Origin: Planktothrix sp. PCC 11201
GTDB lineage: Bacteria > Cyanobacteriota > Cyanobacteriia > Cyanobacteriales > Microcoleaceae
Length of the DNA: 64,000 nt
NCBI RefSeq assembly: GCF_900009135.1
Contig: NZ_LT797688.1
Coordinates: 631,169 to 695,168, forward strand
Direction: 5' to 3'
This document shows positions 1 through 64,000 of this stretch, piece after piece; the first letter of the stretch is position 1; each line of letters opens with the position of its first letter. Below the pieces are notes generated by a model that did not search any database, was not told the DNA's origin, and was given only the letters and a program-made list of their open reading frames with translations. The translations under genes were made by a program, and so were the position numbers.

Positions 1-2
1 TG

Positions 3-944
3 CACCCCCAAATTAATGTTGTAAAACTAGAAAGTTCCCGATTAATTTCTAGCCTGCCCCGTTTAATCAATTACTTAAAAGAAAAACAACCTAAAGTTTT
101 ATTTTCCGCCCTAGAAGATACCAATTTTGTTGCACTCTTGGCTAAAAAATTAGCCGGAGTTTCCACAAAAGTTGCCGTTACTGTTCATAATCATCTCTCC
201 CGGGAAGCGGAAAATGCCACCCAACTTAAACGACGACTAACTCCTCAATTAGTCGGGTGGTTCTATCCTTGGGCCGATTATGTGATTGCGGTATCCCAAG
301 GTGTTGCCGATAATTTGATTCAACTTGGGGTTCCTGCTCACAAAGTTCAGTCCATTTATAACCCGATTATCACCCCAGAACTGCTACAAAACCTGCACAA
401 CCGGGTTGATCATCCTTGGTTTGCCCCTAACCAACCTCCGGTTATTTTAGGTGTGGGTCGCTTACACGCCCAAAAAGATTTTCGGACGCTAATTTTAGCC
501 TTTGCTCAACTGCGTCAACAGCAACCCGCCCGCCTGATCATCTTAGGAGAAGGAGAGGAACGTTCGGCTCTACAATCTTTGATTCAAACCTTGGGTCTGG
601 AAACCGATGTGGCTTTGTTAGGATTTGTATCAAATCCCTATGCTTATATGGCGGCATCGGCTATTTTGGTTCTATCTTCGGCTTGGGAAGGATTTGGGAA
701 TGTCTTAGTCGAAGCCATGGCCGCCGGGACTCCCGTTGTTTCCACAAACTGTGACAGTGGGCCGTCGGAGATTTTAGCCGCGGGTCGTTATGGTCAGTTG
801 GTGACCGTTGGTGACCCCCAAGCCATGGCCACGGCGATCGCTTCCACCCTAGCAACTCCCCCGGACTCGCAAATGCTTCGAGAACGGGCGCAGATATTTT
901 CCCTGGAAAATGCTCTTGACCAATATCAACACTTGTGTATTTAA
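3..944 (+). CDS. Glycosyltransferase family 4 (5' end outside window)
   Basis: The reading frame is open from the first complete codon of the window, so the N-terminus lies upstream; the TTG at 138 is not the true start. The visible 313 residues include the end of an N-terminal Rossmann-like domain (AVTVHNHLS, ADYVIAVSQGVADNL) and a complete C-terminal GT-B domain: VILGVGRLHAQKDF, LIILGEGEERSAL, and the nucleotide-sugar binding EGFGNVLVEAMAAGTPVV with the family's EX7E pattern. This is a retaining GT4 enzyme that would add a sugar from an NDP-sugar during exopolysaccharide synthesis. Three further polysaccharide-type genes follow on the same strand at 26 to 90 bp spacing, suggesting one operon. 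The sugar specificity cannot be read. Confidence 0.9.
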   Translation, partial: HPQINVVKLESSRLISSLPRLINYLKEKQPKVLFSALEDTNFVALLAKKLAGVSTKVAVTVHNHLSREAENATQLKRRLTPQLVGWFYPWADYVIAVSQGVADNLIQLGVPAHKVQSIYNPIITPELLQNLHNRVDHPWFAPNQPPVILGVGRLHAQKDFRTLILAFAQLRQQQPARLIILGEGEERSALQSLIQTLGLETDVALLGFVSNPYAYMAASAILVLSSAWEGFGNVLVEAMAAGTPVVSTNCDSGPSEILAAGRYGQLVTVGDPQAMATAIASTLATPPDSQMLRERAQIFSLENALDQYQHLCI

Positions 945-970
945 CTGTTATTTTCCACTAATCCCATAAT

Positions 971-1603
971 ATGATCACGTTATTACCCGATCATCTTCAA
1001 ACCCTGTTTAATGACCTCAAACGCGATATTGATCGCTATGTTGTCATGGATAATGCTTCTTGGCTGTTGATTTTTTTGACTAAACCGGGATTATGGGTTT
1101 TAACTCAATATCGTTGTAGTCGTTGGGTTGATCAACAAGTTCACCTACCGATTATTCGTTTTGTGTTAAAAGTATTGTGTGCCATTTGGCAAAAACTAAT
1201 TGAGATCATCACCTGCTGCGAATTGCCCAATAAAGCCAATATTGCTCCCGGTGTATTTATTCCTCATGCCTTTGGAATTATTATTCATTATCAAGTAACA
1301 ATTGGTGAAAATTGTACACTCAGTCAAGATGTTACAATTGGGATTGGCGGACGAGGGGAAAAACGAGGCTGTCCTCAAATTGGCGATCGGGTTTTTATTG
1401 GGCCAGGAGCGAGGATTTTTGGGTCAATTACCATTGGTAATGACGTTGCAATAGGCGCGAATGCTGTTGCCACAAAGAACTTACCTGATCAAGCCGTTGC
1501 CGTTGGAATTCCTGCTAAAATTATTAGTTATCAAGGCTCTAAAGATTGGATTATTTTGGGTGCAGATCAATTAATTAACCCGGAAATTTCTTTAGAGAAA
1601 TAA
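971..1603 (+). CDS. Serine acetyltransferase-like hexapeptide acyltransferase
   Basis: A 210-residue protein with a left-handed beta-helix C-terminal half (about residues 90-190): GVFIPHAFGIIIH, IGENCTLSQDVTIG, IGDRVFIGPGARIFG, IGNDVAIGANAVATKNLP, VGIPAKII. The His in IPHAFGIIIH matches the catalytic site of serine O-acetyltransferases. It is shorter than housekeeping CysE and lies between glycosyltransferases, so modification (acylation) of a surface polysaccharide is more likely than cysteine synthesis; that is inference from context. It starts 26 bp after the GT4 stop and is followed by a GT2 gene 86 bp on. The exact acyl acceptor is unknown. Confidence 0.8.
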   Translation: MITLLPDHLQTLFNDLKRDIDRYVVMDNASWLLIFLTKPGLWVLTQYRCSRWVDQQVHLPIIRFVLKVLCAIWQKLIEIITCCELPNKANIAPGVFIPHAFGIIIHYQVTIGENCTLSQDVTIGIGGRGEKRGCPQIGDRVFIGPGARIFGSITIGNDVAIGANAVATKNLPDQAVAVGIPAKIISYQGSKDWIILGADQLINPEISLEK

Positions 1604-1689
1604 TTTCAACTTTTAGGGATCAAGGTGCATCAGAGAAACGTTGCCTACAACTTTAATCTTGTTTTTAATAATTCTTGAGGGAATGTAAG

Positions 1690-2784
1690 ATGAAGCGGAA
1701 AATTAGTTTAGGGATCTTAGCTTATAACGAAGCTCTTGTTATCCCAATTACTTTAGAATCTTTATTTCAACAAACTTTATTCACCGAGCCTAATCCTAAT
1801 TGGGAAATTGAAATTCTTGTGATTCCCAATGGTTGTAAAGATGATACGGCTTTAGTATCTCAAACCTTACTAGAAAAATGGCTTCAATCTTCCGGTATCC
1901 CTCAAATCACGGGTAAAATTTGTGAGATTCCCGAACCCGGTTTAGCTAATGCTTTCAATCGTTATGTGCATGATTTTTCCGATCCCGAAAGTGACTATCT
2001 GATTGTGATGGCGGCAGATATTCAGTTTCTTGAAGTTCAAACTCTGTACTCCATGATTCAAGTGTTAGAAACCCAATCTGAAGTATTTGTGACGGTTGAT
2101 AAACGGATTAAAGATGTAGCTGTCAAACCCGCTCAGAATTTAAAAGATCGTCTGTCAACTTTAATTTCAGGGTTATCGGGAAATAATCCCGTAGAAGGTA
2201 GTGCGGCTTGGATCAGTGGTCAACTTTACTGCGCTCGTTCTTCCGTGTTAAGATCCATCTGGCTACCGACAACTTTACCGACGGATGACGCCTTTTTGTA
2301 TACCATGATTGTCACCGACGGATTAAAATCTCCAGAGAACCCAAATCGTGTAATTTTGGCGCCCTCTGCATCCCATATTTTTGAAGCCTATACGGATATT
2401 AGTCGTCTTTTTCGTCATGAAAAGTGGTTGATTTTTGGTCAAGCTGTTAATCAATTGCTCTACGCTGATTTAAAAGCACATCAAACTGAAGAACAGAATA
2501 TTGGGGCATTAATTCAGCAAAGAAATCAGCAAGATCCTCTGTGGCTGAATCAACTAATTCAGCAAAAAATAGAGGAAAAAAATGGTTGGTTAATTCCCCG
2601 TTTTATTTTAATTCGTCGGTTTAAAAGTTTAGTTAAAAAACCCCTACCTAAAGCCATTTTATTTTGTCCTCTAGCCTTAACTGCGTTTTTAATTGATCTA
2701 GTATTAGCAATTCAAGTGAATCAAGAAATGCAAGAAAAGAAAGGATATAGCAATTGGGTAGCATCGGGAAGTTGGGGAAAATAA
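1690..2784 (+). CDS. Glycosyltransferase family 2
   Basis: A 364-residue inverting GT-A type transferase. The N-terminus (SLGILAYNEALVIPITLESL) and IEILVIPNGCKDDT are the classic GT2 nucleotide-binding start, and IVMAADIQFLE sits where the DXD-like metal site is expected. TDDAFLYTMIV fits the acceptor or base region. A hydrophobic C-terminal stretch (AILFCPLALTAFLIDLVLAI) may associate with the membrane. I chose ATG 1690, preceded by GAGG at 1677-1680; a TTG 15 bp upstream is an alternative. It is the third gene of the polysaccharide cluster. Confidence 0.85.
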   Translation: MKRKISLGILAYNEALVIPITLESLFQQTLFTEPNPNWEIEILVIPNGCKDDTALVSQTLLEKWLQSSGIPQITGKICEIPEPGLANAFNRYVHDFSDPESDYLIVMAADIQFLEVQTLYSMIQVLETQSEVFVTVDKRIKDVAVKPAQNLKDRLSTLISGLSGNNPVEGSAAWISGQLYCARSSVLRSIWLPTTLPTDDAFLYTMIVTDGLKSPENPNRVILAPSASHIFEAYTDISRLFRHEKWLIFGQAVNQLLYADLKAHQTEEQNIGALIQQRNQQDPLWLNQLIQQKIEEKNGWLIPRFILIRRFKSLVKKPLPKAILFCPLALTAFLIDLVLAIQVNQEMQEKKGYSNWVASGSWGK

Positions 2785-2830
2785 GCACTCTTAATTTGAT
2801 TTAATTGTTTTATAAATAAAAAGTCTAACC

Positions 2831-3997
2831 ATGAAATTTGCGGATTTTTGGAAACCGATTCAGTTTCAATTAAACTCTCGACTCTCTAATTGGTTGGTGT
2901 ATCTAATGGGATTTTGGAGAAAATCTTTAGATCATCAAGCCACGTCTCAACTGCTGAAGGATAATATTGTTTATCAACAACAGCAAGAACCGATTTCAGA
3001 TTTTGTCTTTGAATCGGTAGATAGAAGAAGAACAATTCCCTGGAATAGTTTAAATAACCTAGATCAGTTATATCAAGATGATATTATTTTTGAGCCGGAA
3101 TATGTTTGGAAAGTTGATGTTAATGACAAGTTTAAAACCTTGAATCTTTGTCCATCTGGAACAGTTTTAGTGAATCAAAACCTATTATTAGATTTGGACT
3201 ATGGAACCGCCGCGGGTTTAAAACTTAAAGGACAATTTAAAACCAAAGAAGTTGAATATCCGTTAGTTGTTGCACCCTGGTCACATTTTTTTGGAGGATA
3301 TTTTAGTTTTGTATCTTTAGTAATTGTCAAACTGTGTCGGATTGAACAGGTTTTTGGTAAAGAAATTTGGCGGTCAGCAAAAGTCTGTTATCCTTTGTTT
3401 AAAACTCAATTTGAAACGGAATATTTGCAAAAATTGGGCATTGATCAAGATCATCTGATTGATACCGCCAATATTGATTATAAAATCAAGGCAAAATCTT
3501 TAATTATTGCCAATAATCAAAGTAATATTAATCGCGTTAGTCCATCGGATATTCAACTGTTGAGGAAAAAGTTTTTGTCCCCGGTGGTTAACTTACCTAA
3601 AAAACGAATTTTCTTCCCCAGACGCAGTAAACGAGTCTTAGAAAATGAAACTGAAATTCGACAACTGCTGCAAGAATTTGATTTTGAAGTAATTGAAGAT
3701 ATTCCCCGCACCGTTGAAGAACAAATCGCTATTTTTCAACAAGCTGCTGTAATTGTTGGCGTTCATGGTGCGGGATTAACGAATCTTCTCTGGTGTGACC
3801 CAGGAACAAAAGTAATTGAATTGTTTTATAGTGGTTATACAAAAGCAGGATTTTACTATTTTTGTAAAGTCTTAGGTTTAGATTATTCCTGTATTTTCGA
3901 TGATGCGATCGCCATTGAACATTTTACTAATCAATTTCATAACCTAACCATTAATGTAGACACCCTCAGAAAAGAATTGCTGAGGGTGTTAACCTAA
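2831..3997 (+). CDS. Glycosyltransferase family 61 protein
   Basis: A 388-residue protein. The C-terminal part has the GT61 (DUF563) signature: KKRIFFPRRSKRVLENE, AIFQQAAVIVGVHGAGLTNL, and LLWCDPGTKVIELF. The central region has VVAPWSHFFGGYFSFV, also typical of this family in cyanobacterial polysaccharide clusters. It is a probable inverting glycosyltransferase acting in the cytosol on a polysaccharide intermediate. It ends 5 bp from the stop of the oppositely oriented next gene. A 10-bp perfect inverted repeat lies in its last codons (3960-3989). The substrate is unknown. Confidence 0.85.
   Translation: MKFADFWKPIQFQLNSRLSNWLVYLMGFWRKSLDHQATSQLLKDNIVYQQQQEPISDFVFESVDRRRTIPWNSLNNLDQLYQDDIIFEPEYVWKVDVNDKFKTLNLCPSGTVLVNQNLLLDLDYGTAAGLKLKGQFKTKEVEYPLVVAPWSHFFGGYFSFVSLVIVKLCRIEQVFGKEIWRSAKVCYPLFKTQFETEYLQKLGIDQDHLIDTANIDYKIKAKSLIIANNQSNINRVSPSDIQLLRKKFLSPVVNLPKKRIFFPRRSKRVLENETEIRQLLQEFDFEVIEDIPRTVEEQIAIFQQAAVIVGVHGAGLTNLLWCDPGTKVIELFYSGYTKAGFYYFCKVLGLDYSCIFDDAIAIEHFTNQFHNLTINVDTLRKELLRVLT
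3960..3989. terminator. Hairpin at the GT61/ATP-grasp convergence
   Basis: ACACCCTCAG (3960-3969) pairs perfectly with CTGAGGGTGT (3980-3989) around a 10-nt loop inside the last codons of the GT61 gene. There is no T-run on the plus strand, so it is at best a weak bidirectional terminator separating two convergent genes that are only 5 bp apart. Confidence 0.35.
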
Positions 3998-4002
3998 GTG
4001 GG

Positions 4003-5175
4003 TTAAGCTCCGAAAATCTGATAAGAAAGACCTTTGATCTTCTCAAGTAATTTGATTTGTAGGGGATAGGGAAGAAACTTCAGCCATGAGAATAATAATT
4101 GTCGGGGTGAGGGTTTTTCATCGGTGCGTTTACTTGCTGAAATAGGAATTTTGGTGGTTAAATCTTGGTGAGTATCCAGACTTTTTAAGGCTTTTTCATA
4201 CTGCTGGGAAAAGTATTCTTCTGCGGAAATTCGCGCTATGGCTAAAGGCTGATGTTTTTTCTGATATTCGGGTAATTTTTCAGGAGCAATCCGCACTTTT
4301 GTCCAGCATTCCGGTCGGCGGGTAAAGAAACTCTGATCAATTAAGGGATGATTAAAGTTTGTATCCGCTAAATAATACCGTTCTAAAATCACAGGATTGG
4401 TATTAATTTCCCAAATTTGAGGAACGCCATCGAGAATGCTATAGTCGATCCGTCCATATTGTATGCGGGCGATTTTAGCGACTTCTTTCAATTGGGATTC
4501 ATAGGGATTAGTTTTTACATAATCTCTTTCTTCTAATACCATCTCCTCATTCTGTAAATCCAAATATCTCATTTTTAACATCCAATTCGGACTAAAAAAT
4601 AGATGATCGGGAATGATTTGATCTCCGACAATAAACGCAGCATATTTTTTGAATCGTCCAGTTTCGTCTGAGGTATCACAAAATTCCGTAATAATTTTGT
4701 CTTCTCGACTATCCCCTGTTTCTAACAGTTCCGCGATCGCTTTTTTCATGTCTTCAGGAGTTTCTAGTAATGCTGTTCGGCTCCCAGCATGATCGGTTTC
4801 TCCGCGTAAAAATACAGGAAATCGTTCCGGTTGAGGCCTTTCAATAATGCGATAAATATTAAACTTATTCCAACCTTGTTGATACAAAGTTCTTAACAGT
4901 TCATAGCGTCGCATAGAGCGAGTTGGATGATTCAGCAGGCGAACTCCTTGACCTGAATTGGCAAGTTGTTCCCAGACTTGAGCCGCCATTTCCGATTCTT
5001 CAGGACTTAAACGCTCTAAATCTGAAAAGATATAGGTTCCCACTGGAAGACTTTTGATTTTATCTAATTGTTCATAAAAAACCGGGCGGATTTGAGGTAA
5101 AAGGTTTCTGCCCCAAGATTCTAAATGTTGGTTAATCGTAAAAGCGTGTTTTTCGGTCACTACATAAAATATCAT
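4003..5175 (-). CDS. ATP-grasp-like protein of unknown function
   Basis: A 390-residue soluble protein. The C-terminal half resembles the ATP-grasp fold: DKIITEFCDTSDETGRFKKY then RIDYSILDGVPQIWEINTNP (residues 242-261), where D244, E257 and N259 occupy positions typical of the Mg-ATP ligands. The N-terminal part has GTYIFSDLERLSPEE and a conserved-looking LLNHPTRSMRRYELL, seen in proteins that handle a peptide or sugar-linked substrate. No signal peptide. It is transcribed against the polysaccharide cluster and shares a 285-bp divergent upstream region with the GH74 gene. A ligase or kinase-like role is inference; the substrate is unknown. Confidence 0.55.
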   Translation of the reverse strand: MIFYVVTEKHAFTINQHLESWGRNLLPQIRPVFYEQLDKIKSLPVGTYIFSDLERLSPEESEMAAQVWEQLANSGQGVRLLNHPTRSMRRYELLRTLYQQGWNKFNIYRIIERPQPERFPVFLRGETDHAGSRTALLETPEDMKKAIAELLETGDSREDKIITEFCDTSDETGRFKKYAAFIVGDQIIPDHLFFSPNWMLKMRYLDLQNEEMVLEERDYVKTNPYESQLKEVAKIARIQYGRIDYSILDGVPQIWEINTNPVILERYYLADTNFNHPLIDQSFFTRRPECWTKVRIAPEKLPEYQKKHQPLAIARISAEEYFSQQYEKALKSLDTHQDLTTKIPISASKRTDEKPSPRQLLFSWLKFLPYPLQIKLLEKIKGLSYQIFGA

Positions 5176-5460
5176 TGAAAAGTTCCTTTTTTCGATTGAT
5201 CAGTGTTGGCGATTGACAGAAGTTGTTACAATTAATACCCGTGTATCCAAAATCAAACCAATACTAAGATTTTGCTCAGTAGGATTTGGGATTCAATGAT
5301 CGGATGCACTCTTAAAAAATTTCCTTTTCTACAATGTTATCCCTGATTAACTTAAATGACAACAGTTTGATTTAAGATGATCAATGTTGGTTTAATTAAA
5401 ATTATCTATCAATTGTGGATTACACTGAGTTCAGATCGTGCCTGAAAGGTCAGTAACTCC

Positions 5461-7728
5461 GTGAAAATACCCTATCTCTTACGCTCAAGTACCCTGGTAT
5501 TCGCAGTTGGGACTTTGTTGATCATCATTGCTTGTCAATCTTCTATATCTATTATGTCTTCTAATACAACACCCCAAACCACCCATAAATCTCACTTTAA
5601 AACCCAGACGGGCGAACAATACGTTTGGAGTCCAGTTAAAATTGGCGGCGGCGGATTTGTGACCGGAATTGTGATTCATCCAACGGTTCCCAATCTGATC
5701 TATGCTAGAACTGATGCCGGGGGAGCTTTTCGTTGGCTGGAAAATGAGCAACGTTGGGAGCAATTGTTGAGTGCCCAAACTATTTCCCAACCCGTGTCCC
5801 TGAATATTGAAAGTCTAGCCATTACTCCCCAAAACCCCAATTTGATTTATCTAGCAGCCGGAGCTTATACTAAAACGAACTCGGGAGAACCACCTTCTGG
5901 GAAATTTTTGAAATCAGAAGATCAGGGGAAATCTTGGCAAATTCTGCCTTTTTCTTTACCGATGGGAGGAAATGAATGGTGGCGCTGGACGGGAGAACGT
6001 TTAGCCATTGATCCGAATAATAGTAATATCGTTTACTTTGGCTCGCGATTAAATGGGTTATGGCACTCTGAAAATGGGGGGAATACTTGGCAACAAATCG
6101 ATCCCCAACAATTACCTCTAGGAAAACCCCATTCTGAAACTCAAAATAAAGCCGGAGTTAGCTTTGTTATTTTTGATCCGAAATCAGGAATATTAGAGGG
6201 GAAAACTCAAAGTATTTATGCAGGAGTATCAGGGGAAGGAATTTATCACAGCAACGACGCCGGAAAAACCTGGCAAGTTTTAAAAAAATTATCGAATTCT
6301 GATTTAGTTCCCCAACAAGCTGTGATCAACTCCAAGGGAGAATTATTCATAACTTTGTATTTGAGGGAAAAAGATCCCCAGGGTGCAGTTTGGAAATTCA
6401 CAACCGAGGGATGGCAAGATATTACTCCCTCCTTGAATAAGAATTATAGTGCCATTACCGTTGATCCCCAAGATAGTAATTCCCTATTTGTTGCCACCTA
6501 TCCTTTGACCCCTACCCGAATTTATCGGTCACAAGATGGGGGAAAAACTTGGATAAAATTAAACAATAATTTGGATCGAATTCCTTGGTGGCCGACTTGG
6601 AGTTGGTGGACATTAACCGGAGGAATTGCTATTGATCCCGTCCATCCTAATCATCTTTGGCTAACCACGGGACTAGGAGTTTTAAAAACAGAAAATAACC
6701 GCGATCAAACTCTTAATTGGTCAGTCCGAGTGAATGGGATCGAGGAAACCGTAACTTTTGATGCCATCAGTCCCCCAGGAGAAGCAAGTTTAATTACTGC
6801 GATCGCCGATCTTGATGGATTTCGTCATCAAAATTTAGACACCTTTCCCCAAACTACCCATGGAAACGGAGCATTTAATACTACTACCAGTCTTGCCTAT
6901 AGTGCAGGTGATCCTAACTTTATTGTTTCTGTGGGTGCAAGTCATCATGATCCCAGTGTAATTCGGGCGGGATTTTCCGAAGATAATGGCAAAACTTGGC
7001 AAAATTTTGCCTCTATTACCCAGAAAACCCATCCTCCCAGTTTAGTCTTTGGGAATGTGGCGGTTTCCGCTACGGATGTTAATAATATTGTCTGGCAACC
7101 TAGTGATAATAAACCGCCCTATTTTACGCAAGATCGAGGGAAAACTTGGCAGAAAATTGATGCTTTTGAACAACCTGATATGGGCGGAGGAGCCCATAGC
7201 CACTTATGGAATAGTCAACAAATTTTAGCCGCCGATGGGGTTAAAGGCGGAACATTTTATCTTTATCATCACGTTAAGGGAAGATTATTTCGCAGTGATG
7301 ATGGGGGGAAAACCTGGAAAATTGTTAATGACAAGCTACCTGGAGGTGTTTGGCAAGGAGCCAGGGTAAAAACTGTTCCCGGTCAAGAGGGAGAAGTTTG
7401 GGTGAGTTTACAAGACCAAGGACTGTATTACTCCCGCAATTTTGGTCAAGATTTTATCAAAATTTCCCAGGTTGAAGAAAGTCAAACCATTGGTTTTGGT
7501 AAAGCAGCCCCCAATCGTCAGAATCTAACGCTGTTTGTTCATGGTAAGATCGCTAATCAATCAGGGGTATTTCGCTCTACAGACTCCGGTACAACTTGGT
7601 TAAGAATAGCTGATTATCCTCTAGGATATTGGGGAAGCTCACGGGTATTAACCGGAGATATGAAAGTATTTGGTCGCGTCTTTTTAGGAACAGGTGGTAA
7701 TGGGTTTATTTATGGACAACCTTTCTGA
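5461..7728 (+). CDS. GH74-like glycoside hydrolase lipoprotein (xyloglucanase type)
   Basis: A 755-residue protein starting at GTG 5461. The N-terminus is a lipoprotein signal (hydrophobic stretch, then IIAC at residues 22-25), so it should be exported and lipid-anchored. The mature part matches GH74: GGGFVTGIVIHPTVPNLIYA followed by RTDAGGAFRW, and AIADLDGFRHQNLDTFP in the middle; these hold the two catalytic aspartates of the family. At least eight Asp-box motifs are visible (SEDQGKSWQ, SENGGNTWQ, SNDAGKTWQ, SQDGGKTW, SEDNGKTWQ, TQDRGKTWQ, SDDGGKTW, STDSGTTW), giving two seven-bladed beta-propellers. GH74 enzymes cleave beta-glucans, mainly xyloglucan. It may trim the neighbouring cluster's polysaccharide or degrade plant or algal glucan. 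Confidence 0.82.
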   Translation: MKIPYLLRSSTLVFAVGTLLIIIACQSSISIMSSNTTPQTTHKSHFKTQTGEQYVWSPVKIGGGGFVTGIVIHPTVPNLIYARTDAGGAFRWLENEQRWEQLLSAQTISQPVSLNIESLAITPQNPNLIYLAAGAYTKTNSGEPPSGKFLKSEDQGKSWQILPFSLPMGGNEWWRWTGERLAIDPNNSNIVYFGSRLNGLWHSENGGNTWQQIDPQQLPLGKPHSETQNKAGVSFVIFDPKSGILEGKTQSIYAGVSGEGIYHSNDAGKTWQVLKKLSNSDLVPQQAVINSKGELFITLYLREKDPQGAVWKFTTEGWQDITPSLNKNYSAITVDPQDSNSLFVATYPLTPTRIYRSQDGGKTWIKLNNNLDRIPWWPTWSWWTLTGGIAIDPVHPNHLWLTTGLGVLKTENNRDQTLNWSVRVNGIEETVTFDAISPPGEASLITAIADLDGFRHQNLDTFPQTTHGNGAFNTTTSLAYSAGDPNFIVSVGASHHDPSVIRAGFSEDNGKTWQNFASITQKTHPPSLVFGNVAVSATDVNNIVWQPSDNKPPYFTQDRGKTWQKIDAFEQPDMGGGAHSHLWNSQQILAADGVKGGTFYLYHHVKGRLFRSDDGGKTWKIVNDKLPGGVWQGARVKTVPGQEGEVWVSLQDQGLYYSRNFGQDFIKISQVEESQTIGFGKAAPNRQNLTLFVHGKIANQSGVFRSTDSGTTWLRIADYPLGYWGSSRVLTGDMKVFGRVFLGTGGNGFIYGQPF

Positions 7729-7768
7729 ATGATTCGTTGAGTTAATTGACATTTTGATCCCCCACAAT

Positions 7769-7803
7769 GCTCCCCCTCATTTTTAATGAGTTTAGAGGGG
7801 AGC
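7769..7803 (+). terminator. Hairpin downstream of the GH74 gene
   Basis: GCTCCCCCT at 7769 pairs with AGAGGGGAGC ending at 7803 around an AT-rich loop, 40 bp after the GH74 stop. It is followed by a short GTGTTTTACC tract rather than a clean T-run. A probable transcription terminator. Confidence 0.5.
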
Positions 7804-7940
7804 TAGAGGTGTTTTACCGTAGTGTTCATAACTGTTTTTATCCGCTTCCATTCTAATATAAAGAAACGTTAAGATTGGGTTATTGCCAGGTTAAATCAGT
7901 GTTAAGCTGAAACCGATTATAATTTGGATTAACAACAGAT

Positions 7941-8741
7941 ATGAATCTAAATATTCCCATCTCTGCCAAAAAAATTATTAAATTTTTGCTGGTTATTATT
8001 TGTATTTTGACTAGCTTAAGTTTATTAACAGAAATAATTAGTAAATTTTTAGACAATAGAATTTTTGAGTTCTTCTCAGATATTTTTAATTTAGGGACAG
8101 AACGCAATATTCCGACACTATTTTCCGTTCTCATTCTTTGGCTTGCCTCTTTTTTATGTGCCTTAATTACTTTTATTAAAAAAGAGAAAGGGGATCGGTA
8201 TACTATTCATTGGGGTTTTCTGGCTGTAATTTTTCTACTTTTAGGCTGGGATGAAGGAGTTCAACTTCATGATGCCTTAACTAACAGCGCCCTAGCTACT
8301 AACCTCTCCTCAATAGCTGGGATTAAAAAACAAGGAGTCTTCACCTTTAATTGGGTTGTAATTGCCATACCGATTGTTTTTTTACTCGGATTGTCTTACC
8401 TAAAATTCGTTTGGTCTTTTCCTATCAAACAAAAAAAATTATTAATTATTGCCGCCATCACATATGTGATGGGAGCTTTAGGAATGGAAATGATCTCTGC
8501 TTTGATTTTTGATACAATCGGCAATAAACAATTAATTTATATGTTCACTAGCACATCAGAAGACGCGTTAGAAATGCTAGGAGTCGTTATCTTTATCGAC
8601 TTCCTCTTACTTCACCTTGGTTTATATATCGATCAAATTACGATCAATTTTGTTAAAGGAGATGAACCATTACCATCAGCCCATTTATTACCATCATCAG
8701 CCCATTTAATAGATGAGAAAATGCAAAATTATGTCGATTAA
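7941..8741 (+). CDS. Multi-pass membrane protein of unknown function
   Basis: A 266-residue protein with about six predicted membrane segments (near residues 10-32, 63-83, 92-108, 137-157, 170-190, 208-230). Charged residues sit inside or next to the membrane: LLGWDEGVQLHDAL (residues about 105-118), MGALGMEMISAL and TSEDALEMLGVVIFIDF. This clustering of Asp, Glu and His suggests a buried polar or metal site, but I do not recognise the family. The C-terminus carries a short tandem repeat (LPSAHL, LPSSAHL). It stands alone between the GH74 gene and the large helicase gene. Confidence 0.6.
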   Translation: MNLNIPISAKKIIKFLLVIICILTSLSLLTEIISKFLDNRIFEFFSDIFNLGTERNIPTLFSVLILWLASFLCALITFIKKEKGDRYTIHWGFLAVIFLLLGWDEGVQLHDALTNSALATNLSSIAGIKKQGVFTFNWVVIAIPIVFLLGLSYLKFVWSFPIKQKKLLIIAAITYVMGALGMEMISALIFDTIGNKQLIYMFTSTSEDALEMLGVVIFIDFLLLHLGLYIDQITINFVKGDEPLPSAHLLPSSAHLIDEKMQNYVD

Positions 8742-8997
8742 TTTGGTTTAAAAAGGCGTAATACCAGATTCAAAAGCCCAAAGGAAACATTCATGCTTCA
8801 AAAGTAATACATTGGCTGCTGCTGATTCTGGTATTTTTAGAGGGTTTGAGATCCCAAAATGTCCTAAAATATCCAGGATTGCAGGGATCACCATTAACAG
8901 TTGACGATTGCTCCTCAACTCGATTTGATATTTTCCCGTTAAATAACGCAAAATGACTTTATGGTGACATCAATGAAATTGTGTCAAAATCGAAGTC

Positions 8998-11900
8998 ATG
9001 CTAATCTACACAACCCCGACATTCGACGCACAAGCGAAACAGCAGGGCATCCAGAGTCAAGTGGCAGAATTACTCGTCACCATCAAGACTCAGGGGACAG
9101 TGGCTGTGCAGGCGCTGTTTGAGTGGAATTATCCCTACTTAAAGCGACCCGTGCGGAACTTGCGTTTACTGGGCAAAATTCTCTGGGTGAATAATGACCC
9201 CATTTTATGTTTATTGGCGGTTTTTCCCCGGGGAGGAAACGAGTATGAGGCATTTTTAAGAAATCCTGATGAATATGGTATCAGTCATTTAGATTCGTTA
9301 ATTGATCCCAAAGAATTAGAAAATAGTATTAATGCTCAACGGGAAGAACAAAAATCCTTTCCCCGTCGCCCCAGTTTGCCCGAAGATTTACGTCAAATTT
9401 GGTTAAAAGGGCCAGATTGGATTAAAAATACCACCGATGCGGTGATTTGTGAAAGTGAAATTTGGGTCACACAATTTAAACAACCCGACACTCAACTGCA
9501 ATGGCGGACTTATTATGACATTGTGGATAGTTTGGTGGAGAAAAAGTCGGGAATTGAAATTACACCCACTGACTTTTTAGGGATTGAAATTGCCGGGCAA
9601 CCGGAGCAAAATCGCTATATTATTTATAGTTGGATTCTCACCTGCGATACTCCCAACCGCAGCGTTTTATTTTTACTTTCTACCTTTGATCATTATCCCA
9701 ATTCCCAGGATATTCTGGAAGTCGGTCAAATCACCCGTCTGTTTAATTCTACTTCGGGAGAAACCTCAGAAAACCCTAATCAAAGTAATATTTTAACCCA
9801 GGAATTAACCTTAGAGGATTTAGCCCGCTATACCCGCCGCTCCTATCCCGATTATTTATTAGGAGATTCGGAAATCTGGTTAGAAATTGAGCAGGAATTT
9901 GGAATTAATTGGGCGTTATCGATGGAGGAAGAAAAAATTCTCCATGAATTATCTACCCCAGAAATTAGTAATAGTTCCCTGCCAGTTTTTATTAATGGAC
10001 GGGCGGGCAGTGGTAAATCAACCATGTTATTTTATCTGTTTGCCGATTATTGTTATCGATATCAAAAATATTATTTACAACATCGTCAACGATTAAACTC
10101 GGTGCCCCATCCTTTGTTTTTAACCTATAATGAACAATTATTAGGGAAAGCCAAAGAAGGGGTAAAAAAACTCCTCAAAAGTCACCATAAATTTCTATTA
10201 GAAGCCGATGGACAGGGAAACAAACCCTCGATTGATATTTGTTTTAAATCCTTTCAACAGTTTTTATTAAGTTTACTCCCCCCAGAAGAAAGCGATAAAT
10301 TTGATCCCGATAAATATATTAGTTTCCATGATTTTAGGCAACGGTGTAGCCGTCGCTATAGTCGTTATTCCCCCGAACTTTGTTGGCATATTATTAGAAC
10401 CTTTATTAAAGGTTATACCCTCACGGGACAAAATGAAGGGTATATGACCCCCGATGATTATGAAGAAATTCCCCGACGAGAACGGAGTTTATCCCTGGAT
10501 ATTTTTCAAGCCATTTATCGGCAAGTTTGGCCTTGGTATTATCAATTAACCACCCGCGAAAGCTATTGGGATGATCAAGATTTGATTAGAAAAGTTTTGG
10601 AATTTAGTGGAGATAATTTACCCGTTTATACGGCTATTTTCTGTGATGAAGCTCAGGATTTTACTAGTTTAGAACTGCGCTTAATTATGCAGTTATCCAT
10701 ATTTTCCCATTGTGATTTATACCCCCCGGTTTGGTGTTTACCCTTTGCCTTTGCTGGAGATCCCTTTCAGACTTTAAACCCCACGGGATTTCGCTGGGAA
10801 AGCGTCAAGGCGACCTTTTTTGATCAAGTGATTGCAGCCCTTGACCCGACGCGAAAACTTAATTTAACCATGACTTTTTATGAGCTTGAATCTAATTATA
10901 GATCAAGTCCTTCCATTGTCAAAGTCACGAATTTAATTCATCTATGGCGACATATTTTATTTAAAATTCAAGAGTTAAGACCCCAGGAGTCTTGGCAATC
11001 TTATCTGGAGTCTCCCACCCCGCAAAAATTTATTTTTGAACAGAATAATTTTTCCGCCGACTCCCTCAAACAACATATTGAAAAATCCCCGATTTTTATT
11101 GTTCCCTGTGAAGCGGGAGGGGAGTTAGACTATATTAGACGAGATGAATTTTTATCCCCTTTATTTCCCGATGCTACGGAAGAAAATCCTCCTAAGAATA
11201 TTTTGAGTGCAATTCAAGCAAAAGGATTAGAATTTCCTCTGGTTATTTTATATAAATTTGGGGATCAATTTGCCAAGGAATTTAATAAAAAACCTTTAAT
11301 TGATTATGTTCAAGGGACGGGGAATCATCCCTTGGAATTAGAATACTTTTTTAATAAACTTTATGTCGCAGCTAGTCGAGGAATGTCGGATTTAGTCATT
11401 ATTGATACGGAAATTGGCGATCGCTGTTTATGGCAATATGCAACAGTTGAAACAGACCCTGCGATAGAGATAGAGACGCGCCGTGGCTCGTCTCTACAGT
11501 ATGATCAATATTGGTTAAATCAAGTTAACAAACCGGAGCATTGGCAAACCTATATCGGAGGAGTCCGTTGGGGGGATAATTTAGATGGATTACAACGGGA
11601 TAACCGAGCCTCCCAAGCCCAAAAATTTGAAGAGAATGGTCGGAATCAAAAAAATGCCGCTGACCTCCGACGGGCGAAACAATTTTATCGAGAATTAGGA
11701 TATTTAGAAAGATCTGATTTATGTGAAGCCTTTGCTTTAAAATTCGATAAACGGTTTCGAGAAGCGGGGCGTTTATTCCTGAAAAGAGGTCAGGAATTAG
11801 AGGCGTGGGAATGTTTCTGGGATGGAATGTGTTGGCAAGCTTTAGCGGAATGGTATCATCAATTTCCCCAGAAAAAAACTATAGAAAAACCCTTGGTTGA

Positions 11901-13314
11901 ATTTATGGCACAAACGTCAAAAACCTTGCCCAATATTCGACAATTTACTCAATTTTTAGAGGAAGGTTTGAGTAGTCAACTGATTAAAGAAAACCGTTTA
12001 GTTAAGGCTTGGAAATCGGCGGTACAGGATTATAGTCGTCAAGTGAGAATATTGATGCGGGAAAAAATCCTAGACCCGGAAGAATGGCAACGGTTAGGAG
12101 AGGTTTTAGAGGGATTAGATGAAGCCAAATACCATGGGGTTTTAGAATTAGCTGGAGATTGTTATTATCGGGCTAAAAACTTACGTCGGGCTGTTCGGTG
12201 TTGGCAAGAAAGCGGGGCAAATCAAAAACGAGAATATTATCTGGCTAAAGCTGAATTATCGGGATTTCCTGAAGGTTTACCCTATTTGGAAAAAGCCTTA
12301 GATTTTGAACGAATTATTGTGGAATGGGAAAAATCTGGGAAGTCGGGAAATCAACAATGGATTAAACAGTTAGATTGTTTAGGACGGGCTTTAGAGCGAC
12401 AAAATCGTCTGCGGGATTGGATTAATTATTTAATTAGAATTAAACGTTGGATTGATGCGATCGCAGCGATCGAAAAATGTGGTAAACTAGAGACCATTCT
12501 ATTTAGGTTTGAACTAATTCGACAAATTTCCCGTTCTAATTTAACCCCTGAACAAGCCAGGGATTTTCGGGGTCGCTATTTAGCCTTAATTGAAAAAGCC
12601 CTATCGGTCTCCAACTGGCGACAAAAGTTAGCCGTGGTTGAGGTGGGAATTGCTTTAGAAAAAATTGGGGAATTAGTCCCCACTCTTAAATTTTATGAGC
12701 GATTTATTAGTAGTAATGAACCCGCTTTAAAACAGTTTGCTCAACAACGATGGTTAGCAACTAAACTCAAACAAAAAGAATATGCCTTAGTTGCCGAACC
12801 CATCCGGGCGCAGGAAATTCAACAAGATATTACTCGCCGGGCCAAGGATTGGAACATCGATCCCACCACCCTCAATTCCGACCCTCCCCGGGTGGATTTA
12901 ATCGAAAATCCCAAATTACTCCAACTTTCGCCTCCCGACCCCTCCCAGGCGAATCCTGACCTGGATGATGACAGGGTTCAGGGTCTACCCCCCGGCACAA
13001 AAATCCGCCTTTTGGGGCCAGAAGCCGATGGCTTTAGTTTCCAAATTGGTCATATTCAAGTTAAACGAGCCAAACGGAATAATAGTTTATGGGTACTTTT
13101 GACGGATATTTATAGTTCCAAAGCCCTACAAATTGATGTCGATGGGATACAAGGAAAAGTCAGAATTGGAGAATTAATATTAGAAGTGGCTGACGGTCAT
13201 CAACTTTCTTTTAATAGTATTACAGGAGATTATCGAGGCACGGTTTTTTATCGAGATGAAAAGCCGAGGGTAGAGTTGCATATTCGGGGAATTTCTAGTA
13301 TTATCTCCCTTTAA
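8998..13314 (+). CDS. Large UvrD/Rep-like (SF1) helicase with helical-repeat C-terminal region
   Basis: A 1438-residue protein. Residues 1-80 resemble a small RelE/ParE-like fold (MLIYTTPTFDAQAKQQG, LLGKILWVNNDPILCLLAVF), which is only a guess. From about residue 335 the SF1A helicase motifs follow in order: Walker A GRAGSGKST, motif II IFCDEAQDF, motif III AFAGDPFQTL, motif IV ESNYRSS, motif V AIQAKGLEFPLVIL and motif VI YVAASRG (about residue 790). Residues 870-1270 are helical, TPR-like (LGYLERSDLCEAFALKFDKR, CYYRAKNLRRAVRCWQES). The last 130 residues form a beta-rich domain (KIRLLGPEADGFSFQIG). Such long helicases are not housekeeping UvrD/PcrA; a DNA-repair or genome-defence role is inference. 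A palindromic repeat is inserted in frame near residue 830. Confidence 0.82.
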   Translation: MLIYTTPTFDAQAKQQGIQSQVAELLVTIKTQGTVAVQALFEWNYPYLKRPVRNLRLLGKILWVNNDPILCLLAVFPRGGNEYEAFLRNPDEYGISHLDSLIDPKELENSINAQREEQKSFPRRPSLPEDLRQIWLKGPDWIKNTTDAVICESEIWVTQFKQPDTQLQWRTYYDIVDSLVEKKSGIEITPTDFLGIEIAGQPEQNRYIIYSWILTCDTPNRSVLFLLSTFDHYPNSQDILEVGQITRLFNSTSGETSENPNQSNILTQELTLEDLARYTRRSYPDYLLGDSEIWLEIEQEFGINWALSMEEEKILHELSTPEISNSSLPVFINGRAGSGKSTMLFYLFADYCYRYQKYYLQHRQRLNSVPHPLFLTYNEQLLGKAKEGVKKLLKSHHKFLLEADGQGNKPSIDICFKSFQQFLLSLLPPEESDKFDPDKYISFHDFRQRCSRRYSRYSPELCWHIIRTFIKGYTLTGQNEGYMTPDDYEEIPRRERSLSLDIFQAIYRQVWPWYYQLTTRESYWDDQDLIRKVLEFSGDNLPVYTAIFCDEAQDFTSLELRLIMQLSIFSHCDLYPPVWCLPFAFAGDPFQTLNPTGFRWESVKATFFDQVIAALDPTRKLNLTMTFYELESNYRSSPSIVKVTNLIHLWRHILFKIQELRPQESWQSYLESPTPQKFIFEQNNFSADSLKQHIEKSPIFIVPCEAGGELDYIRRDEFLSPLFPDATEENPPKNILSAIQAKGLEFPLVILYKFGDQFAKEFNKKPLIDYVQGTGNHPLELEYFFNKLYVAASRGMSDLVIIDTEIGDRCLWQYATVETDPAIEIETRRGSSLQYDQYWLNQVNKPEHWQTYIGGVRWGDNLDGLQRDNRASQAQKFEENGRNQKNAADLRRAKQFYRELGYLERSDLCEAFALKFDKRFREAGRLFLKRGQELEAWECFWDGMCWQALAEWYHQFPQKKTIEKPLVEFMAQTSKTLPNIRQFTQFLEEGLSSQLIKENRLVKAWKSAVQDYSRQVRILMREKILDPEEWQRLGEVLEGLDEAKYHGVLELAGDCYYRAKNLRRAVRCWQESGANQKREYYLAKAELSGFPEGLPYLEKALDFERIIVEWEKSGKSGNQQWIKQLDCLGRALERQNRLRDWINYLIRIKRWIDAIAAIEKCGKLETILFRFELIRQISRSNLTPEQARDFRGRYLALIEKALSVSNWRQKLAVVEVGIALEKIGELVPTLKFYERFISSNEPALKQFAQQRWLATKLKQKEYALVAEPIRAQEIQQDITRRAKDWNIDPTTLNSDPPRVDLIENPKLLQLSPPDPSQANPDLDDDRVQGLPPGTKIRLLGPEADGFSFQIGHIQVKRAKRNNSLWVLLTDIYSSKALQIDVDGIQGKVRIGELILEVADGHQLSFNSITGDYRGTVFYRDEKPRVELHIRGISSIISL
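11471..11496. repeat. 26-bp palindromic repeat inserted in the helicase CDS
   Basis: TAGAGACG at 11471 mirrors CGTCTCTA ending at 11496, with an imperfectly symmetric core (CGCCGTGGCT). Relatives occur at 13363-13391 and 55257-55284. Here it is translated as the linker IETRRGSSLQ between helicase and repeat region. Confidence 0.7.
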
Positions 13315-13320
13315 TCAGTC

Positions 13321-13440
13321 ATCAGTTATCAGTGTAAGAGTGATCAGTTTAATCAGTCATCAGTAGAGATGTGCCATGGCGCGTCTGTAACAGTTATCAG
13401 TGTAGGAGTAATCAGTAGAGGTAGGTTAATTTGTGATTTA
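13321..13440. repeat. Intergenic repeat cluster with ATCAGT heptamers and a palindromic repeat copy
   Basis: Between the helicase and rhodanese genes the sequence repeats ATCAGTCATCAGTTATCAGT-like units, the same heptamer type seen at 29460-29551. Embedded at 13363-13391 is a copy of the GTAGAGA...TCT(C/G)TA palindrome with CCATGG at its centre. Only repeats are visible here. Confidence 0.65.
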
Positions 13441-13461
13441 GGTGATTAATCAAGATATGAT

Positions 13462-13484
13462 AGAGCCCTGAAGGGCTCACTACG
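13462..13484. repeat. REP-like palindrome (RAYT-associated family)
   Basis: TAGAGCCCTGAAGGGCTCA followed by CTAC matches the REP sequences that flank the RAYT gene near 49.2-50.0 kb (core AGCCCTGAAGGGCT plus CTAC tail). It lies 26 bp upstream of the rhodanese start. Confidence 0.7.
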
Positions 13485-13509
13485 AATCAGGAATATTAGG
13501 TACACTTTT

Positions 13510-13872
13510 ATGTCAGAACAATTTTTTACACAACCGATTCCAGAAATTAGTGTTCAAGAGTTAGAAAACTTACTTAAAACGGTTTCCCAAGCAGAGATTC
13601 AGTTAATTGATGTGCGGGAACCTCAAGAAATTGAAATGGCGAAAATAGAAGGATTTATTAACTATCCTTTAAGTCAATATAGCGACTGGTCAGATAAAAT
13701 TTTAGTTCAACTTGACCCGCACCAAGAAACCTTAATTCTGTGTCATCATGGCATGAGATCTGCCCAAATGTGTCAATGGTTGATTCAGCAAGGTTTTACC
13801 CAGGTCAAAAATATTAATGGAGGAATTGATGCTTATTCCGTTTTGGTTGATTCCCAGATTCCTCGATATTAA
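13510..13872 (+). CDS. Rhodanese-like sulfurtransferase domain protein
   Basis: A 120-residue single-domain rhodanese. LIDVREPQEIEMAKIEGFINYPL is the usual CH2A region and LILCHHGMRSAQMCQWL holds the active-site cysteine in a six-residue loop (C-H-H-G-M-R), as in GlpE/PspE-type rhodaneses. NINGGIDAYSVLVD closes the fold. It could transfer sulfane sulfur to a thiol acceptor. No signal peptide, so cytosolic. It lies upstream of a desaturase without obvious pathway link. Confidence 0.88.
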   Translation: MSEQFFTQPIPEISVQELENLLKTVSQAEIQLIDVREPQEIEMAKIEGFINYPLSQYSDWSDKILVQLDPHQETLILCHHGMRSAQMCQWLIQQGFTQVKNINGGIDAYSVLVDSQIPRY

Positions 13873-13908
13873 AATCCTAGAAAAAATATCCCTTTGATTT
13901 CAATAATA

Positions 13909-15045
13909 ATGATAGAAACTCAAATCAAAAAGTCAGATTTTGTCCTTTCTCCCTACAGGAAAAGTAATAATTTATGGGGAACTTATCAAATCTTAAATAC
14001 CGTTATTCCCTATCTGCTGTTATGGATTTTAGCCGTTAAAGCCGCCGCTATTTCTCTGTGGTTGCTACCACCGATTATGGTGTTAATCACCCTATTTTCA
14101 GTCCGTTGTTTTTCCTTAATGCACGATTGCGGACACTACTCCCTATTTAGTTCAAAAAAGGTGAATCGAGTCGTGGGTTTTATCCTTGGGGTCATCAACG
14201 CCATCCCCCAATATCCCTGGTCAAGAGGACACGCCTATCACCACAAAACCAATGGGGACTGGGAACGTTATCGCGGCCCCTCGGCTTTAATTTCCACGGA
14301 GGAATTTGCTAAACTGAGTCCATCGGCTCAGGGGTGGTATGAATTTCTCAGACATCCATTCATGATTTTTCCCGGAGGTTTTTTCTACCTAGCCATCAAA
14401 CCTAGACTCGCATTAATCCTGGGAATTTATGGTTGTTTTATTCATGTTTTAACTTCCTTCAAACAAGATCCAAATATGAGTTGGAGGGAGCGTTTCTCCT
14501 CTTATCAATCCAGAAATTGGTATACTACTGGGGAATTTTGGGATCTACTTTTTAACAATATTTGTGTGGTTGGGGGCTGGATTATCCTCAGTCATTATCT
14601 GGGATGGGGGTTTTTCTGGACAGTATATTCCATCACCCTAACCTGTTCAGCGGCGCTGTTTATTTGTGTGTTTTTTGTACAACATAACTTTGAGGGTTCC
14701 TACGCCCATAAAACCGAAGGTTGGGACTATCTCCGAGGTGCAATTGAGGGCAGTAGTTACCTGGAATTACCTCCGATTTTAAAGTGGTTTTCCGCCGATA
14801 TTGGCTATCATAATATTCATCATCTTTGTGAAAGAATCCCCAACTATAACCTTGAAGCTTGTCATAATCAGAATATACATTTACTCGCCGGGGTCAAAAC
14901 CCTGAGAATTTCAGATATTCCTGATTGTTTTAAGTTTATTCTCTGGGATTCTACGGCTAACCGTCTAGTCTCAATCCGGTCATTTCGTCAAGCTACTGCT
15001 TTAAATTCTCTAAACAAAATGCCAGCAGCGATTAAGTCCGTTTAA
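13909..15045 (+). CDS. Membrane fatty acid desaturase
   Basis: A 378-residue di-iron desaturase with the three histidine boxes in order: HDCGH near residue 72, HAYHH near residue 109 and HNIHH near residue 303. Hydrophobic pairs before box 1 and around residues 155-250 give the four membrane spans expected. The HDCGH and HNIHH forms fit the acyl-lipid Delta12/omega-type or related desaturases acting on membrane glycerolipids in thylakoid and plasma membrane. I chose ATG 13909; a TTG five codons upstream is also in frame. Its regiospecificity cannot be read from sequence alone. Confidence 0.82.
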
Positions 15046-15071
15046 ACCCCCTAACATGGAGACCCTTGATT

Positions 15072-16148
15072 ATGGTAGATCAATCTGTTCAATCTAATTT
15101 TTCCGATGCTATTGATCAAGGATATTACTTAGATCGAGATTGCACCACTTTATCCCGTCATGTTCTCCAACAACTCCATAGTTTTTCCCACGATGCTCAG
15201 GATATTAGCGCTTTAATGAATCGCATCGGATTGGCGGGAAAACTCATCGCCCGTCGCTTATCTCAGTCGGGTTTAGTGGATGATGCGTTGGGGTTTACCG
15301 GGGCCGTAAACGTGCAGGGAGAGTCCGTACAACAGATGGATGTTTATTCTAATTCCGTGTTTATTTCGGTGTTCAAACAAAGCGGTTTAGTCTGTCGTTT
15401 GGCCTCCGAAGAAATGGAAAAACCCTTTTATATTCCCGAAAATTGCCCGATTGGACGCTATACTTTGCTCTATGATCCCCTTGATGGTTCATCGAATTTA
15501 GATACGAACTTAAATGTCGGATCAATATTTGCGATTCGTCAACAGGAAGGCAACGATGAAGACGGGGAAGCGAAGGATTTATTACAAAGTGGACGCAAAC
15601 AAATTGCCGCCGGATATATTCTTTATGGCCCGAGTACGATTCTCGTTTATTCTATTGGAACCGGGGTTCATGCGTTTATTCTTGACCCGAGTTTGGGAGA
15701 ATTTATTCTAGCGAATGAGAATATTAAAATTCCAGATCATGGGCCGATTTATAGTGTGAATGAAGGGAATTTTTGGCAGTGGGATGAATCCATTCGAGAT
15801 TATACCCGTTATGTCCATCGTCATGAAGGATATACGGCCCGTTATAGTGGGGCTTTAGTGGGAGATGTTCACCGAATTTTATATCAAGGCGGTGTGTTTT
15901 TATATCCGGGTACGATTAAGAAACCCGAGGGAAAATTACGGTTATTATATGAGTCTGCACCCATGGCATTTTTAATTGAACAAGCCGGAGGAATGGCTTC
16001 AACCGGAGCCCAAGAAATTTTAGATGTGATTCCCGGAAAACTGCATCAACGTACCCCTTTAATTATTGGGAGTAAAGAGGATGTAATGTTAGTTAAATCA
16101 TTTATTGAAGATCGCAAACGTCGGGAACAAGAAGGAGGAATTGAATAA
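15072..16148 (+). CDS. fbp: Fructose-1,6-bisphosphatase class I
   Basis: A 358-residue protein that hydrolyses fructose 1,6-bisphosphate to fructose 6-phosphate in the Calvin cycle and gluconeogenesis. The metal-binding signature [20 protein letters not shown] is intact, as are [29 protein letters not shown] and [17 protein letters not shown]. The start ATG 15072 has GGAG at 15058-15061; an in-frame TTG six bases upstream is unlikely. It lies 26 bp after the desaturase and is followed by a 12-bp stem hairpin. Length agrees with the family. Confidence 0.95.
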
Positions 16149-16153
16149 AAACG

Positions 16154-16188
16154 GTCTCCCAACCCAGGCGCAAAGAGGGTTGGGAGAC
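16154..16188 (+). terminator. Palindromic repeat acting as fbp terminator
   Basis: GTCTCCCAACCC (16154-16165) pairs perfectly with GGGTTGGGAGAC (16177-16188) around an 11-nt loop, followed by CCAACCCCTACG. This is a member of a dispersed family with GTAGGGG/CCCCTAC edges (also at 22.3, 39.3, 58.0, 59.2, 60.2 and 60.3 kb). It separates convergent fbp and dnaJ. Confidence 0.6.
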
Positions 16189-16313
16189 CCAACCCCTACG
16201 GTAAAATATTACAATCGATTTAGGATTGCTATATATAGCGCCACGCATTACAGTTAGGACACTTTTGAGTTCTGAAACCCTTTCCCTGTTCCCTGTTCCC
16301 TAGCGCTATACTA

Positions 16314-17303
16314 TTAAAACCTTAAATTTTGACGGGGTTTAAAGGTTTCAATTTGACGTAATTGTTCATATAATTCTCGTTCTTGGGGAGTAATGGTTTT
16401 AGGAATAACCACTTGAATTTCAATTAATTGGTCTCCCCTTTCTCCTTGAGGATTGGGATACCCTTTATTTGCTAATCGTAACCGTTGACCGGAGACAACT
16501 CCCAAAGGTAAACGCATTTTAACTAAACCATCTAAAGTCGGAATATCAATTTCTCCTCCTAATATAGCTTCCGTGGGAGTGACCGGAATTTGACAATAAA
16601 TTTCCGATTTTTCTAATCTAAAAAAGGGGTGGGGAGTAATATTAATTTTTAAAAATAAATCCCCGCCATTCATCCCTTGATTTTTTAATCTAATTTGTTG
16701 ACCTTTCACCATTCCCGGGGGTAAATCCACTTCTAAAGACCGTCCATCCTCCAAACGAATCCGTTCTGTTCCGCCAGTATAGGCCTTTTCCAAAGGTAAG
16801 GTTAATCGCGCCTCAATATCCCGTTTTGTTTCCCGAGGAGTGGGTTTATAAACGGCTTTTGTCCGAGGGGAATTATAGGGGTCAGCCGCCGTCATTTGAG
16901 CCGCTTTCGGGTCAACGGTTCGGACTTCTCGCCGCCGTCCTAATAATTGGTCAACAAAGGTATCAAAATCCGAAAAATCCCCATAATCTACATCTTCAGT
17001 TTGAGAAATTGTCCGACGACTCCCCCAGTTTTTCAGGCCGGAAAAAGCATTTTTTTGCCAATCTTGGAACCCTTTTTGTTTCCAAAATTGACTGTAATCA
17101 TCATATTGCGCTCGTTTTTCAGGATCGGATAGAATATTATAGGCTTCTCCAATATCTTTAAAGGTTTCTTCGGCTTCCTTATCCCCAGGATTTAAGTCGG
17201 GGTGATATTGTCTGGCGAGCCGTCGATAGGCCTTCTTAATTTCATCAATGGATGCTTCACGCGAAACCCCTAAAATTTGATAATAATTCCGAAAATTTTG
17301 CAT
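16314..17303 (-). CDS. dnaJ: DnaJ/CbpA-type Hsp40 co-chaperone
   Basis: A 329-residue J-protein. Residues 7-70 form the J domain with the HPD tripeptide ([15 protein letters not shown]). A linker follows, then the two beta-barrel substrate-binding domains ([40 protein letters not shown]). There is no cysteine-rich zinc finger, so it is a class B (CbpA-like) J-protein. It starts 78 bp after the dnaK stop on the same strand, so it probably works with that DnaK as an operon-encoded pair. Which cyanobacterial DnaJ paralogue it is cannot be settled here. Confidence 0.9.
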
Positions 17304-17349
17304 AGGTTGATGTTAGGATTTTAAAGGTTAAATTTAATTTAAATTTAGT

Positions 17350-17374
17350 AGAAACCCGGTTTCCAGGGGTTTCT
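17350..17374 (-). terminator. Hairpin between dnaK and dnaJ
   Basis: AGAAACCC (17350-17357) and GGGTTTCT (17367-17374) form an 8-bp stem just after the dnaK stop. There is no T-run, so it may attenuate or stabilise transcripts rather than end them fully. Confidence 0.4.
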
Positions 17375-17381
17375 AGGGTTA

Positions 17382-19406
17382 TTACAACCAATCATCATCA
17401 TCATCCCAATTATCGGTTTGAGTGGGGCGACGGGAACGAGTTGTACCCCCGCCCAAACTACTACCATTGTTATTGCGTTGGTCATAACGGGGATAACTGC
17501 GAGTTTGAGGTTCATAGGGATCAACTCGACGTTTTTCACCAGAAAAAGTTCGGCGAATGGAACCAAATAAATCATCCTCATCATCCTCCATGGTAAAGAC
17601 GGAGACTTCCCGACTTAACTCATATAAAGCGTCCTGTAAATCCACACTAATTTGATCAATTCCTCGGTCATCATCCCGTTCTAAACTATCTCTTAAAGAA
17701 CGAATTAAGGTTTCAATTCTTGACCGTTGACGTTGAGCAAATTGCATTCCATAATCTAAGGCTACTTCCCTTAATTGTCGTTCTGCTTGATAGGTTAAAG
17801 CTTGGGCGCGGTTGCGTTTTTCGACCTTTTCCCGTTGCAAACGGTCAACTTCTGCATACTTTTCCGCATCCTTAATCATGCGATTCACTTCTTCTTGAGA
17901 CAGGGTAGAAGCCCCTTGAATAATTACACTTTGTTCCCGTCCGGTGGTTTTATCTAAAGCGGTGACTTGTAGAATACCATTGGCATCAATATCCAGCGCC
18001 ACTTGAACTTGCGGAACCCCTCGGGGGGCGGGAGGAATCCCAGTTAACTTAAATCGCCCTAAAGATTTATTATCAACGGCTAATTCTCGTTCCCCTTGTA
18101 GGATATGAACTTCCACTAAAGTTTGATTATTTTCAGAAGTTGAAAAAATATCAGAACGCCGCACGGGAATAGTTGTATTGCGAGGAATTAATTTTTTCAT
18201 CACTCCCCCAATAGTTTCTAATCCCAAGGATAACGGAGTTACATCTAATAATAAAACATCCCGCACATCTCCCCCCAAAATACCCGCTTGAATTGCCGCC
18301 CCAACAGCCACTACTTCATCGGGATTAACTCCTTGATTCGGTTCTAAATCAATTAAACTTCTCACTAATTGTTGCACCATGGGCATTCGGGTAGAACCCC
18401 CGACTAAGATCACATCATCAATATCATTAGAGGTTAATCCGGCATCGGCTAAGGCCTGTTTGACCGGACGGCGTAACCGTTGAATTAAATCCCCACATAA
18501 CCCCTCAAATTCCCCTCTAGTCAGGCGAATTTCTAAGTGTTTAGGGCCATCTTCGGTAGCGGCAATAAACGGTAAATTAATATCGGTTACTCCCACCCCG
18601 GAAAGCTCGATTTTAGCTTTTTCGGCGGCTTCTGTTAAGCGTTGTAAAGATTGGCGATCGCGCCTTAAATCCACCGCTTCTTCTGATAGGAATTGTTCCG
18701 CCAACCAATCCACAATTTTCTGATCAAAATCCGTTCCGCCCAGTTGGGTATCTCCACAGGTCGATTTAACTTCAAATACCCCTTCCCCGACCTCTAAAAT
18801 CGAGACATCAAAGGTGCCACCGCCCAAATCAAAGACTAAAATCGTGCCATAATCTTGCCGTTCCAAACCATAGGCTAAAGAAGCCGCCGTCGGTTCATTT
18901 AATATGCGTTTAACCTCTAATCCGGCAATGCGTCCAGCATCTCTGGTCGCTTGTCTTTGAGAATCATTAAAATAGGCGGGTACCGTAATTACAGCCCCGG
19001 TAATTTCTTCCCCTAAATAGCGGGTCGCTTCTTCGACTAATTTTTTTAAGATCATCGCCGAAAGTTCCTCCGGGGCAAAATCCTTATTCACCCGGGGACA
19101 TTTAATCCGAATATTATCGGTTTCATCCCGTCGCATCGTGTAGGGAACCCGTTTAGAGGCGGCGGTGAGGTCAGAATAGCGACAACCCATGAGTCGTTTC
19201 ACCCCATAAAAGGTATTTTGGGGATTCAAAACCGCCTGTCGTCTAGCCATCTGTCCCACGATGCGTTCTCCTTCCTTGGTAAACCCAACCACGGAGGGGG
19301 TGGTTCGCATCCCTTCAGAGTTAGCAATCACAACGGGTTTTCCGCCCTCCATGACCGCAACCACGGAGTTTGTTGTTCCCAAGTCAATGCCGACTACTTT
19401 GCCCAT
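17382..19406 (-). CDS. dnaK: Hsp70 chaperone DnaK
   Basis: A 674-residue Hsp70. The ATPase domain (1-380) has [50 protein letters not shown] and [13 protein letters not shown]. The substrate domain contains [20 protein letters not shown] and [17 protein letters not shown]. The C-terminus ends in an acidic stretch ([10 protein letters not shown]) instead of the EEVD or EEK-type ends. The sequence resembles the DnaK1/DnaK3 side of cyanobacterial paralogues rather than the essential DnaK2; that is from memory and unsure. It is followed by a dnaJ gene. The upstream region has a GTTAC-N5-GTAAC dyad but no CIRCE element. Confidence 0.95.
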
Positions 19407-19466
19407 GCGTTGCTTATCTCCTTGTCTATATGGTTTCTGGCTAGATCACTCCTATTCTATCGTGTT

Positions 19467-19481
19467 GTTACGCATTGTAAC
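19467..19481. promoter_or_regulatory. Small dyad upstream of dnaK
   Basis: GTTACGCATTGTAAC is a 5-bp dyad with a 5-bp spacer, 61 bp upstream of the dnaK start. It could be an operator or chance; no CIRCE (TTAGCACTC) is present. Confidence 0.25.
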
Positions 19482-19494
19482 GTCTGACCCGTGC

Positions 19495-19525
19495 GGTGAA
19501 CCCCCGGGCGTAATATTTTCGCAAG
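19495..19525. repeat. Direct repeat copy 1 (GGTGAACCCCC...TTTTCGCAAG)
   Basis: A 31-bp unit starting GGTGAACCCCC and ending GTAATATTTTCGCAAG. A second copy, with about four differences, is at 19957-19988. Together they bracket a 430-bp non-coding segment. Confidence 0.75.
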
Positions 19526-19625
19526 TATGGGAAAGATTATCGAAAAAATGGGTTTAAAACCCCTAAGTTCTACTTAGGCTTTATATTAGGTTGTCTATTG
19601 ACATCTGATTGTGCTACCATTTCCA

Positions 19626-19903
19626 GTCACACCGAAAAGATAAACAACCTGTCTAAAAACCTAGTATGCCTAACGGCAAAACGCGCTCACCTTGACAAGT
19701 GAATCTATAGGGTTCTACTGCACAGTTCTAGTTTCCCCCAGCAGTGGGTAAAAGATTCGTGGGAAGCTCAACAACCAGTTTTTTTGAAACCAATTAGTTT
19801 CAAGTCAAAAAGAACTCGCATTCGTGCGAATAGGGTAGGGCATACCCGCTCTTTAGCTTGGGGAGAATCCCACCTCTGGTTAAAGCACTGCAGGGTAGGT
19901 GAC
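19626..19903. other. Possible structured non-coding element between the direct repeats
   Basis: No ORF of note is found in 19407-20036. Within it, GTCAC at 19626 can pair with GTGAC ending at 19903, closing a domain of about 280 nt. Inside are several local hairpins: ATTCG/CGAAT (near 19820-19831), GGGTA/TACCC (near 19833-19847) and GGGGA/TCCC (near 19860-19870). The 19848-19875 stretch (CTCTTTAGCTTGGGGAGAAT) resembles, from memory, non-coding ends of cyanobacterial IS200/IS605 or HEARO-type elements. I cannot assign a family; the strand is unknown. Confidence 0.3.
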
Positions 19904-19956
19904 TTACTTCAATTTTTGATATGGATATTTTACACCCAACTTTGAAAACGCCCTCT

Positions 19957-19988
19957 GGTGAACCCCCAGGGAGTAATATTTTCGCAAG
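19957..19988. repeat. Direct repeat copy 2 (GGTGAACCCCC...TTTTCGCAAG)
   Basis: A 32-bp near-copy of 19495-19525, directly next to the cysH terminator. The preceding ACTTTGAAAACGCCCT also resembles the right end of the ISAs1 element near 56.9 kb (ACTTTGAAACAGCCCT), which may be coincidence or a relic end. Confidence 0.75.
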
Positions 19989-20017
19989 AAAAAATCCCCC
20001 GAAATCTGTGGCGGGGG
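19988..20017 (-). terminator. Rho-independent terminator of cysH
   Basis: Read on the minus strand: CCCCCG, a 10-nt loop, CGGGGG, then A and six T. It begins 20 bp after the cysH stop codon, a textbook intrinsic terminator. Confidence 0.85.
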
Positions 20018-20036
20018 ATGGGGGAAAATACTTGAC

Positions 20037-20921
20037 CTATAAGTAACTGGAATCCAAACTTTTTGCTTCTTCTTCCGTTTGGGGTAGATGTAAACCACAT
20101 TCCTGTTTTAAGCCGCGAAAACGAGTATCCCGTTCATTTTCATCCGTTGCCATTAAAGGACGGCTAGAATGCCAATCTCCCACGGTGGCATAACCGAGAT
20201 CAAAATAGGGATGGTAGGGCAAATCATGGGCTGTTAAATATTGGTAAATATCCCTGGAACTCCAAGACAAAATCGGATGAACTTTGTATCTTCCCGACTG
20301 TTGAACAACCGGATTTAAGGTTTTGCGATGGTGGGTTTGATCGGCGCGTAATCCCGCTAACCAAGCCGTCGCCTTTAATTCTTTTAAAGCCCGTTGCATC
20401 GGTTCAACCTTACGAATTTTGTCGTAATAGTTTAAAGATTCAATATCATCTTTTTCCCATAATCGACCGCGTAGTGCTTCCATGCGGGCTGGACTCATCG
20501 GAGATTGATAGACTTTTAAATTTAGGTTGAGGCGTTCTGTTAACTGTTCGGCAAAAATATAGGTTTCTGTGGGTAAATAACCCGTATCAACCCAAATAAT
20601 CGGAATATTTGGAACAACGCTAGTGACTAAATGCAACATCACCGCCGCTTGAATTCCAAAACTGGTACTCATGACCAAGCCATTCCCAAATACTTCCGCC
20701 GCCCATTTGACAATAGTAACGGCATCGGCATCAATCAATTGTTGATTAGTTGCATCCAAATCGAATTCGAGTGGTTGAATCCCTGGAATTGCCTTATGCT
20801 CTGAGGTTTGATCCCGAAGATCACGGTGCTGTTGGAAAGAAGTGTGACCGTTAGTAACGGGAGAAGATACATACCCGAGATTCCCGTTGACATTGGGATC
20901 GATCAGATTCAATTGTGGCAT
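20037..20921 (-). CDS. cysH: Phosphoadenosine phosphosulfate reductase
   Basis: A 294-residue enzyme that reduces PAPS to sulfite using thioredoxin or glutaredoxin. The PP-loop region is [17 protein letters not shown], followed by [20 protein letters not shown] and [18 protein letters not shown]. The catalytic cysteine is in [12 protein letters not shown] near the C-terminus. The paired cysteines that bind a 4Fe-4S cluster in APS reductases are absent, so PAPS is the expected substrate. The N-terminal 45 residues are an extra, poorly conserved extension. It acts in cytosolic assimilatory sulfate reduction. Confidence 0.93.
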
Positions 20922-21189
20922 AGTTTTTGTGGTTTCCCTTGTTAGTAAACGATAAAGGGCCTTGGGAATTGACTTAACACTGGATTACCAGGGTTAGTCA
21001 TTTTCGCACTTTCTAACCTTATGCAAAGGGTTTGGAACACCCCTACAGCTAACCCGACCCTGATATTTTGTGACTTTATGGATTCTGTTTTAATTTTACA
21101 ATAAATCGTTTCTGCAATGATCAGATCAGAAGTTGGCTGCTAAAGGTTAAGTTATGCTGGTGTTGCTGATGTATGCTCATGGTTCCTGT

Positions 21190-22329
21190 ATGACTAGCAC
21201 CCTAACTTCTGTTCCCTTTGTGGATTTGAGTTTGATCCACGAACCCCTTAAACCCGAAATTCAAGCCGCGATCCAGGCTGTAATAGATAAGGGCGACTTT
21301 GTTTTAGGTCAGGCCCTGACGGAATTTGAAATCGCCTTTGCTAAAGCCTGTGGTGTGCCGTATGGGGTAGGAGTGGCCAGTGGCACCGATGCGATCGCTC
21401 TGGGTTTACAAGCCTGTGGAATTAAACCCGGGGATGAAGTTCTGCTTCCGGCTAATACTTTTGTGGCTACGCTGATCGGGGTATTACACGCGGGGGCCAC
21501 TCCAATATTAGTCGATTGTGACCCCCATACGGCCCTGATTGATCTCAACCATGCGGATCAGGTGGTCACGAAAAAAACCAAGGCGATTATTCCGGTGCAT
21601 CTCTATGGCCAAATGGTTTCCCCCCATCAACTGTTTGCTTTTGCTCAGGCCCATAATTTAATTATTTTTGAAGATGCAGCCCAAGCCCACCTAGCCGAGC
21701 GAGAAAGTTATGGTGCTGGAAGTATTGGGTTAGCTGCGGCTTTTAGTTTTTATCCGAGTAAAAATTTGGGTGCTTTTGGGGATGGGGGAATGGTTGTAAC
21801 CCAGAATGAAATTGTTGCCCAAAATCTGCGGAGTCTACGCAATTATGGAGCTCCTCAAAAATATCTCCATACCGAAAAAGGAACAAATAGCCGTCTTGAT
21901 ACCTTACAAGCCGCCGTTCTAAATGTTAAGTTACCCCATTTAAACACTTGGAATCACGATCGCAATTTTGCTGCGGAAAAATATGATGCGTCTATTCTAT
22001 TGTTGCGAGAACGGGGTATTATTCCGATTGAAAATCAGAGTGCCGATGGTCATGTTTATCATCTCTATGTGATTCGGGTAACGGAAGAATCGGCGGTTAA
22101 TCGTGATACCCTCAAAGATAGATTAACGGAACAGGGAATACAGGTCGGAATTCATTACCCCATTCCTTGCCATTTACAACCCGCTTATCAATATTTAGGT
22201 TACAAAGAAGGAGACTTTCCTCAAGCTGAAAAATTAAGTCAACAAATTTTATCCTTACCCATGTATCCCGGATTAACAACTAACCAAATTAATCGAGTTT
22301 TGACATCAATTGGGTCTGTTATATCTTAG
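21190..22329 (+). CDS. DegT/DnrJ/EryC1/StrS aminotransferase
   Basis: A 379-residue PLP-dependent sugar aminotransferase. Features are VASGTDAIALGLQACGIKPG (PLP phosphate site), IIPVHLYGQMV, IIFEDAAQAHLAE and FSFYPSKNLGAFGDGGMVVT, with the Schiff-base lysine in the last. It would convert a nucleotide-linked keto sugar to an amino sugar for polysaccharide or glycan synthesis. I prefer ATG 21190 (MTSTLTSVPFVDLS), where family homology begins; an in-frame ATG at 21154 adds 12 unlikely residues. It is followed by a strong terminator, then the exosortase and export genes. Confidence 0.9.
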   Translation: MTSTLTSVPFVDLSLIHEPLKPEIQAAIQAVIDKGDFVLGQALTEFEIAFAKACGVPYGVGVASGTDAIALGLQACGIKPGDEVLLPANTFVATLIGVLHAGATPILVDCDPHTALIDLNHADQVVTKKTKAIIPVHLYGQMVSPHQLFAFAQAHNLIIFEDAAQAHLAERESYGAGSIGLAAAFSFYPSKNLGAFGDGGMVVTQNEIVAQNLRSLRNYGAPQKYLHTEKGTNSRLDTLQAAVLNVKLPHLNTWNHDRNFAAEKYDASILLLRERGIIPIENQSADGHVYHLYVIRVTEESAVNRDTLKDRLTEQGIQVGIHYPIPCHLQPAYQYLGYKEGDFPQAEKLSQQILSLPMYPGLTTNQINRVLTSIGSVIS

Positions 22330-22363
22330 ATTATCCTAAATCCCTTGGGCAAGGAAATTCCTT

Positions 22364-22392
22364 GGGCGGGGAGACCCCGCCCCTACTTTTTC
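22364..22392 (+). terminator. Terminator after the aminotransferase gene
   Basis: GGGCGGGG (22364-22371), AGA, CCCCGCCC (22375-22382), then CTACTTTTT. The hairpin also carries the CCCCTAC edge of the dispersed palindromic family. Confidence 0.75.
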
Positions 22393-22421
22393 AGGTCAAC
22401 GGTTAACCGTCAATAAGTGTT

Positions 22422-23318
22422 ATGAAAATCAATCGTAAAATTCCAATCACGCTGGAAAAATCTCTATTAAATTGGATGATTGTTGTGTTAATGGTGTTGT
22501 TGTATGCACCACTTTTAATTCATTGGTATGACGGTTGGCTGCATAAAACGATCAGCATTGAACATGAATATTTTAGTCATGGTTTAATTGGGTTGCCTTT
22601 TGCAGCTTATATTGCCTGGACAAAACGACATCAGTGGAAACGTTTACCCAATACCAGCCATCCGTTAGGCATCGGATTAATTCTGATTGGGAGTGGTTTT
22701 TATTGGAGCGGTTTATCAGATTTAGTTAATCTTTCTTTTCCTTTAATGTTGGCAGGACTTTGCCTATCGTTTAAAGGAATTGAAGGCTTAAAATTACAAA
22801 AAATGCCCTTAGTGTTTATATTACTAGCAACCCCCCATCATTTACCCTATTTAATAGAACCCCTAGCCTTACCTTTGCAGAAATTTATTGCTCATGTTGC
22901 TGGATTTATTTTGATTCAGTTTGGCTTGAATGTTCAGGTAGAACAAATTTATTTGTTTGTGAATGATCAAATTGTTGAAGTTGCCCCACACTGTTCCGGG
23001 TTAAAAATGTTATTTACCAGTCTTTATGTTGGATTAATGTTACTGTACTGGACAGGACTTTTAAGTTCAAAAAAATTAAGTATCTTCTTTTTATTGAGTG
23101 CGGCAATAATTAGTATTATTGCCAATATTATTCGCAATACCTTGTTAACTCTGTTCCATGGCACAGGTCAAGAGGGGTTATTTTCCTGGCTGCATGAAGG
23201 TTGGGGCGGAGATTTATATTCAGCCTGTATGTTGGGTTTATTAGTTGTATTAATTAATGGCTTACAACATTATATAGGAATCGATTCCGAAGATCCATTA
23301 GAACAACCCGATCAATAA
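22422..23318 (+). CDS. Cyanoexosortase (B type favoured)
   Basis: A 298-residue multi-pass membrane protein of the exosortase/archaeosortase superfamily. The catalytic triad positions are visible: Cys in VEVAPHCSGLKMLFTSL, Arg in IIANIIRNTLLTLFHG, and His in SWLHEGWGGDLYSACML. Exosortases cut PEP-CTERM-type C-terminal signals and couple the protein to the envelope or to a polysaccharide export system. It is 12 bp upstream of a partner gene and followed by Wza-like and Wzc-like genes, the usual setting. The B subtype is assigned from context and memory. No PEP-CTERM substrate gene is seen in the window. Confidence 0.88.
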   Translation: MKINRKIPITLEKSLLNWMIVVLMVLLYAPLLIHWYDGWLHKTISIEHEYFSHGLIGLPFAAYIAWTKRHQWKRLPNTSHPLGIGLILIGSGFYWSGLSDLVNLSFPLMLAGLCLSFKGIEGLKLQKMPLVFILLATPHHLPYLIEPLALPLQKFIAHVAGFILIQFGLNVQVEQIYLFVNDQIVEVAPHCSGLKMLFTSLYVGLMLLYWTGLLSSKKLSIFFLLSAAIISIIANIIRNTLLTLFHGTGQEGLFSWLHEGWGGDLYSACMLGLLVVLINGLQHYIGIDSEDPLEQPDQ

Positions 23319-23330
23319 CTGATAACTAAT

Positions 23331-24077
23331 ATGATTCTGCAACAAAAACAGTATAAAATTATCATTGTCATCTTAATGATGGTATTATTAATCGGTGCAG
23401 CACTGCCGGGCTATATTAATCAAAAGTGGTCATGGATGGATATGCCCCAACTCCAAACCTTGCCCCAACTTCAAACCATTAGAAAGGAAGGTTTGACAAT
23501 TCCAGGATGGCAAACGGTTAAAATTGAATCCTTGGGTGCGGGCAGTAAACAGTGGTTAAAACAAGAAGTAAAACGCGATAATCAGACAGCAACGGTGCTA
23601 TTATTTCCTCAAAATTACTATAAAGATCAGCCTCAACTGGAATGGATGGATCTGAATGGATTGCTCGGGTGGAAAACCGATGATTTCAGTTACGATCGCT
23701 TTTCCCTAAAATCCACCGCCGGTGAAATTAGCCCGGCGGAAATTGAAGTTCAATTTTTTAGAGCCTGGACTGCAACTCAGACCTGGGCCGTGACTCAGTG
23801 GTACGCTTGGCCCAACGGTGGAAATCCCGCCCCAAGTCGTTGGTTTTGGATTGATCGTTGGGCCCAACTCCATCAGCATCGCGCCCCCTGGGTGGGTGTT
23901 AGTCTTTTGATTCCGATTAAACCCTTAGATAATATTCAGGATGTCTGGCCCGTGGCCGTTTCCCTGGGTGAAAGTATACAAGCATCCCTAATGGCTAAAG
24001 CCTTATTTATAGCAGGGAACATCGGAACCGGGAATGGGGAGGCAAAAACAGGTTTGCTGTCTCAGTATGAGTCCTAA
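23331..24077 (+). CDS. Cyanoexosortase system-associated protein
   Basis: A 248-residue protein with a single N-terminal membrane anchor (IIIVILMMVLLIGAALPGYI) and an EpsI-like extracytoplasmic domain (GLTIPGWQTVKIES, TVLLFPQNYYKDQPQLEWMD, FFRAWTATQTWAVTQWYAWP). Proteins of this type always sit next to cyanobacterial exosortases and have no proven biochemical role. It follows the exosortase by 12 bp, so translation is probably coupled. Two short near repeats (PQLQTLPQLQT) lie just after the anchor. Confidence 0.82.
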   Translation: MILQQKQYKIIIVILMMVLLIGAALPGYINQKWSWMDMPQLQTLPQLQTIRKEGLTIPGWQTVKIESLGAGSKQWLKQEVKRDNQTATVLLFPQNYYKDQPQLEWMDLNGLLGWKTDDFSYDRFSLKSTAGEISPAEIEVQFFRAWTATQTWAVTQWYAWPNGGNPAPSRWFWIDRWAQLHQHRAPWVGVSLLIPIKPLDNIQDVWPVAVSLGESIQASLMAKALFIAGNIGTGNGEAKTGLLSQYES

Positions 24078-24140
24078 CTGCGTAGACATCACAATTGCTA
24101 CACCACAATTCCTTCACCGACGCTGCTAGATGAGTTAATT

Positions 24141-25799
24141 ATGAATCAACGTTGTCGCCAGACCTTTGTATCCCTAGTCCTCGCCAGTCTTTATTCCACC
24201 AGTTGGATAGTCTGTTTCGCCACCTTGCTCTGGGGATTTTCCAGCCGACAAAGGGTTATGGCCCAAACCGTCAATCTTCCAGAAAAATGTGTGATTCCCC
24301 AAGGAGTAGTCACCCAACCCTATCCGGGGGCAAAGTTACGGCCCCCGAGCTTTCCCCAACCCACCTGGCCCCAAATAATACAACTGTTTGACCGGGCCGG
24401 AAATCCCGTCTTAGACCGTTCTGGAGCCGTTGCCCCCCCCATTGATAATATTTATTTCCGGCGTTTAAGTGAAAATCGCGGGGTCAATTATCGTCTTGGC
24501 CCAGGGGATCAACTCTATATTGATGTATTTATTAATGGCCAGCGTTCTAATGATCTCAGCGTCCCCGTTACGGCCGTTACCCCCGATGGTGCGATTTTAT
24601 TACCTTTAATTGGAGCCATTCGGGTTCAGGATTTAACCTTGGAGCAGGTACAAAGGATTATTAATAGCCGTTTAACTCCTTTTGTCCAAAATCCCCAAAC
24701 CAATCTTTCCCTATTAACCCAGCGTCCGGTCAGGGTGACGGTGACCGGGGAAGTGGCTAGACCCGGATTTTATCCCTTAGCCAGTCCTGAACTCCCGATT
24801 GCCCTGACAACGGCCCAGGGAACCACAACGGCGGCGGATTTAAGAATGGTCAAAATTCGGCGTACCTTAGCTAATGGCCAGGTGGTAGAAACGGATGTGG
24901 ATTTGCTGACACCGTTATTATTAGGCGTGAGACCTGTGGATTTGTTACTTGAAGATGGGGATGTGATTGTGGTTCCCTCCCAGGAGGTGCGGGCCTATCA
25001 AGGGCCAACTCGGAATATTTTAGAAACCTATAGTTTGGCCGCCGCCCCCACAGCCGTTAGTGTAACCATTGTGGGAGATGTCACCCGACCAGGATTTTAT
25101 CAACTTCCCCCAGGCAGTGGACAGGTAACAACGGCTATTCAAGCTGCTGGTGGGGCAAGAATCACCTCGGATTTACGGTCGGTTTTGATTTGTCGGATGA
25201 CGGCCGATGGTCGCTTAATCGAAGATATTATCGATTTGTATACTCCCATTCAAGAAGCTACGGCTTTACCGAATGTTTCATTACAAAATGGCGACGCTAT
25301 TATTATCCCGAAACTACAACCGGATGAAGGGTCAGGTTATGATCAACGGTTGGTGGCGACATCAACCTTAGCCAGTCCTCAAATTACGGTAAGAATTTTG
25401 AGTTATCCTGTGAGTACGGTGGGAACGGTAGCATTACAAAATGGTAGTAGTTTTATTGATGTATTAAATTCCGTTCCTTTGAATTTAGCGGATTTACAGG
25501 AAATTGCTTTAATTCGTTATGATCCAGAAACTGGAAAACCCACAAAACAACTTTTAAATGGTAAAAATGTATTAGCGGGGGATGCCACGGATAATGTTTT
25601 ATTACAAGACAATGATGTGATTGTTGTTAACCGCAATTTAATCACTCGGGTGAGTTTTGCTTTAAATACTTTTACTCAACCTTTTCGCGATATTCTCGGA
25701 TTTCTCCTATTTTTCCAACAGTTACAAAACGGGGTGGAAAATCTATTTAGTCCTGGTGGTAGCAGTAGTGGTAGCAGTAATAGTAACAAGAAAAAATAA
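24141..25799 (+). CDS. Polysaccharide export outer-membrane protein (SLBB, Wza-like)
   Basis: A 552-residue exported protein. Residues 1-42 are a signal peptide ending around RVMAQT. The polysaccharide export domain begins at YRLGPGDQLYIDVFINGQRS and is followed by three SLBB domains (VTVTGEVARPGFYPL, VTIVGDVTRPGFYQLPPGSG, VRILSYPVSTVGTVALQNG), each ending in a DGDVIVVP-like motif. The C-terminal segment has a hydrophobic stretch and a Ser/Gly tail (SSSGSSNSNKKK). It should form the outer-membrane pore for polysaccharide export together with the Wzc-like protein encoded 50 bp downstream. Confidence 0.9.
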   Translation: MNQRCRQTFVSLVLASLYSTSWIVCFATLLWGFSSRQRVMAQTVNLPEKCVIPQGVVTQPYPGAKLRPPSFPQPTWPQIIQLFDRAGNPVLDRSGAVAPPIDNIYFRRLSENRGVNYRLGPGDQLYIDVFINGQRSNDLSVPVTAVTPDGAILLPLIGAIRVQDLTLEQVQRIINSRLTPFVQNPQTNLSLLTQRPVRVTVTGEVARPGFYPLASPELPIALTTAQGTTTAADLRMVKIRRTLANGQVVETDVDLLTPLLLGVRPVDLLLEDGDVIVVPSQEVRAYQGPTRNILETYSLAAAPTAVSVTIVGDVTRPGFYQLPPGSGQVTTAIQAAGGARITSDLRSVLICRMTADGRLIEDIIDLYTPIQEATALPNVSLQNGDAIIIPKLQPDEGSGYDQRLVATSTLASPQITVRILSYPVSTVGTVALQNGSSFIDVLNSVPLNLADLQEIALIRYDPETGKPTKQLLNGKNVLAGDATDNVLLQDNDVIVVNRNLITRVSFALNTFTQPFRDILGFLLFFQQLQNGVENLFSPGGSSSGSSNSNKKK

Positions 25800-25849
25800 G
25801 CAGTTAATACCTATCATCCTATTTTTTATTACCCATTACCCATATTATT

Positions 25850-28099
25850 ATGACTTTACCGATTGTTAAACGATATTTAATTGCTTTTGATCAATATAAA
25901 TTGGCGGGTTTTGCCACCTTTATTGTCGCGTTGGGGGCATCGGGAGCCGCTGCAATGTTGATGGAACCTCCGGCTATTCCTCCCTATAAAGCAACGGGTA
26001 TTCTGATGGGTCAAAGTAGTCCGGTGATCTTTTCTAAAACGGGTGAGGTAATTCAACAACAAGGACAACAACTCACTTCTGAAATGTTACTTCCTCCAGC
26101 CATTTTAGAACCGATTCTGAAAGAATATCATCTGGTTCCGAATGAGGAATTGAAAAAAAAATTATCGATTCAGGTGCAGCCGGCTGCTGCTGGTACTAAA
26201 GATGCTCCCGGTTCTCCGATGAAAATTACCATTGCTTATTTAGATCCTAATCGAGAACGGGCGGTAACTTTTGTGAATAAACTTATGAAAACAATGTATG
26301 AACAAAGTCGTGTCATTAATACTCAACAATTAAATAGTATTATTAATCTAATTCAAGAAAGATTAAAACCAGCCGAAGCAGAATTGAGACAGGCAGAAAA
26401 AGAGTTAGAAAATTATGATAAACGGGAAGGAGCTACAATTTTAAGTTTAGAAGGTGGCTCCTTACCCGCAGCAATTTTAGCCAATGAAGAGCAGCAAAAA
26501 CAAATTCAGTTACAGTTAAGTGCCCTGAACGCTCAAGTGGCAAGTTTGGAATCTCAGTTGGGTTTAAATGCTGACCAAGCCTTTGTGGCTCAAGCGTTAG
26601 CCTCTGATCCAATTATTGCTCAACTGCGGGTTCAATTGTATGAAATCGAATCCCAATTAGTGGTTTTACGCAAGGATTATAAAGATCAACATCCTTTAGT
26701 TGCAGAATTAGTCAAACGTCAACAAGCCGCCGAAAAACAGTTACAATCTCGAGCTTCAGAAGTATTGGGAGGAGGTGGAATTGCGGCTCCTTTAGTCAGT
26801 GTGGATAAAATTAGGGTTGATTCTTCTCTTGATCCAACTCGTCAACAATTAGCTCAAAATTTAATTGGGTTAAAAACTCAAAAGGAAAGTTTAGAACAAC
26901 AATTAATATCATCCCAAAAAACCGGAGAAGACCTCAAGCGGAATTACGCTGATATTCCGAATAAACAATCGGAAAAACAACGGCTAGAACAGCAAGTAGC
27001 TTATAAAAAAGCCTTGTATGATCAAATGCAGGTGAAGTTAGTGGATGCGAAAGCGGCTGAAGCTGAAATTACCAGTAGTTTAGCGATCGCCAAAGACGCA
27101 CAGGCTCCTGATATCGAAATTCCTAAAGCGTTGAGTATGGCTTTAATCCTGGCAATGGGAGGACTCGGAGGAGTTTTAGGCGGGGCGGTGATTATTTTTG
27201 TCCTGGGAATGTTGAGTGGGAAATTCTACACCTGGGAAGAAATTCAAGGAGCGTTTAAAGAGCGAGAAGTTCCCCTTTTGGGTGTGGTGCCTAATGTGTT
27301 TTTATTCCCAGAAGATTATGTTTTACCGTTGTTACTTAAACGTTATTCCCCCTATCTGGAATTTTATGAAAAAATTCGCAGTAATTTACAACGGGTGGGA
27401 AATAAATCTCCTAAAGTTATTTTAATCACTAGTGTGGGAACCGGGGAAGGAAAAACCTTAAGTGCCTATAATTTAGCGATCGCCGCGGCTCGCAGTGGTA
27501 AACGGACTCTATTAATTGAAGCGGATTTGCGATCACCTTCGGAAGTAGAATCTTTAGGATTGGCCCTGGATTCCCAGAGTGCGGTGGAACCCCTACAATA
27601 TTATGGAGATTTATATGGTTGTATTCGTCTAGTTCCCGATGTGGCTAACTTATATGTGATTCCCAGTCCGGGGGGAGTTCGTCACCCAGCAACGGTTTTA
27701 GAATCGAGTGAATTGCGCCGTTTGTTAGAAGAAGTCCGCTATCGGTTTGATTTTGTGGTGGTGGATAGTCCGGCTTTAGAAGGCAATAATGATGTTTTAA
27801 CCTTGGAACCCTACACCGATGGGATGGTAATTGTTACCCGTCCAATTTACACCGCCTCGGGGCTATTAGGAGAGGTTACGGACAGATTAATGGATACCGA
27901 GTCAGCCGATCCCAAAAAATATCGTCCGCGACTTTTAGGGGCAATTGTGAATGGGGCGGATATTTTTGTTGACTACTTTGAGGAAGACTCCCTCGAACAT
28001 GACCAACCCGTTCGAGCTCAACCTCGCCCTCGACCTGCGTTAAAACCTAAAGCTCCTAATAAGAAGCAGAAACGATTACCTGCTAGGGCGAGGAAGTGA
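25850..28099 (+). CDS. Wzc/GumC-like chain-length determinant with BY-kinase-type ATPase
   Basis: A 749-residue inner-membrane protein. Two membrane segments (about residues 15-35 and 425-450) enclose a periplasmic coiled-coil domain (ERLKPAEAELRQAEKELENY, VVLRKDYKDQHPLVAEL). The cytoplasmic ATPase has Walker A SVGTGEGKT, Walker A' LLIEADLRSP and Walker B FVVVDSPALEG. The tail is basic and proline-rich (RPRPALKPKAPNKKQKRLPA) and lacks the tyrosine cluster that BY-kinases autophosphorylate. It controls polymer length and export with the Wza-like protein. A G-rich minisatellite begins right after the stop codon. Confidence 0.9.
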   Translation: MTLPIVKRYLIAFDQYKLAGFATFIVALGASGAAAMLMEPPAIPPYKATGILMGQSSPVIFSKTGEVIQQQGQQLTSEMLLPPAILEPILKEYHLVPNEELKKKLSIQVQPAAAGTKDAPGSPMKITIAYLDPNRERAVTFVNKLMKTMYEQSRVINTQQLNSIINLIQERLKPAEAELRQAEKELENYDKREGATILSLEGGSLPAAILANEEQQKQIQLQLSALNAQVASLESQLGLNADQAFVAQALASDPIIAQLRVQLYEIESQLVVLRKDYKDQHPLVAELVKRQQAAEKQLQSRASEVLGGGGIAAPLVSVDKIRVDSSLDPTRQQLAQNLIGLKTQKESLEQQLISSQKTGEDLKRNYADIPNKQSEKQRLEQQVAYKKALYDQMQVKLVDAKAAEAEITSSLAIAKDAQAPDIEIPKALSMALILAMGGLGGVLGGAVIIFVLGMLSGKFYTWEEIQGAFKEREVPLLGVVPNVFLFPEDYVLPLLLKRYSPYLEFYEKIRSNLQRVGNKSPKVILITSVGTGEGKTLSAYNLAIAAARSGKRTLLIEADLRSPSEVESLGLALDSQSAVEPLQYYGDLYGCIRLVPDVANLYVIPSPGGVRHPATVLESSELRRLLEEVRYRFDFVVVDSPALEGNNDVLTLEPYTDGMVIVTRPIYTASGLLGEVTDRLMDTESADPKKYRPRLLGAIVNGADIFVDYFEEDSLEHDQPVRAQPRPRPALKPKAPNKKQKRLPARARK

Positions 28100-28215
28100 G
28101 CAGGGGGAGCAGGGGGAGCAGGGGAGGCAGGGGAGGCAGGGGAGGCAGGGGAGGCAGGGGAGGCAGGGGGAGTAAACTATTACCGATTACCCATTCGTAA
28201 TTCGTAATTTGAAAT
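28100..28215. repeat. G-rich minisatellite and ATTACCC/GTAATTC composite repeat
   Basis: 28100-28171 is built of 9-mers GGGGGAGCA and GGGGAGGCA, about eight units. It continues as AGTAAACTATTACCGATTAC and then ATTCGTAATTCGTAATT. The same composite occurs inverted at 55404-55499 and again at 56913-57025. It fills the gap between the Wzc-like gene and the SRP RNA. Confidence 0.8.
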
Positions 28216-28266
28216 TGATTTAGGGTTTTGGGTTGCAAAATCAAAAATTGTGTTATAGTAGTAAAT

Positions 28267-28360
28267 GACCTGGACTTATGCGATTGGAACGCCCAAATCT
28301 TGTCAGAACCGGAAGGTGGCAGCAATACGGGATGCTTCTGATAGGCGTAAACTCCGGGTC
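28267..28360 (+). ncRNA. ffs: Signal recognition particle RNA (4.5S type)
   Basis: GACC at 28267 pairs with GGTC ending at 28360, closing a single long hairpin. The conserved Ffh-binding domain is present: CAGAACCGGAAGGTGGCAGC with the GGAA tetraloop, facing GATGCTTCTGATAGGCG on the return strand. A TATAGT -10-like box is at 28254-28259, and ACTTTTTTG directly after the RNA gives an intrinsic terminator. The RNA works with Ffh and FtsY in co-translational membrane targeting. Ends are placed by pairing, plus or minus a few bases. Confidence 0.92.
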
Positions 28361-28466
28361 ACTTTTTTGAGACGATATCGGGATTGAAAACGGATTACAG
28401 ACCAAGTTGATTAACCTTTAGCCAGCAAGTGTGTAATTACTAATATTTTAAGAAACTGGAGTCGTT

Positions 28467-28823
28467 ATGGCGGGTTTCGGAGATCTTGTCCAAAAAGCGG
28501 TTTATTTAGGGGTGGGTTTAGCCTCCTATGCGGGTGAAAAAGCTAGTAAAACTCTGGCAGAATTACGCACAGATGCCCAAAAACTAGCCGATGAGCTAGT
28601 CAAGCGGGGCGAAATGACCACAGAAGAAGCGCGTCGTTTTGTGGAAGATACGATTCAGCAAGTGCAACAACCGACGAATGAACCCACGCCCCCATCCAAA
28701 AAACCAGAACCTCGTCGGATTGAGATTTCTGATGATGATGATTCTGGGGATAATGGGGTTGATCAGTTAAAAGACCAGGTGCGGGATTTACAGGAGGAAT
28801 TGCGTCGTCTCCAGAAAGATTAG
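28467..28823 (+). CDS. Phasin-like/PhaF-type helical protein
   Basis: A 118-residue protein. Residues 1-65 are an amphipathic helix region like polyhydroxyalkanoate granule or phasin-family proteins (FGDLVQKAVYLGVGLASYAG, KLADELVKRGEMTTEEARRF). A proline-rich linker (PTPPSKKPEPRR), an acidic patch (SDDDDSGDNG) and a C-terminal coiled coil (DQLKDQVRDLQEELRRLQKD) follow. Small proteins of this type are common in cyanobacteria; whether this one coats granules is not known. It lies directly after the SRP RNA and ends at a hairpin terminator. Confidence 0.7.
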   Translation: MAGFGDLVQKAVYLGVGLASYAGEKASKTLAELRTDAQKLADELVKRGEMTTEEARRFVEDTIQQVQQPTNEPTPPSKKPEPRRIEISDDDDSGDNGVDQLKDQVRDLQEELRRLQKD

Positions 28824-28872
28824 GAGGTTGACCCGACAGAAAAAATTCAAGGTGAAGGGTTAATTCAATCGC

Positions 28873-28904
28873 GCTATACTAGAATTCTGGTATAGCTGTT
28901 TTTT
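28873..28904 (+). terminator. Terminator after the phasin-like gene
   Basis: GCTATAC (28873-28879) and GTATAGC (28890-28896) form a 7-bp stem followed by TGTTTTTT. Confidence 0.7.
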
Positions 28905-28948
28905 GCTATATTTTATATAAATTATTTAGAAAACTGGTTATCAGTGTC

Positions 28949-29356
28949 ATGGAAGATTGGTCAAAAAGTATTGTAGAAGCGATAGAAACAACCGTTTCTG
29001 ACATGGAGAAGTTTTTTACAGACGTGACTGAAGAATTGAACGAAATACTAAACGAACTCACCAAGATCTCGGAAGAAATTACCGATGAGGTACAAAATAA
29101 AATTCTTCCCGAATTGGATGAATATATCAATGATATCTTTGAACCGATTATTGATATTTATTTGGATTTGGATTTAGAGGACGAGGATGAACATTTTGAT
29201 CCCTTTGTCACATATATTCAACCCACGGAAACCGAACATCCGGCTTGTCGAGGATGCCAACATTATCACGGACAAGTTTATGGGGGAAATTTATTAGTTT
29301 GTGGAATGCACCCAATGGGTGCCCAAGCAGAAACCTGTCCAGACTGGGAAGGGTAA
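28949..29356 (+). CDS. Acidic protein with C-terminal Cys/His metal-site motif
   Basis: A 135-residue protein. Residues 1-75 are very acidic and helical, probably coiled coil (SDMEKFFTDVTEELNEILNE). The C-terminal 40 residues carry ACRGCQHYHGQVYGG, LLVCGMHPMG and ETCPDWEG: four cysteines and several histidines with the spacing of a small metal-binding domain. I recall this C-terminal motif from conserved hypothetical proteins of cyanobacteria but know no function. It lies just outside the plasmid-like island. Confidence 0.65.
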   Translation: MEDWSKSIVEAIETTVSDMEKFFTDVTEELNEILNELTKISEEITDEVQNKILPELDEYINDIFEPIIDIYLDLDLEDEDEHFDPFVTYIQPTETEHPACRGCQHYHGQVYGGNLLVCGMHPMGAQAETCPDWEG

Positions 29357-29551
29357 TTACGAATTACAAATTGCGAATTGCGAATTACGAGTGAGTAATG
29401 GGGATTGATTTTTTAGGTTTTCTAATAATTGAGTTTCTGACTTGGGATAATCAGTTAATAAATTCACCATTAACTGATGACTGATAACTGAATTAACTGA
29501 TAACTGTTAACTGATGACTGATAACTGAATTGACTGATGACTGATAACTGT
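29357..29551. repeat. Heptamer-rich intergenic repeat (ATTACGA and ACTGATA types)
   Basis: 29357-29392 repeats TTACGAATTACAAATTGCGA-like units; 29460-29551 repeats TAACTGATGACTGATAACTG-like units. These are the short tandemly repeated sequences known from filamentous cyanobacteria. The block forms the left edge of the island, and the next gene's start codon abuts it. Confidence 0.75.
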
Positions 29552-30904
29552 ATGCCTCAAATTCCCTTATCTTTGCATCTACGAGAGTATCAACAGCAAG
29601 CGGTGAATAACTGGTTTGCTAATCGAGGGCGGGGAACGTTAAAAATGGCAACGGGAAGCGGTAAAACCATTACTGCTTTGGCGATCGCTACTCAATTATA
29701 TGATCAAATTAGATTACAAGCAATTATCATTATTTGCCCCTATCGCCATTTAGTAATTCAATGGGAAAAGGAGGCTAAAAAGTTTGGATTACAACCGATT
29801 TTAGCTTTTGAAAGTGTCCGTCATTGGCAAAAACAATTATCGGTGGAACTCTATCAATTAAGAGCCGGAACTCAGTCTTTTTTAACGGTTATTACCACTA
29901 ATTCTACCTTAATTTCTGAAGGTTTGCAATCTCAAATTCGTTATTTTCCTGAAAAAACTCTGATCATTGGGGATGAAGCCCATAATTTAGGAAGTCCCAA
30001 GTTAGAAGAAAGTTTACCCCGAAATATTGGCTTGAGATTAGCCCTTTCTGCGACTCCTGAACGACATTTTGACCAAAGTGGCAGCGATGCTATTTTAGAG
30101 TATTTTGGGCCAGTTTTACAACCGGAATTAACCCTAGCTGAAGCCATTCGTCAAGGGGCGTTAGTGCGGTATTTATATTATCCAATTTTAGTCGAATTAA
30201 CCGAAGCCGAAAGTCGAGCTTATCATCGATTAACCACTCGCATTGGTTGGGCATTGATCAAGGATAAAGACTGGGAACAGAACGAAACTATCACCGCTTT
30301 ATTAATTCAAAGATCTCGGTTAATTGCCTCCGCCAGTAATAAGTTAGATGCCCTACGTCAGTTAATGAAAACCCGGTTACATACAACTCATACTTTATTT
30401 TATTGTGGGGATGGCAGTGTAGAAACCCTAGAGGATTATTCCCCCCGACAATTAGAAGCCACGGTTGAATTGTTAGGGTCAGAATTAGGATATCGGGTGA
30501 ATACTTATACCGCCGAAACTCCTTTAATTGAACGGGAAAAATTACGCCAACAATTTGAACAAGGAGAATTACAAGGGTTAGTTGCTATTCGTTGTTTAGA
30601 TGAAGGAGTTGATATTCCAGCGATTAAAAATGCGGTAATATTAGCTAGTAGTTGTAATCCTCGGCAATTTATTCAGCGACGGGGAAGAATATTAAGACCC
30701 CATCCAGGGAAAGAAAGGGCAACGTTATTTGATATGATTGTATTACCGCCAGATTTGGATAGAAATACCTTAGAAGTTGAACGAAATTTGTTAAGAAAAG
30801 AGTTAAAAAGGTTTTTGGAATTTGCCAATTTAGCTGATAATGCCGGGGAAGCGAGATTAAAATTACTTCAGTTACAAAAACGATATGGGTTATTAGATTT
30901 ATAA
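29552..30904 (+). CDS. DEAH-box helicase-like protein, dnd-associated restriction enzyme type
   Basis: A 450-residue SF2 helicase. Motifs: Walker A ATGSGKT (about residues 33-39), DEAH in LIIGDEAHNLGSP (about 139), SAT in LALSATPERH (about 166), and motif VI FIQRRGRILRPHPGKERA (about 374). Length and the lack of a nuclease domain match the family that public annotation calls the DNA phosphorothioation system restriction enzyme, from memory. It precedes dndD in the same orientation, which supports that reading. I start it at ATG 29552; an in-frame ATG 15 bp upstream lies in repeat DNA. No clear ribosome binding site is visible. Confidence 0.72.
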   Translation: MPQIPLSLHLREYQQQAVNNWFANRGRGTLKMATGSGKTITALAIATQLYDQIRLQAIIIICPYRHLVIQWEKEAKKFGLQPILAFESVRHWQKQLSVELYQLRAGTQSFLTVITTNSTLISEGLQSQIRYFPEKTLIIGDEAHNLGSPKLEESLPRNIGLRLALSATPERHFDQSGSDAILEYFGPVLQPELTLAEAIRQGALVRYLYYPILVELTEAESRAYHRLTTRIGWALIKDKDWEQNETITALLIQRSRLIASASNKLDALRQLMKTRLHTTHTLFYCGDGSVETLEDYSPRQLEATVELLGSELGYRVNTYTAETPLIEREKLRQQFEQGELQGLVAIRCLDEGVDIPAIKNAVILASSCNPRQFIQRRGRILRPHPGKERATLFDMIVLPPDLDRNTLEVERNLLRKELKRFLEFANLADNAGEARLKLLQLQKRYGLLDL

Positions 30905-30927
30905 TCTTATTTTGGATTGCAAATTTC

Positions 30928-30972
30928 GTTGTTGGGCTTTAGCCCCTCCCCGGAGCGCTGAAGCGCAACAAC
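30928..30972. repeat. Dispersed palindromic repeat (GTTGTTG...CAACAAC)
   Basis: GTTGTTGGGCTTTAGC at 30928 mirrors the sequence GCTGAAGCGCAACAAC ending at 30972 with two mismatches. It lies in the 147-bp gap between the helicase and the small ORF, and may attenuate transcription. Confidence 0.6.
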
Positions 30973-31051
30973 GGGCAACAATGGCAAGAAGTTGACAAAA
31001 TATTGTAATATTGAGGGTAGTGCCGACTGCCATAATAAGGGGATAATTAAA

Positions 31052-31291
31052 ATGTTTAAATATTCTGAAAGTATTATTACCACTATTGCTAATGTTTTCT
31101 CGGAGAAAAAATCTACCTATGGGGATAACATTAATCCTAAAGAAGCTCAAGACCCGATTATCAATGCTTCCCCAGAAGTGCGAGAAATTATTGAACGGGT
31201 ATTACAAGCGGAACGAGATAAATTGTATATGAAAAATCCCCGTAATATTAATGATGATATTCTCAAAATTATTAAGGATGTGGTGAAATGA
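31052..31291 (+). CDS. Small protein of unknown function, coupled to dndD
   Basis: A 79-residue protein starting at ATG 31052 with AAGGGG nine bases upstream; an in-frame start 60 bp further upstream lacks such a site. The sequence is helical and charged (ASPEVREIIERVLQAERDKL, NPRNINDDILKIIKDVVK). Its stop overlaps the dndD start as ATGA, implying translational coupling and probably a stoichiometric partner. It is not recognisable as DndE, which has a different N-terminus. Function unknown. Confidence 0.6.
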   Translation: MFKYSESIITTIANVFSEKKSTYGDNINPKEAQDPIINASPEVREIIERVLQAERDKLYMKNPRNINDDILKIIKDVVK

Positions 31292-33354
31292 GATTAATTT
31301 CAATTCAACTCTGTAACTTTCGACAATTCTATGGGAAAACTCCAGAAATTCATTTAGGGTTTGGAGAAAAGAATACAACGGTTATTCATGGTAATAATGG
31401 AGCCGGAAAAACCACCTTAATGAATGCTTTCACTTGGGTTTTATATGAAAAGTTTAGTGCAGCATTTTCTATTTCTGAACACCTTGTTAATAAACGAGCT
31501 TTAAATGAAGCCGAACCTACAAAAGCCATAGGATGTTGGGTTGAATTAGTTTTTGATCATGATCATAAACGATATTCAGTTAAACGCATTTGTCGAGCGT
31601 ATAAAAATGGGAATGAGATAGAACAGAGTCGCAGTGAATTATCAATGCAGGTGGCTGGAGATGATGGCCGATGGGCAATACCACCTCACCCACCGGAGGA
31701 AATTATTAATCGAATTTTACCCTTAAGTTTACATCAATATTTCTTTTTTGATGGAGAGAGAATTGAGCAAATTGTTAGGGATGAACGCAAAGTAGAAATT
31801 TCTGATGCGACTAAGGAATTATTAGGGGTAGAAGTTTTAAATCGAGCCATCAAACATTTGGGAGAGGCTAAAAAATCCTTAGAAACGGATTTAGCAATTA
31901 TTGGCAACCCCGAAACTAAAAAATATTTACAAGACAAGAAAAAAGCCGAACAGGAAATTGATAAATTGTCGCAAAGACATACAGAAATTAATCAAGAATT
32001 AGATAACCAAAAACAGCTAAAACTAACCCTAAGTGAGAGATTAATGGAGTTGAGTGGGGCGGCGGAATTACAAAAGTTGCGGGATGAATTAGAGCGCAAA
32101 AAACAATCATTACGAGAACAACTCCATCAAGCTCATGTTGCCATTAATCGGGCTATTTCTACTAAAGCCTATACGGTTTTAATCCCGGAATTAACGGCGG
32201 AATTTAGAAGTTTATTTTCAGGTATGCGAGAACGAGGAGAGTTAAATACTGGAATTACAAAACAGTTTGTGCAAAATTTATTAGAGCAAAAAAAGTGTAT
32301 TTGTGGGGCGGAATTAATTTCTGGAAAAACTGAATGTGCACAGGTTGAACACCTATTAAATCGGGCTGGGACTGCGGATATTGATGAAACGGCGATTCGT
32401 TTGAGTACCCAAGTCGATGAATTAGATAAACAAGGGATTCAATTTTGGGAAGAAATTAATCGTCAACAACTTAATATTCAAACTTGTAGAGAGGAATTAC
32501 AAAGGGTTGAAAATGAACTCGATAGTATTACTAATAAACTTAGAAAGTTTCCTGATGAGGACATTCAGGAGTTACAAAAACGTGTAGATGAAATTGAACT
32601 TAAAATTAGTGAAATGAATCGAGAAACAGGTTCAAATCAGCAACAAATCCAAACCTTTAAACAGACTATTGAGAGTTTATCTCGACAAATCGATAAGCAG
32701 CAAATGAATGAAATGAAACAACTCTTAGTTCAAAGAAGAATTGCGGTTACTCAGGATACGATTCTGCGTTTAAATGAAGTTAAAGACCGTTTAGACCAAC
32801 AATTTCGCTATCAGTTAGAAAAACGAGTTCAGAAGCTATTTAGTCAAATTTCCTTTACGCCTTATGTACCCAAATTAACCGAAAAATATGAATTAAAATT
32901 AGTAGAAACTACCGCCGGAGAGGAGGCCGAAGTCGCCGCTTCCACGGGAGAAAATCAAATTTTAAGTTTATCATTTATTGGGGGAATTATTGAAGGGGTG
33001 AGGGAATGGAGTCAAAAAAATACCTTAATGGGCCCCGATAGTAGTACCTTTCCGATTGTTATGGACTCTCCTTTTGGCAGTTTAGATGAAATTTATCGCC
33101 GACAAATTGCGAGTATTATTCCTCAATTAGCGAATCAATTAATTGTTTTAGTAACTAAAACCCAATGGCGAGGAGAAGTGGCGCGAGAAATGGAAAAACG
33201 TATCGGACGGGAATATATTTTATCCTACAATTCTCCTAAAACCGATTGTGAGGAAGACTGGATAGAATTAGCCGGAAATCGTTATCCCTTAGTCCATCAA
33301 AGTCCCAATGAATTTGAATATACGGAAATTTTAGAAGTAGAATATGATTTTTAA
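31288..33354 (+). CDS. dndD: DNA sulfur modification-type ATPase DndD
   Basis: A 688-residue SMC/RecF-like ATPase. Residues 1-45 contain LISIQLCNFRQFYGK and Walker A IHGNNGAGKTTLMNAF. RERIEQIVRDERKVE and LPLSLHQYFFFDGERIEQIV follow, typical of DndD. Two long coiled coils flank a short hook-like stretch KKCICGAELISG (about residues 336-347). The C-terminal half has the signature-like STGENQILSLSFIGG and Walker B FPIVMDSPFGSLDEIYRR. In dnd systems DndD acts with DndC and DndE in DNA phosphorothioation, or in restriction. No dndA, B, C or E is in this window. It overlaps the upstream small ORF by 4 bp. Confidence 0.85.
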   Translation: MRLISIQLCNFRQFYGKTPEIHLGFGEKNTTVIHGNNGAGKTTLMNAFTWVLYEKFSAAFSISEHLVNKRALNEAEPTKAIGCWVELVFDHDHKRYSVKRICRAYKNGNEIEQSRSELSMQVAGDDGRWAIPPHPPEEIINRILPLSLHQYFFFDGERIEQIVRDERKVEISDATKELLGVEVLNRAIKHLGEAKKSLETDLAIIGNPETKKYLQDKKKAEQEIDKLSQRHTEINQELDNQKQLKLTLSERLMELSGAAELQKLRDELERKKQSLREQLHQAHVAINRAISTKAYTVLIPELTAEFRSLFSGMRERGELNTGITKQFVQNLLEQKKCICGAELISGKTECAQVEHLLNRAGTADIDETAIRLSTQVDELDKQGIQFWEEINRQQLNIQTCREELQRVENELDSITNKLRKFPDEDIQELQKRVDEIELKISEMNRETGSNQQQIQTFKQTIESLSRQIDKQQMNEMKQLLVQRRIAVTQDTILRLNEVKDRLDQQFRYQLEKRVQKLFSQISFTPYVPKLTEKYELKLVETTAGEEAEVAASTGENQILSLSFIGGIIEGVREWSQKNTLMGPDSSTFPIVMDSPFGSLDEIYRRQIASIIPQLANQLIVLVTKTQWRGEVAREMEKRIGREYILSYNSPKTDCEEDWIELAGNRYPLVHQSPNEFEYTEILEVEYDF

Positions 33355-33469
33355 ACGCATAAAAAATACTCAAACTGAATAATAGGCAATTAGATATACT
33401 CTGATCAATATAACACATCAACTTGTTTTTGTCTAGGGTAAATTGTGCTTATTTTTTACAAGATATCTC

Positions 33470-33481
33470 TTTGACGTCAAA
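33470..33481. promoter_or_regulatory. Perfect 12-bp palindrome upstream of the replication gene
   Basis: TTTGACGTCAAA is a perfect palindrome 76 bp upstream of the CyRepA1 start. AT-rich DNA with TATACT at 33500-33505 follows. It could be an operator for self-regulation of the replication gene; this is inference. Confidence 0.35.
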
Positions 33482-33556
33482 ACGTTTACAAAATTTTATA
33501 CTTATGCTTTCATCCTAGGGTTACGCTTAAAAATCCACAGTTGAAACGGGAGAGAA

Positions 33557-36500
33557 ATGGACTATTTAACAGAATGGACAGAAAGTGGTGTAGATGAAGA
33601 ACTCACTCAACTGAATGTGATTCCTTTAGAGGGGTATCGTCCGTTGGATTATCTTCTCTATTCCGATACCCTGCCGCGATTAAATACAGGTCGGATATCT
33701 CAGCCTATTCTTAACCGTTATCAACATCTTTATCATGGGGGTTGGTGGTGTTCCGGGATTGATATTTTGACGGGAAATCCTGATTTATGGGGCTGTTTTA
33801 AGCCGATTAAACCCCGTTTGACTTCAGACGAGTGTAAATTAATTAAATATGAACATCCTCCCAACACACCTATGGGGATTTTTGCACTTAGAATTTCTCG
33901 AACAATTTGGGAACAAATTGCTCAAAAATATGGGGTTAAAATTAATCCTTCTGATCTACAAACCCATCAACCCGACTTAGGATTTTGGCGATGGGTGATT
34001 GCTCATCCCGAACTACCTTTATGTATTACAGAAGGAGCAAAAAAAGCCGGAGCATTACTCACAGCCGGATATATTGCGATCGCACTTCCAGGGATTCATA
34101 GCGGGTATCGAGTTCCCCGAGATAAATATGGAAATAGAATTGCTAAACCTGCTTTGATTCAGCAGTTACAGCAATTTGTCAATCCCAATCGTAAAATTTA
34201 TATGGTATTTGATCAAGATACCAAACCTAGAACTATTAAAGCCGTCAATTCAGCTATTCAGCAAACGGGATATTTATTGACAAAAGCAGAATGTTCTGTG
34301 TATATAGTCACCTGGAATCCCAAGTTAGGTAAGGGAGTTGATGATTTAATTTCAGAACAAAGTAAAACTATATTTGAGCAGGCTTATCAAACTGCAAAAC
34401 CCTTAGAAACCTGGAAGGCTTTCTCCTTTAATCGGTTAACTTATCCAGCAAATATTGATCTAAATAGTCGTTATTTATCCTCAATAAAAATACCTGAATC
34501 CGCTAAATTAATTGCGATTAAATCTCCTAAAGGAACCGGAAAAACTAAAATTTTAGAAAACATAGTTCAAGAAGCAATTAAAAACGGTAAGTGGGTATTA
34601 GTCATTGGTCATCGAGTTCGATTAATTGAAGCCCTCTGTCAACGATTTGGATTACAATATATGAAATCCCCTATTGACACCCATAATTCGGCTTTAGGAT
34701 ATGGATTATGTATTGATTCTCTCCATCCTAATTCTGGGGTAAAATTTCAAGCCAAAGATTGGTCAAATGGGTTAGTTATTTTAGATGAAGTTGAACAAGT
34801 ATTATGGCATGGATTAAACTCAGAAACCTGTCAAAACCATCGGGTTTCTATCCTTAAATCCTTTAAAACCCTGATGCAAAATATTTTAGGGGGAAAGGGT
34901 CAAGTGGTGATTTCCGATGCCGATTTAAGTGATATTTCCATTGATTATTTAACTAGCCTATCGGGGGTACATCTGCAACCTTTTATTATTCAAAATGAAT
35001 GGCAACCCTCAAGGAATGAAGCCTGGAAAATTCATAATTACTTAGGAAATACCCCCGACCAACTAGTGAAAGACCTAGAACAACATATTGCCGAAGGGGG
35101 GAAACCTTTTGTGTGTTTGTCTGCTCAAAAATTAGCCAGTCAATGGGGAACTCGTACCCTAGAAACCTATTTACAAACCCAATTTCCCGATCGCTCTATT
35201 TTAAGAATAGATTCCGAATCCTTAGCCGATCCCAGCCATCAAGCCTATGGCGCAATTTCTAATTTGAATCATGTGCTAAAACAGTATGATATTGTATTAG
35301 CATCGCCCTCAATTGAAACGGGAGTTAGTATTGAGATTAATAACCATTTTACCTCGGTTTGGGGAATATTTCAAGGGATTCAAGCGGAAAATTCTGTTCG
35401 TCAAGCCTTGGGACGAATTCGAGAGAATATTCCGCGATTTATTTGGATGGCAAACCGAGGATTTAATCAGGTAGGAAATGGGGCAACCTCCATGAGTTCT
35501 TTACTCAGTAGTGGACAAAAATTAACCCGCCTCAATATTCGTCTATTACAACAATCTGATTTTGAAGAATTAGATGATTTAGAAATAGGATTTCAAGCGG
35601 AATCCTTAATGGGTTGGGCAAAAATGGCAGTGCGATTTAATGCAGGCATGGCGCGTTATCGAGAGACAATTTTAACTGCGTTAATGGCAGAGGGTCATCA
35701 AATTATTGAGATGCCACAGGCTAAAAAAATACCTAAAAATTCGATTAAATCCACTCAAAAATTTAAACCCGAATGTTCAGAACGTCCTAGTCTCAACGAA
35801 CTAATTCTAGCAGTCAAAGATCAGAATTATCAAGCGGAATCCGTGGCGGTGATTAACGCCCCAGATCTGAGCGATAGTCAATATTACTATCTCCAACAAC
35901 AATTAGTCAAAACCCCGGAAGAACGCCGGGCTATCCGTAAACATGAGTTGAAATTACGTTATGGTATTGCTGTTAATTCAGATGTGATTAATAAAGATGA
36001 TCAAGGATGGTATGAACAACTCAGAATCCACTATTTCTTAACCGTTGGTCGTCCCTATTTAATCGGTCGAGATGCCCTGATTGCTAGACGGTTAATGGAA
36101 CAGGGACAGGGAAATATTTTTGCTCCTGATTTTAACCGTTCTCAGTTAGGAGCTATCATTGGGATTATGGAATTATTAGGGATTCCTGCCTTACTCAAAA
36201 ATCCAAAACGAGATTTAAAAAATACCGATGCTGACTTACAAACCATTGCCGAAATAGCCCTAAAAGATCGCAATGCCATCAAGACTATTATTGGTATTGG
36301 ACTGGCTAAAAATTCAAGTCCGATTACTATTTTACGGCGGTTTTTAGATAAAATTGGTTATCGTTTAACCTGTGTGCGATCCCAAAGTGAAGGTAAGAAA
36401 CGAGTCCGAGTTTATCACCTGGTTGACCCCCAAGATAACCGAGAAGAAATCCTGCAACATTGGTTAAAATTAGAGGGTCAATATCCGGGTCAATTAGACA

Positions 36501-36607
36501 GAATTTTATCTAAAAATACGCCTGCTCCTGACCCTTTCCGATTCACTCCTGACTATATCCAACTCTCTTTATTTATGCCAGGTAATAGTTATAGCAAGAG
36601 GCAATAG
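33557..36607 (+). CDS. CyRepA1-type plasmid replication protein (primase-helicase-like)
   Basis: A 1016-residue protein. The N-terminal part carries a DUF3854/TOPRIM-like domain: LPLCITEGAKKAGALLTAGY (about residues 152-171), ALPGIHSGYR, and IYMVFDQDTKPRT (about 213). A helicase-like part follows: Walker A IKSPKGTGKTKILENI (about 322), Walker B LVILDEVEQVL (about 408), and ASPSIETGVSIEINNHF and SVRQALGRIRENIPRFI further on. This matches the cyanobacterial plasmid replication family CyRepA1. ATG 33557 is preceded by GGGAGAG. In a chromosomal setting it suggests an integrated plasmid or plasmid-derived island together with the dnd-type genes upstream. Confidence 0.85.
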   Translation: MDYLTEWTESGVDEELTQLNVIPLEGYRPLDYLLYSDTLPRLNTGRISQPILNRYQHLYHGGWWCSGIDILTGNPDLWGCFKPIKPRLTSDECKLIKYEHPPNTPMGIFALRISRTIWEQIAQKYGVKINPSDLQTHQPDLGFWRWVIAHPELPLCITEGAKKAGALLTAGYIAIALPGIHSGYRVPRDKYGNRIAKPALIQQLQQFVNPNRKIYMVFDQDTKPRTIKAVNSAIQQTGYLLTKAECSVYIVTWNPKLGKGVDDLISEQSKTIFEQAYQTAKPLETWKAFSFNRLTYPANIDLNSRYLSSIKIPESAKLIAIKSPKGTGKTKILENIVQEAIKNGKWVLVIGHRVRLIEALCQRFGLQYMKSPIDTHNSALGYGLCIDSLHPNSGVKFQAKDWSNGLVILDEVEQVLWHGLNSETCQNHRVSILKSFKTLMQNILGGKGQVVISDADLSDISIDYLTSLSGVHLQPFIIQNEWQPSRNEAWKIHNYLGNTPDQLVKDLEQHIAEGGKPFVCLSAQKLASQWGTRTLETYLQTQFPDRSILRIDSESLADPSHQAYGAISNLNHVLKQYDIVLASPSIETGVSIEINNHFTSVWGIFQGIQAENSVRQALGRIRENIPRFIWMANRGFNQVGNGATSMSSLLSSGQKLTRLNIRLLQQSDFEELDDLEIGFQAESLMGWAKMAVRFNAGMARYRETILTALMAEGHQIIEMPQAKKIPKNSIKSTQKFKPECSERPSLNELILAVKDQNYQAESVAVINAPDLSDSQYYYLQQQLVKTPEERRAIRKHELKLRYGIAVNSDVINKDDQGWYEQLRIHYFLTVGRPYLIGRDALIARRLMEQGQGNIFAPDFNRSQLGAIIGIMELLGIPALLKNPKRDLKNTDADLQTIAEIALKDRNAIKTIIGIGLAKNSSPITILRRFLDKIGYRLTCVRSQSEGKKRVRVYHLVDPQDNREEILQHWLKLEGQYPGQLDRILSKNTPAPDPFRFTPDYIQLSLFMPGNSYSKRQ

Positions 36608-36827
36608 GGAATAGGCAATGGGCAATAGGTAAATACTTAAGCTGTTGTGCATTTAAACTGTATATTCGCTTCGTGCGAGGACGCGCTGCTGACGCAGGGC
36701 TTCGCCAACGCACTGCATAAAATTCAAGATTTCTGCATAACTAATTTAGATACTGAACAGCTTACTGTGAGCAGCTTTTAGCTTTCAAGAATGTCCTAAT
36801 AGATGTGGCGACTGCTATAACAACGGA
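36608..36827. repeat. Repeat-rich intergenic region after the replication gene
   Basis: It contains GGCAATAGGGAATAGGCAAT heptamer repeats (36603-36632), a GC-rich segment CGCTGCTGACGCAGGGCTTC (36693-36712) typical of cyanobacterial dispersed repeats, and TTAAGCTGTT (36638) facing GAACAGCTTA (near 36756) as an inverted pair about 110 bp apart. No gene is visible. It forms the right edge of the island. Confidence 0.5.
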
Positions 36828-36890
36828 GGAAAAGACTTCACCGCCAGCGATTTGCTGCATCGGTAGTCTTTTCCCATCCTCTTTTTTATG
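36828..36890. terminator. Strong bidirectional hairpin between the replication gene and the DUF3119 gene
   Basis: GGAAAAGACT (36828-36837) pairs perfectly with AGTCTTTTCC (36865-36874). The loop folds further: ACCG with CGGT and CAGC with GCTG. TCTTTTTT follows on the plus strand. It could be an intrinsic terminator or the 3' end of a small RNA. Confidence 0.65.
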
Positions 36891-36944
36891 GGATTAATTA
36901 ACATTCCGTTAAAAAAAGCGATGACTTAGCCACCGAACTAATTG

Positions 36945-37340
36945 TTAATTCTGTTTTAAACTGCCACAATGTTGTTTTAAACAGGTTTCTAACAATTTAG
37001 CATCAAAAATAATCGGCAAAAAGTGAATACTTTTGACTTCCCTAAAATAGAATAAAATGGGTACAGGAGTCCAAAAAATTTCCCAGTTTATCCAGTCTTG
37101 GTAGGGAAATCGACGCAGCAGTTTACCCGAACGATAAACGTCTAAATCCGTGGGGGTGAATTGTAGACGAATGAGGGCGGTTTGCACTAACAAAAATAGG
37201 GCAAAAATTGCAATCCCTAAACTCACCCATCTTTGAATTAAAAATAGGGGAAAAGCACTAATCAGCAGCACCATCGGAATTATATAATTCGGAGGTAACT
37301 CAACGATATTAGATGTTTGGGTTGTGGGTGTTGTGGTCAT
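36945..37340 (-). CDS. DUF3119-family membrane protein
   Basis: A 131-residue protein with two close hydrophobic segments (YIIPMVLLISAFPLFLIQRW and LGIAIFALFLLVQTALI), then a cytoplasmic PH-like beta region (FTPTDLDVYRSGKLLRRFPY, FYFREVKSIHFLPIIFDA). This fits DUF3119, a cyanobacteria/plastid family of unknown function. I start at the ATG at 37340 (MTTTPTTQT); an in-frame upstream ATG adds 18 residues. It lies 101 bp after the MlaE-type permease on the same strand, so the two may be co-transcribed. Confidence 0.72.
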   Translation of the reverse strand: MTTTPTTQTSNIVELPPNYIIPMVLLISAFPLFLIQRWVSLGIAIFALFLLVQTALIRLQFTPTDLDVYRSGKLLRRFPYQDWINWEIFWTPVPILFYFREVKSIHFLPIIFDAKLLETCLKQHCGSLKQN

Positions 37341-37441
37341 TTGTTTTTTTTGAGTCAAAAGCAGTTCAATAAATTCTACCAAAATTATCATCATTTTTGC
37401 AGCTAGTGCGGGTATTATCAGGCAAATATCTTAAAAATTTA

Positions 37442-38242
37442 TCAACCCTTGACGGAGCTTCCCATCCCTTGAAACATAATCCAAGATAGGAAGAAATCAA
37501 TGATAAAAATAGATAATAGGGCGGTGACAACGGCCGTTGTGGTGGACTGACCGACACCTTTTGCTCCTCCGGTGGTAGTTAATCCCCAACTGGTTCCAAT
37601 AATGGCAATGGTCGCCCCAAAAACTAAGCCTTTAACTAACCCACTACAAACATCCCAAACTTGTAGAAAATTCCGTACTGAATCTAAAAAGACCGTTGAA
37701 GAAATATTGTACATAGTAGTAGAAATTAATAGGCCGCCTGCTAATCCTGTCACTAAACAAATTACGGTTAAAATTGGTAACATCGAACAACAGGCGATTA
37801 CCCTGGGAATTACTAAATAATCCACCGGGTCAGTTTTTAACATATAAAGAGCATCAATTTGTTCCGTGACCCGCATTGTGCCGATTTCCGCCGCAAAAGC
37901 CGAACAGACTCGCCCGGCGACAATCACGGCCGTTAATACCGGACTGAGTTCCCGGGCCAGGGACAGGGCCAGAACTCCCCCGACAATATTCACAGCCCCC
38001 AAAGCGACAAATTCCCGTGCTACTTGAATCGTGAATACCATTCCCACAAAACTCGCCGTGAGCAGAGCAATCATCAAGGATTCTGGGCCAACTATTACCA
38101 TTTGTTCCAAAGTGTTACGACGGTGAATTTTACCCTGGAGTAAATGCACCACCACCTGACCCGCCAATAACAGGGCGGCCATAAATCGCTGTAGCCAAAG
38201 TCCAAAGCTGGAACGAGTTTTAGAATTACTCAAGGGAATCAC
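37442..38242 (-). CDS. MlaE/YrbE-family ABC transporter permease
   Basis: A 266-residue integral membrane protein. GPESLMIALLTASFVGMVFT and VGGVLALSLARELSPVLTAV, then VIVAGRVCSAFAAEIGTMRV and EQIDALYMLKTDPVDYLVIP, are the conserved core of the lipid-transport permease family MlaE/TGD1. The protein probably moves phospholipids or other lipids between envelope membranes with an MlaD-like and an MlaF-like partner, neither of which is in this window. The C-terminus (ADFFLSWIMFQGMGSSVKG-like) is normal for the family. Confidence 0.9.
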   Translation of the reverse strand: MIPLSNSKTRSSFGLWLQRFMAALLLAGQVVVHLLQGKIHRRNTLEQMVIVGPESLMIALLTASFVGMVFTIQVAREFVALGAVNIVGGVLALSLARELSPVLTAVIVAGRVCSAFAAEIGTMRVTEQIDALYMLKTDPVDYLVIPRVIACCSMLPILTVICLVTGLAGGLLISTTMYNISSTVFLDSVRNFLQVWDVCSGLVKGLVFGATIAIIGTSWGLTTTGGAKGVGQSTTTAVVTALLSIFIIDFFLSWIMFQGMGSSVKG

Positions 38243-38290
38243 AACGGGATAAAGTTCAACCGATACTTAGAAATATACAAATCTTCAACA

Positions 38291-38320
38291 AGATTTATAA
38301 AGCATAAATCTTAATTTTTT
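38291..38320 (+). terminator. Hairpin with T-run upstream of the permease gene
   Basis: AGATTTAT (38291-38298) and ATAAATCT (38304-38311) enclose AAAGC, followed by TAATTTTTTTG. No plus-strand gene ends nearby, so it either terminates an unseen transcript or is fortuitous. Confidence 0.35.
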
Positions 38321-38478
38321 TGAATTTATATTTAAGATTTCTCACAGATTCGATTAAAATGGGCGATCGCTCCTATCTTAGAAATTGATAGGCTAGATTT
38401 TCCCTGATCTCCAATCTAACTGAAGTCAACGGCACTCGCCAACAAGTTGAAGATAGCTGATCTCCTTTGGACAAATTT

Positions 38479-38766
38479 ATGAGTATTTTGCCCCATTTCC
38501 TTCGTTCTTTACTACTAGCAATTACCTTTAGTTTCATCGCCCCGCTCTTATTGATTGCGGTGGGGTTAATCACCTTTGTCCTGATGAGTCACCTGCCTAT
38601 TATACAAAATTTAGGGACGTTGGGCTGTCACCAAATGCTCAAATTTCTTGCCACCTTTGGCAATGGACACCCCTTACAAGGTTGTTTGGTCATTGCTCTA
38701 ACCTTTAGTTTAGTGGGCGGGTTATTCGATACCTATGCTTGCTGTCAAAATCAAAGAATCAACTAA
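38479..38766 (+). CDS. Small two-helix membrane protein, unknown
   Basis: A 95-residue protein starting at ATG 38479, with GATCTCC and TTTGGA upstream but no strong ribosome site. Two hydrophobic segments (LLLAITFSFIAPLLLIAVGL and GCLVIALTFSLVGGLFDTYA) and three cysteines are visible. I do not recognise a function. It is divergent from the permease gene. Confidence 0.6.
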   Translation: MSILPHFLRSLLLAITFSFIAPLLLIAVGLITFVLMSHLPIIQNLGTLGCHQMLKFLATFGNGHPLQGCLVIALTFSLVGGLFDTYACCQNQRIN

Positions 38767-38928
38767 CAATTAGCCAAAGTTTATACAAATGAGAGATTTA
38801 AGTCATTTAATATCGAATTTATTACTTTTATTAAGTCTCAGTTTAACATATTACCAGATTATTATAAGTTTATCAATGGTTACATTTGGTGTAAAAATAG
38901 ACATACTGTAAAAATTCAAGATCATACA

Positions 38929-39330
38929 ATGGCAGATATTGTTGATATTGCTGTAAGTGCGGGTTCATTTACAACCCTGGTAGCCGCTGTTCAAGCCGCA
39001 GGTTTAGTGGAAGCCTTAAAAAGTCCTGGCCCTTTTACTGTGTTTGCACCCAATGACGAAGCGTTTGCAAAACTTCCCCCTGGAACAGTACAAACCTTAG
39101 TTCAAAATCCACCGCAGTTGGCTAGAATTCTAAAATTTCATGTCATTTCGGGTAAACTAACAAAAGCCGATTTAGAAAAATTAGGTTCTGTTACTTCCTT
39201 GGAAGGTTCACCCATTCCCATTAACTGTTCCGATGGTTTTGAAGTCAAAAATGCCACGGTACTTGCTCCCGATATTGAAGCGGATAATGGCATTATTCAT
39301 GTCATTGATACCGTGATTTTAATGGGTTAA
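38929..39330 (+). CDS. cupS: Fasciclin-domain protein, probable CupS
   Basis: A 133-residue single fasciclin (FAS1) domain with no signal peptide: [40 protein letters not shown] and [13 protein letters not shown]. CupS, a small soluble subunit of the CO2-uptake complex NDH-1MS, is a fasciclin-fold protein encoded right after cupA in several cyanobacteria. Here it lies 576 bp beyond the cupA stop but on the opposite strand. Lack of a signal peptide and this location support CupS; other cytosolic fasciclin proteins exist, so the name is likely but not certain. Confidence 0.72.
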
Positions 39331-39354
39331 TTGATTAGGAAAAATAACCCGTAG

Positions 39355-39373
39355 GGGCGAGGTCTCCTCGCCC
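39355..39373. terminator. Palindromic repeat after cupS
   Basis: GGGCGAGG (39355-39362), TCT, CCTCGCCC (39366-39373), preceded by GTAG. A copy of the GTAGGGG palindrome family, probably ending the cupS transcript. Confidence 0.5.
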
Positions 39374-39421
39374 AAAACATGGGTATTAAATTAATCTAAA
39401 AATCTCTATCAAGATTAATAA

Positions 39422-39775
39422 TTATTAATCAAGGAGAATAAAAGTGGAACTCTATTTGAAAGAATTGTAGAAATTATAGATACGAAAAAACCAGAGTATT
39501 TTTTATTAGAGAATGTCAAACGTATTTTAACCATGGAACAGGGACACCATTTTAAAGTTATTTTAAATGCTTTAGCGTCTCTTAACTATTTGATTGAATG
39601 GCGAATTATTAGTCCGATTAATTTTGGTATTCCTCAAAACCGTGAGCGGATTTTTATTTTTGGAACTCGTTGTAAATCTGATTTTAACCCTATCAGTTTA
39701 GAAGATAATCAAGAGGGAGGTGCAAGGTTAGGGTATACTATTTTTGGTATTAATGGAGTTGCTTCTACTATTTAA
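39422..39775 (+). pseudogene. C5-cytosine DNA methyltransferase remnant
   Basis: About 118 codons in one frame match only the middle and a little of the C-terminal part of a Dcm-type methyltransferase: SGTLFERIVEII, YFLLENVKRILTMEQGHHFK (motif IV ENV), FGIPQNRERIFIFG (motif VIII) and GINGVASTI (motif IX-like). The SAM-binding motif I, the Pro-Cys loop and the end of the target-recognition part are missing, and a stop codon lies at 39419 upstream. It is a relic of a restriction-modification or phage gene, lying between cupS and cupA. Confidence 0.8.
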
Positions 39776-39905
39776 CGATTTCTAATGCCTTACAATGGCG
39801 ATTACAATACACAAGAATCATCGACCAAGCCACTTTAGGAATCGAGGGTGTAGAAAATTTAATGGGATAAACATTAAACAACTAATCCTACACCCTACAT
39901 CCAAT

Positions 39906-41198
39906 TTAACGATAATCAGAGTTTTGAATATCTCTTAATCGTGCTTCAGGGCGTTTAAACCGATCTAATTGAGCTTCAAAAAATTGCCGATTTGCGATCA
40001 AATGTTTAGGATTTTGATCATCTAAAGGATACAGTAAAGCCGTGCGTAACGCTTGAATTACCGCAGAAGTTACACAATACATTGACCGTTGGAAAGTATT
40101 CGCCAACTGAATCAACATATCATCCTCACCTCGGCAATGTTTTTGATAATATTCGACTAAATAAGGCGGCAAGAAATGTAACATATCTTGCATTAATAAT
40201 GTAGGAGGAATTCCCGCTGTCCCAACGGGAAAAATATCAGCATAAAGAATCCCATAATGGAAGTCATTTTGATCATCAGGAACTTGTTTCGCTTGAGCAT
40301 TATAAGATTTGGTTCCTCGGAAGGGAGATGTCCGATAAAACACCGCTTCAACGTAGGGTAATGCCGCCTCATATAACCACATAAACCCTTTAGATTTAGG
40401 GATAATTTCATAGCATTTCCCATCAATATAAACATGATGATAAATAGGTCGTCCAGCAATGGCAAAAATCCCATTAACCAGAAAATTCATCGCTTCAGGA
40501 ACACTAGTAATTTTGCCTTCATCATAAAGATCACTCATTTCAAAAAATACTGGCGCCATCACTTCCCAGAATAATCCTAAATTACTATAATAGGACATCA
40601 TTTTGACCTGTTCTAAGAATAAATCCGGGAATAGGTTATATAATCCCATCATCATTGGATTTTTCTTAAAATAGGCTTTAATGGCTTTATCGGCATTAGC
40701 TTTATATTCATCGGTATCTAAATAGGGATCAAATTGTCCTCCCATATCTCGATGCCAAAACATTGCTTGCATACAAGCTTCGGCAAATTCCATATTAACT
40801 CGATCATGCCATAAATGATGTAATAATTTTGGCATTTTTACAGTTTCACCCTTTTCTATAAAGGCTAATAATTCCGGGTGTGCTGTTGCTTCTCCTCGCC
40901 AAATTCTTAAATCGGCATCATCGCCTGCATAATGATTATGCAAGTCTAAATATTCTTGAGGAATGAAGTATTTTAAAAAGGGTAAGGGATTTAAAAACAC
41001 TTGTTCTGCAATATAAAGTAAATCCCGCCAATAGAAATCCATTGGTACTGCATAAGCTTTATAAATCCCGATAATTTGCATTAGGTTTTCTGGGGTATCG
41101 GGTAACATTGCACCCCCAGCCTCTAAGCGTTGAATAATCTCGGAAAATTCATGGGTTGAGGGGGGTAATTTTGTTTGAGATAAAGTTGCAGTTGTCAT
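39906..41198 (-). CDS. cupA: CO2 hydration protein CupA (ChpY/ChpX family)
   Basis: A 430-residue protein of the ChpX/ChpY family, which forms the CO2-hydrating module on NDH-1MS. Visible stretches include QIIGIYKAYAVPMDFYWRDL, PQEYLDLHNHYAGDDADLRI, HHLWHDRVNMEFAEACMQAM, FWHRDMGGQFDPYLDTDEYK and IPPTLLMQDMLHFLPPYLVE, with several conserved His, Asp and Glu that could bind zinc. It lies 105 bp after ndhD on the same strand. The ndhF-ndhD-cup order and nearby CupS-like gene favour CupA over the constitutive CupB. The N-terminal tail before FSEIIQRLEAGG is short. Confidence 0.92.
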   Translation of the reverse strand: MTTATLSQTKLPPSTHEFSEIIQRLEAGGAMLPDTPENLMQIIGIYKAYAVPMDFYWRDLLYIAEQVFLNPLPFLKYFIPQEYLDLHNHYAGDDADLRIWRGEATAHPELLAFIEKGETVKMPKLLHHLWHDRVNMEFAEACMQAMFWHRDMGGQFDPYLDTDEYKANADKAIKAYFKKNPMMMGLYNLFPDLFLEQVKMMSYYSNLGLFWEVMAPVFFEMSDLYDEGKITSVPEAMNFLVNGIFAIAGRPIYHHVYIDGKCYEIIPKSKGFMWLYEAALPYVEAVFYRTSPFRGTKSYNAQAKQVPDDQNDFHYGILYADIFPVGTAGIPPTLLMQDMLHFLPPYLVEYYQKHCRGEDDMLIQLANTFQRSMYCVTSAVIQALRTALLYPLDDQNPKHLIANRQFFEAQLDRFKRPEARLRDIQNSDYR

Positions 41199-41303
41199 GA
41201 TTTTTCCTGGTTTTAATTGTTGTTAAAAATTGGGATAAATAGGGCGGGTCTAGTTAGGTTAATGGTGGGTTCAGAAAGATTGATTTGAACCCGACCTAGG
41301 GGT

Positions 41304-42797
41304 TTATTGTTTAATGGCGATTTGGGTAGGAACAGATTGATTTAAGGCAATAACCATGGCTTGGGCGGTGGGTTCCATCCATCGAAATAACCAAGTAGGT
41401 TGTATCCCGAGAATGAAAATGAACGCGGCTAAAATTAATGCGGGAGCTTGTTCTGAGAAGGTAACTTTCGGGTAATAAGCTAATTTATTATCCAGTTTAC
41501 CAAAACAAGTTCGGTTGAGGAGAATCACAAAATAAACAGCCGTTAAACCGGAGGCAATAATACACAATAAACTATGAATTGGGAAGACAGAAAATGTTCC
41601 TTGAAAGACGGGAAACTCGGCGACAAATCCCACTAAACCAGGGATACCAGCACTCGCCATTCCTGCCATAATTAATAAAGCACTAGTTAGGGGTAAACCG
41701 CGAATGGGATTCATTAAACCATTTAGAATATTTAAGTCCCTGGTTCCGACTTTTTCTTCTACAATTCCAACTAATTGAAACAGAATTGCCAAGATTAAAC
41801 CGTGGGCTACCATTTGAGCAATTGCCCCAATTAAGCTTAATTCATTCGCCGCCGCCGCCGCTACTAAAATATAACCCATGTGACCAATAGAACTATAGGC
41901 TACCATGCGTTTAATATCCTGTTGAGCAATAGCAGTTAAGGCTCCATATAACACACTAATTACCCCAATTGTTGCCAGGGTAGGGCTAATAACTTGCCAA
42001 GCATCAGGAAACAGTTGTAAACCAAAACGAATCAAACCATAAGCTCCTAATTTAGCTAAAATTCCTCCTAATAAAATTGTCACGGGGGGAGAAGATTCGA
42101 CATAGGCATCGGGTAACCAAGTGTGCAGGGGAACTAGGGGAATTTTGATCCCAAATCCTAATAGTAAAATGGTGAGCAAAATTAACTGAGTTGTTAATTC
42201 AAAGTTCTGGGTTTGAATGGCAGAATAATCAAAACTTCCGGCATCACTTAGCCACGCCATGCCTAAAAATCCGGCTAAAATTAGAATCCCAGAAAGGGCA
42301 GTATAAATCAGAAATTTCATCCCTGCATAGGCACGTTTTTCACCACCCCAAATGCTAATTAAAAGATAAATGGGGATTAATTCTAATTCATAGAATAAAA
42401 CAAACAGGAGTAAGTTTTGAGATAAAAAGGCTCCAGCAATTGCCGCATTCACTAATAAAATCATGGAGTAGTAGAGGCGAGGACGCTCCAGATTTCCGTG
42501 ACTGCTGGCAATGACAATAAAGGTTAAAACTCCGCTTAAAGCGATTAGAGGAAAGGATAAACCATCTATTCCTAAACTATAGGATAGTCCTAATTGGGGA
42601 ATCCAAGCTAGATATTCTTGCAATTGAAAATTAGGATTGGTTAAATCAAAATCAAAGCTGAGTTTTATTGTCCAAATTAAAATCACACCTGTTATTGCTA
42701 AAGCAATGGAACGAACTTGAGAAGCCGAGAATTGTTTGGGCAAGAGTCCAATTAATAGAACTGCCAAAACTGGAATAATAATTAAAGCACTCAACAT
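41304..42797 (-). CDS. ndhD3: NAD(P)H dehydrogenase subunit NdhD3
   Basis: A 497-residue proton-pumping subunit with about 14 membrane segments, homologous to subunit ND4/NuoM. The core VLFYELELIPIYLLISIWGG (antiporter Glu), LGFGIKIPLVPLHTWLPDAY (conserved Lys) and DIKRMVAYSSIGHMGYI are intact. Position between ndhF3 and cupA marks it as the D3 form of the inducible CO2-uptake complex NDH-1MS in thylakoid membranes. It starts 117 bp after the carbonic anhydrase stop. Confidence 0.92.
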   Translation of the reverse strand: MLSALIIIPVLAVLLIGLLPKQFSASQVRSIALAITGVILIWTIKLSFDFDLTNPNFQLQEYLAWIPQLGLSYSLGIDGLSFPLIALSGVLTFIVIASSHGNLERPRLYYSMILLVNAAIAGAFLSQNLLLFVLFYELELIPIYLLISIWGGEKRAYAGMKFLIYTALSGILILAGFLGMAWLSDAGSFDYSAIQTQNFELTTQLILLTILLLGFGIKIPLVPLHTWLPDAYVESSPPVTILLGGILAKLGAYGLIRFGLQLFPDAWQVISPTLATIGVISVLYGALTAIAQQDIKRMVAYSSIGHMGYILVAAAAANELSLIGAIAQMVAHGLILAILFQLVGIVEEKVGTRDLNILNGLMNPIRGLPLTSALLIMAGMASAGIPGLVGFVAEFPVFQGTFSVFPIHSLLCIIASGLTAVYFVILLNRTCFGKLDNKLAYYPKVTFSEQAPALILAAFIFILGIQPTWLFRWMEPTAQAMVIALNQSVPTQIAIKQ

Positions 42798-42860
42798 AAG
42801 TTTAGGGTGGGAGGAACAGGGATATTTAAGTTAACCAATGACTAAATTATTCAGAAATTA

Positions 42861-42903
42861 GCAAGTTTATCAAAGTTTTAGATGGTTTATTTGATAAACT
42901 TGC
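42861..42903 (-). promoter_or_regulatory. 14-bp inverted repeat between carbonic anhydrase and ndhD3 genes
   Basis: GCAAGTTTATCAAA (42861-42874) and TTTGATAAACTTGC (42890-42903) form a perfect 14-bp stem with a 15-nt loop, 12 bp past the carbonic anhydrase stop. There is no T-run on the minus strand, so it may act as an mRNA processing or stability element inside the operon, or a partial terminator. Confidence 0.6.
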
Positions 42904-42914
42904 TTCAGTTAGCT

Positions 42915-43619
42915 TTAAGTCACAACTTTTATCATTCCGGTTTCTAAGTTATAGTAGCTTCCTACTATTTTTAATTTCCCTTCTTTAACTAGTTGGGAAA
43001 TAACTGGAGAAGCCTGTAAACGACTGATGACAAATTTAACATTAGAAATGATGCTTTCTTCTAAAGTTTGATTAGGCTTTATCGCCGGTTTAATGGCATC
43101 CAAAATGCTGGAAATTTGACCCGGAACTGCATTGCCAGCAATAGTAGCTTTGACTGCGCCACAATTTTGATGTCCAATCACCATCAGGACTTTTGCTCCT
43201 AACACTAATGTTCCAAATTCAAGACTACCAATTTCTTCAGAAGTAGCAACATTTCCGGCATTTCTAACTACGAATAAATCTCCAAAACCCTGGTCAAAAA
43301 TAATTTCCGCAGGCACCCGAGAATCTGCACAACTGAGAATAGCGGCAAAGGGGGCTTGTCCTTGGGCAACTTCTTGAACTCTGGTCATGGTTTGATTAGG
43401 ACTTTTTCGTTTATTGTCGATAAACCGTCGGTTTCCTTCTAACAGTTGGTTTAACGCTTCATCGGGAGTAATATTGTTTTGGGCAACGGCAGGTTGAGCT
43501 TTGAACAAATTTACTTTTGTTCCTAATCCCGCAGTTAAAGCCGCAGTTCCCGCTACTCCTGCACCAAACTTTAATAAATTCCGACGGGAAATGCTTAAGT
43601 TTTGTTGAGTTGTGTTCAT
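42915..43619 (-). CDS. Beta-carbonic anhydrase with Tat signal peptide
   Basis: A 234-residue beta-class carbonic anhydrase. Zinc ligands and dyad are present: C97, D99 and R101 in SCADSRVPAEI, H150 and C153 in VIGHQNCGAV. The N-terminus has a twin-arginine signal (ISRRNLLKFGAGVAG then AALTAGLGTKV), so the enzyme should be exported folded to the periplasm or thylakoid lumen, like EcaB-type enzymes. It interconverts CO2 and bicarbonate. It sits between ndhF3 and ndhD3 in the same orientation (gaps 80 and 117 bp), a non-standard insertion that links it to CO2 uptake. Confidence 0.93.
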   Translation of the reverse strand: MNTTQQNLSISRRNLLKFGAGVAGTAALTAGLGTKVNLFKAQPAVAQNNITPDEALNQLLEGNRRFIDNKRKSPNQTMTRVQEVAQGQAPFAAILSCADSRVPAEIIFDQGFGDLFVVRNAGNVATSEEIGSLEFGTLVLGAKVLMVIGHQNCGAVKATIAGNAVPGQISSILDAIKPAIKPNQTLEESIISNVKFVISRLQASPVISQLVKEGKLKIVGSYYNLETGMIKVVT

Positions 43620-43699
43620 GATTTTTTTACATTAAGTGGATTGGAACATTCAGAAAATTAATCCTTTGGATGGATTATAGATGAAAATTGGGAACTCTT

Positions 43700-45535
43700 T
43701 TAAAACAAATTAAGTGTAAAAAATCCTAAAAGTAAAGTTACTCCAAAAATGATCGTCAAGGCATAAAATTGGGTTTGGCCAGAAACATTGTATTTCAAAC
43801 TTTGCCCACTAAAAATCGTTGCTATTCCCACTAGGTTAACAAATCCATCCACGATATAGCGGTCAATCCAATACATAATATTAGAGATGAAGCCGACTAT
43901 AAAAATAATCGTGACTCGATACAGTTTTGCTGTGTAAAAATCGTAAGCAAAGAAGTCTTGTACAGCTTGAGAGGGCAGTTTAACAGGTTTTGGCCAATTA
44001 CTATTCCAATAAATCATCGCACTAAGTCCCCATCCTAAAACCGTCGAGGTGATTAATAAACCCGCAACTGTTAGATTAATTGTTTCCCATTGGGGTAATA
44101 AATTCCATTGTTTTAATAACAAAGGAATATGCAGACAAAATCCCGCTAAAATGGTCATAGGTAATACCATCGCCCATAAAACTTCCTGAGAACGGGTGGT
44201 CATTTGTTTGGGTTTTCCCGTAAAAATCAACCCAAATTCACGGGTTAAACTAAAGACGGTTAAACCATTAACTAAAAACAGGCAAAGCGCAATAGCAGGT
44301 TGAGTGTTCCAGAGGGTTTCTGCTAACTCTAATATCGTCCAAAAACCGCCAAAGGGAGGAACGGCAACTAAGGCGATAATTCCGACTAAAAAACACAATC
44401 CCGATATCGGACGTCGTGACCATAAACCGCCATATTGGGTTAAATCTTGGGTGACATTATTACTAATAATTCCCCCGGTGGTCATGACTAATAATGCCAT
44501 CGGTAAGGCATAGGTAAATAGCAGAGAAAGAGCCGCTTGGGTTTGTCCGGTTCCAACGGCAATAAAGGTGATGCCCATATAGGCACTAACGGAATAGGAA
44601 AGGGCGCGTTTTATATCAATTTGAGCAATAGCAATACAACTGGCTCCCACGGAAGTTGCTAACCCAATAAATACCATAGTTGACGTTACCAAAGGAGACA
44701 AGGCTAAAACGGGCTGCACTTTGACTAATACCCAAGCTCCAGAGGCAACGACAACAGAATTGCGTAAAATTGTACTAGGAAGGGGGCCTTCCATGGCTTC
44801 ATCTAACCATAAATGTAGGGGAAATTGAGCACATTTTCCTAGTGGCCCTGCCAGTAATGCTAACCCTAATAGAGTGGCAACTTTCGGGTCAAGTTGGGCA
44901 GTTTGTGACCATTGGGCTAATTCCGTAAAATTCCAAGTTCCGGCGAGGGGAAATAGGGCAACTACTCCCATTAATAGGAATAAATCTCCGACCCGTTTGG
45001 TTAAAAAGGCATCTCTAGCCCCGGTGACAACTAAGGGTTGATTAAACCATAATCCCACTAATAAATAAGTTCCTAATGTGAGGACTTCCAGAATTATGTA
45101 ACTGTGGAATAGGGAATTACACAGGACTAACCCACATAACCCGGCTTCAAATAAGGCTAATAGGGAATAGAATCGCGACCAGCCCCAGTCCATTTCCATA
45201 TAACCGACGGCGTAAATTTGGGCTAAAACATTTAACCCAGTAATAACTAAGGTGGCAGCAACGGTGACAACAGAGACTTCTAATGGGATATCCAAGTTGA
45301 GGTTAACGATGCTAAACCAGGGAATGATTAACTGTTGGGGAGGTTGACCCCAAATTTCAGTTAGGGCGAATAACCCATGTACAAAGGCGAATAGGGTGGT
45401 GATAATATTGACATATCCGGCTGGACGGGGGCCAGTGCGCCGAATAATAGACGGAAACCAGAGGGTAGATAACAAAGCTCCGATTAATGGGTAGCAGGGT
45501 ATCCACCAAATGGTTTTTACGAAAAAATCAGTCAT
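43700..45535 (-). CDS. ndhF3: NAD(P)H dehydrogenase subunit NdhF3
   Basis: A 611-residue ND5/NuoL-type subunit with about 15 membrane segments. Signatures include YIILEVLTLGTYLLVGLWF, AFLTKRVGDLFLLMGVVALF, APLGKCAQFPLHLWLDEAME-like residues (start GPLGKCAQFP) and DIKRALSYSVSAYMGI. It is the first gene of the ndhF3-carbonic anhydrase-ndhD3-cupA operon and partners NdhD3 in NDH-1MS. The 375-bp upstream region has two strong dyads, fitting regulation by inorganic carbon level. Length matches NdhF3 rather than respiratory NdhF1. Confidence 0.92.
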   Translation of the reverse strand: MTDFFVKTIWWIPCYPLIGALLSTLWFPSIIRRTGPRPAGYVNIITTLFAFVHGLFALTEIWGQPPQQLIIPWFSIVNLNLDIPLEVSVVTVAATLVITGLNVLAQIYAVGYMEMDWGWSRFYSLLALFEAGLCGLVLCNSLFHSYIILEVLTLGTYLLVGLWFNQPLVVTGARDAFLTKRVGDLFLLMGVVALFPLAGTWNFTELAQWSQTAQLDPKVATLLGLALLAGPLGKCAQFPLHLWLDEAMEGPLPSTILRNSVVVASGAWVLVKVQPVLALSPLVTSTMVFIGLATSVGASCIAIAQIDIKRALSYSVSAYMGITFIAVGTGQTQAALSLLFTYALPMALLVMTTGGIISNNVTQDLTQYGGLWSRRPISGLCFLVGIIALVAVPPFGGFWTILELAETLWNTQPAIALCLFLVNGLTVFSLTREFGLIFTGKPKQMTTRSQEVLWAMVLPMTILAGFCLHIPLLLKQWNLLPQWETINLTVAGLLITSTVLGWGLSAMIYWNSNWPKPVKLPSQAVQDFFAYDFYTAKLYRVTIIFIVGFISNIMYWIDRYIVDGFVNLVGIATIFSGQSLKYNVSGQTQFYALTIIFGVTLLLGFFTLNLF

Positions 45536-45910
45536 TGGTGCGACCTATTGATCAGTTTGCAGAAATATGAAAAATTACCTTGGGGGAAAGACATTATCCC
45601 AAGGGCTATGTAGCTTTTTGAAGTCGCGAGGAATTCAAAAAGCTACATAGACTTTTTGCTGTTGAATATAACCATACCATAGACATTAGTATATGAGTAT
45701 ATCCAAAAGCATATCAATATGACAGGTATATCTGATAAATGCTATAGATTTTGCTTATATTTAAGCCTTTCCTCCCCTTTTTTTTAACAATTGACATTTT
45801 CTGACCAAATAAGAAGATAATTTAGATCGTAGCTAAATTTCCAAAAAACACTGCAATCGTAACATAAATTCATGCGACAACAGGCCAACAAATCTACAAT
45901 AGAGAAAGAT
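45536..45910 (-). promoter_or_regulatory. Upstream region of the ndhF3 operon with two hairpins
   Basis: CCTTGGG (45578-45584) pairs with CCCAAGG (45598-45604). Next to it CTATGTAGCTTTTTGAA (45606-45622) pairs perfectly with TTCAAAAAGCTACATAG (45634-45650). Farther upstream (45680-45750) AT-rich sequence repeats GTATAT/CATATC-like half sites (ATATGAGTATAT, GCATATCAATATG). NDH-1MS operons are induced by low CO2 through LysR-type regulators; these sites are candidates, not proven. No gene lies in this 375-bp stretch. Confidence 0.45.
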
Positions 45911-46732
45911 TTAATTTATAATAGTTTGGACAAATTCTTTTAATATCTGTTCATAGCGATCGCCCGCCACTTCACTGACATCATTATGATCAGCTCCTTC
46001 CACCCAAAAAGACAATTTAGGAGTATTTACGGCTGCAAATAATCGTTGTCCGTGACTAAAAGGAATCACTTGATCAGCAGTTCCATGAATCACTAAAACT
46101 GGAGCTTTAATCAAAGGAATTTTGCTCAGATTGGGAAACTTATCAAAAGGATATAAAGGCAAGTCTATTTTAACTCGAAAGGTGCTAACAAAGGTACTTT
46201 CCAGAACCAAACCCGCCACAGGTTGACGGGAGGCTAAATCCACCGATGGCCCCCCACCCAGAGAACGGCCATAAACAATGATCTGATTCGGAGGAATTTT
46301 TAACTGTTGTGTGAGATAATTATAAGCAGCATCAATGGCTTGATAAGCACCCGGTTCTGAGGGTTTACCTGTACTGATTCCATAGCCGGGATAATCATAG
46401 GCAAAAACCGCAAATCCCATCTGACGAAGTAATTCTAAGACAACGCGAATATCTCCTAAATCTTCCGCATTGCCATGACTATAAAGAATAGTATATTTAG
46501 CTTTAGGATTCGGTAAATATAAGGCTGTGATATTTACACCTGGATCTATTTTTAGGGTTAGGAATTCTGGAGTTAGTTGATAACTAGAAGGTTGAGGAAC
46601 AAAAATTAAACGTTCAGAATAGAAATATGCCCAAACCCCAACAGCGACATAGAGAATTATCAGAAAATGGATCATTCGTTTCAGGGAAAACTCGCCCATA
46701 ACAAAGCGTTTGAACAAAGTCTGAGGATTCAT
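45911..46732 (-). CDS. Membrane-anchored alpha/beta hydrolase
   Basis: A 273-residue serine hydrolase with an N-terminal membrane segment (MIHFLIILYVAVGVWAYFYS). The catalytic triad is Ser in VYGRSLGGGPSVDLA, Asp in VLVIHGTADQVIPFSHGQR and His in EGADHNDVSE. YSHGNAEDLGDIR gives the oxyanion loop, and YDYPGYGISTGKPSEPGAYQ is typical of the ABHD13/Bem46 group. Substrate unknown; probably a lipid or ester. It faces the ndhF3 promoter region with its 3' end. Confidence 0.82.
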   Translation of the reverse strand: MNPQTLFKRFVMGEFSLKRMIHFLIILYVAVGVWAYFYSERLIFVPQPSSYQLTPEFLTLKIDPGVNITALYLPNPKAKYTILYSHGNAEDLGDIRVVLELLRQMGFAVFAYDYPGYGISTGKPSEPGAYQAIDAAYNYLTQQLKIPPNQIIVYGRSLGGGPSVDLASRQPVAGLVLESTFVSTFRVKIDLPLYPFDKFPNLSKIPLIKAPVLVIHGTADQVIPFSHGQRLFAAVNTPKLSFWVEGADHNDVSEVAGDRYEQILKEFVQTIIN

Positions 46733-46829
46733 AATAATCTTTATGAGGCAAAGCTGTTTTTATTCTGATTTTGTAGTTTAATAGATTTGGTGAACAATTA
46801 ATAGAGTTAATCGATTGTGAGGAATTACC

Positions 46830-47213
46830 ATGAACTATCCTAATGACCTCAGATATTCAGATAGCCACGAATATATCAGACTTGATGGCGAAATTGCCAC
46901 CATTGGCATTACAATCTTTGCCGTGCAGCAACTCGGAGAGATCGTTTTTGTAGAACTACCGAACCAGGATACTTGGTTTGAGAAAGGGGCAGAGTATGGA
47001 ACGCTTGAATCTGTGAAAGCCGTTGCAGAGTTCTATGCACCGATCAGTGGGAAAGTGATTGAATGCAATACGACCCTTGAAGATTCCCCTGAAATTATAT
47101 GTGATGATCCCTATGGAGAAGGATGGTTAATCAAAGTTCAGGTTGATAACCTGAGTGATTTAGATGATGCCTTATCCGCAGAACAATATCAAGACTTAGT
47201 TCAAGGCGTTTAA
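46830..47213 (+). CDS. gcvH: Glycine cleavage system H protein
   Basis: A 127-residue lipoyl carrier protein. The lipoylated lysine lies in TLESVKAVAEFYAPISGKVI. LRYSDSHEYIRLDGEIATIG and VFVELPNQDTWFEKGAEYGT are family hallmarks. It shuttles the aminomethyl group among the P, T and L proteins of glycine cleavage, the photorespiratory glycine pathway. No gcvP or gcvT is in the window. Confidence 0.95.
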   Translation: MNYPNDLRYSDSHEYIRLDGEIATIGITIFAVQQLGEIVFVELPNQDTWFEKGAEYGTLESVKAVAEFYAPISGKVIECNTTLEDSPEIICDDPYGEGWLIKVQVDNLSDLDDALSAEQYQDLVQGV

Positions 47214-47265
47214 CAGAGGATTTTGGGTTTTAGGTGTGTTCAAAGTCTTAATTTGAAAAAGATAT

Positions 47266-47799
47266 ATGACCGATTCATCTATATCAGTTCCAGAAAATAT
47301 TACCTTTGAGCAAGGTATAGAAATTACCCAACTGTTGTTAAATAAATTAGAAGAGAACTCATTACCAGAGGCTGAAATTGAAAAGGTGATCACGGAGTTA
47401 GTCAAAACTCAGAATGGAGCCAGGGGATTTTTTGTGACCTACTTAACCGATGCTCGTTCTTGTTTTGATCAGCCCATTGTTTCTATCATTCAAGCCTTAG
47501 AAACTTCGCCGGAAATTGTGTCGGATTTACTGGTTAAAAATGTGGCGATGTCCGCGGCAATGGTCGTCTATCATCATCGACACAATAACCTAGAAATGCA
47601 GGAAAGTTCACAACAGGTTGTTCAACGTTCTTCTAATTTAATTCAACAGTTGAATTTTTCTCCTTTGCGATCGCGGCTTCAACAACTATTAAACAGTGTT
47701 CAAACCGGAGCAGGAATCTATCAAGATTTCTTAGAACGTTGGGAATATGATTCAGAACAACTGGCGGCTATAGTCAAGAGTTTAGAACGTTTATTGTAG
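47266..47799 (+). CDS. Conserved-looking helical protein of unknown function
   Basis: A 177-residue, mainly helical, soluble protein (VPENITFEQGIEITQLLLNK, RGFFVTYLTDARSCFDQPIV, RLQQLLNSVQTGAGIYQDFL). No recognised motif or membrane segment. It lies 52 bp after gcvH in the same direction, so it could be co-transcribed, but nothing in its sequence suggests glycine metabolism. A hairpin terminator follows. Confidence 0.65.
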   Translation: MTDSSISVPENITFEQGIEITQLLLNKLEENSLPEAEIEKVITELVKTQNGARGFFVTYLTDARSCFDQPIVSIIQALETSPEIVSDLLVKNVAMSAAMVVYHHRHNNLEMQESSQQVVQRSSNLIQQLNFSPLRSRLQQLLNSVQTGAGIYQDFLERWEYDSEQLAAIVKSLERLL

Positions 47800-47840
47800 T
47801 CAGTCTAAATCAAAAAATAGGTAATAGTGATTAAACTCCA

Positions 47841-47877
47841 CCTCTCTTTGAAGTCGGAGAGGGGAGAATAATTTTTA
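47841..47877 (+). terminator. Terminator after the 177-residue ORF
   Basis: CCTCTC (47841-47846) pairs with GAGAGG (47857-47862), then GGAGAATAATTTTT. Lies 42 bp past the stop codon. The rest of 47878-48073 is AT-rich and holds nothing else I can assign. Confidence 0.5.
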
Positions 47878-48073
47878 CTTTTAAATATCCACTAGAACTA
47901 AATTTTGGAGACAAAAAAATTCCTAATTCAACAATATACTGGATTTGAATTAACTATCTATGTTTTTAACATAAAATTCATGTTTGATATTTTTTTAATT
48001 CTATAAATCTTGACAAACTAATAAAATTAAGGTAATAATTCTTCATTCAATTAAAGTTACCAAAAATCATCTT

Positions 48074-49150
48074 ATGAATTCTCATCCCCCCCTCAAAACC
48101 CTCGGCTGTTTAGGAGATGTTACCCTAGAAGCGGATCAAGTCCGTTTAAAAGGATGGGTAACTTCAATTCAAGGTGAACCCATAGAAGGATTTAAGTTAA
48201 TGATTGGGGGTCAAGAAATCACCCAATTCAAAATTGAAAAAAACCTGCCTAGTCCCGATGTTTATAAACTATTTCCCACCCTACCTAACGCTGACCAAGC
48301 TCGATTTTTAATTTATATTCCTGTAAAGGGGATTGCACCGGATAAATTTAATACTTTAGTACAATTAATTCCTTTAGTCAAGGGACAGGCAGGAGAAATT
48401 TTATTTAATTTATTAGAATCTATTCTTCCGGTTCCCGAGAAAGAAGATCGGGTTGGAGTGGGAGGAAGTTTTAAATTTGTCGCCTGTGATTTTCTCGGTC
48501 ATTTTGTTAATAAAGCTCAATTAAAACCCCACGAATCTATTTTAGACGCGGGATGTGGCGTGGGTCGCATGGCCTATTCCCTCGCCTATTATTTAGATGA
48601 TACTGCCCGTTATGAAGGGTTTGATATTGTTGAAAAATGGATTAAATGGAATCAATCTGTGATTCATGAACATCGACCTAACTTTAACTTTCAATGGGCG
48701 AATATTTATAATAAACGCTATAATACAGAAGGAACAATTAAAGTAGAAAACTATGATTTTCCCTATGCCGATGAACAATTTGATTTTGTTTTCTTAACTT
48801 CCGTATTTACCCATTTATATGCGAATGCGGTTCAAAATTATCTCAAAGAAGTTTATCGAGTTCTCAAGCCGGGAGGACGGTGTTTATGTACATTCTTTTT
48901 GTTAAATGAAGAATCGGAAGTTCTAATTAAGGCTGGAAAAAGTTCTCAAAATTTAATCCATGAATTTGAAGACTCATTTTTCTCAAATTTAGAAATTCCC
49001 GAAAGTGACATGGGTCATCGAGAAATATTAGTAATGCAGTGGATTGAAGCATTAGGTTTTACAGTTTCCGCCAAATATTATGGGTTATGGTGCGGACGAA
49101 CTCCCGCCACTAACTACCAGGATATCTTAATCTTAAAAAAACCTAAATAA
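48074..49150 (+). CDS. SAM-dependent class I methyltransferase with N-terminal beta domain
   Basis: A 358-residue protein. Residues 1-115 form a beta-rich extra domain (VRLKGWVTSIQGEPIEGFKL). Residues 150-300 are a Rossmann methyltransferase: motif I ILDAGCGVGRMAYSLAYYL, EGFDIVEKWIKWNQ, FDFVFLTSVFTHL, and VYRVLKPGGRCLCTFFLLNE. The extra domain resembles ones fused to enzymes of polysaccharide modification, so an O-methyl addition to a glycan is possible but inferred. A REP sequence follows the stop codon. Confidence 0.82.
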   Translation: MNSHPPLKTLGCLGDVTLEADQVRLKGWVTSIQGEPIEGFKLMIGGQEITQFKIEKNLPSPDVYKLFPTLPNADQARFLIYIPVKGIAPDKFNTLVQLIPLVKGQAGEILFNLLESILPVPEKEDRVGVGGSFKFVACDFLGHFVNKAQLKPHESILDAGCGVGRMAYSLAYYLDDTARYEGFDIVEKWIKWNQSVIHEHRPNFNFQWANIYNKRYNTEGTIKVENYDFPYADEQFDFVFLTSVFTHLYANAVQNYLKEVYRVLKPGGRCLCTFFLLNEESEVLIKAGKSSQNLIHEFEDSFFSNLEIPESDMGHREILVMQWIEALGFTVSAKYYGLWCGRTPATNYQDILILKKPK

Positions 49151-49154
49151 CTTC

Positions 49155-49177
49155 GTAGTAAGCCCTTCAGGGCTTTC
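49155..49177. repeat. REP element 3' of the RAYT gene
   Basis: GTAGTAAGCCCTTCAGGGCT then TTC. It lies between the methyltransferase stop (49150) and the RAYT stop (49197). Confidence 0.8.
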
Positions 49178-49196
49178 TTATTTATTTATTATTCTC

Positions 49197-49793
49197 TCAA
49201 TCATCCCAATCCTTCCCATAATCCTTAACCGGATATTGCACCCAAGCATCGCGTAACCATTGGCGACCATAATCTTCAATATACCAATGAACACTGCTTT
49301 CCTCCCAATCATAGGGAGATGGAACATAATCATGTTTAACCGGATTAAAATGGAGATAATTTAAAGTTTGATAATAATGGTTATCATTGCGAATCATCCG
49401 GTCTGAAAAACTGTACCAAATCTTGCGTTTTGTCACTTGGTCTTCTAAATTCCAGTAACGAGAAGTTCGCCCATGAATAATATTAAATAAACGGCTTAAT
49501 TCTGGAAATTTATCAACATAAACCAATAAATGATAATGATTAGGAAGGATAACCCAAGCCCGAATATCAAAACCTGCATTAATAAATTGTTCAAAAATTA
49601 AATTTAATAATTCTTGACGACGATGGGGTGTTGAAATATAGGGTTGGTGTTCATAACAAGCAACAGTTAATAAATAAAAAGCTTCAATCTGAATAGGATG
49701 GGGAGGTGAGTGGGGAGGAAATCCTTTGGCTAACCGTTGTTTAACCAGTTCTTTGCGTTGCTCAGGTGTAAGTTTACGATATTCATACATCAT
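49197..49793 (-). CDS. REP-associated tyrosine transposase (RAYT, Y1 type)
   Basis: A 199-residue Y1/TnpA-REP type protein. The HUH metal motif is in AWVILPNHYHLLVYVDK and the C-terminal helix holds NDNHYYQTLNYLHFNPVKHD with the tyrosine region. I place the start at ATG 49793 (MMYEYRKLTPEQRKEL); upstream in-frame codons only translate REP DNA. RAYTs process REP DNA and are thought to spread REPs. Here REP pairs lie immediately upstream and a single REP downstream, exactly as expected for a RAYT locus. Confidence 0.88.
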   Translation of the reverse strand: MMYEYRKLTPEQRKELVKQRLAKGFPPHSPPHPIQIEAFYLLTVACYEHQPYISTPHRRQELLNLIFEQFINAGFDIRAWVILPNHYHLLVYVDKFPELSRLFNIIHGRTSRYWNLEDQVTKRKIWYSFSDRMIRNDNHYYQTLNYLHFNPVKHDYVPSPYDWEESSVHWYIEDYGRQWLRDAWVQYPVKDYGKDWDD

Positions 49794-49797
49794 AAAA

Positions 49798-49868
49798 GTA
49801 GTAAGCCCTTTAGGGCTTTCTCCTGTATTTTTAGGTTGGAGAGGATTAAGCCCTGAAGGGCTTACTAC
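49798..49868. repeat. Inverted REP pair (BIME-like) upstream of the RAYT
   Basis: GTAGTAAGCCCTTTAGGGCT (49798) and, inverted, TTAAGCCCTGAAGGGCTTAC ending CTAC at 49868, separated by 25 bp. Half of a two-pair array with 49896-49964. Confidence 0.82.
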
Positions 49869-49895
49869 CATTGTTTTAACACATGAGATCATAAA

Positions 49896-49964
49896 GTAGT
49901 GAGCCATTTAGGGCTTTCTCTTATATTTTTATTTGAGAGGATTAAGCCCTGAAGGGCTTACTAC
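49896..49964. repeat. Second inverted REP pair, overlapping the end of the GUN4-domain gene
   Basis: GTAGTGAGCCATTTAGGGCT (49896) and inverted TTAAGCCCTGAAGGGCTTAC with end CTAC at 49964. The second member supplies the last codons and stop codon of the GUN4-domain gene on the minus strand. Confidence 0.82.
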
Positions 49965-50802
49965 AGGTGGAAAGGCGAGAAAAGATTAAGGATAAATTTT
50001 CATTTGGTGTTGTGTTACCTACACCATAACAGGCTCTTTTTCGCCAACCAACAATAGGTAAATGTCCTATTGGTGCATTTAGGGTGAAATTTAGTTCTTC
50101 ATAATAAAGCCAACTTTCTCCTCGTCGCCAACCAACTTGATCACAAAACTTTGGATAATCTCCTTCTAAATCATAGAAAATTTGCCATTGACTTGTTAAA
50201 CTAAATAATCCCTGACTATAATATTCCCAGAGCCAGTTTAGGGTGTTTAAATCCGTACAGGAAAACTGTTCAATATCTTCTGGTCTTAACCATTTTTCAG
50301 CTTCTCTTTCGGCAATATATAAAATCAATTCCCAGGTATATTCATCGGCGGTTTTCCAATCTCCATTGGCTAATAATTCGATGAGTGAACTGTAGTCTAT
50401 ACTAAGTTCTGATTGGGGGAAATTTGAGTAAGATGAAGGAGTTATATTAACTAATAATTCAGGGTCAAGGGTTTCTAAGTAATGTAATATCCATTCTAAC
50501 AAATTTTGTAGGTTTTGTCTTTCTAAAGTAGCTTGTTGCAGTTGATTTTCCAAGGATTCTAACCGAGGTAAAAGGTCAGCAACGGTTAATCTTTTTTTTG
50601 CTTTAGAAGGGGTTTTTTGTTGAGAAATATCGACAGTTTGGAGACGTTTCCAAGTTTGTCTTGCCCAATCTAAACATTTTTCATCCTGTTTTAAACCTTC
50701 TGGTATAGATACATGGAGTTGTAAATCCCATCCACAGACTACACAAGTTTCTGGAATCGGTTTTTGATAGTTAGAGTCACAGACTGGGCATGGAAAGCTC
50801 AT
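49942..50802 (-). CDS. Zinc-ribbon plus GUN4-domain protein
   Basis: A 286-residue protein. Residues 1-26 hold a zinc ribbon with two Cys pairs (CPVC and CVVC). After a coiled-coil linker, residues 130-270 form a GUN4 domain: IDYSSLIELLANGDWKTADE, CTDLNTLNWLWEYYSQGLFS, YPKFCDQVGWRRGESWLYYE and APIGHLPIVGWRK. GUN4 domains bind porphyrins and stimulate Mg-chelatase; many cyanobacterial GUN4 paralogues are fused to other domains for sensing. The final residues (STCSKPFRA) are REP-encoded and probably replaced the native C-terminus. Confidence 0.8.
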   Translation of the reverse strand: MSFPCPVCDSNYQKPIPETCVVCGWDLQLHVSIPEGLKQDEKCLDWARQTWKRLQTVDISQQKTPSKAKKRLTVADLLPRLESLENQLQQATLERQNLQNLLEWILHYLETLDPELLVNITPSSYSNFPQSELSIDYSSLIELLANGDWKTADEYTWELILYIAEREAEKWLRPEDIEQFSCTDLNTLNWLWEYYSQGLFSLTSQWQIFYDLEGDYPKFCDQVGWRRGESWLYYEELNFTLNAPIGHLPIVGWRKRACYGVGNTTPNENLSLIFSRLSTCSKPFRA

Positions 50803-51051
50803 CGAAAGTCGGGATTAGGGGGTTTGTTGTATGTTAACATTCCCCCATCCTCAAAACCTGATCCGCCAATTTCCTGTCATTTCCTAACAATATTGTATGA
50901 TTTGAATATCGGGGTTCTCTTAAGGGAGTCTGGGGTAAGCCGGGGGAAAGAAATAATCAGTGTTATAGAGGTCAGTTGTCAAATCCCATGTTGAAACAAT
51001 TTGTTAAAGGTAATCAACAGTGGATTTTACCTATTTATTGAGGAAGAATAA

Positions 51052-52533
51052 ATGATGAGTGAGTCCGAATTAACCACTATTTTAATAATTGATAACCATT
51101 CAATTGACCTACGGATTCTATTGGATTTATTTAGTCAAAAACAGGTTAATTTATTCTGGATAAATCCAGATAAAGCTGCTGTTTCTATGGAAAAATTATC
51201 TCTAGCTGATTTGATTTTTATTGCGGTTTCTGTGCTGGGGGAGAATGAATATCTGTTGTGTCAACATTTGCAGAGTTCGGGTCTAAATATTCCAATTGTT
51301 TTGATTACAACTTCTCAAAATCAAGAGACTATCAAAACTGGGTTGAGTTTAGGAGTGATAGATTATCTATTTACTTGTTTAGAGACTGAGGAGTTTTTAC
51401 TGAAATTAAACAACTATTGGAAGTTGGCTGAAAATCGAAAAGAAGTCCGGCAAAGTTTTAATCAATTAAAACAAGAATTAGAAACAGAGAGACGAGAAAA
51501 TTTACAGCTTAAAAATATTAATTATCAATTAGAAATAAAGGTTGAATCCCAGCAAGAAGAATTACAAAAATCTATTATAGAATCAGAAAATAATCAAATT
51601 GCTTTAGAACAGTGTTTCAAGAAAATTAAGATTATTCAAACTCAATTAGTGAATAACGAAAAAATGTCAATTCTCGGGCAAATGTTAGCTGGAATTGCCC
51701 ATGAAATTAATAATCCGGTTAATTTTATTTATGGAAATCTAGCCTATGTTCAAGAATACACTGACAATCTTTTAAAGATTTTTGAACTCTATCAACAGTA
51801 TTATTCTAATCCCCATCCGGTGATTCAACAGGAGGTGGAAGCGGTAGAATTAAACTTTATTTTAGAAGATTTGCCTAAGATGTTAGAATCGATGCAGGTG
51901 GGTGCAGAACGGATTCGAGAAATTGTGCTGAGTTTACGCAATTTTGCCCGTCAGGATGGTTCTCAAATGAGAGCAACTAATCTTCATGAAGGGATTGATA
52001 GCACCTTAATGATTTTACAAAATCGGTTAAAACGAAAACAGGATCATCCGGCGATTCATGTGATTAAAGAATATAGTTCCTCTTTACCTTTAGTTGAATG
52101 TTATGGAGGCGAAATGAATCAAGTTTTTATGAATATTTTAGCCAATGCTATTGATGCGATTGAAGAAAACAATCAACAAAAAAATATTGAAGAATTGCAG
52201 GTTAATCCTGGTCACATTTTGATTAAAACCGATATTATTAATGATCATAATGTCGTGATTAAAATTAGTGATAATGCCGGGGGAATGACCGAGGAAATTT
52301 TAGCCCATCTATTTGAACCATTTTTTACCACAAAACCTGTGGGTAAGGGGACGGGGATTGGTTTATCTATCAGTAAAAATATTGTGGTTGAAAAACATAA
52401 AGGTAGTTTACAATGTATTTCTACCCCAGGGAAAGGAACAGAATTTATTATTGAAATTCCCATTACTCAGGAAATGCCGACTCAAAAACATGAGTATAAA
52501 AAACAAGTTTCTATTTTAACTCAGGGAAATTAA
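51052..52533 (+). CDS. Histidine kinase with degenerate receiver domain
   Basis: A 493-residue soluble hybrid kinase. Residues 8-120 are receiver-like (TILIIDNHSIDLRILLDLFS) but the phosphoacceptor Asp is Ala (DLIFIAVSVLGENEY) and the conserved Lys region is changed (VIDYLFTCLETEEF), so it is a pseudo-receiver. A coiled coil (about 125-200) follows, then HisKA with the autophosphorylated His in LAGIAHEINNPVNFIYGN, and HATPase motifs MNILANAIDAIEENN, SDNAGGMTEEI and GKGTGIGLSISKNIV. The reaction is ATP-dependent His phosphorylation; partner unknown. It lies 62 bp before the haemagglutinin gene. Confidence 0.9.
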   Translation: MMSESELTTILIIDNHSIDLRILLDLFSQKQVNLFWINPDKAAVSMEKLSLADLIFIAVSVLGENEYLLCQHLQSSGLNIPIVLITTSQNQETIKTGLSLGVIDYLFTCLETEEFLLKLNNYWKLAENRKEVRQSFNQLKQELETERRENLQLKNINYQLEIKVESQQEELQKSIIESENNQIALEQCFKKIKIIQTQLVNNEKMSILGQMLAGIAHEINNPVNFIYGNLAYVQEYTDNLLKIFELYQQYYSNPHPVIQQEVEAVELNFILEDLPKMLESMQVGAERIREIVLSLRNFARQDGSQMRATNLHEGIDSTLMILQNRLKRKQDHPAIHVIKEYSSSLPLVECYGGEMNQVFMNILANAIDAIEENNQQKNIEELQVNPGHILIKTDIINDHNVVIKISDNAGGMTEEILAHLFEPFFTTKPVGKGTGIGLSISKNIVVEKHKGSLQCISTPGKGTEFIIEIPITQEMPTQKHEYKKQVSILTQGN

Positions 52534-52595
52534 TTGATCATCCATTTTGCATCGACTGTAGTTTTCAAACCTTCATTACATTAAAGGAATTAGAT

Positions 52596-55403
52596 ATGAA
52601 AATTTCAACTTCAGAATATTTACTTAAAAACCATAAATTTCTTGTGAAAACAACATTAGTTTTGTTGGTGTTTCCTTTGATTAATGGTTGGAATTTATCA
52701 AAAGCGATCGCTCAAATTATACCCGATCAAACCTTACCTCAAAATACTATTATTACCCCCAATGGTAGTATCATTAAAATCGAAGGTGGAACCCAAAATG
52801 GGATTAACTTATTCCATAGTTTTAAAGACTTTTCAGTTCCCGAAGGTGTTGCCGCCTTTTTCAATAACTCCGTGGATATTAAAAATATTATTAGTCGCGT
52901 TACTGGCAATAATATCTCTAACCTCCAGGGTTTAATTCAAGCCAATGGCACAGCCAATTTATTCTTAATTAATCCCCATGGCATCTTATTTGGCCCTAAT
53001 GCTCAATTAAATATTGGAGGGTCTTTTACTGCTAGTACCGCTAATAGTATTATTTTTAATCATGGCGGTGAATTTAGTGCCACTAATCCCCAAGCACCGC
53101 CCCTATTAACCGTTAATGTTCCTATCGGGTTACAACTGGGAAAACAGCCCGGGGCCATCACCAATCAATCCCAAGCTTTAGGCATAGGAGTGGATGGCAA
53201 AAGTGCCACAACAGGATTACAAGTTCAACCCGGTCAAAATATTAGTTTAATCGGGGGAGATGTGGTTTTAAATCAAGGCAATCTTACCGCTTTTAATGGT
53301 AGAATCGAATTAGCAGCCCTAAAAAATGGCACTTGGTCTTTACAACCCCAGCCGGAACAATTTAACTCTCCTAATCTTGAATTCGGCTCGATTCACTTAT
53401 TACGTCAAAGTCAAATTGATACCAGTGGAGCCGGAGGGGGATTAATTACCATCCAAGGAGGAACGGTTTCCCTAACCGATAGTTCTCGAATTCTTGCTAA
53501 TACTTTAGATGCCCTTAATGGTGGCGGAATCCAAATTCAAGCCGAACAATTTCAATTAGATAATCGTGCCTTTATCTCCTCCTCCACCATTGGTACAGGA
53601 AACGCCGGAGATATTAATATTAAAGCCAAAAATTCGATTGATTTAGTGGGCACTCAACCCCTATCCTTCATCGAACAATTATTATCGGAAAAGTTTAGTC
53701 CCACTAATCTATATGACGGTATTTTTAGTGTGAGTGCGGGTGAAGGAGCATCGGGAAACGTCACCCTGGAAACCCCCCAACTCCGGGTGATGAATGGGGC
53801 GACCATTTTAACCCCCACCGTGGGGGTTGGGTCAGGGGGAAATATTACCCTGTTAGCCTCGAAATCCGTTGATATTACTAATGGTTCAATTGTGGTCACC
53901 GGAACCATTAGCCCTGGCGATTCTGGAGATATCAATATTATTACCCCCCAATTGCGCGTCCTCCAAGATGGATATATCATCACCAGTCCCGGACGTTCCG
54001 GGGAAGGTCAGGGGGGAAATATTACGGTGAATGCCGATACCGTCGAACTGCGGGGGGTGAAATCGGGCGTCGCTTCCCCGGGGGGATTATTTACCGCCAC
54101 CTTGGGTACTGGAGGCGCGGGAGATATCACGATTAACAGCCGGGAACTGACCGTTGCTGAAGGGGCGCAGGTATCTGCTTCAGCGGCGGGAGCAGGGAAA
54201 GGGGGCAATTTAACCGTGAATGCGGAATCGGTGCAACTGCGGGGAGTATCGGAGGATGGCCGGTTTTTGAGTGGGTTACTCACCTCATCTTCCCTGTTGA
54301 CCGTTGAGGGACAAAAAGGTACTGCACCCGCCGGGGATTTAACCGTCAATACTCAACGGTTGGTGGTGCGTGATGGCGCCCAAATTTCGGCGGCGACTGG
54401 CGGGGAAGGGGCGGCGGGAAATTTAACCTTAAATGCCTCGGAATCCATTGATGTGGTTGGGTTTGGCACCAATATTGACAAATCCGTAGAATCCGTTTCC
54501 TTTGGAACTATTGGCGATGGTATTGTTCCCAGTTCCATTGAGTCGAATACCAGTGGGGCGGGCAGTGCCGGGGATTTGCGGATTAATACCAGAAGGTTAA
54601 CGGTGCGAAATGGGGCGGAAATTGGGGTGCGGGGAACCAATAAAGGAGCCGCCGGGAACTTAGAAATTCAAGCGGATAAGGTTTTATTAGATAACGAAGG
54701 AACCATTAGTGCCGCCACCGTCGCTGGAACCGGAGGAAATATTCGGTTACAGGCGCGAACAGTGGAACTGCGACGGGATAGCCAAATTACCACCAATGCC
54801 AGCAACGCCGATGGGGGAAATATTACCCTGGGTACTTCTAATTTAGTGGCCTTGGAAAATAGTGATATTACCGCTAATGCTCAAGCGGGGAAAGGAGGAC
54901 AGGTGAGAATTAATGCTCAAGGGGTGTTTGGAACCCAGTTTCGGGAATTTCAGACTCCCCAAAGTGATATTACCGCCACCAGTGAGTTAGGGGCAGCATT
55001 CAGTGGGGCGGTGGAAATTAGCAGTCCAGAAGTTGACCCTAGTGCCGGGATAGGGTCGTTACCGAGTAATTTAGTTGACCCCACCACCTTAATTGCGACC
55101 CGCTGTTCGGGAAATCAACAAAATCAATTTGTAATTACCGGACGCGGGGGTTTACCTGCGAGTCCCAATGATGCTTTGGGTTCTGAACCGACGGTCATCA
55201 ATTGGATTAATTTGGTTGAACCCTCGACAACATCCCCTGTCACCCCCACATCTCCTGTGGAGACCCACCATGGCGCGTCTCTACAACCCAAAATTCAGGA
55301 AGCCCAAGGATGGATAGTTCGGGCTGATGGGGTAATCGAATTAGTTACTAATCCCCCCAACGGTAAACCACAGCCTGCGGGTGTTTTACCTCCTCAATGT
55401 TAA
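52596..55403 (+). CDS. Filamentous haemagglutinin-like secreted protein (TpsA type)
   Basis: A 935-residue secreted protein. The signal peptide ends near SKAIAQ. The TPS domain follows: IITPNGSIIKIEGGTQNGIN, FFNNSVDIKNIISRVTG, TANLFLINPHGILFGPN. From residue 170 about fifteen degenerate repeats of about 40 residues with G-x-G-G-N-[IL]-x-[IVL] cores build a beta-helix. The end has CSGNQQNQFVITGRGGLP, common to this cyanobacterial family. Secretion would need an outer-membrane TpsB partner not present here. A palindromic repeat inserts in frame near residue 887. The 53.7-55.1 kb part is more GC-rich than its surroundings. Confidence 0.88.
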   Translation: MKISTSEYLLKNHKFLVKTTLVLLVFPLINGWNLSKAIAQIIPDQTLPQNTIITPNGSIIKIEGGTQNGINLFHSFKDFSVPEGVAAFFNNSVDIKNIISRVTGNNISNLQGLIQANGTANLFLINPHGILFGPNAQLNIGGSFTASTANSIIFNHGGEFSATNPQAPPLLTVNVPIGLQLGKQPGAITNQSQALGIGVDGKSATTGLQVQPGQNISLIGGDVVLNQGNLTAFNGRIELAALKNGTWSLQPQPEQFNSPNLEFGSIHLLRQSQIDTSGAGGGLITIQGGTVSLTDSSRILANTLDALNGGGIQIQAEQFQLDNRAFISSSTIGTGNAGDINIKAKNSIDLVGTQPLSFIEQLLSEKFSPTNLYDGIFSVSAGEGASGNVTLETPQLRVMNGATILTPTVGVGSGGNITLLASKSVDITNGSIVVTGTISPGDSGDINIITPQLRVLQDGYIITSPGRSGEGQGGNITVNADTVELRGVKSGVASPGGLFTATLGTGGAGDITINSRELTVAEGAQVSASAAGAGKGGNLTVNAESVQLRGVSEDGRFLSGLLTSSSLLTVEGQKGTAPAGDLTVNTQRLVVRDGAQISAATGGEGAAGNLTLNASESIDVVGFGTNIDKSVESVSFGTIGDGIVPSSIESNTSGAGSAGDLRINTRRLTVRNGAEIGVRGTNKGAAGNLEIQADKVLLDNEGTISAATVAGTGGNIRLQARTVELRRDSQITTNASNADGGNITLGTSNLVALENSDITANAQAGKGGQVRINAQGVFGTQFREFQTPQSDITATSELGAAFSGAVEISSPEVDPSAGIGSLPSNLVDPTTLIATRCSGNQQNQFVITGRGGLPASPNDALGSEPTVINWINLVEPSTTSPVTPTSPVETHHGASLQPKIQEAQGWIVRADGVIELVTNPPNGKPQPAGVLPPQC
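55257..55284. repeat. 28-bp palindromic repeat inserted in the haemagglutinin CDS
   Basis: GTGGAGAC at 55257 to GTCTCTAC ending at 55284, with CACCATGGCGC between. Same family as 11471-11496 and 13363-13391. Translated in frame as VETHHGASLQ. Confidence 0.75.
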
Positions 55404-55499
55404 GAGGTAATTACGAATTACGAATTACGAATTACGAATGGGTAATAGAAGGAGTTTACATCCCCCGCCTCCTCTGCTCCCCCTGCCCCCCCTGCTCCC
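55404..55499. repeat. Left inverted composite repeat arm next to the IS
   Basis: ATTACGA tandem units, then AATGGGTAATAGAAGGAGTT and a C-rich minisatellite (CTGCTCCCCCTG type), ending at the IS. It is the reverse complement of 56913-56980 in order and sequence type. Confidence 0.75.
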
Positions 55500-56912
55500 C
55501 AGGGCTGTTTCATGTTTGAAAATTATAGCTTACTTTTTAGCCATAATTCTCAAACATAATAGCTATTTTCGGAAGAATTAATATTTCCTATAAGGGCTAT
55601 ATAATATTAATTATATGAAATAGTTATCTAAATAGCATAAATATTCCTATTCCCTACGGAGTAAGACTTACGTTTGTGATTTTTCTCTATTTTTCCTAAA
55701 CTAATCGCTCTATTCTTAACTTGGGGATGAAGAGATAGCCACTAATTTCTCCCACTGATTTCCTAACCACCTTCTTCCCTCTGTTATTGATAAAAATCCT
55801 AAACCTCTGAAAATATTCAATCCTAGGGTGTTGAGCAATGCCAAATTAGTCGCCGCTCGTACTTGATGAATTTTCATACTATCCTCTTTAAATAACACAT
55901 CTTTTACCCAATGAACTTGATTTTCAATCCCCCAATGCCCTTTAATCTTTTGGGAAAAAAATTCTGCCTTTTCCCAGATACTACTTATATAATAAACCGT
56001 TTCTTTATCAGACTTTTTTCCTCTGTATCCCCACCGTTCTACCTGAATTATACTTTGAATATGTTCCCAAAGGCTTTCAATTTTTATTGATTTTTTAAAC
56101 ACTGATACCCGACGAGTTATTTCTCGTCCATGACCCCGCTCTTTTTGAGTATCTATACTTTCAGCTTTCGTCGTTTTTATGATTTTTTCGATTTGATTAT
56201 ACAGTTTGATTTGATTCTTCTTAACCGCAATTAAATAATCGTTTTCACTCTCGATAATCTTTCGGACTGTGGTGACATTACAATGTAACGTATCCGCAGT
56301 TATCAACTTTCCTTTTAGACCACATTCTCCTATCATCCTTTGGGCTACAGCTTGTTCTGAACCGGTTTTACTCTCGAACTTTTCCGTCGCTAATACTAAT
56401 CCTGTTTCTTGACTAAATATAGATACCATTATTCCCATGTTTTGCTGCTGATTTCCGGGGTCTTTTACCGTACTTCTTAAACTTTTTCCATCTATTGCTA
56501 ATCCCTCTATTCCCTTTAATTTAGGAGAATTATCTCTTGACCATTCTTTTACTATTTTACTTAAATCTTTCTCATCTACTCCTCTCATTACCCTTCTTAT
56601 TGTTGAATAAGATGGCATTCCTTGGCTATAAATATTGAATGTTTTTTTCAGGATAACTTCGTTGGCTTTGACAAAATATCCGATCTCTCGATATCCTTGA
56701 TGCCCTGACATCACCCCTAAAACTACTACTAATAGCACTTCCCATAACTCATACCTTTTTCCCTGACTTTTTCTGAAGTCCTTGACTTTTTTTAAATTTT
56801 CTATTAAACTCGTTAGCATCTTTTTTTAGAAAAAATGGCGATCATTTTCCATTTTATCAGGTGGCGATCGCTCTTTCTTTACTCTTTTTCACCCGACTTT
56901 GAAACAGCCCTG
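55500..56912. mobile_element. Complete ISAs1-family insertion sequence
   Basis: A 1413-bp element. Terminal inverted repeats CAGGGCTGTTTCA (55500-55512) and TGAAACAGCCCTG (56900-56912) are perfect over 13 bp and enclose one intact transposase gene. No direct target duplication is visible; instead inverted copies of a composite repeat flank it. The region 55513-55715 between the left end and the transposase stop is AT-rich and has no other gene. Confidence 0.9.
55716..56819 (-). CDS. ISAs1-family transposase
   Basis: A 367-residue DDE transposase. The conserved N-terminal H-repeat domain (LKKVKDFRKSQGKRYELWEV, MSGHQGYREIGYFVKANEVI) is present. DDE residues: Asp in GLAIDGKSLRSTVKD, Asp in KLITADTLHCNVTTVRKI, Glu in GHWGIENQVHWVKDVLFKED. 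The frame is uninterrupted from the start to the stop, so the element may be active. It lies on the minus strand inside terminal repeats at 55500 and 56912. Confidence 0.95.
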   Translation of the reverse strand: MLTSLIENLKKVKDFRKSQGKRYELWEVLLVVVLGVMSGHQGYREIGYFVKANEVILKKTFNIYSQGMPSYSTIRRVMRGVDEKDLSKIVKEWSRDNSPKLKGIEGLAIDGKSLRSTVKDPGNQQQNMGIMVSIFSQETGLVLATEKFESKTGSEQAVAQRMIGECGLKGKLITADTLHCNVTTVRKIIESENDYLIAVKKNQIKLYNQIEKIIKTTKAESIDTQKERGHGREITRRVSVFKKSIKIESLWEHIQSIIQVERWGYRGKKSDKETVYYISSIWEKAEFFSQKIKGHWGIENQVHWVKDVLFKEDSMKIHQVRAATNLALLNTLGLNIFRGLGFLSITEGRRWLGNQWEKLVAISSSPS

Positions 56913-57025
56913 AGGTAGGGGGAGCAGGGGGAGCAGGGGAGGTAAACTCTTTCTATTACCCATTACCCATTACCCATTCCCCATTCCCCATTCCCCATTC
57001 CCCATTCCCCATTGTCTATTTCTTA
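56913..57025. repeat. Right composite repeat arm: G-rich minisatellite and ATTACCC/CCCCATT heptamers
   Basis: AGGTAGGGGGAGCAGGGGG, then AGGTAAACTCTTTCTATTAC, then three ATTACCC and about six ATTCCCC units. CCCCATT repeats match the classical cyanobacterial type I short tandem repeats. The region lies just upstream of the next gene's ribosome site. Confidence 0.8.
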
Positions 57026-57046
57026 TTGTTTTTTAAGAGGTTAATA

Positions 57047-57937
57047 ATGTTTGAACCCAATGGATTTGGTCAGCGTTCAATTGTCACGTCTTTAGGCAGA
57101 ATGGTATATTACACGGCGGAGAGTGCCCCCTGGAATATCAATGAAAGTTCTGCCGAATTACCCCCATTAGTATTTTTACATGGATTTGGTGGGGGATCTT
57201 CTGCTTATGAATGGTCAAAAGTTTATCCCGCTTTTGTAGATGAATACCAAATTTTAGCCCCCGATTTAATTGGTTGGGGACGTTCAGAACATCCAGAAAA
57301 AAATTATAAAATAGAGGATTATCTAACCACAATTACCGAATTTTTAGAACAAACTTGTTCAACTCCCGCCATAGTAATTGCCTCCTCCCTAACCGCAGCC
57401 TTTACCATTCGAGTTGCAATTCAACGTCCTGACCTGTTCAAATCACTTATTTTAGTAACTCCATCAGGTTTATCGGATTTTGGCGAAGATTATGGACAAA
57501 GTTTATTAAGCCAAATTGTGAAAACACCTTTCTTAGATCGAGTTTTGTATTTTACCGGAATTGCTAATCCTGCTGGGATTTACGGTTTTTTACACAATCG
57601 GCAATTTGCCCAACCGGATCGAATTTATCCCGAAATTGTAGCAGCCTATTTAACATCGGCTCAACAACCCAATGCTGAATACGCAGCTTTGTCTTTTGTG
57701 GGGGGAGATTTGTGTTTTGATTTATCCTTATATATCAGTCAACTGATCACACCTACGGGTATTATTTGGGGTGAGAAATCATCCTTTACCAGTCCCGAAA
57801 CAGGTGAACGTTTAGCTAACTTAAATCCAACAGCGATCAAGGTTTTTCAAAAAATAGATAATGTGGGATTAACACCCCATTTGGAACTTCCCGCCGTCAC
57901 CATTGGGGTAATTCGTCAATTCCTGAAAATGCTTTAA
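57047..57937 (+). CDS. Alpha/beta hydrolase-fold protein
   Basis: A 296-residue protein starting at ATG 57047, with AAGAGG at 57035-57040. LVFLHGFGGGSSAYEWSKVY is the oxyanion region and APDLIGWGRSEHPEKNYKI is standard for the fold. The nucleophile elbow reads VIASSLTAAFTIR (Ser without the usual second Gly), the acid position reads WGEKSSFTSPETG (Ser instead of Asp), and the His lies in GLTPHLELPAV. It may therefore be weakly active, use a different acid, or be non-enzymatic. Substrate unknown. Confidence 0.8.
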   Translation: MFEPNGFGQRSIVTSLGRMVYYTAESAPWNINESSAELPPLVFLHGFGGGSSAYEWSKVYPAFVDEYQILAPDLIGWGRSEHPEKNYKIEDYLTTITEFLEQTCSTPAIVIASSLTAAFTIRVAIQRPDLFKSLILVTPSGLSDFGEDYGQSLLSQIVKTPFLDRVLYFTGIANPAGIYGFLHNRQFAQPDRIYPEIVAAYLTSAQQPNAEYAALSFVGGDLCFDLSLYISQLITPTGIIWGEKSSFTSPETGERLANLNPTAIKVFQKIDNVGLTPHLELPAVTIGVIRQFLKML

Positions 57938-57989
57938 GGCGGTTCAACTCTAGGTAAAATAGAGCTATAGCAATCCGTGGGGGACTTGT

Positions 57990-58062
57990 GACAACAACCT
58001 GTAGGGTTTTAGCTTTCAACGCTAGGTGTCAAGAGGGTTTAGAGACCCAACCCCTACAATGA
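57990..58062. repeat. Dispersed repeat upstream of the PCP_red-like gene
   Basis: CAACAACCTGTAGGGTTTTA then GAGGGTTTAGAGACCCAACC then CCTACAAT: a degenerate member of the GTAGGGG palindrome family. Confidence 0.45.
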
Positions 58063-58095
58063 TTGCTATATGCTCCCAAAGTAACGGTTAAGTTT

Positions 58096-58281
58096 ATGGC
58101 TAACACTGATTATTTCGATGAACTTCAGTGGCTTCCCGAAGCCAAGGTCAAACTAAAAAATATTCCCTATTTTGTTCGGACTCAGGCTAGACAACGTATT
58201 GAACAACTGGCCAGAGAAGCCGAACAAGGAATCGTGACCGCAGAAATGGTGGAACAAGCCCGCTTAGAATTTGGCCAATAA
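58096..58281 (+). CDS. Stand-alone PCP_red-type small protein
   Basis: A 62-residue protein from ATG 58096; an in-frame start at 58063 is preceded by repeat DNA and is less likely. [20 protein letters not shown] and [20 protein letters not shown], then [12 protein letters not shown], match the small C-terminal domain of the dark-operative protochlorophyllide reductase subunit ChlB. Here it stands alone. Small stand-alone copies exist in cyanobacteria; role unknown. Confidence 0.72.
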
Positions 58282-58282
58282 C

Positions 58283-58337
58283 CCCTCCCCAACTCCCCCT
58301 GCCTCCCCTGCCGCCCTGCTCCCCCTGCCCCCCACCT
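58283..58337. repeat. C-rich minisatellite
   Basis: Units of CTCCCCCTGC and CTCCCCTGC between the PCP_red-like gene and tpiA, the complement of the GGGGAGGCA type at 28.1 kb. Confidence 0.7.
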
Positions 58338-58415
58338 CTGACTATAAAAATTTACCCTAAAGCCTTAAACTGAAGGGTGGGATTTTATTGTTTTTTAAGG
58401 TTAATTGCATTAACG

Positions 58416-59141
58416 GTGAGAAAAGTAATTATTGCGGGTAATTGGAAAATGTTTAAAACCCAATCGGAAGCTCAAGAGTTTCTGCAAGGGTTTATTAATC
58501 ATTTAGATGATACTCCAGAAGACCGGGAAGTGGTGCTGTGTGTACCCTTTACCACCTTGGGGGTCATGTCCAAAAGTTTACATGGGAGTCGAATTCTCCC
58601 CGGTGCTCAAAACATACATTGGGAAGATTCTGGAGCCTACACGGGAGAAATTTCTGGCCCGATGTTACTAGAATTTGGTATCCGTTATGTTGTTGTGGGT
58701 CACAGTGAACGACGTCAATATTTTGGCGAAACTGATGAAACGGTGAATTTGCGACTTAGGGCAGCCCAACGTCATGGTTTAACCCCCATTTTATGTGTGG
58801 GAGAAACCAAACAACAACGGGATGCTGGAGACACAGAAAGGGTGATTTTCTCTCAGTTGGAAAAGGGTTTAATTGGGGTTGATCAAAACAATTTAGTGAT
58901 TGCTTACGAGCCAATTTGGGCAATAGGAACTGGGGATACTTGTGAAACAAAAGAAGCTAATCGAGTGATTGGTTTAATTCGCAGTAAATTAGTCAATTCT
59001 AATGTAACCATTCAATATGGTGGCTCTGTTAAACCGGATAATATTGACGAGATTATGGCACAGCCAGAAATTGATGGGGCTTTAGTTGGAGGCGCTAGTT
59101 TACAGCCAGAAGGTTTTGCCCGCATTGTTAATTATCAATAA
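58416..59141 (+). CDS. tpiA: Triosephosphate isomerase
   Basis: A 241-residue TIM-barrel enzyme interconverting glyceraldehyde 3-phosphate and dihydroxyacetone phosphate. Active-site residues are Lys in [13 protein letters not shown], His in [14 protein letters not shown] and Glu in [13 protein letters not shown]; the phosphate loop is [12 protein letters not shown] chose GTG 58416, where family homology begins; an upstream GTG at 58377 would add 13 residues not found in the family. AAGG lies about 16 bp upstream. Confidence 0.95.
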
Positions 59142-59156
59142 ATCAGTCATTAGTTG

Positions 59157-59285
59157 TAGGGGCGGGTTCATCGAAATTTAGGTGATTAACAAACATCTAA
59201 AAGAACCCGCCCGTACCAGCTATTAGTTAAAAAATTTACAGATCAAACTTATATTTTTCCCATTCCCCATTCCCCATTCCCCATC
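59157..59285. repeat. Palindromic repeat and CCCCATT heptamers before folP
   Basis: GTAGGGGCGGGTTC at 59157 mirrors GAACCCGCCCGTAC near 59203-59216. Then ATTCCCCATTCCCC heptamers run to 59285. Confidence 0.6.
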
Positions 59286-59293
59286 AAAGAATT

Positions 59294-60184
59294 ATGACTG
59301 TTTTTAACCCTTTAAATATTAGAAATAAAAGTTTTCAATGGGGAAAACGAACTTATATTATGGGGGTTTTGAATGTGACTCCTGATAGTTTTAGCGATGG
59401 GGGAGATTTTAATAGTTTAGAAAGGGCTTTGCATCAAGCGCAACACATGGTGGAAGCGGGAGTTGATATTATTGATATTGGCGGACAATCAACCCGACCT
59501 GGGGCAGAAATTGTGAGTTTAGAAATAGAATTAAATCGGGTTATTCCCCTGATTGAAACCATTAGAAATAGTTCTAATCAATTATTGGCAAATATTCCGA
59601 TTTCTGTTGATACGACTCGTTCCCAAGTGGCGAAAGTTGCAGTTCAAACCGGAGCGGATATTATCAATGATATTTCCGGGGCTACTTTTGAGGCTGAAAT
59701 GTTATCTGTGGTGGCGGGGTTGCAGGTTCCTATTATTTTAATGCACCTGCGAGGAACGCCCAAAACCATGCAAACATTGACGGATTATCAGGATTTAATT
59801 GGGGAGTTAGAAGGGTTTTTACAAGGTAGAATTAAAGAAGCGATCGCCCAAGGAATTGCACCTCAAAATATTATTATTGATCCGGGGATTGGTTTTGCAA
59901 AAACCTTCAAACAGAATTTAGAAATCTTGAGGAATTTAACAAAATTGCGATCGCTCAATTGTCCGATTTTAGTCGGAACATCCCGAAAGAGTTTTATCGG
60001 TCATATTTTAAACCAACCCGACCCAAAACAACGAGTTTGGGGGACGGCGGCGACCTGTGTGGCGGCTATTGCTAATGGTGCGGATATCTTAAGAGTCCAT
60101 GATGTTAAAGAAATGGTTGATGTTAGTCAAGTTGCGGATGCTATTTATCGGGTGATTGACGAAGGTGGTAATATTTTATCGTAG
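59294..60184 (+). CDS. folP: Dihydropteroate synthase
   Basis: A 296-residue TIM-barrel enzyme joining p-aminobenzoate and hydroxymethyl dihydropterin diphosphate in folate synthesis. Conserved loops: YIMGVLNVTPDSFSDGGDF, IDIGGQSTRPGAE, IIIDPGIGFAKTFKQNLEIL, VGTSRKSFIG and ILRVHDVKEMVD. ATG 59294. Length normal. It follows tpiA by 152 bp of repeats and precedes purC. Confidence 0.94.
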   Translation: MTVFNPLNIRNKSFQWGKRTYIMGVLNVTPDSFSDGGDFNSLERALHQAQHMVEAGVDIIDIGGQSTRPGAEIVSLEIELNRVIPLIETIRNSSNQLLANIPISVDTTRSQVAKVAVQTGADIINDISGATFEAEMLSVVAGLQVPIILMHLRGTPKTMQTLTDYQDLIGELEGFLQGRIKEAIAQGIAPQNIIIDPGIGFAKTFKQNLEILRNLTKLRSLNCPILVGTSRKSFIGHILNQPDPKQRVWGTAATCVAAIANGADILRVHDVKEMVDVSQVADAIYRVIDEGGNILS

Positions 60185-60221
60185 GGGTTGGGTCTTCCAA
60201 CCCTCTTTGCTTTTTTGATTT

Positions 60222-60341
60222 ATAATTAATGGTTTAACCTTTCAATAGTCTATTCCTATGTCTACTATCAGGGCGAGGAGACCTCGCCCCTACACTATAA
60301 TTGATTGTCTAACCTTTAAATAGTCTATTTCTATGTCTACT
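60222..60341. repeat. 45-bp direct duplication of the purC leader flanking a palindromic repeat
   Basis: 60222-60266 and 60297-60341 agree at 40 of 45 positions, including the CTATGTCTACT of the purC start. Between them lies GGGCGAGGAGACCTCGCCC (60271-60289) of the GTAGGGG family. The upstream copy's ATG opens a frame that stops after 21 codons. Confidence 0.8.
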
Positions 60342-61073
60342 CCCGAAAAACTCTACGAAGGAAAAGCCAAAATCATCTATCCCACGGATGAACCTGAAAT
60401 ATTACTTGCCTATTTTAAGGATGATGCGACGGCGTTTAATGCTCAAAAACGCGGGACAATTCAAGGGAAAGGAGAAATTAATAATGCGATTTCTAGCCAT
60501 CTATTTCAATGTTTAGAAGCAAAAGGAGTTCCGACCCATTATATTGATTGTCCTACCCCCAATGAAATGCGGGTGAAACGGGTTAAAATCGTGCCGATAG
60601 AAGTGATTGTTCGCAATATTGCGGCGGGAAGTTTATGTAAACAAACGGGGATTCCTGCGGGTACAATTATTGAACCAACTTTAGTAGAATTTTGCTATAA
60701 AAATGATGAATTAGGCGATCCCTTATTAACACGGGAACGGCTATTATTAATGAAATTAGCCACGCCAGAACAGTTGGAAAAAATTACCCAGTTATCCTTA
60801 CAAATTAATCAAATTCTCTCGGAGTTTTTTAATGAATGTGGAATTACTTTAGTGGATTTTAAATTAGAATTTGGGATGACTTCTGAGGGTCAATTGGTAC
60901 TCGCCGATGAAATTAGTCCTGATACCTGTCGTTTGTGGGATCAATCTGAAACAGACCCCGACCGGCGAGTTTTGGATAAAGACCGCTTCCGTCGAGATTT
61001 AGGAAATGTTGAATCTGCGTATCAACAAGTGCTTAAACGGGTTTTAGAACATACTTCCAACCCACCTCAATAA
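60333..61073 (+). CDS. purC: SAICAR synthetase
   Basis: A 246-residue ATP-dependent ligase converting CAIR and aspartate to SAICAR in purine synthesis. EKLYEGKAKIIYPTDEPEIL, GEINNAISSHLFQCLEAKGV, EVIVRNIAAGSLCKQTGIP, LVDFKLEFGM and LADEISPDTCRLWD are the family signatures. The start ATG lies at the end of the second copy of a 45-bp duplicated leader. The following gene is bamA, the usual order in cyanobacteria. Confidence 0.95.
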   Translation: MSTPEKLYEGKAKIIYPTDEPEILLAYFKDDATAFNAQKRGTIQGKGEINNAISSHLFQCLEAKGVPTHYIDCPTPNEMRVKRVKIVPIEVIVRNIAAGSLCKQTGIPAGTIIEPTLVEFCYKNDELGDPLLTRERLLLMKLATPEQLEKITQLSLQINQILSEFFNECGITLVDFKLEFGMTSEGQLVLADEISPDTCRLWDQSETDPDRRVLDKDRFRRDLGNVESAYQQVLKRVLEHTSNPPQ

Positions 61074-61085
61074 AGCTAAATATTT

Positions 61086-61128
61086 TGATCCCCCTAAATC
61101 CTTTTGTTATAAGGGTTAGGGGGGATCA
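61086..61128 (+). terminator. Terminator-like dispersed repeat after purC
   Basis: TGATCCCCCTAA (61086-61097) pairs with TTAGGGGGGATCA (61116-61128) allowing one bulge. A common cyanobacterial repeat type; there is no T-run. Confidence 0.5.
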
Positions 61129-61283
61129 CAACCCATGATTTTCAAAGCTTTTCGCTGTAGAAGTGTCAAAGCTTGTTAAGATGTCAGATGTCGCAGCGAT
61201 GGTAACGGGTGTAACCATCTCTCTAAGCCTTCGCTGAGGATTGACAAGTTGTAGGTGTGGGATTGTCTAAAAGAGTGAGTATC

Positions 61284-64000
61284 ATGCGTTTATCTCCTGT
61301 CTTAGTTGCGGTTTTTACTGCTTCAGCTACGTTTGGATTATCAAACTCTGCAAATGGTCAAACCGCCTATTCTGAATCTGAAAGTTCCCTCAGTTCTCAA
61401 GAAGCTTTTGATCCAATAAATCCGAGTTTAAACCCATCGGAAACCCATGGAAAACAATCTTTAGCTGTTAATCAGATTATTCCCTCTACACCTATTAATT
61501 CTTTTGAAGGAATAGTTTTAAATAAGACTAAATCGCTCCATCCAGATCTGGCTTTTTCTCTGGGTCAGTCGATTGGAAACCAGGTTTCCTTTTCTGGGGT
61601 TAATGTTTCCTATTCTCAAAATTTACCTCAATTCAATCCATCTCAACCCCTAATTCATCCTGCTTTAGAGTCTTCTTTGCATCCTGCGGAATCGGAGGTT
61701 TTAGCAGAACATTCTATTAGTCTCAATAAAGGGAAAACTACAGAAGATTTAGAAAAATTAGCGCAAGTTTCAACAGAGGTTTCACCTGAGAATACTGAAG
61801 CCAATGATTCAGCCATTATCCTAAATAAATCTGAAACCGAAAAAGTCGGTCATTTTAGCTTTCCCGTCAGAACAGAAACAGCGATCGCCCTCAACCCGAA
61901 CTTACCCGAATCTAATTTATTTCAACCGAGTTTACATAAAGATTCTGAAAAAATAGCCCAATTCCCAACTCCAGTTCCCGAAAAAATCGCGAGTGTAGAA
62001 ATTAATAATTTCTCGAATTTAGGAATTATCCTGAATAAAGCTGAAACCGAAAAAGTCGGTAATTTTAGCTTTCCCGTTAGAACAGAAGAAGCGATCGCCC
62101 TCAATTCCAGCTTACCCGAATCTAATTTATTTCAACCGAGTTTACATAAGGATTCTGAAAAAACAGCCCAATTCCCAACTCCAGTTCCCGAAAAAATTGC
62201 CAGTGCAGAAATTAATAACTTCTCGACTTTAGGGATTATCCTGAATAAATCTGAAACCGAAAAAGTTGGTCATTTTAGCTTTCCAACCATACCGGAAACA
62301 GCGATCGCCCTCAACCCAAACTTACCAGAATCTAATTTATTTCAACCGAGTTTACATAAAGATAGTGAGAAAATAGAATCATTCTCTCCTATTATTCCAT
62401 TAACTATCGTCCAAGCAACACCCGAAACTTTACCCCCTAATTCTGAAGTTCCAATACAACCTGAAACTCCTGCGACTATTCCCCTTCCCAGCACGCCCGC
62501 ACCCTCAGAAACCGAAGTGTTAGTCGGAGAAATTGCAGTCACAGGAACCCAAGATCAAGGATTAATTGAAAAAGTATATAGCGTTATTTCCACCCAACCC
62601 GGACGAACAACAACCCGGACTCAATTACAAAGAGATATTAATGCGATTTTCGCTACAGGTTTATTCCGAAACGTCAAAGCTGTTCCAGAAGATACCCCTT
62701 TAGGAGTACGAGTAACTTTTGAAGTAGAAGAAAACCCCCTATTCAAAGAAGTTGTAATTCAAGGGAATACGGTTTTACCCCAAGAAATTATTAACGAAAG
62801 TTTCGGCGATCAATTGAATAAAACCATTAACTTAAATCAAATAGAAGCAGGAATTAAAAAAATCAATCAATGGTATCAGGATAATGGCTATGTTTTAGCA
62901 CAGGTTGTCGCCGCTCCTGAAGTTACAAAAGAAGGTGTTATTAACCTAGAAGTCGCAGAAGGGGTGATTGAAAATATTGGGGTGCGTTTCCTGAATAGTG
63001 ATGGAGAAGCAACCGATGAAGAAGGAAAACCAATTTCGGGAAGAACCCGAGACTTTATTATCACCCGGGAAATTCAGTTAAAACCAGGGGATGTATTCAA
63101 CCAAAAAACCGCACAACAGGATTTAGCCCGGGTATTTGGTTTAGGAATTTTTGAAGATGTCCGCTTAGAATTAGAACCCGGAAAAGATAATCCACGGGAG
63201 GCGGTGGTGATTGTGAATGTAATCGAAAAAACCACCGGATCACTCGCATTTGGGGGAGGTGTAAGTTCCGCCGCCGGATTATTTGGAACCTTGAGTTATC
63301 AAGAAATTAACTTAGGGGGAAATAACCAACGCTTAGGGGCGGAATTAGAAGCAGGAAATCGGGTGTTTCAAATGGATTTAAACTTTACCGATCCTTGGAT
63401 TGCGGGTGATCCCTATCGCACCTCTTATACTGTGAATGCTTTTAGACGTCGGACGATTTCTGTGGTCTTTGAAAATGGGCCAAAAGAGGTTTACTTGGCA
63501 AATGGCGATCGCCCCCGGGTGGTGAGAACTGGAGGGGGTATTAGTTTTACTCGTCCCTATGCGGATAATGTTTTCGCCGATCCCAATTGGGTCGCTTCCC
63601 TCGGATTCCAATATCAACGGGTGGAAATCACCGACTCCGATGGGAAAATTAACCGTACCGATGAATTTGGGAATCAACTGAGTTATAGCGGGAGTGGAAA
63701 AGACGATTTATTCACCGTTCAGTTTGGATTTCTGCGAGATCGCCGCAACAATAAACAACAACCCACCTCCGGCTATTTAGTGCGTTTTGGTTCGGAACAA
63801 TCTATCCCGGTGGGTTCGGGAAGTATTTTAATGAACCGTTTGCGGGCTGCATATACTTTTTATATTCCTGTGAAATTCTTCTCCGGTTTCATTCCCGAAG
63901 GCTCTCAATCCTTTGCTTTTAACTTCCAAGGGGGTACGGTAATTGGGAACTTACCCCCCTATGAAGCCTTTCCCTTGGGGGGGACAACCTCGGTGCGGGG
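61284..64000 (+). CDS. bamA: BamA/Omp85 outer-membrane assembly protein (3' end outside window)
   Basis: Open from ATG 61284 to the window edge, 905 residues visible. A signal peptide (LVAVFTASATFGLSNSANGQ) is followed by a long low-complexity linker with 2.6 tandem 70-residue repeats. POTRA domains start near residue 410 (VGEIAVTGTQDQGLIEKVYS, FKEVVIQGNTVLPQEIIN, RDFIITREIQLKPGDVFN), and the barrel near GSLAFGGGVSSAAGLFGTLS. It inserts outer-membrane beta-barrels. The purC-bamA order is conserved in cyanobacteria, with lpxC usually next. Three POTRAs is the cyanobacterial norm; the long repeat linker is unusual. Confidence 0.92.
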   Translation, partial: MRLSPVLVAVFTASATFGLSNSANGQTAYSESESSLSSQEAFDPINPSLNPSETHGKQSLAVNQIIPSTPINSFEGIVLNKTKSLHPDLAFSLGQSIGNQVSFSGVNVSYSQNLPQFNPSQPLIHPALESSLHPAESEVLAEHSISLNKGKTTEDLEKLAQVSTEVSPENTEANDSAIILNKSETEKVGHFSFPVRTETAIALNPNLPESNLFQPSLHKDSEKIAQFPTPVPEKIASVEINNFSNLGIILNKAETEKVGNFSFPVRTEEAIALNSSLPESNLFQPSLHKDSEKTAQFPTPVPEKIASAEINNFSTLGIILNKSETEKVGHFSFPTIPETAIALNPNLPESNLFQPSLHKDSEKIESFSPIIPLTIVQATPETLPPNSEVPIQPETPATIPLPSTPAPSETEVLVGEIAVTGTQDQGLIEKVYSVISTQPGRTTTRTQLQRDINAIFATGLFRNVKAVPEDTPLGVRVTFEVEENPLFKEVVIQGNTVLPQEIINESFGDQLNKTINLNQIEAGIKKINQWYQDNGYVLAQVVAAPEVTKEGVINLEVAEGVIENIGVRFLNSDGEATDEEGKPISGRTRDFIITREIQLKPGDVFNQKTAQQDLARVFGLGIFEDVRLELEPGKDNPREAVVIVNVIEKTTGSLAFGGGVSSAAGLFGTLSYQEINLGGNNQRLGAELEAGNRVFQMDLNFTDPWIAGDPYRTSYTVNAFRRRTISVVFENGPKEVYLANGDRPRVVRTGGGISFTRPYADNVFADPNWVASLGFQYQRVEITDSDGKINRTDEFGNQLSYSGSGKDDLFTVQFGFLRDRRNNKQQPTSGYLVRFGSEQSIPVGSGSILMNRLRAAYTFYIPVKFFSGFIPEGSQSFAFNFQGGTVIGNLPPYEAFPLGGTTSVR
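61815..62375 (+). repeat. 210-bp coding tandem repeat in bamA
   Basis: Units begin ATTATCCT at 61815, 62025 and 62235 (period 210 bp, 70 codons). The third is partial, ending near 62375. Each encodes IILNK-ETEKVG-FSFP, ETAIALNPNLPESNLFQPSL and HKDSEK. Each carries one GCGATCGC HIP1 site (near 61880, 62091, 62301). Confidence 0.85.

What the first reader, a model, noticed from the sequence alone, without database searches (positions are those of the whole stretch)
29552..33354. Incomplete dnd-type locus: restriction-like helicase, small protein and DndD without dndA/B/C/E
DndD and a DEAH helicase matching the dnd-linked restriction family are adjacent and co-oriented, with a 79-residue ORF overlapping dndD by ATGA. 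The modification core (dndB, dndC, dndE, cysteine desulfurase) is absent from at least 29 kb on either side within this window. It may be a split system, a modification-independent defence module, or a degrading remnant; all three frames look intact, arguing against decay.
Basis: partly seen in the sequence, partly recalled or inferred. Interest (0 to 1): 0.75.

Follow-up and report, generated by a model that had tools for sequence, protein, structure and literature searches.

The report
Scattered cyanobacterial DNA-sulfur defence genes
These three genes look like one piece of a complete virus-defence system, tied to a sulfur tag on DNA, whose other pieces lie elsewhere in the same cyanobacterial genome, and they belong to a widespread form that lacks the DNA-cutting domain of its relatives.

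Summary
The three genes are real and intact, but two labels change. The 'DndD' is PbeC, a CxC-type ATPase (PADLOC PbeC 1080 bits; TIGR03185 DndD 173 bits, cut-off 245.85). The helicase is PbeA (TIGR04095, 669 bits, cut-off 600) without the N-terminal HKD/PLD domain. The 79-aa ORF is a conserved gene in the PbeB position.

Absence of dnd genes is an effect of the window. The same Planktothrix-like genome holds pbeD on contig C28, dndC, dndD, a dndB-like and an HNH gene on C29, and dndE on C24: a Dnd-Pbe set split over four contigs.

Of 386 cyanobacterial genomes, 105 are in this order. Matches to pbeA, pbeC, dndC and dndE all occur in 86 of the 105 and none in 9. Of 31 near-closed genomes with all five genes (pbeD added), 8 hold them in one cluster and 11, from three families, at five separate places.

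In the order the best PbeA match is short in 92 of 92 genomes.

Best reading: an apparently long-kept phosphorothioate defence system with a nuclease-less Pbe arm, probably blocking replication rather than cutting (inferred).

The parts
29537..30904 (+). pbeA, short form: SF2 (DEAH) helicase, 455 aa, without the N-terminal HKD/PLD domain
   Evidence: TIGR04095 669 bits over 2-451/451; PADLOC PbeA PDLC02704 544 bits, but only profile positions 243-681 of 682; Pfam ResIII and Helicase_C, no PLDc
31052..31291 (+). small protein (79 aa) in the PbeB position
   Evidence: No family match. A homologue occurs at all 80 named PbeC loci kept. dN/dS 0.02-0.11. AlphaFold2 model: first 30 residues weak (block means about 60), C-terminal helices 41-58 and 66-78 at about 80-90, mean pLDDT 76
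31288..31291 (+). ATGA stop/start overlap of the small gene and pbeC
   Evidence: Sequence. The same 4-base overlap in 70 of the 72 named loci that have the small gene within 200 bp of a full-length pbeC
31288..33354 (+). pbeC: CxC-type ABC ATPase, 688 aa
   Evidence: PADLOC PbeC 1080 bits. GNNGAGKTT, CICG (CxC), STGENQ and VMDSPFGSLD are conserved in 18 aligned sequences, with small variations in some rows
28467..28823 (+). phasin-like gene: conserved neighbour upstream of pbeA, not part of the system
   Evidence: Homologue upstream on the same strand in 22 of 22 fetched loci where it was found (a few genomes occur twice among the loci)
28949..29356 (+). 135-aa gene without Pfam match: conserved neighbour upstream of pbeA, not part of the system
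   Evidence: Homologue upstream on the same strand in 23 of 23 fetched loci where it was found (a few genomes occur twice among the loci)

Best explanation
The trio is the pbeA-(small gene)-pbeC part of a phosphorothioate-linked Dnd-Pbe defence system whose other genes (pbeD; dndB-like, dndC, dndD; dndE) lie at other chromosomal places. By homology, DndC/D/E with a housekeeping cysteine desulfurase put phosphorothioate (PT) marks on the cell's DNA. The Pbe arm (helicase, small protein, CxC ATPase, PbeD) engages DNA that lacks the mark. The PbeA of this order lacks the HKD nuclease domain of its long relatives, so the arm most likely halts invader replication by helicase/ATPase action rather than by cutting. 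Shown here: the genes, their intactness in this genome, the co-occurrence, the scattering and the missing nuclease domain. Inferred: PT marking, PT dependence, defence and the non-cutting mode. Identity as a split Dnd-Pbe system about 0.9; non-cutting replication block about 0.5.
For: (1) Family assignments. (2) Partners in the own genome on C28, C29 and C24. In the near-closed same-genus genome G255 (one 5.46-Mb contig) the trio lies at 3.76 Mb, pbeD at 4.07 Mb and HNH/dndC/dndE at 5.27 Mb. (3) Relatives carry the parts together: pbeA, small gene, pbeC, then pbeD, with dndC, dndD and mostly dndE, dndB or HNH nearby in L051, L056, L060, L065. The same two genes lie upstream of pbeA in the window and in relatives, so the window seems to keep one end of an old cluster. 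(4) Co-occurrence in the order (105 genomes): pbeA x dndC 89 both, 3 only pbeA, 4 only dndC, 9 neither; all four genes in 86, none in 9. In 80 genomes searched pbeD passes the cut-off in 67; the 9 that lack the other genes have none or, in one, a relic. Controls: of 14 known genomes none rings for TIGR04095 at E<=1e-60, PF08870 or TIGR04062, one for TIGR03183 below its cut-off. (5) Relics: G385 has broken pieces of dndB, dndC, dndD, dndE and pbeA together; G268 keeps a pbeD relic with five stops. (6) Purifying selection on all three window genes. (7) Published haloarchaeal PbeABCD blocks viral replication without visible cutting, needs PT, and its pbeA is only partly required (PMC6459918, sections read), which fits a PbeA without nuclease domain.
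Against: No PT measurement, phage test or expression data. Discordant genomes: dndC not found in G070, G159 and G170, which have pbeA and pbeC (G170 has a DndC-like fragment); pbeA alone in G051; dndC and dndE without pbeA, pbeC and pbeD in G080 and G211. The counts are of matches: at least nine of the 86 genomes with all four have one gene partial or with an in-frame stop (pbeC in G127, G145, G151, G155, G187, G334; pbeA in G054; dndC in G174, G360). On an rpoC1 tree the losses collapse to 5 changes for each pbe gene, and no independent-pairs sign test that I saw is significant (median p 0.5 for pbeA against pbeC, pbeD or dndC; 0.125 for dndE against dndC); the Fisher values ignore relatedness. 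Vertical descent was not tested with gene trees. The small gene matched no PbeB model. An HNH gene beside dndC could supply cutting in this genome.
Confidence: 0.66

Rival explanations
1. A PT-linked system that does cut, with the HNH protein next to dndC supplying the nuclease that PbeA lacks.
For: Own genome has an HNH gene beside dndC that resembles NF045808 PT-DNA-binding restriction endonuclease (119 bits, cut-off 180). Homologues lie beside pbeD or dndC in several relatives.
Against: Patchy: 26 of 80 genomes searched have a match at E<=1e-20, some of them partial or with stops; of the 65 among them that have short pbeA, 20 do. Below the curated cut-off of its nearest model. It may be a nuclease independent of Pbe.
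Confidence: 0.15
2. A domesticated housekeeping function: the PT mark and Pbe proteins serve genome maintenance or stress response in this order, not virus defence.
For: Near-universal in the order (86 of 105 with all four genes), kept in 11 of 31 near-closed genomes although all five genes sit apart, short PbeA, conserved chromosomal neighbours. A 2021 paper proposed an antioxidant role for cyanobacterial dnd and vertical descent of DndD (PMC8569181, passages and section 7).
Against: The parts are homologues of a tested antiviral system; several lineages have lost the whole set, so it is not essential there.
Confidence: 0.15
3. A modification-independent defence module that does not need PT.
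For: G070, G159 and G170 have pbeA and pbeC without a dndC match at E<=1e-40; Xiong et al. report 320 of 553 pbeAC without dndCD within 10 kb (PMC6459918).
Against: This genome has dndC, dndD and dndE as open frames. In the order pbeA occurs with dndC in 89 of the 92 genomes that have it. The 10-kb rule would call this genome solitary.
Confidence: 0.06
4. A decaying remnant.
For: pbeD and the dnd genes are not adjacent; short PbeA lacks a domain of its long relatives; some other genomes carry partial or interrupted copies.
Against: In this genome no stops and dN/dS 0.02-0.11 across four genomes of the genus; short form and gene order conserved in the order. Clear remnants look different (G385, G268).
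Confidence: 0.03

Closest known systems
Dnd-PbeABCD system of haloarchaea (PMC6459918)
   Same: PbeA-type helicase, small protein and PbeC ATPase in this order, about 152-157-aa PbeD downstream in relatives (152 aa in the archaeon), dndC, dndD and dndE in the same genome
   Different: PbeA lacks the HKD/PLD domain; genes at separate chromosomal places; a PbeB match could not be shown by sequence; near-universal in one order
CxC ABC-ATPase systems (PMC10853773)
   Same: CxC ATPase, SF2 helicase, small partly disordered protein; that paper equates PbeABCD with these
   Different: No HKD domain on the helicase; 'cyanobacteri' does not occur in that paper's main text
NCBIfam TIGR04095 (dnd_restrict_1) and TIGR04062 (dnd_assoc_4)
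   Same: These models already name the short PbeA and the PbeD-like protein as PT-linked
   Different: Their names as shown do not say that the parts form one Pbe system that can be scattered, or that the nuclease domain is missing
PT-system restriction enzyme noted beside dndBCDE in Microcoleus (PMC8546630, passages)
   Same: A PT-linked restriction gene near dnd genes in a cyanobacterium, with dnd genes on different contigs in some strains
   Different: That paper reads split clusters as incomplete; the passages seen do not name Pbe or a missing nuclease domain
DndFGH restriction module
   Same: Also a PT-linked restriction partner
   Different: Not sought here; reported absent from cyanobacteria in PMC8569181 (passages)

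Membership tests
Pbe module (PbeABCD / CxC system) | PbeA: helicase fused to HKD/PLD nuclease domain | tested here: not met
   Helicase part matches (669 bits). HKD part missing: PADLOC PbeA aligned only from position 243, no PLDc. BLAST with the N-termini of 7 long PbeA against ORFs of the window, L004, L016 and L046-L165 found only the 7 long PbeA
Pbe module (PbeABCD / CxC system) | PbeC: CxC-type ABC ATPase | tested here: met
   PADLOC PbeC 1080 bits; CICG motif conserved in the alignment
Pbe module (PbeABCD / CxC system) | PbeB: small protein between PbeA and PbeC | tested here: inconclusive
   Right place and size, conserved, ATGA-coupled, but no PADLOC match at E<=5
Pbe module (PbeABCD / CxC system) | PbeD (about 152 aa) in the genome | tested here: met
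   TIGR04062 186 bits at G000:C28:271696-272148, intact 156-aa ORF. Equation of TIGR04062 with PbeD rests on position and length
Pbe module (PbeABCD / CxC system) | PbeD is a DndE-type protein | tested here: inconclusive
   hhalign of shallow alignments gives no relation (prob 0.3%); one weak PADLOC DndE match E=0.0085 in one of three scanned
Dnd PT modification core | dndC, dndD, dndE intact in the genome | tested here: met
Dnd PT modification core | dndA or substitute cysteine desulfurase | tested here: inconclusive
   8 Aminotran_5 matches, two above 480 bits; none shown to act as DndA
Dnd PT modification core | Phosphorothioate in DNA | not testable with these tools
   Needs mass spectrometry
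   173 bits against 245.85; the DndD on C29 scores 656
PT-DNA-binding HNH endonuclease (NF045808), for the C29 HNH | Score above the curated cut-off | tested here: not met
   119 bits against 180

The most novel reading that the evidence does not exclude
A whole order of cyanobacteria keeps, as near-core chromosomal genes, a nuclease-free PT-reading system that stops foreign replication by helicase/ATPase action alone, and its genes stay functionally tied although in some lineages no two of the five genes tested are neighbours.
Probability: 0.35. Interest if true: 0.72.

Novelty: new variant of a known kind. Interest (0 to 1): 0.52.

Why it matters
Two published readings would change. PMC8569181 states that PT restriction systems are absent from cyanobacteria and infers an antioxidant origin of dnd (passages and section 7 seen; 'pbe' does not occur in its main text). 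Here a PbeA-type partner accompanies dndC in 89 of the 93 order genomes that have dndC. It is not the first sign: PMC8546630 (passages) noted a PT-system restriction enzyme beside dnd genes in Microcoleus, but reads split clusters as incomplete. PMC6459918 counts pbeAC without dndCD within 10 kb as solitary; in scattered genomes such as this one that rule fails. A natural PbeA without nuclease domain makes the open question 'does Pbe cut?' directly testable. Defence finders that require neighbouring genes could miss such systems (inference).

Tried and rejected
DndD label: rejected. First idea that PbeD is missing and one DndE serves both ATPases: held, rejected when the 58-locus cluster of a 156-aa gene proved to be TIGR04062 and was found on C28. 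HNH as general nuclease partner: rejected as a general rule (26 of 80). Separate HKD gene beside short PbeA: none found in the ORFs compared. PbeD-DndE profile comparison: no signal. The motif H-x-K-x4-D was found in none of the 7 long PbeA; they share HEK and GSxNE, and PLDc_2 scores 20.9 (below its cut-off of 27) and 30.6 bits in the two scanned. Of 100 PbeA proteins above 400 bits in the fetched loci, 98 were under 620 aa; my simple motif pattern DE[AC]H was not found in 23 of these 98 and Q[RA].GR not in one more (not followed up). Literature: the listings and the passages or sections that I opened of five papers showed no description of the scattered cyanobacterial Dnd-Pbe set; the other listed papers, among them the review PMC12707154, were not opened. 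PMC2442094 (passages) notes dnd genes in Microcystis with dndC-D-E still clustered. Not searched: dndFGH, ssp genes, DNA methylases.

Limits of counts: the 80-genome lists were chosen by hand: 78 of the 105 order genomes, including all 9 that lack the four genes, plus G170 and G193. The tree used 79 of 80 (G131 gave no rpoC match) and many of its forks are open; output was cut, so not all pair tests were seen. The 31 near-closed genomes are those of the 80 with at most 10 contigs and matches to all five genes; the 11 with five places belong to three families (f2, f7, f8), and three of the 11 (G054, G145, G187) have one gene partial or with a stop. dndD, the small gene and dndB were not located in all of these genomes. 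The chance estimate for shared loss branches (4 of 5 shared between pbeA and pbeC, about 1e-6) assumes equal branches and my own reading of a partly unsupported tree. Short forms in the order include three broken or partial matches (G054, G159, G385). The named loci are the best 80 of 505 confirmed and cover mainly close relatives; some genomes occur in both locus sets.
Full report
What is there. Three intact genes lie on the + strand: a 455-aa helicase (29537-30904), a 79-aa protein (31052-31291) and a 688-aa ABC ATPase (31288-33354); the last two overlap by ATGA. The helicase is TIGR04095 dnd_restrict_1 at 669 bits (cut-off 600) and PADLOC PbeA, but aligned only to positions 243-681 of the 682-position PbeA profile. 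The ATPase scores 173 bits with the DndD model (cut-off 245.85) and 1080 bits with a PbeC model; it carries the CICG motif. So the locus is pbeA-small gene-pbeC, not helicase-DndD.

Where the rest is. The genome (5.99 Mb, 103 contigs; the named Planktothrix records L086 and L088 have PbeC 94% and 92% identical) holds dndC (704 bits) and dndD (656 bits) on contig C29, next to an HNH gene and a dndB-like gene (PF14072 60 bits, DGQHR 158 bits); dndE on C24 (155 bits), near an ORF that I read as ftsZ (that name is recalled, not scanned); and pbeD (TIGR04062, 186 bits) on C28 as an intact 156-aa ORF. In the same-genus near-closed genome G255 the trio, pbeD and HNH/dndC/dndE lie at 3.76, 4.07 and 5.27 Mb of one contig.

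How it came about. In some relatives the parts stand together: L051 holds pbeA, small gene, pbeC, pbeD, dndB, dndC, dndD and dndE within 15 kb. A pbeD homologue was found in 58 fetched loci; in 57 it lies on the same strand downstream of pbeC and/or pbeA, in the other no partner was placed. The phasin-like gene and the 135-aa gene upstream of the window's pbeA are also upstream in relatives (22 and 23 loci, all same strand; some genomes counted twice). The window therefore seems to keep one end of an old cluster (inference). Downstream the window has a CyRepA1-type gene, found in the same place in 5 loci, two of them probably one genome.

Distribution. In 386 cyanobacterial genomes pbeA occurs in 98, dndC in 94, pbeC in 93 (one a fragment, G060) and dndE in 96. 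In the window's order (105 genomes) all four have matches in 86 and none in 9; pairwise Fisher values run from 5e-8 to 3e-12 without correction for relatedness. At least nine of the 86 have one gene partial or with an in-frame stop. pbeD passes its cut-off in 67 of 80 genomes searched; a 68th, G268, has only a relic with five stops, and the other eight genomes that lack the four genes have nothing. Exceptions in the order: G051 pbeA only; G080 and G211 dndC and dndE without pbeA, pbeC, pbeD; G326 without pbeA and with a stop in pbeC; G070 and G159 without dndC; G097 without pbeC; G008 without dndE; G058 a dndC part only; G385 broken pieces. On an rpoC1 tree of 79 genomes pbeA, pbeC and pbeD each need 5 changes, dndC 9, dndE 7; the independent-pairs tests seen are not significant because there are too few events. 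Linked loss is thus suggestive, not proven.

Scattering. Of 31 near-closed genomes with matches to all five genes, 8 have one cluster (neighbours within 20 kb), 7 two, 3 three, 2 four and 11 have all five genes apart. The 11 come from three families, and three of them have one gene partial or with a stop.

The nuclease domain. In the order the best PbeA match is short in 92 of 92 genomes (open frames 373-550 aa, three of them partial or broken); five of these genomes also have a long second copy (688-698 aa). The six genomes outside the order with a match have a long form (714-757 aa). Long forms carry PLDc_2-like N-termini (30.6 and 20.9 bits in the two scanned, cut-off 27) with shared HEK and GSxNE. 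BLAST with the N-termini of seven long PbeA found no separate copy among the ORFs of the fetched loci. For most genomes the lack of the domain is inferred from length alone.

Is it alive? dN/dS is 0.066-0.110 for pbeA, 0.022-0.111 for the small gene and 0.081-0.106 for pbeC over four genomes of the genus. The small gene has homologues at all 80 named PbeC loci kept, lies within 200 bp of a full-length pbeC in 72 of 77, and overlaps it by ATGA in 70 of these 72. Its model has confident C-terminal helices and a weak first third, in keeping with the small, mostly disordered protein described for these systems (PMC10853773, sections read).

How it most likely works. In haloarchaea PbeABCD needs PT, spares PT-marked virus, blocks replication and leaves viral DNA intact on Southern blots; pbeB, pbeC and pbeD are essential there, pbeA only partly (PMC6459918, sections read). 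The cyanobacterial form keeps pbeC, pbeD and a small gene, and its pbeA lacks the nuclease half, as a non-cutting mechanism would allow. PMC10853773 argues for cutting because the vast majority of systems have the HKD domain; this order is an exception to that. Inferred, not shown: PT marking, PT dependence, defence.

Standing. Known parts, known kind. New, as far as my searches go, are the nuclease-less form as the rule in an order, the genome-wide scattering with co-occurrence, and the recognition of the set as Dnd-Pbe in cyanobacteria, which PMC8569181 describes as lacking PT restriction systems although PMC8546630 saw a PT-linked restriction enzyme in Microcoleus. The searches were made; subscription journals and supplements were not seen.

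Noticed in passing
window 33557-36607: CyRepA1-family plasmid-replication-type protein (562 bits, cut-off 200) with DUF3854 directly downstream of pbeC, on an 850-kb contig; found in the same place in five Planktothrix-like loci.
   Followed up: partly
window 29470-29550: Heptamer tandem repeat (TAACTGA, about 11 copies) running into the start of pbeA.
   Followed up: no
L091, L092, L093 (Okeania), about 6834-7800: Several 40-47-aa ORFs that match PbeC stand in a row between the small gene and full-length pbeC; which part of PbeC they match was not checked.
   Followed up: no
L104, L109, L135: A second, long PbeA (656-671 aa) lies 2-3 kb downstream of pbeC at a short-PbeA locus; its N-terminus is of the HKD-like type.
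   Followed up: no
L004 11546-11780: Run of N in the own genome close behind dndD, where some relatives have dndE, flanked by C-rich tandem repeats.
   Followed up: no
L178 7340-7666: 108-aa ORF directly upstream of pbeD on C28; family not scanned.
   Followed up: no
window 8998-13314: 1438-aa ORF without any Pfam match at E<=1e-5.
   Followed up: no
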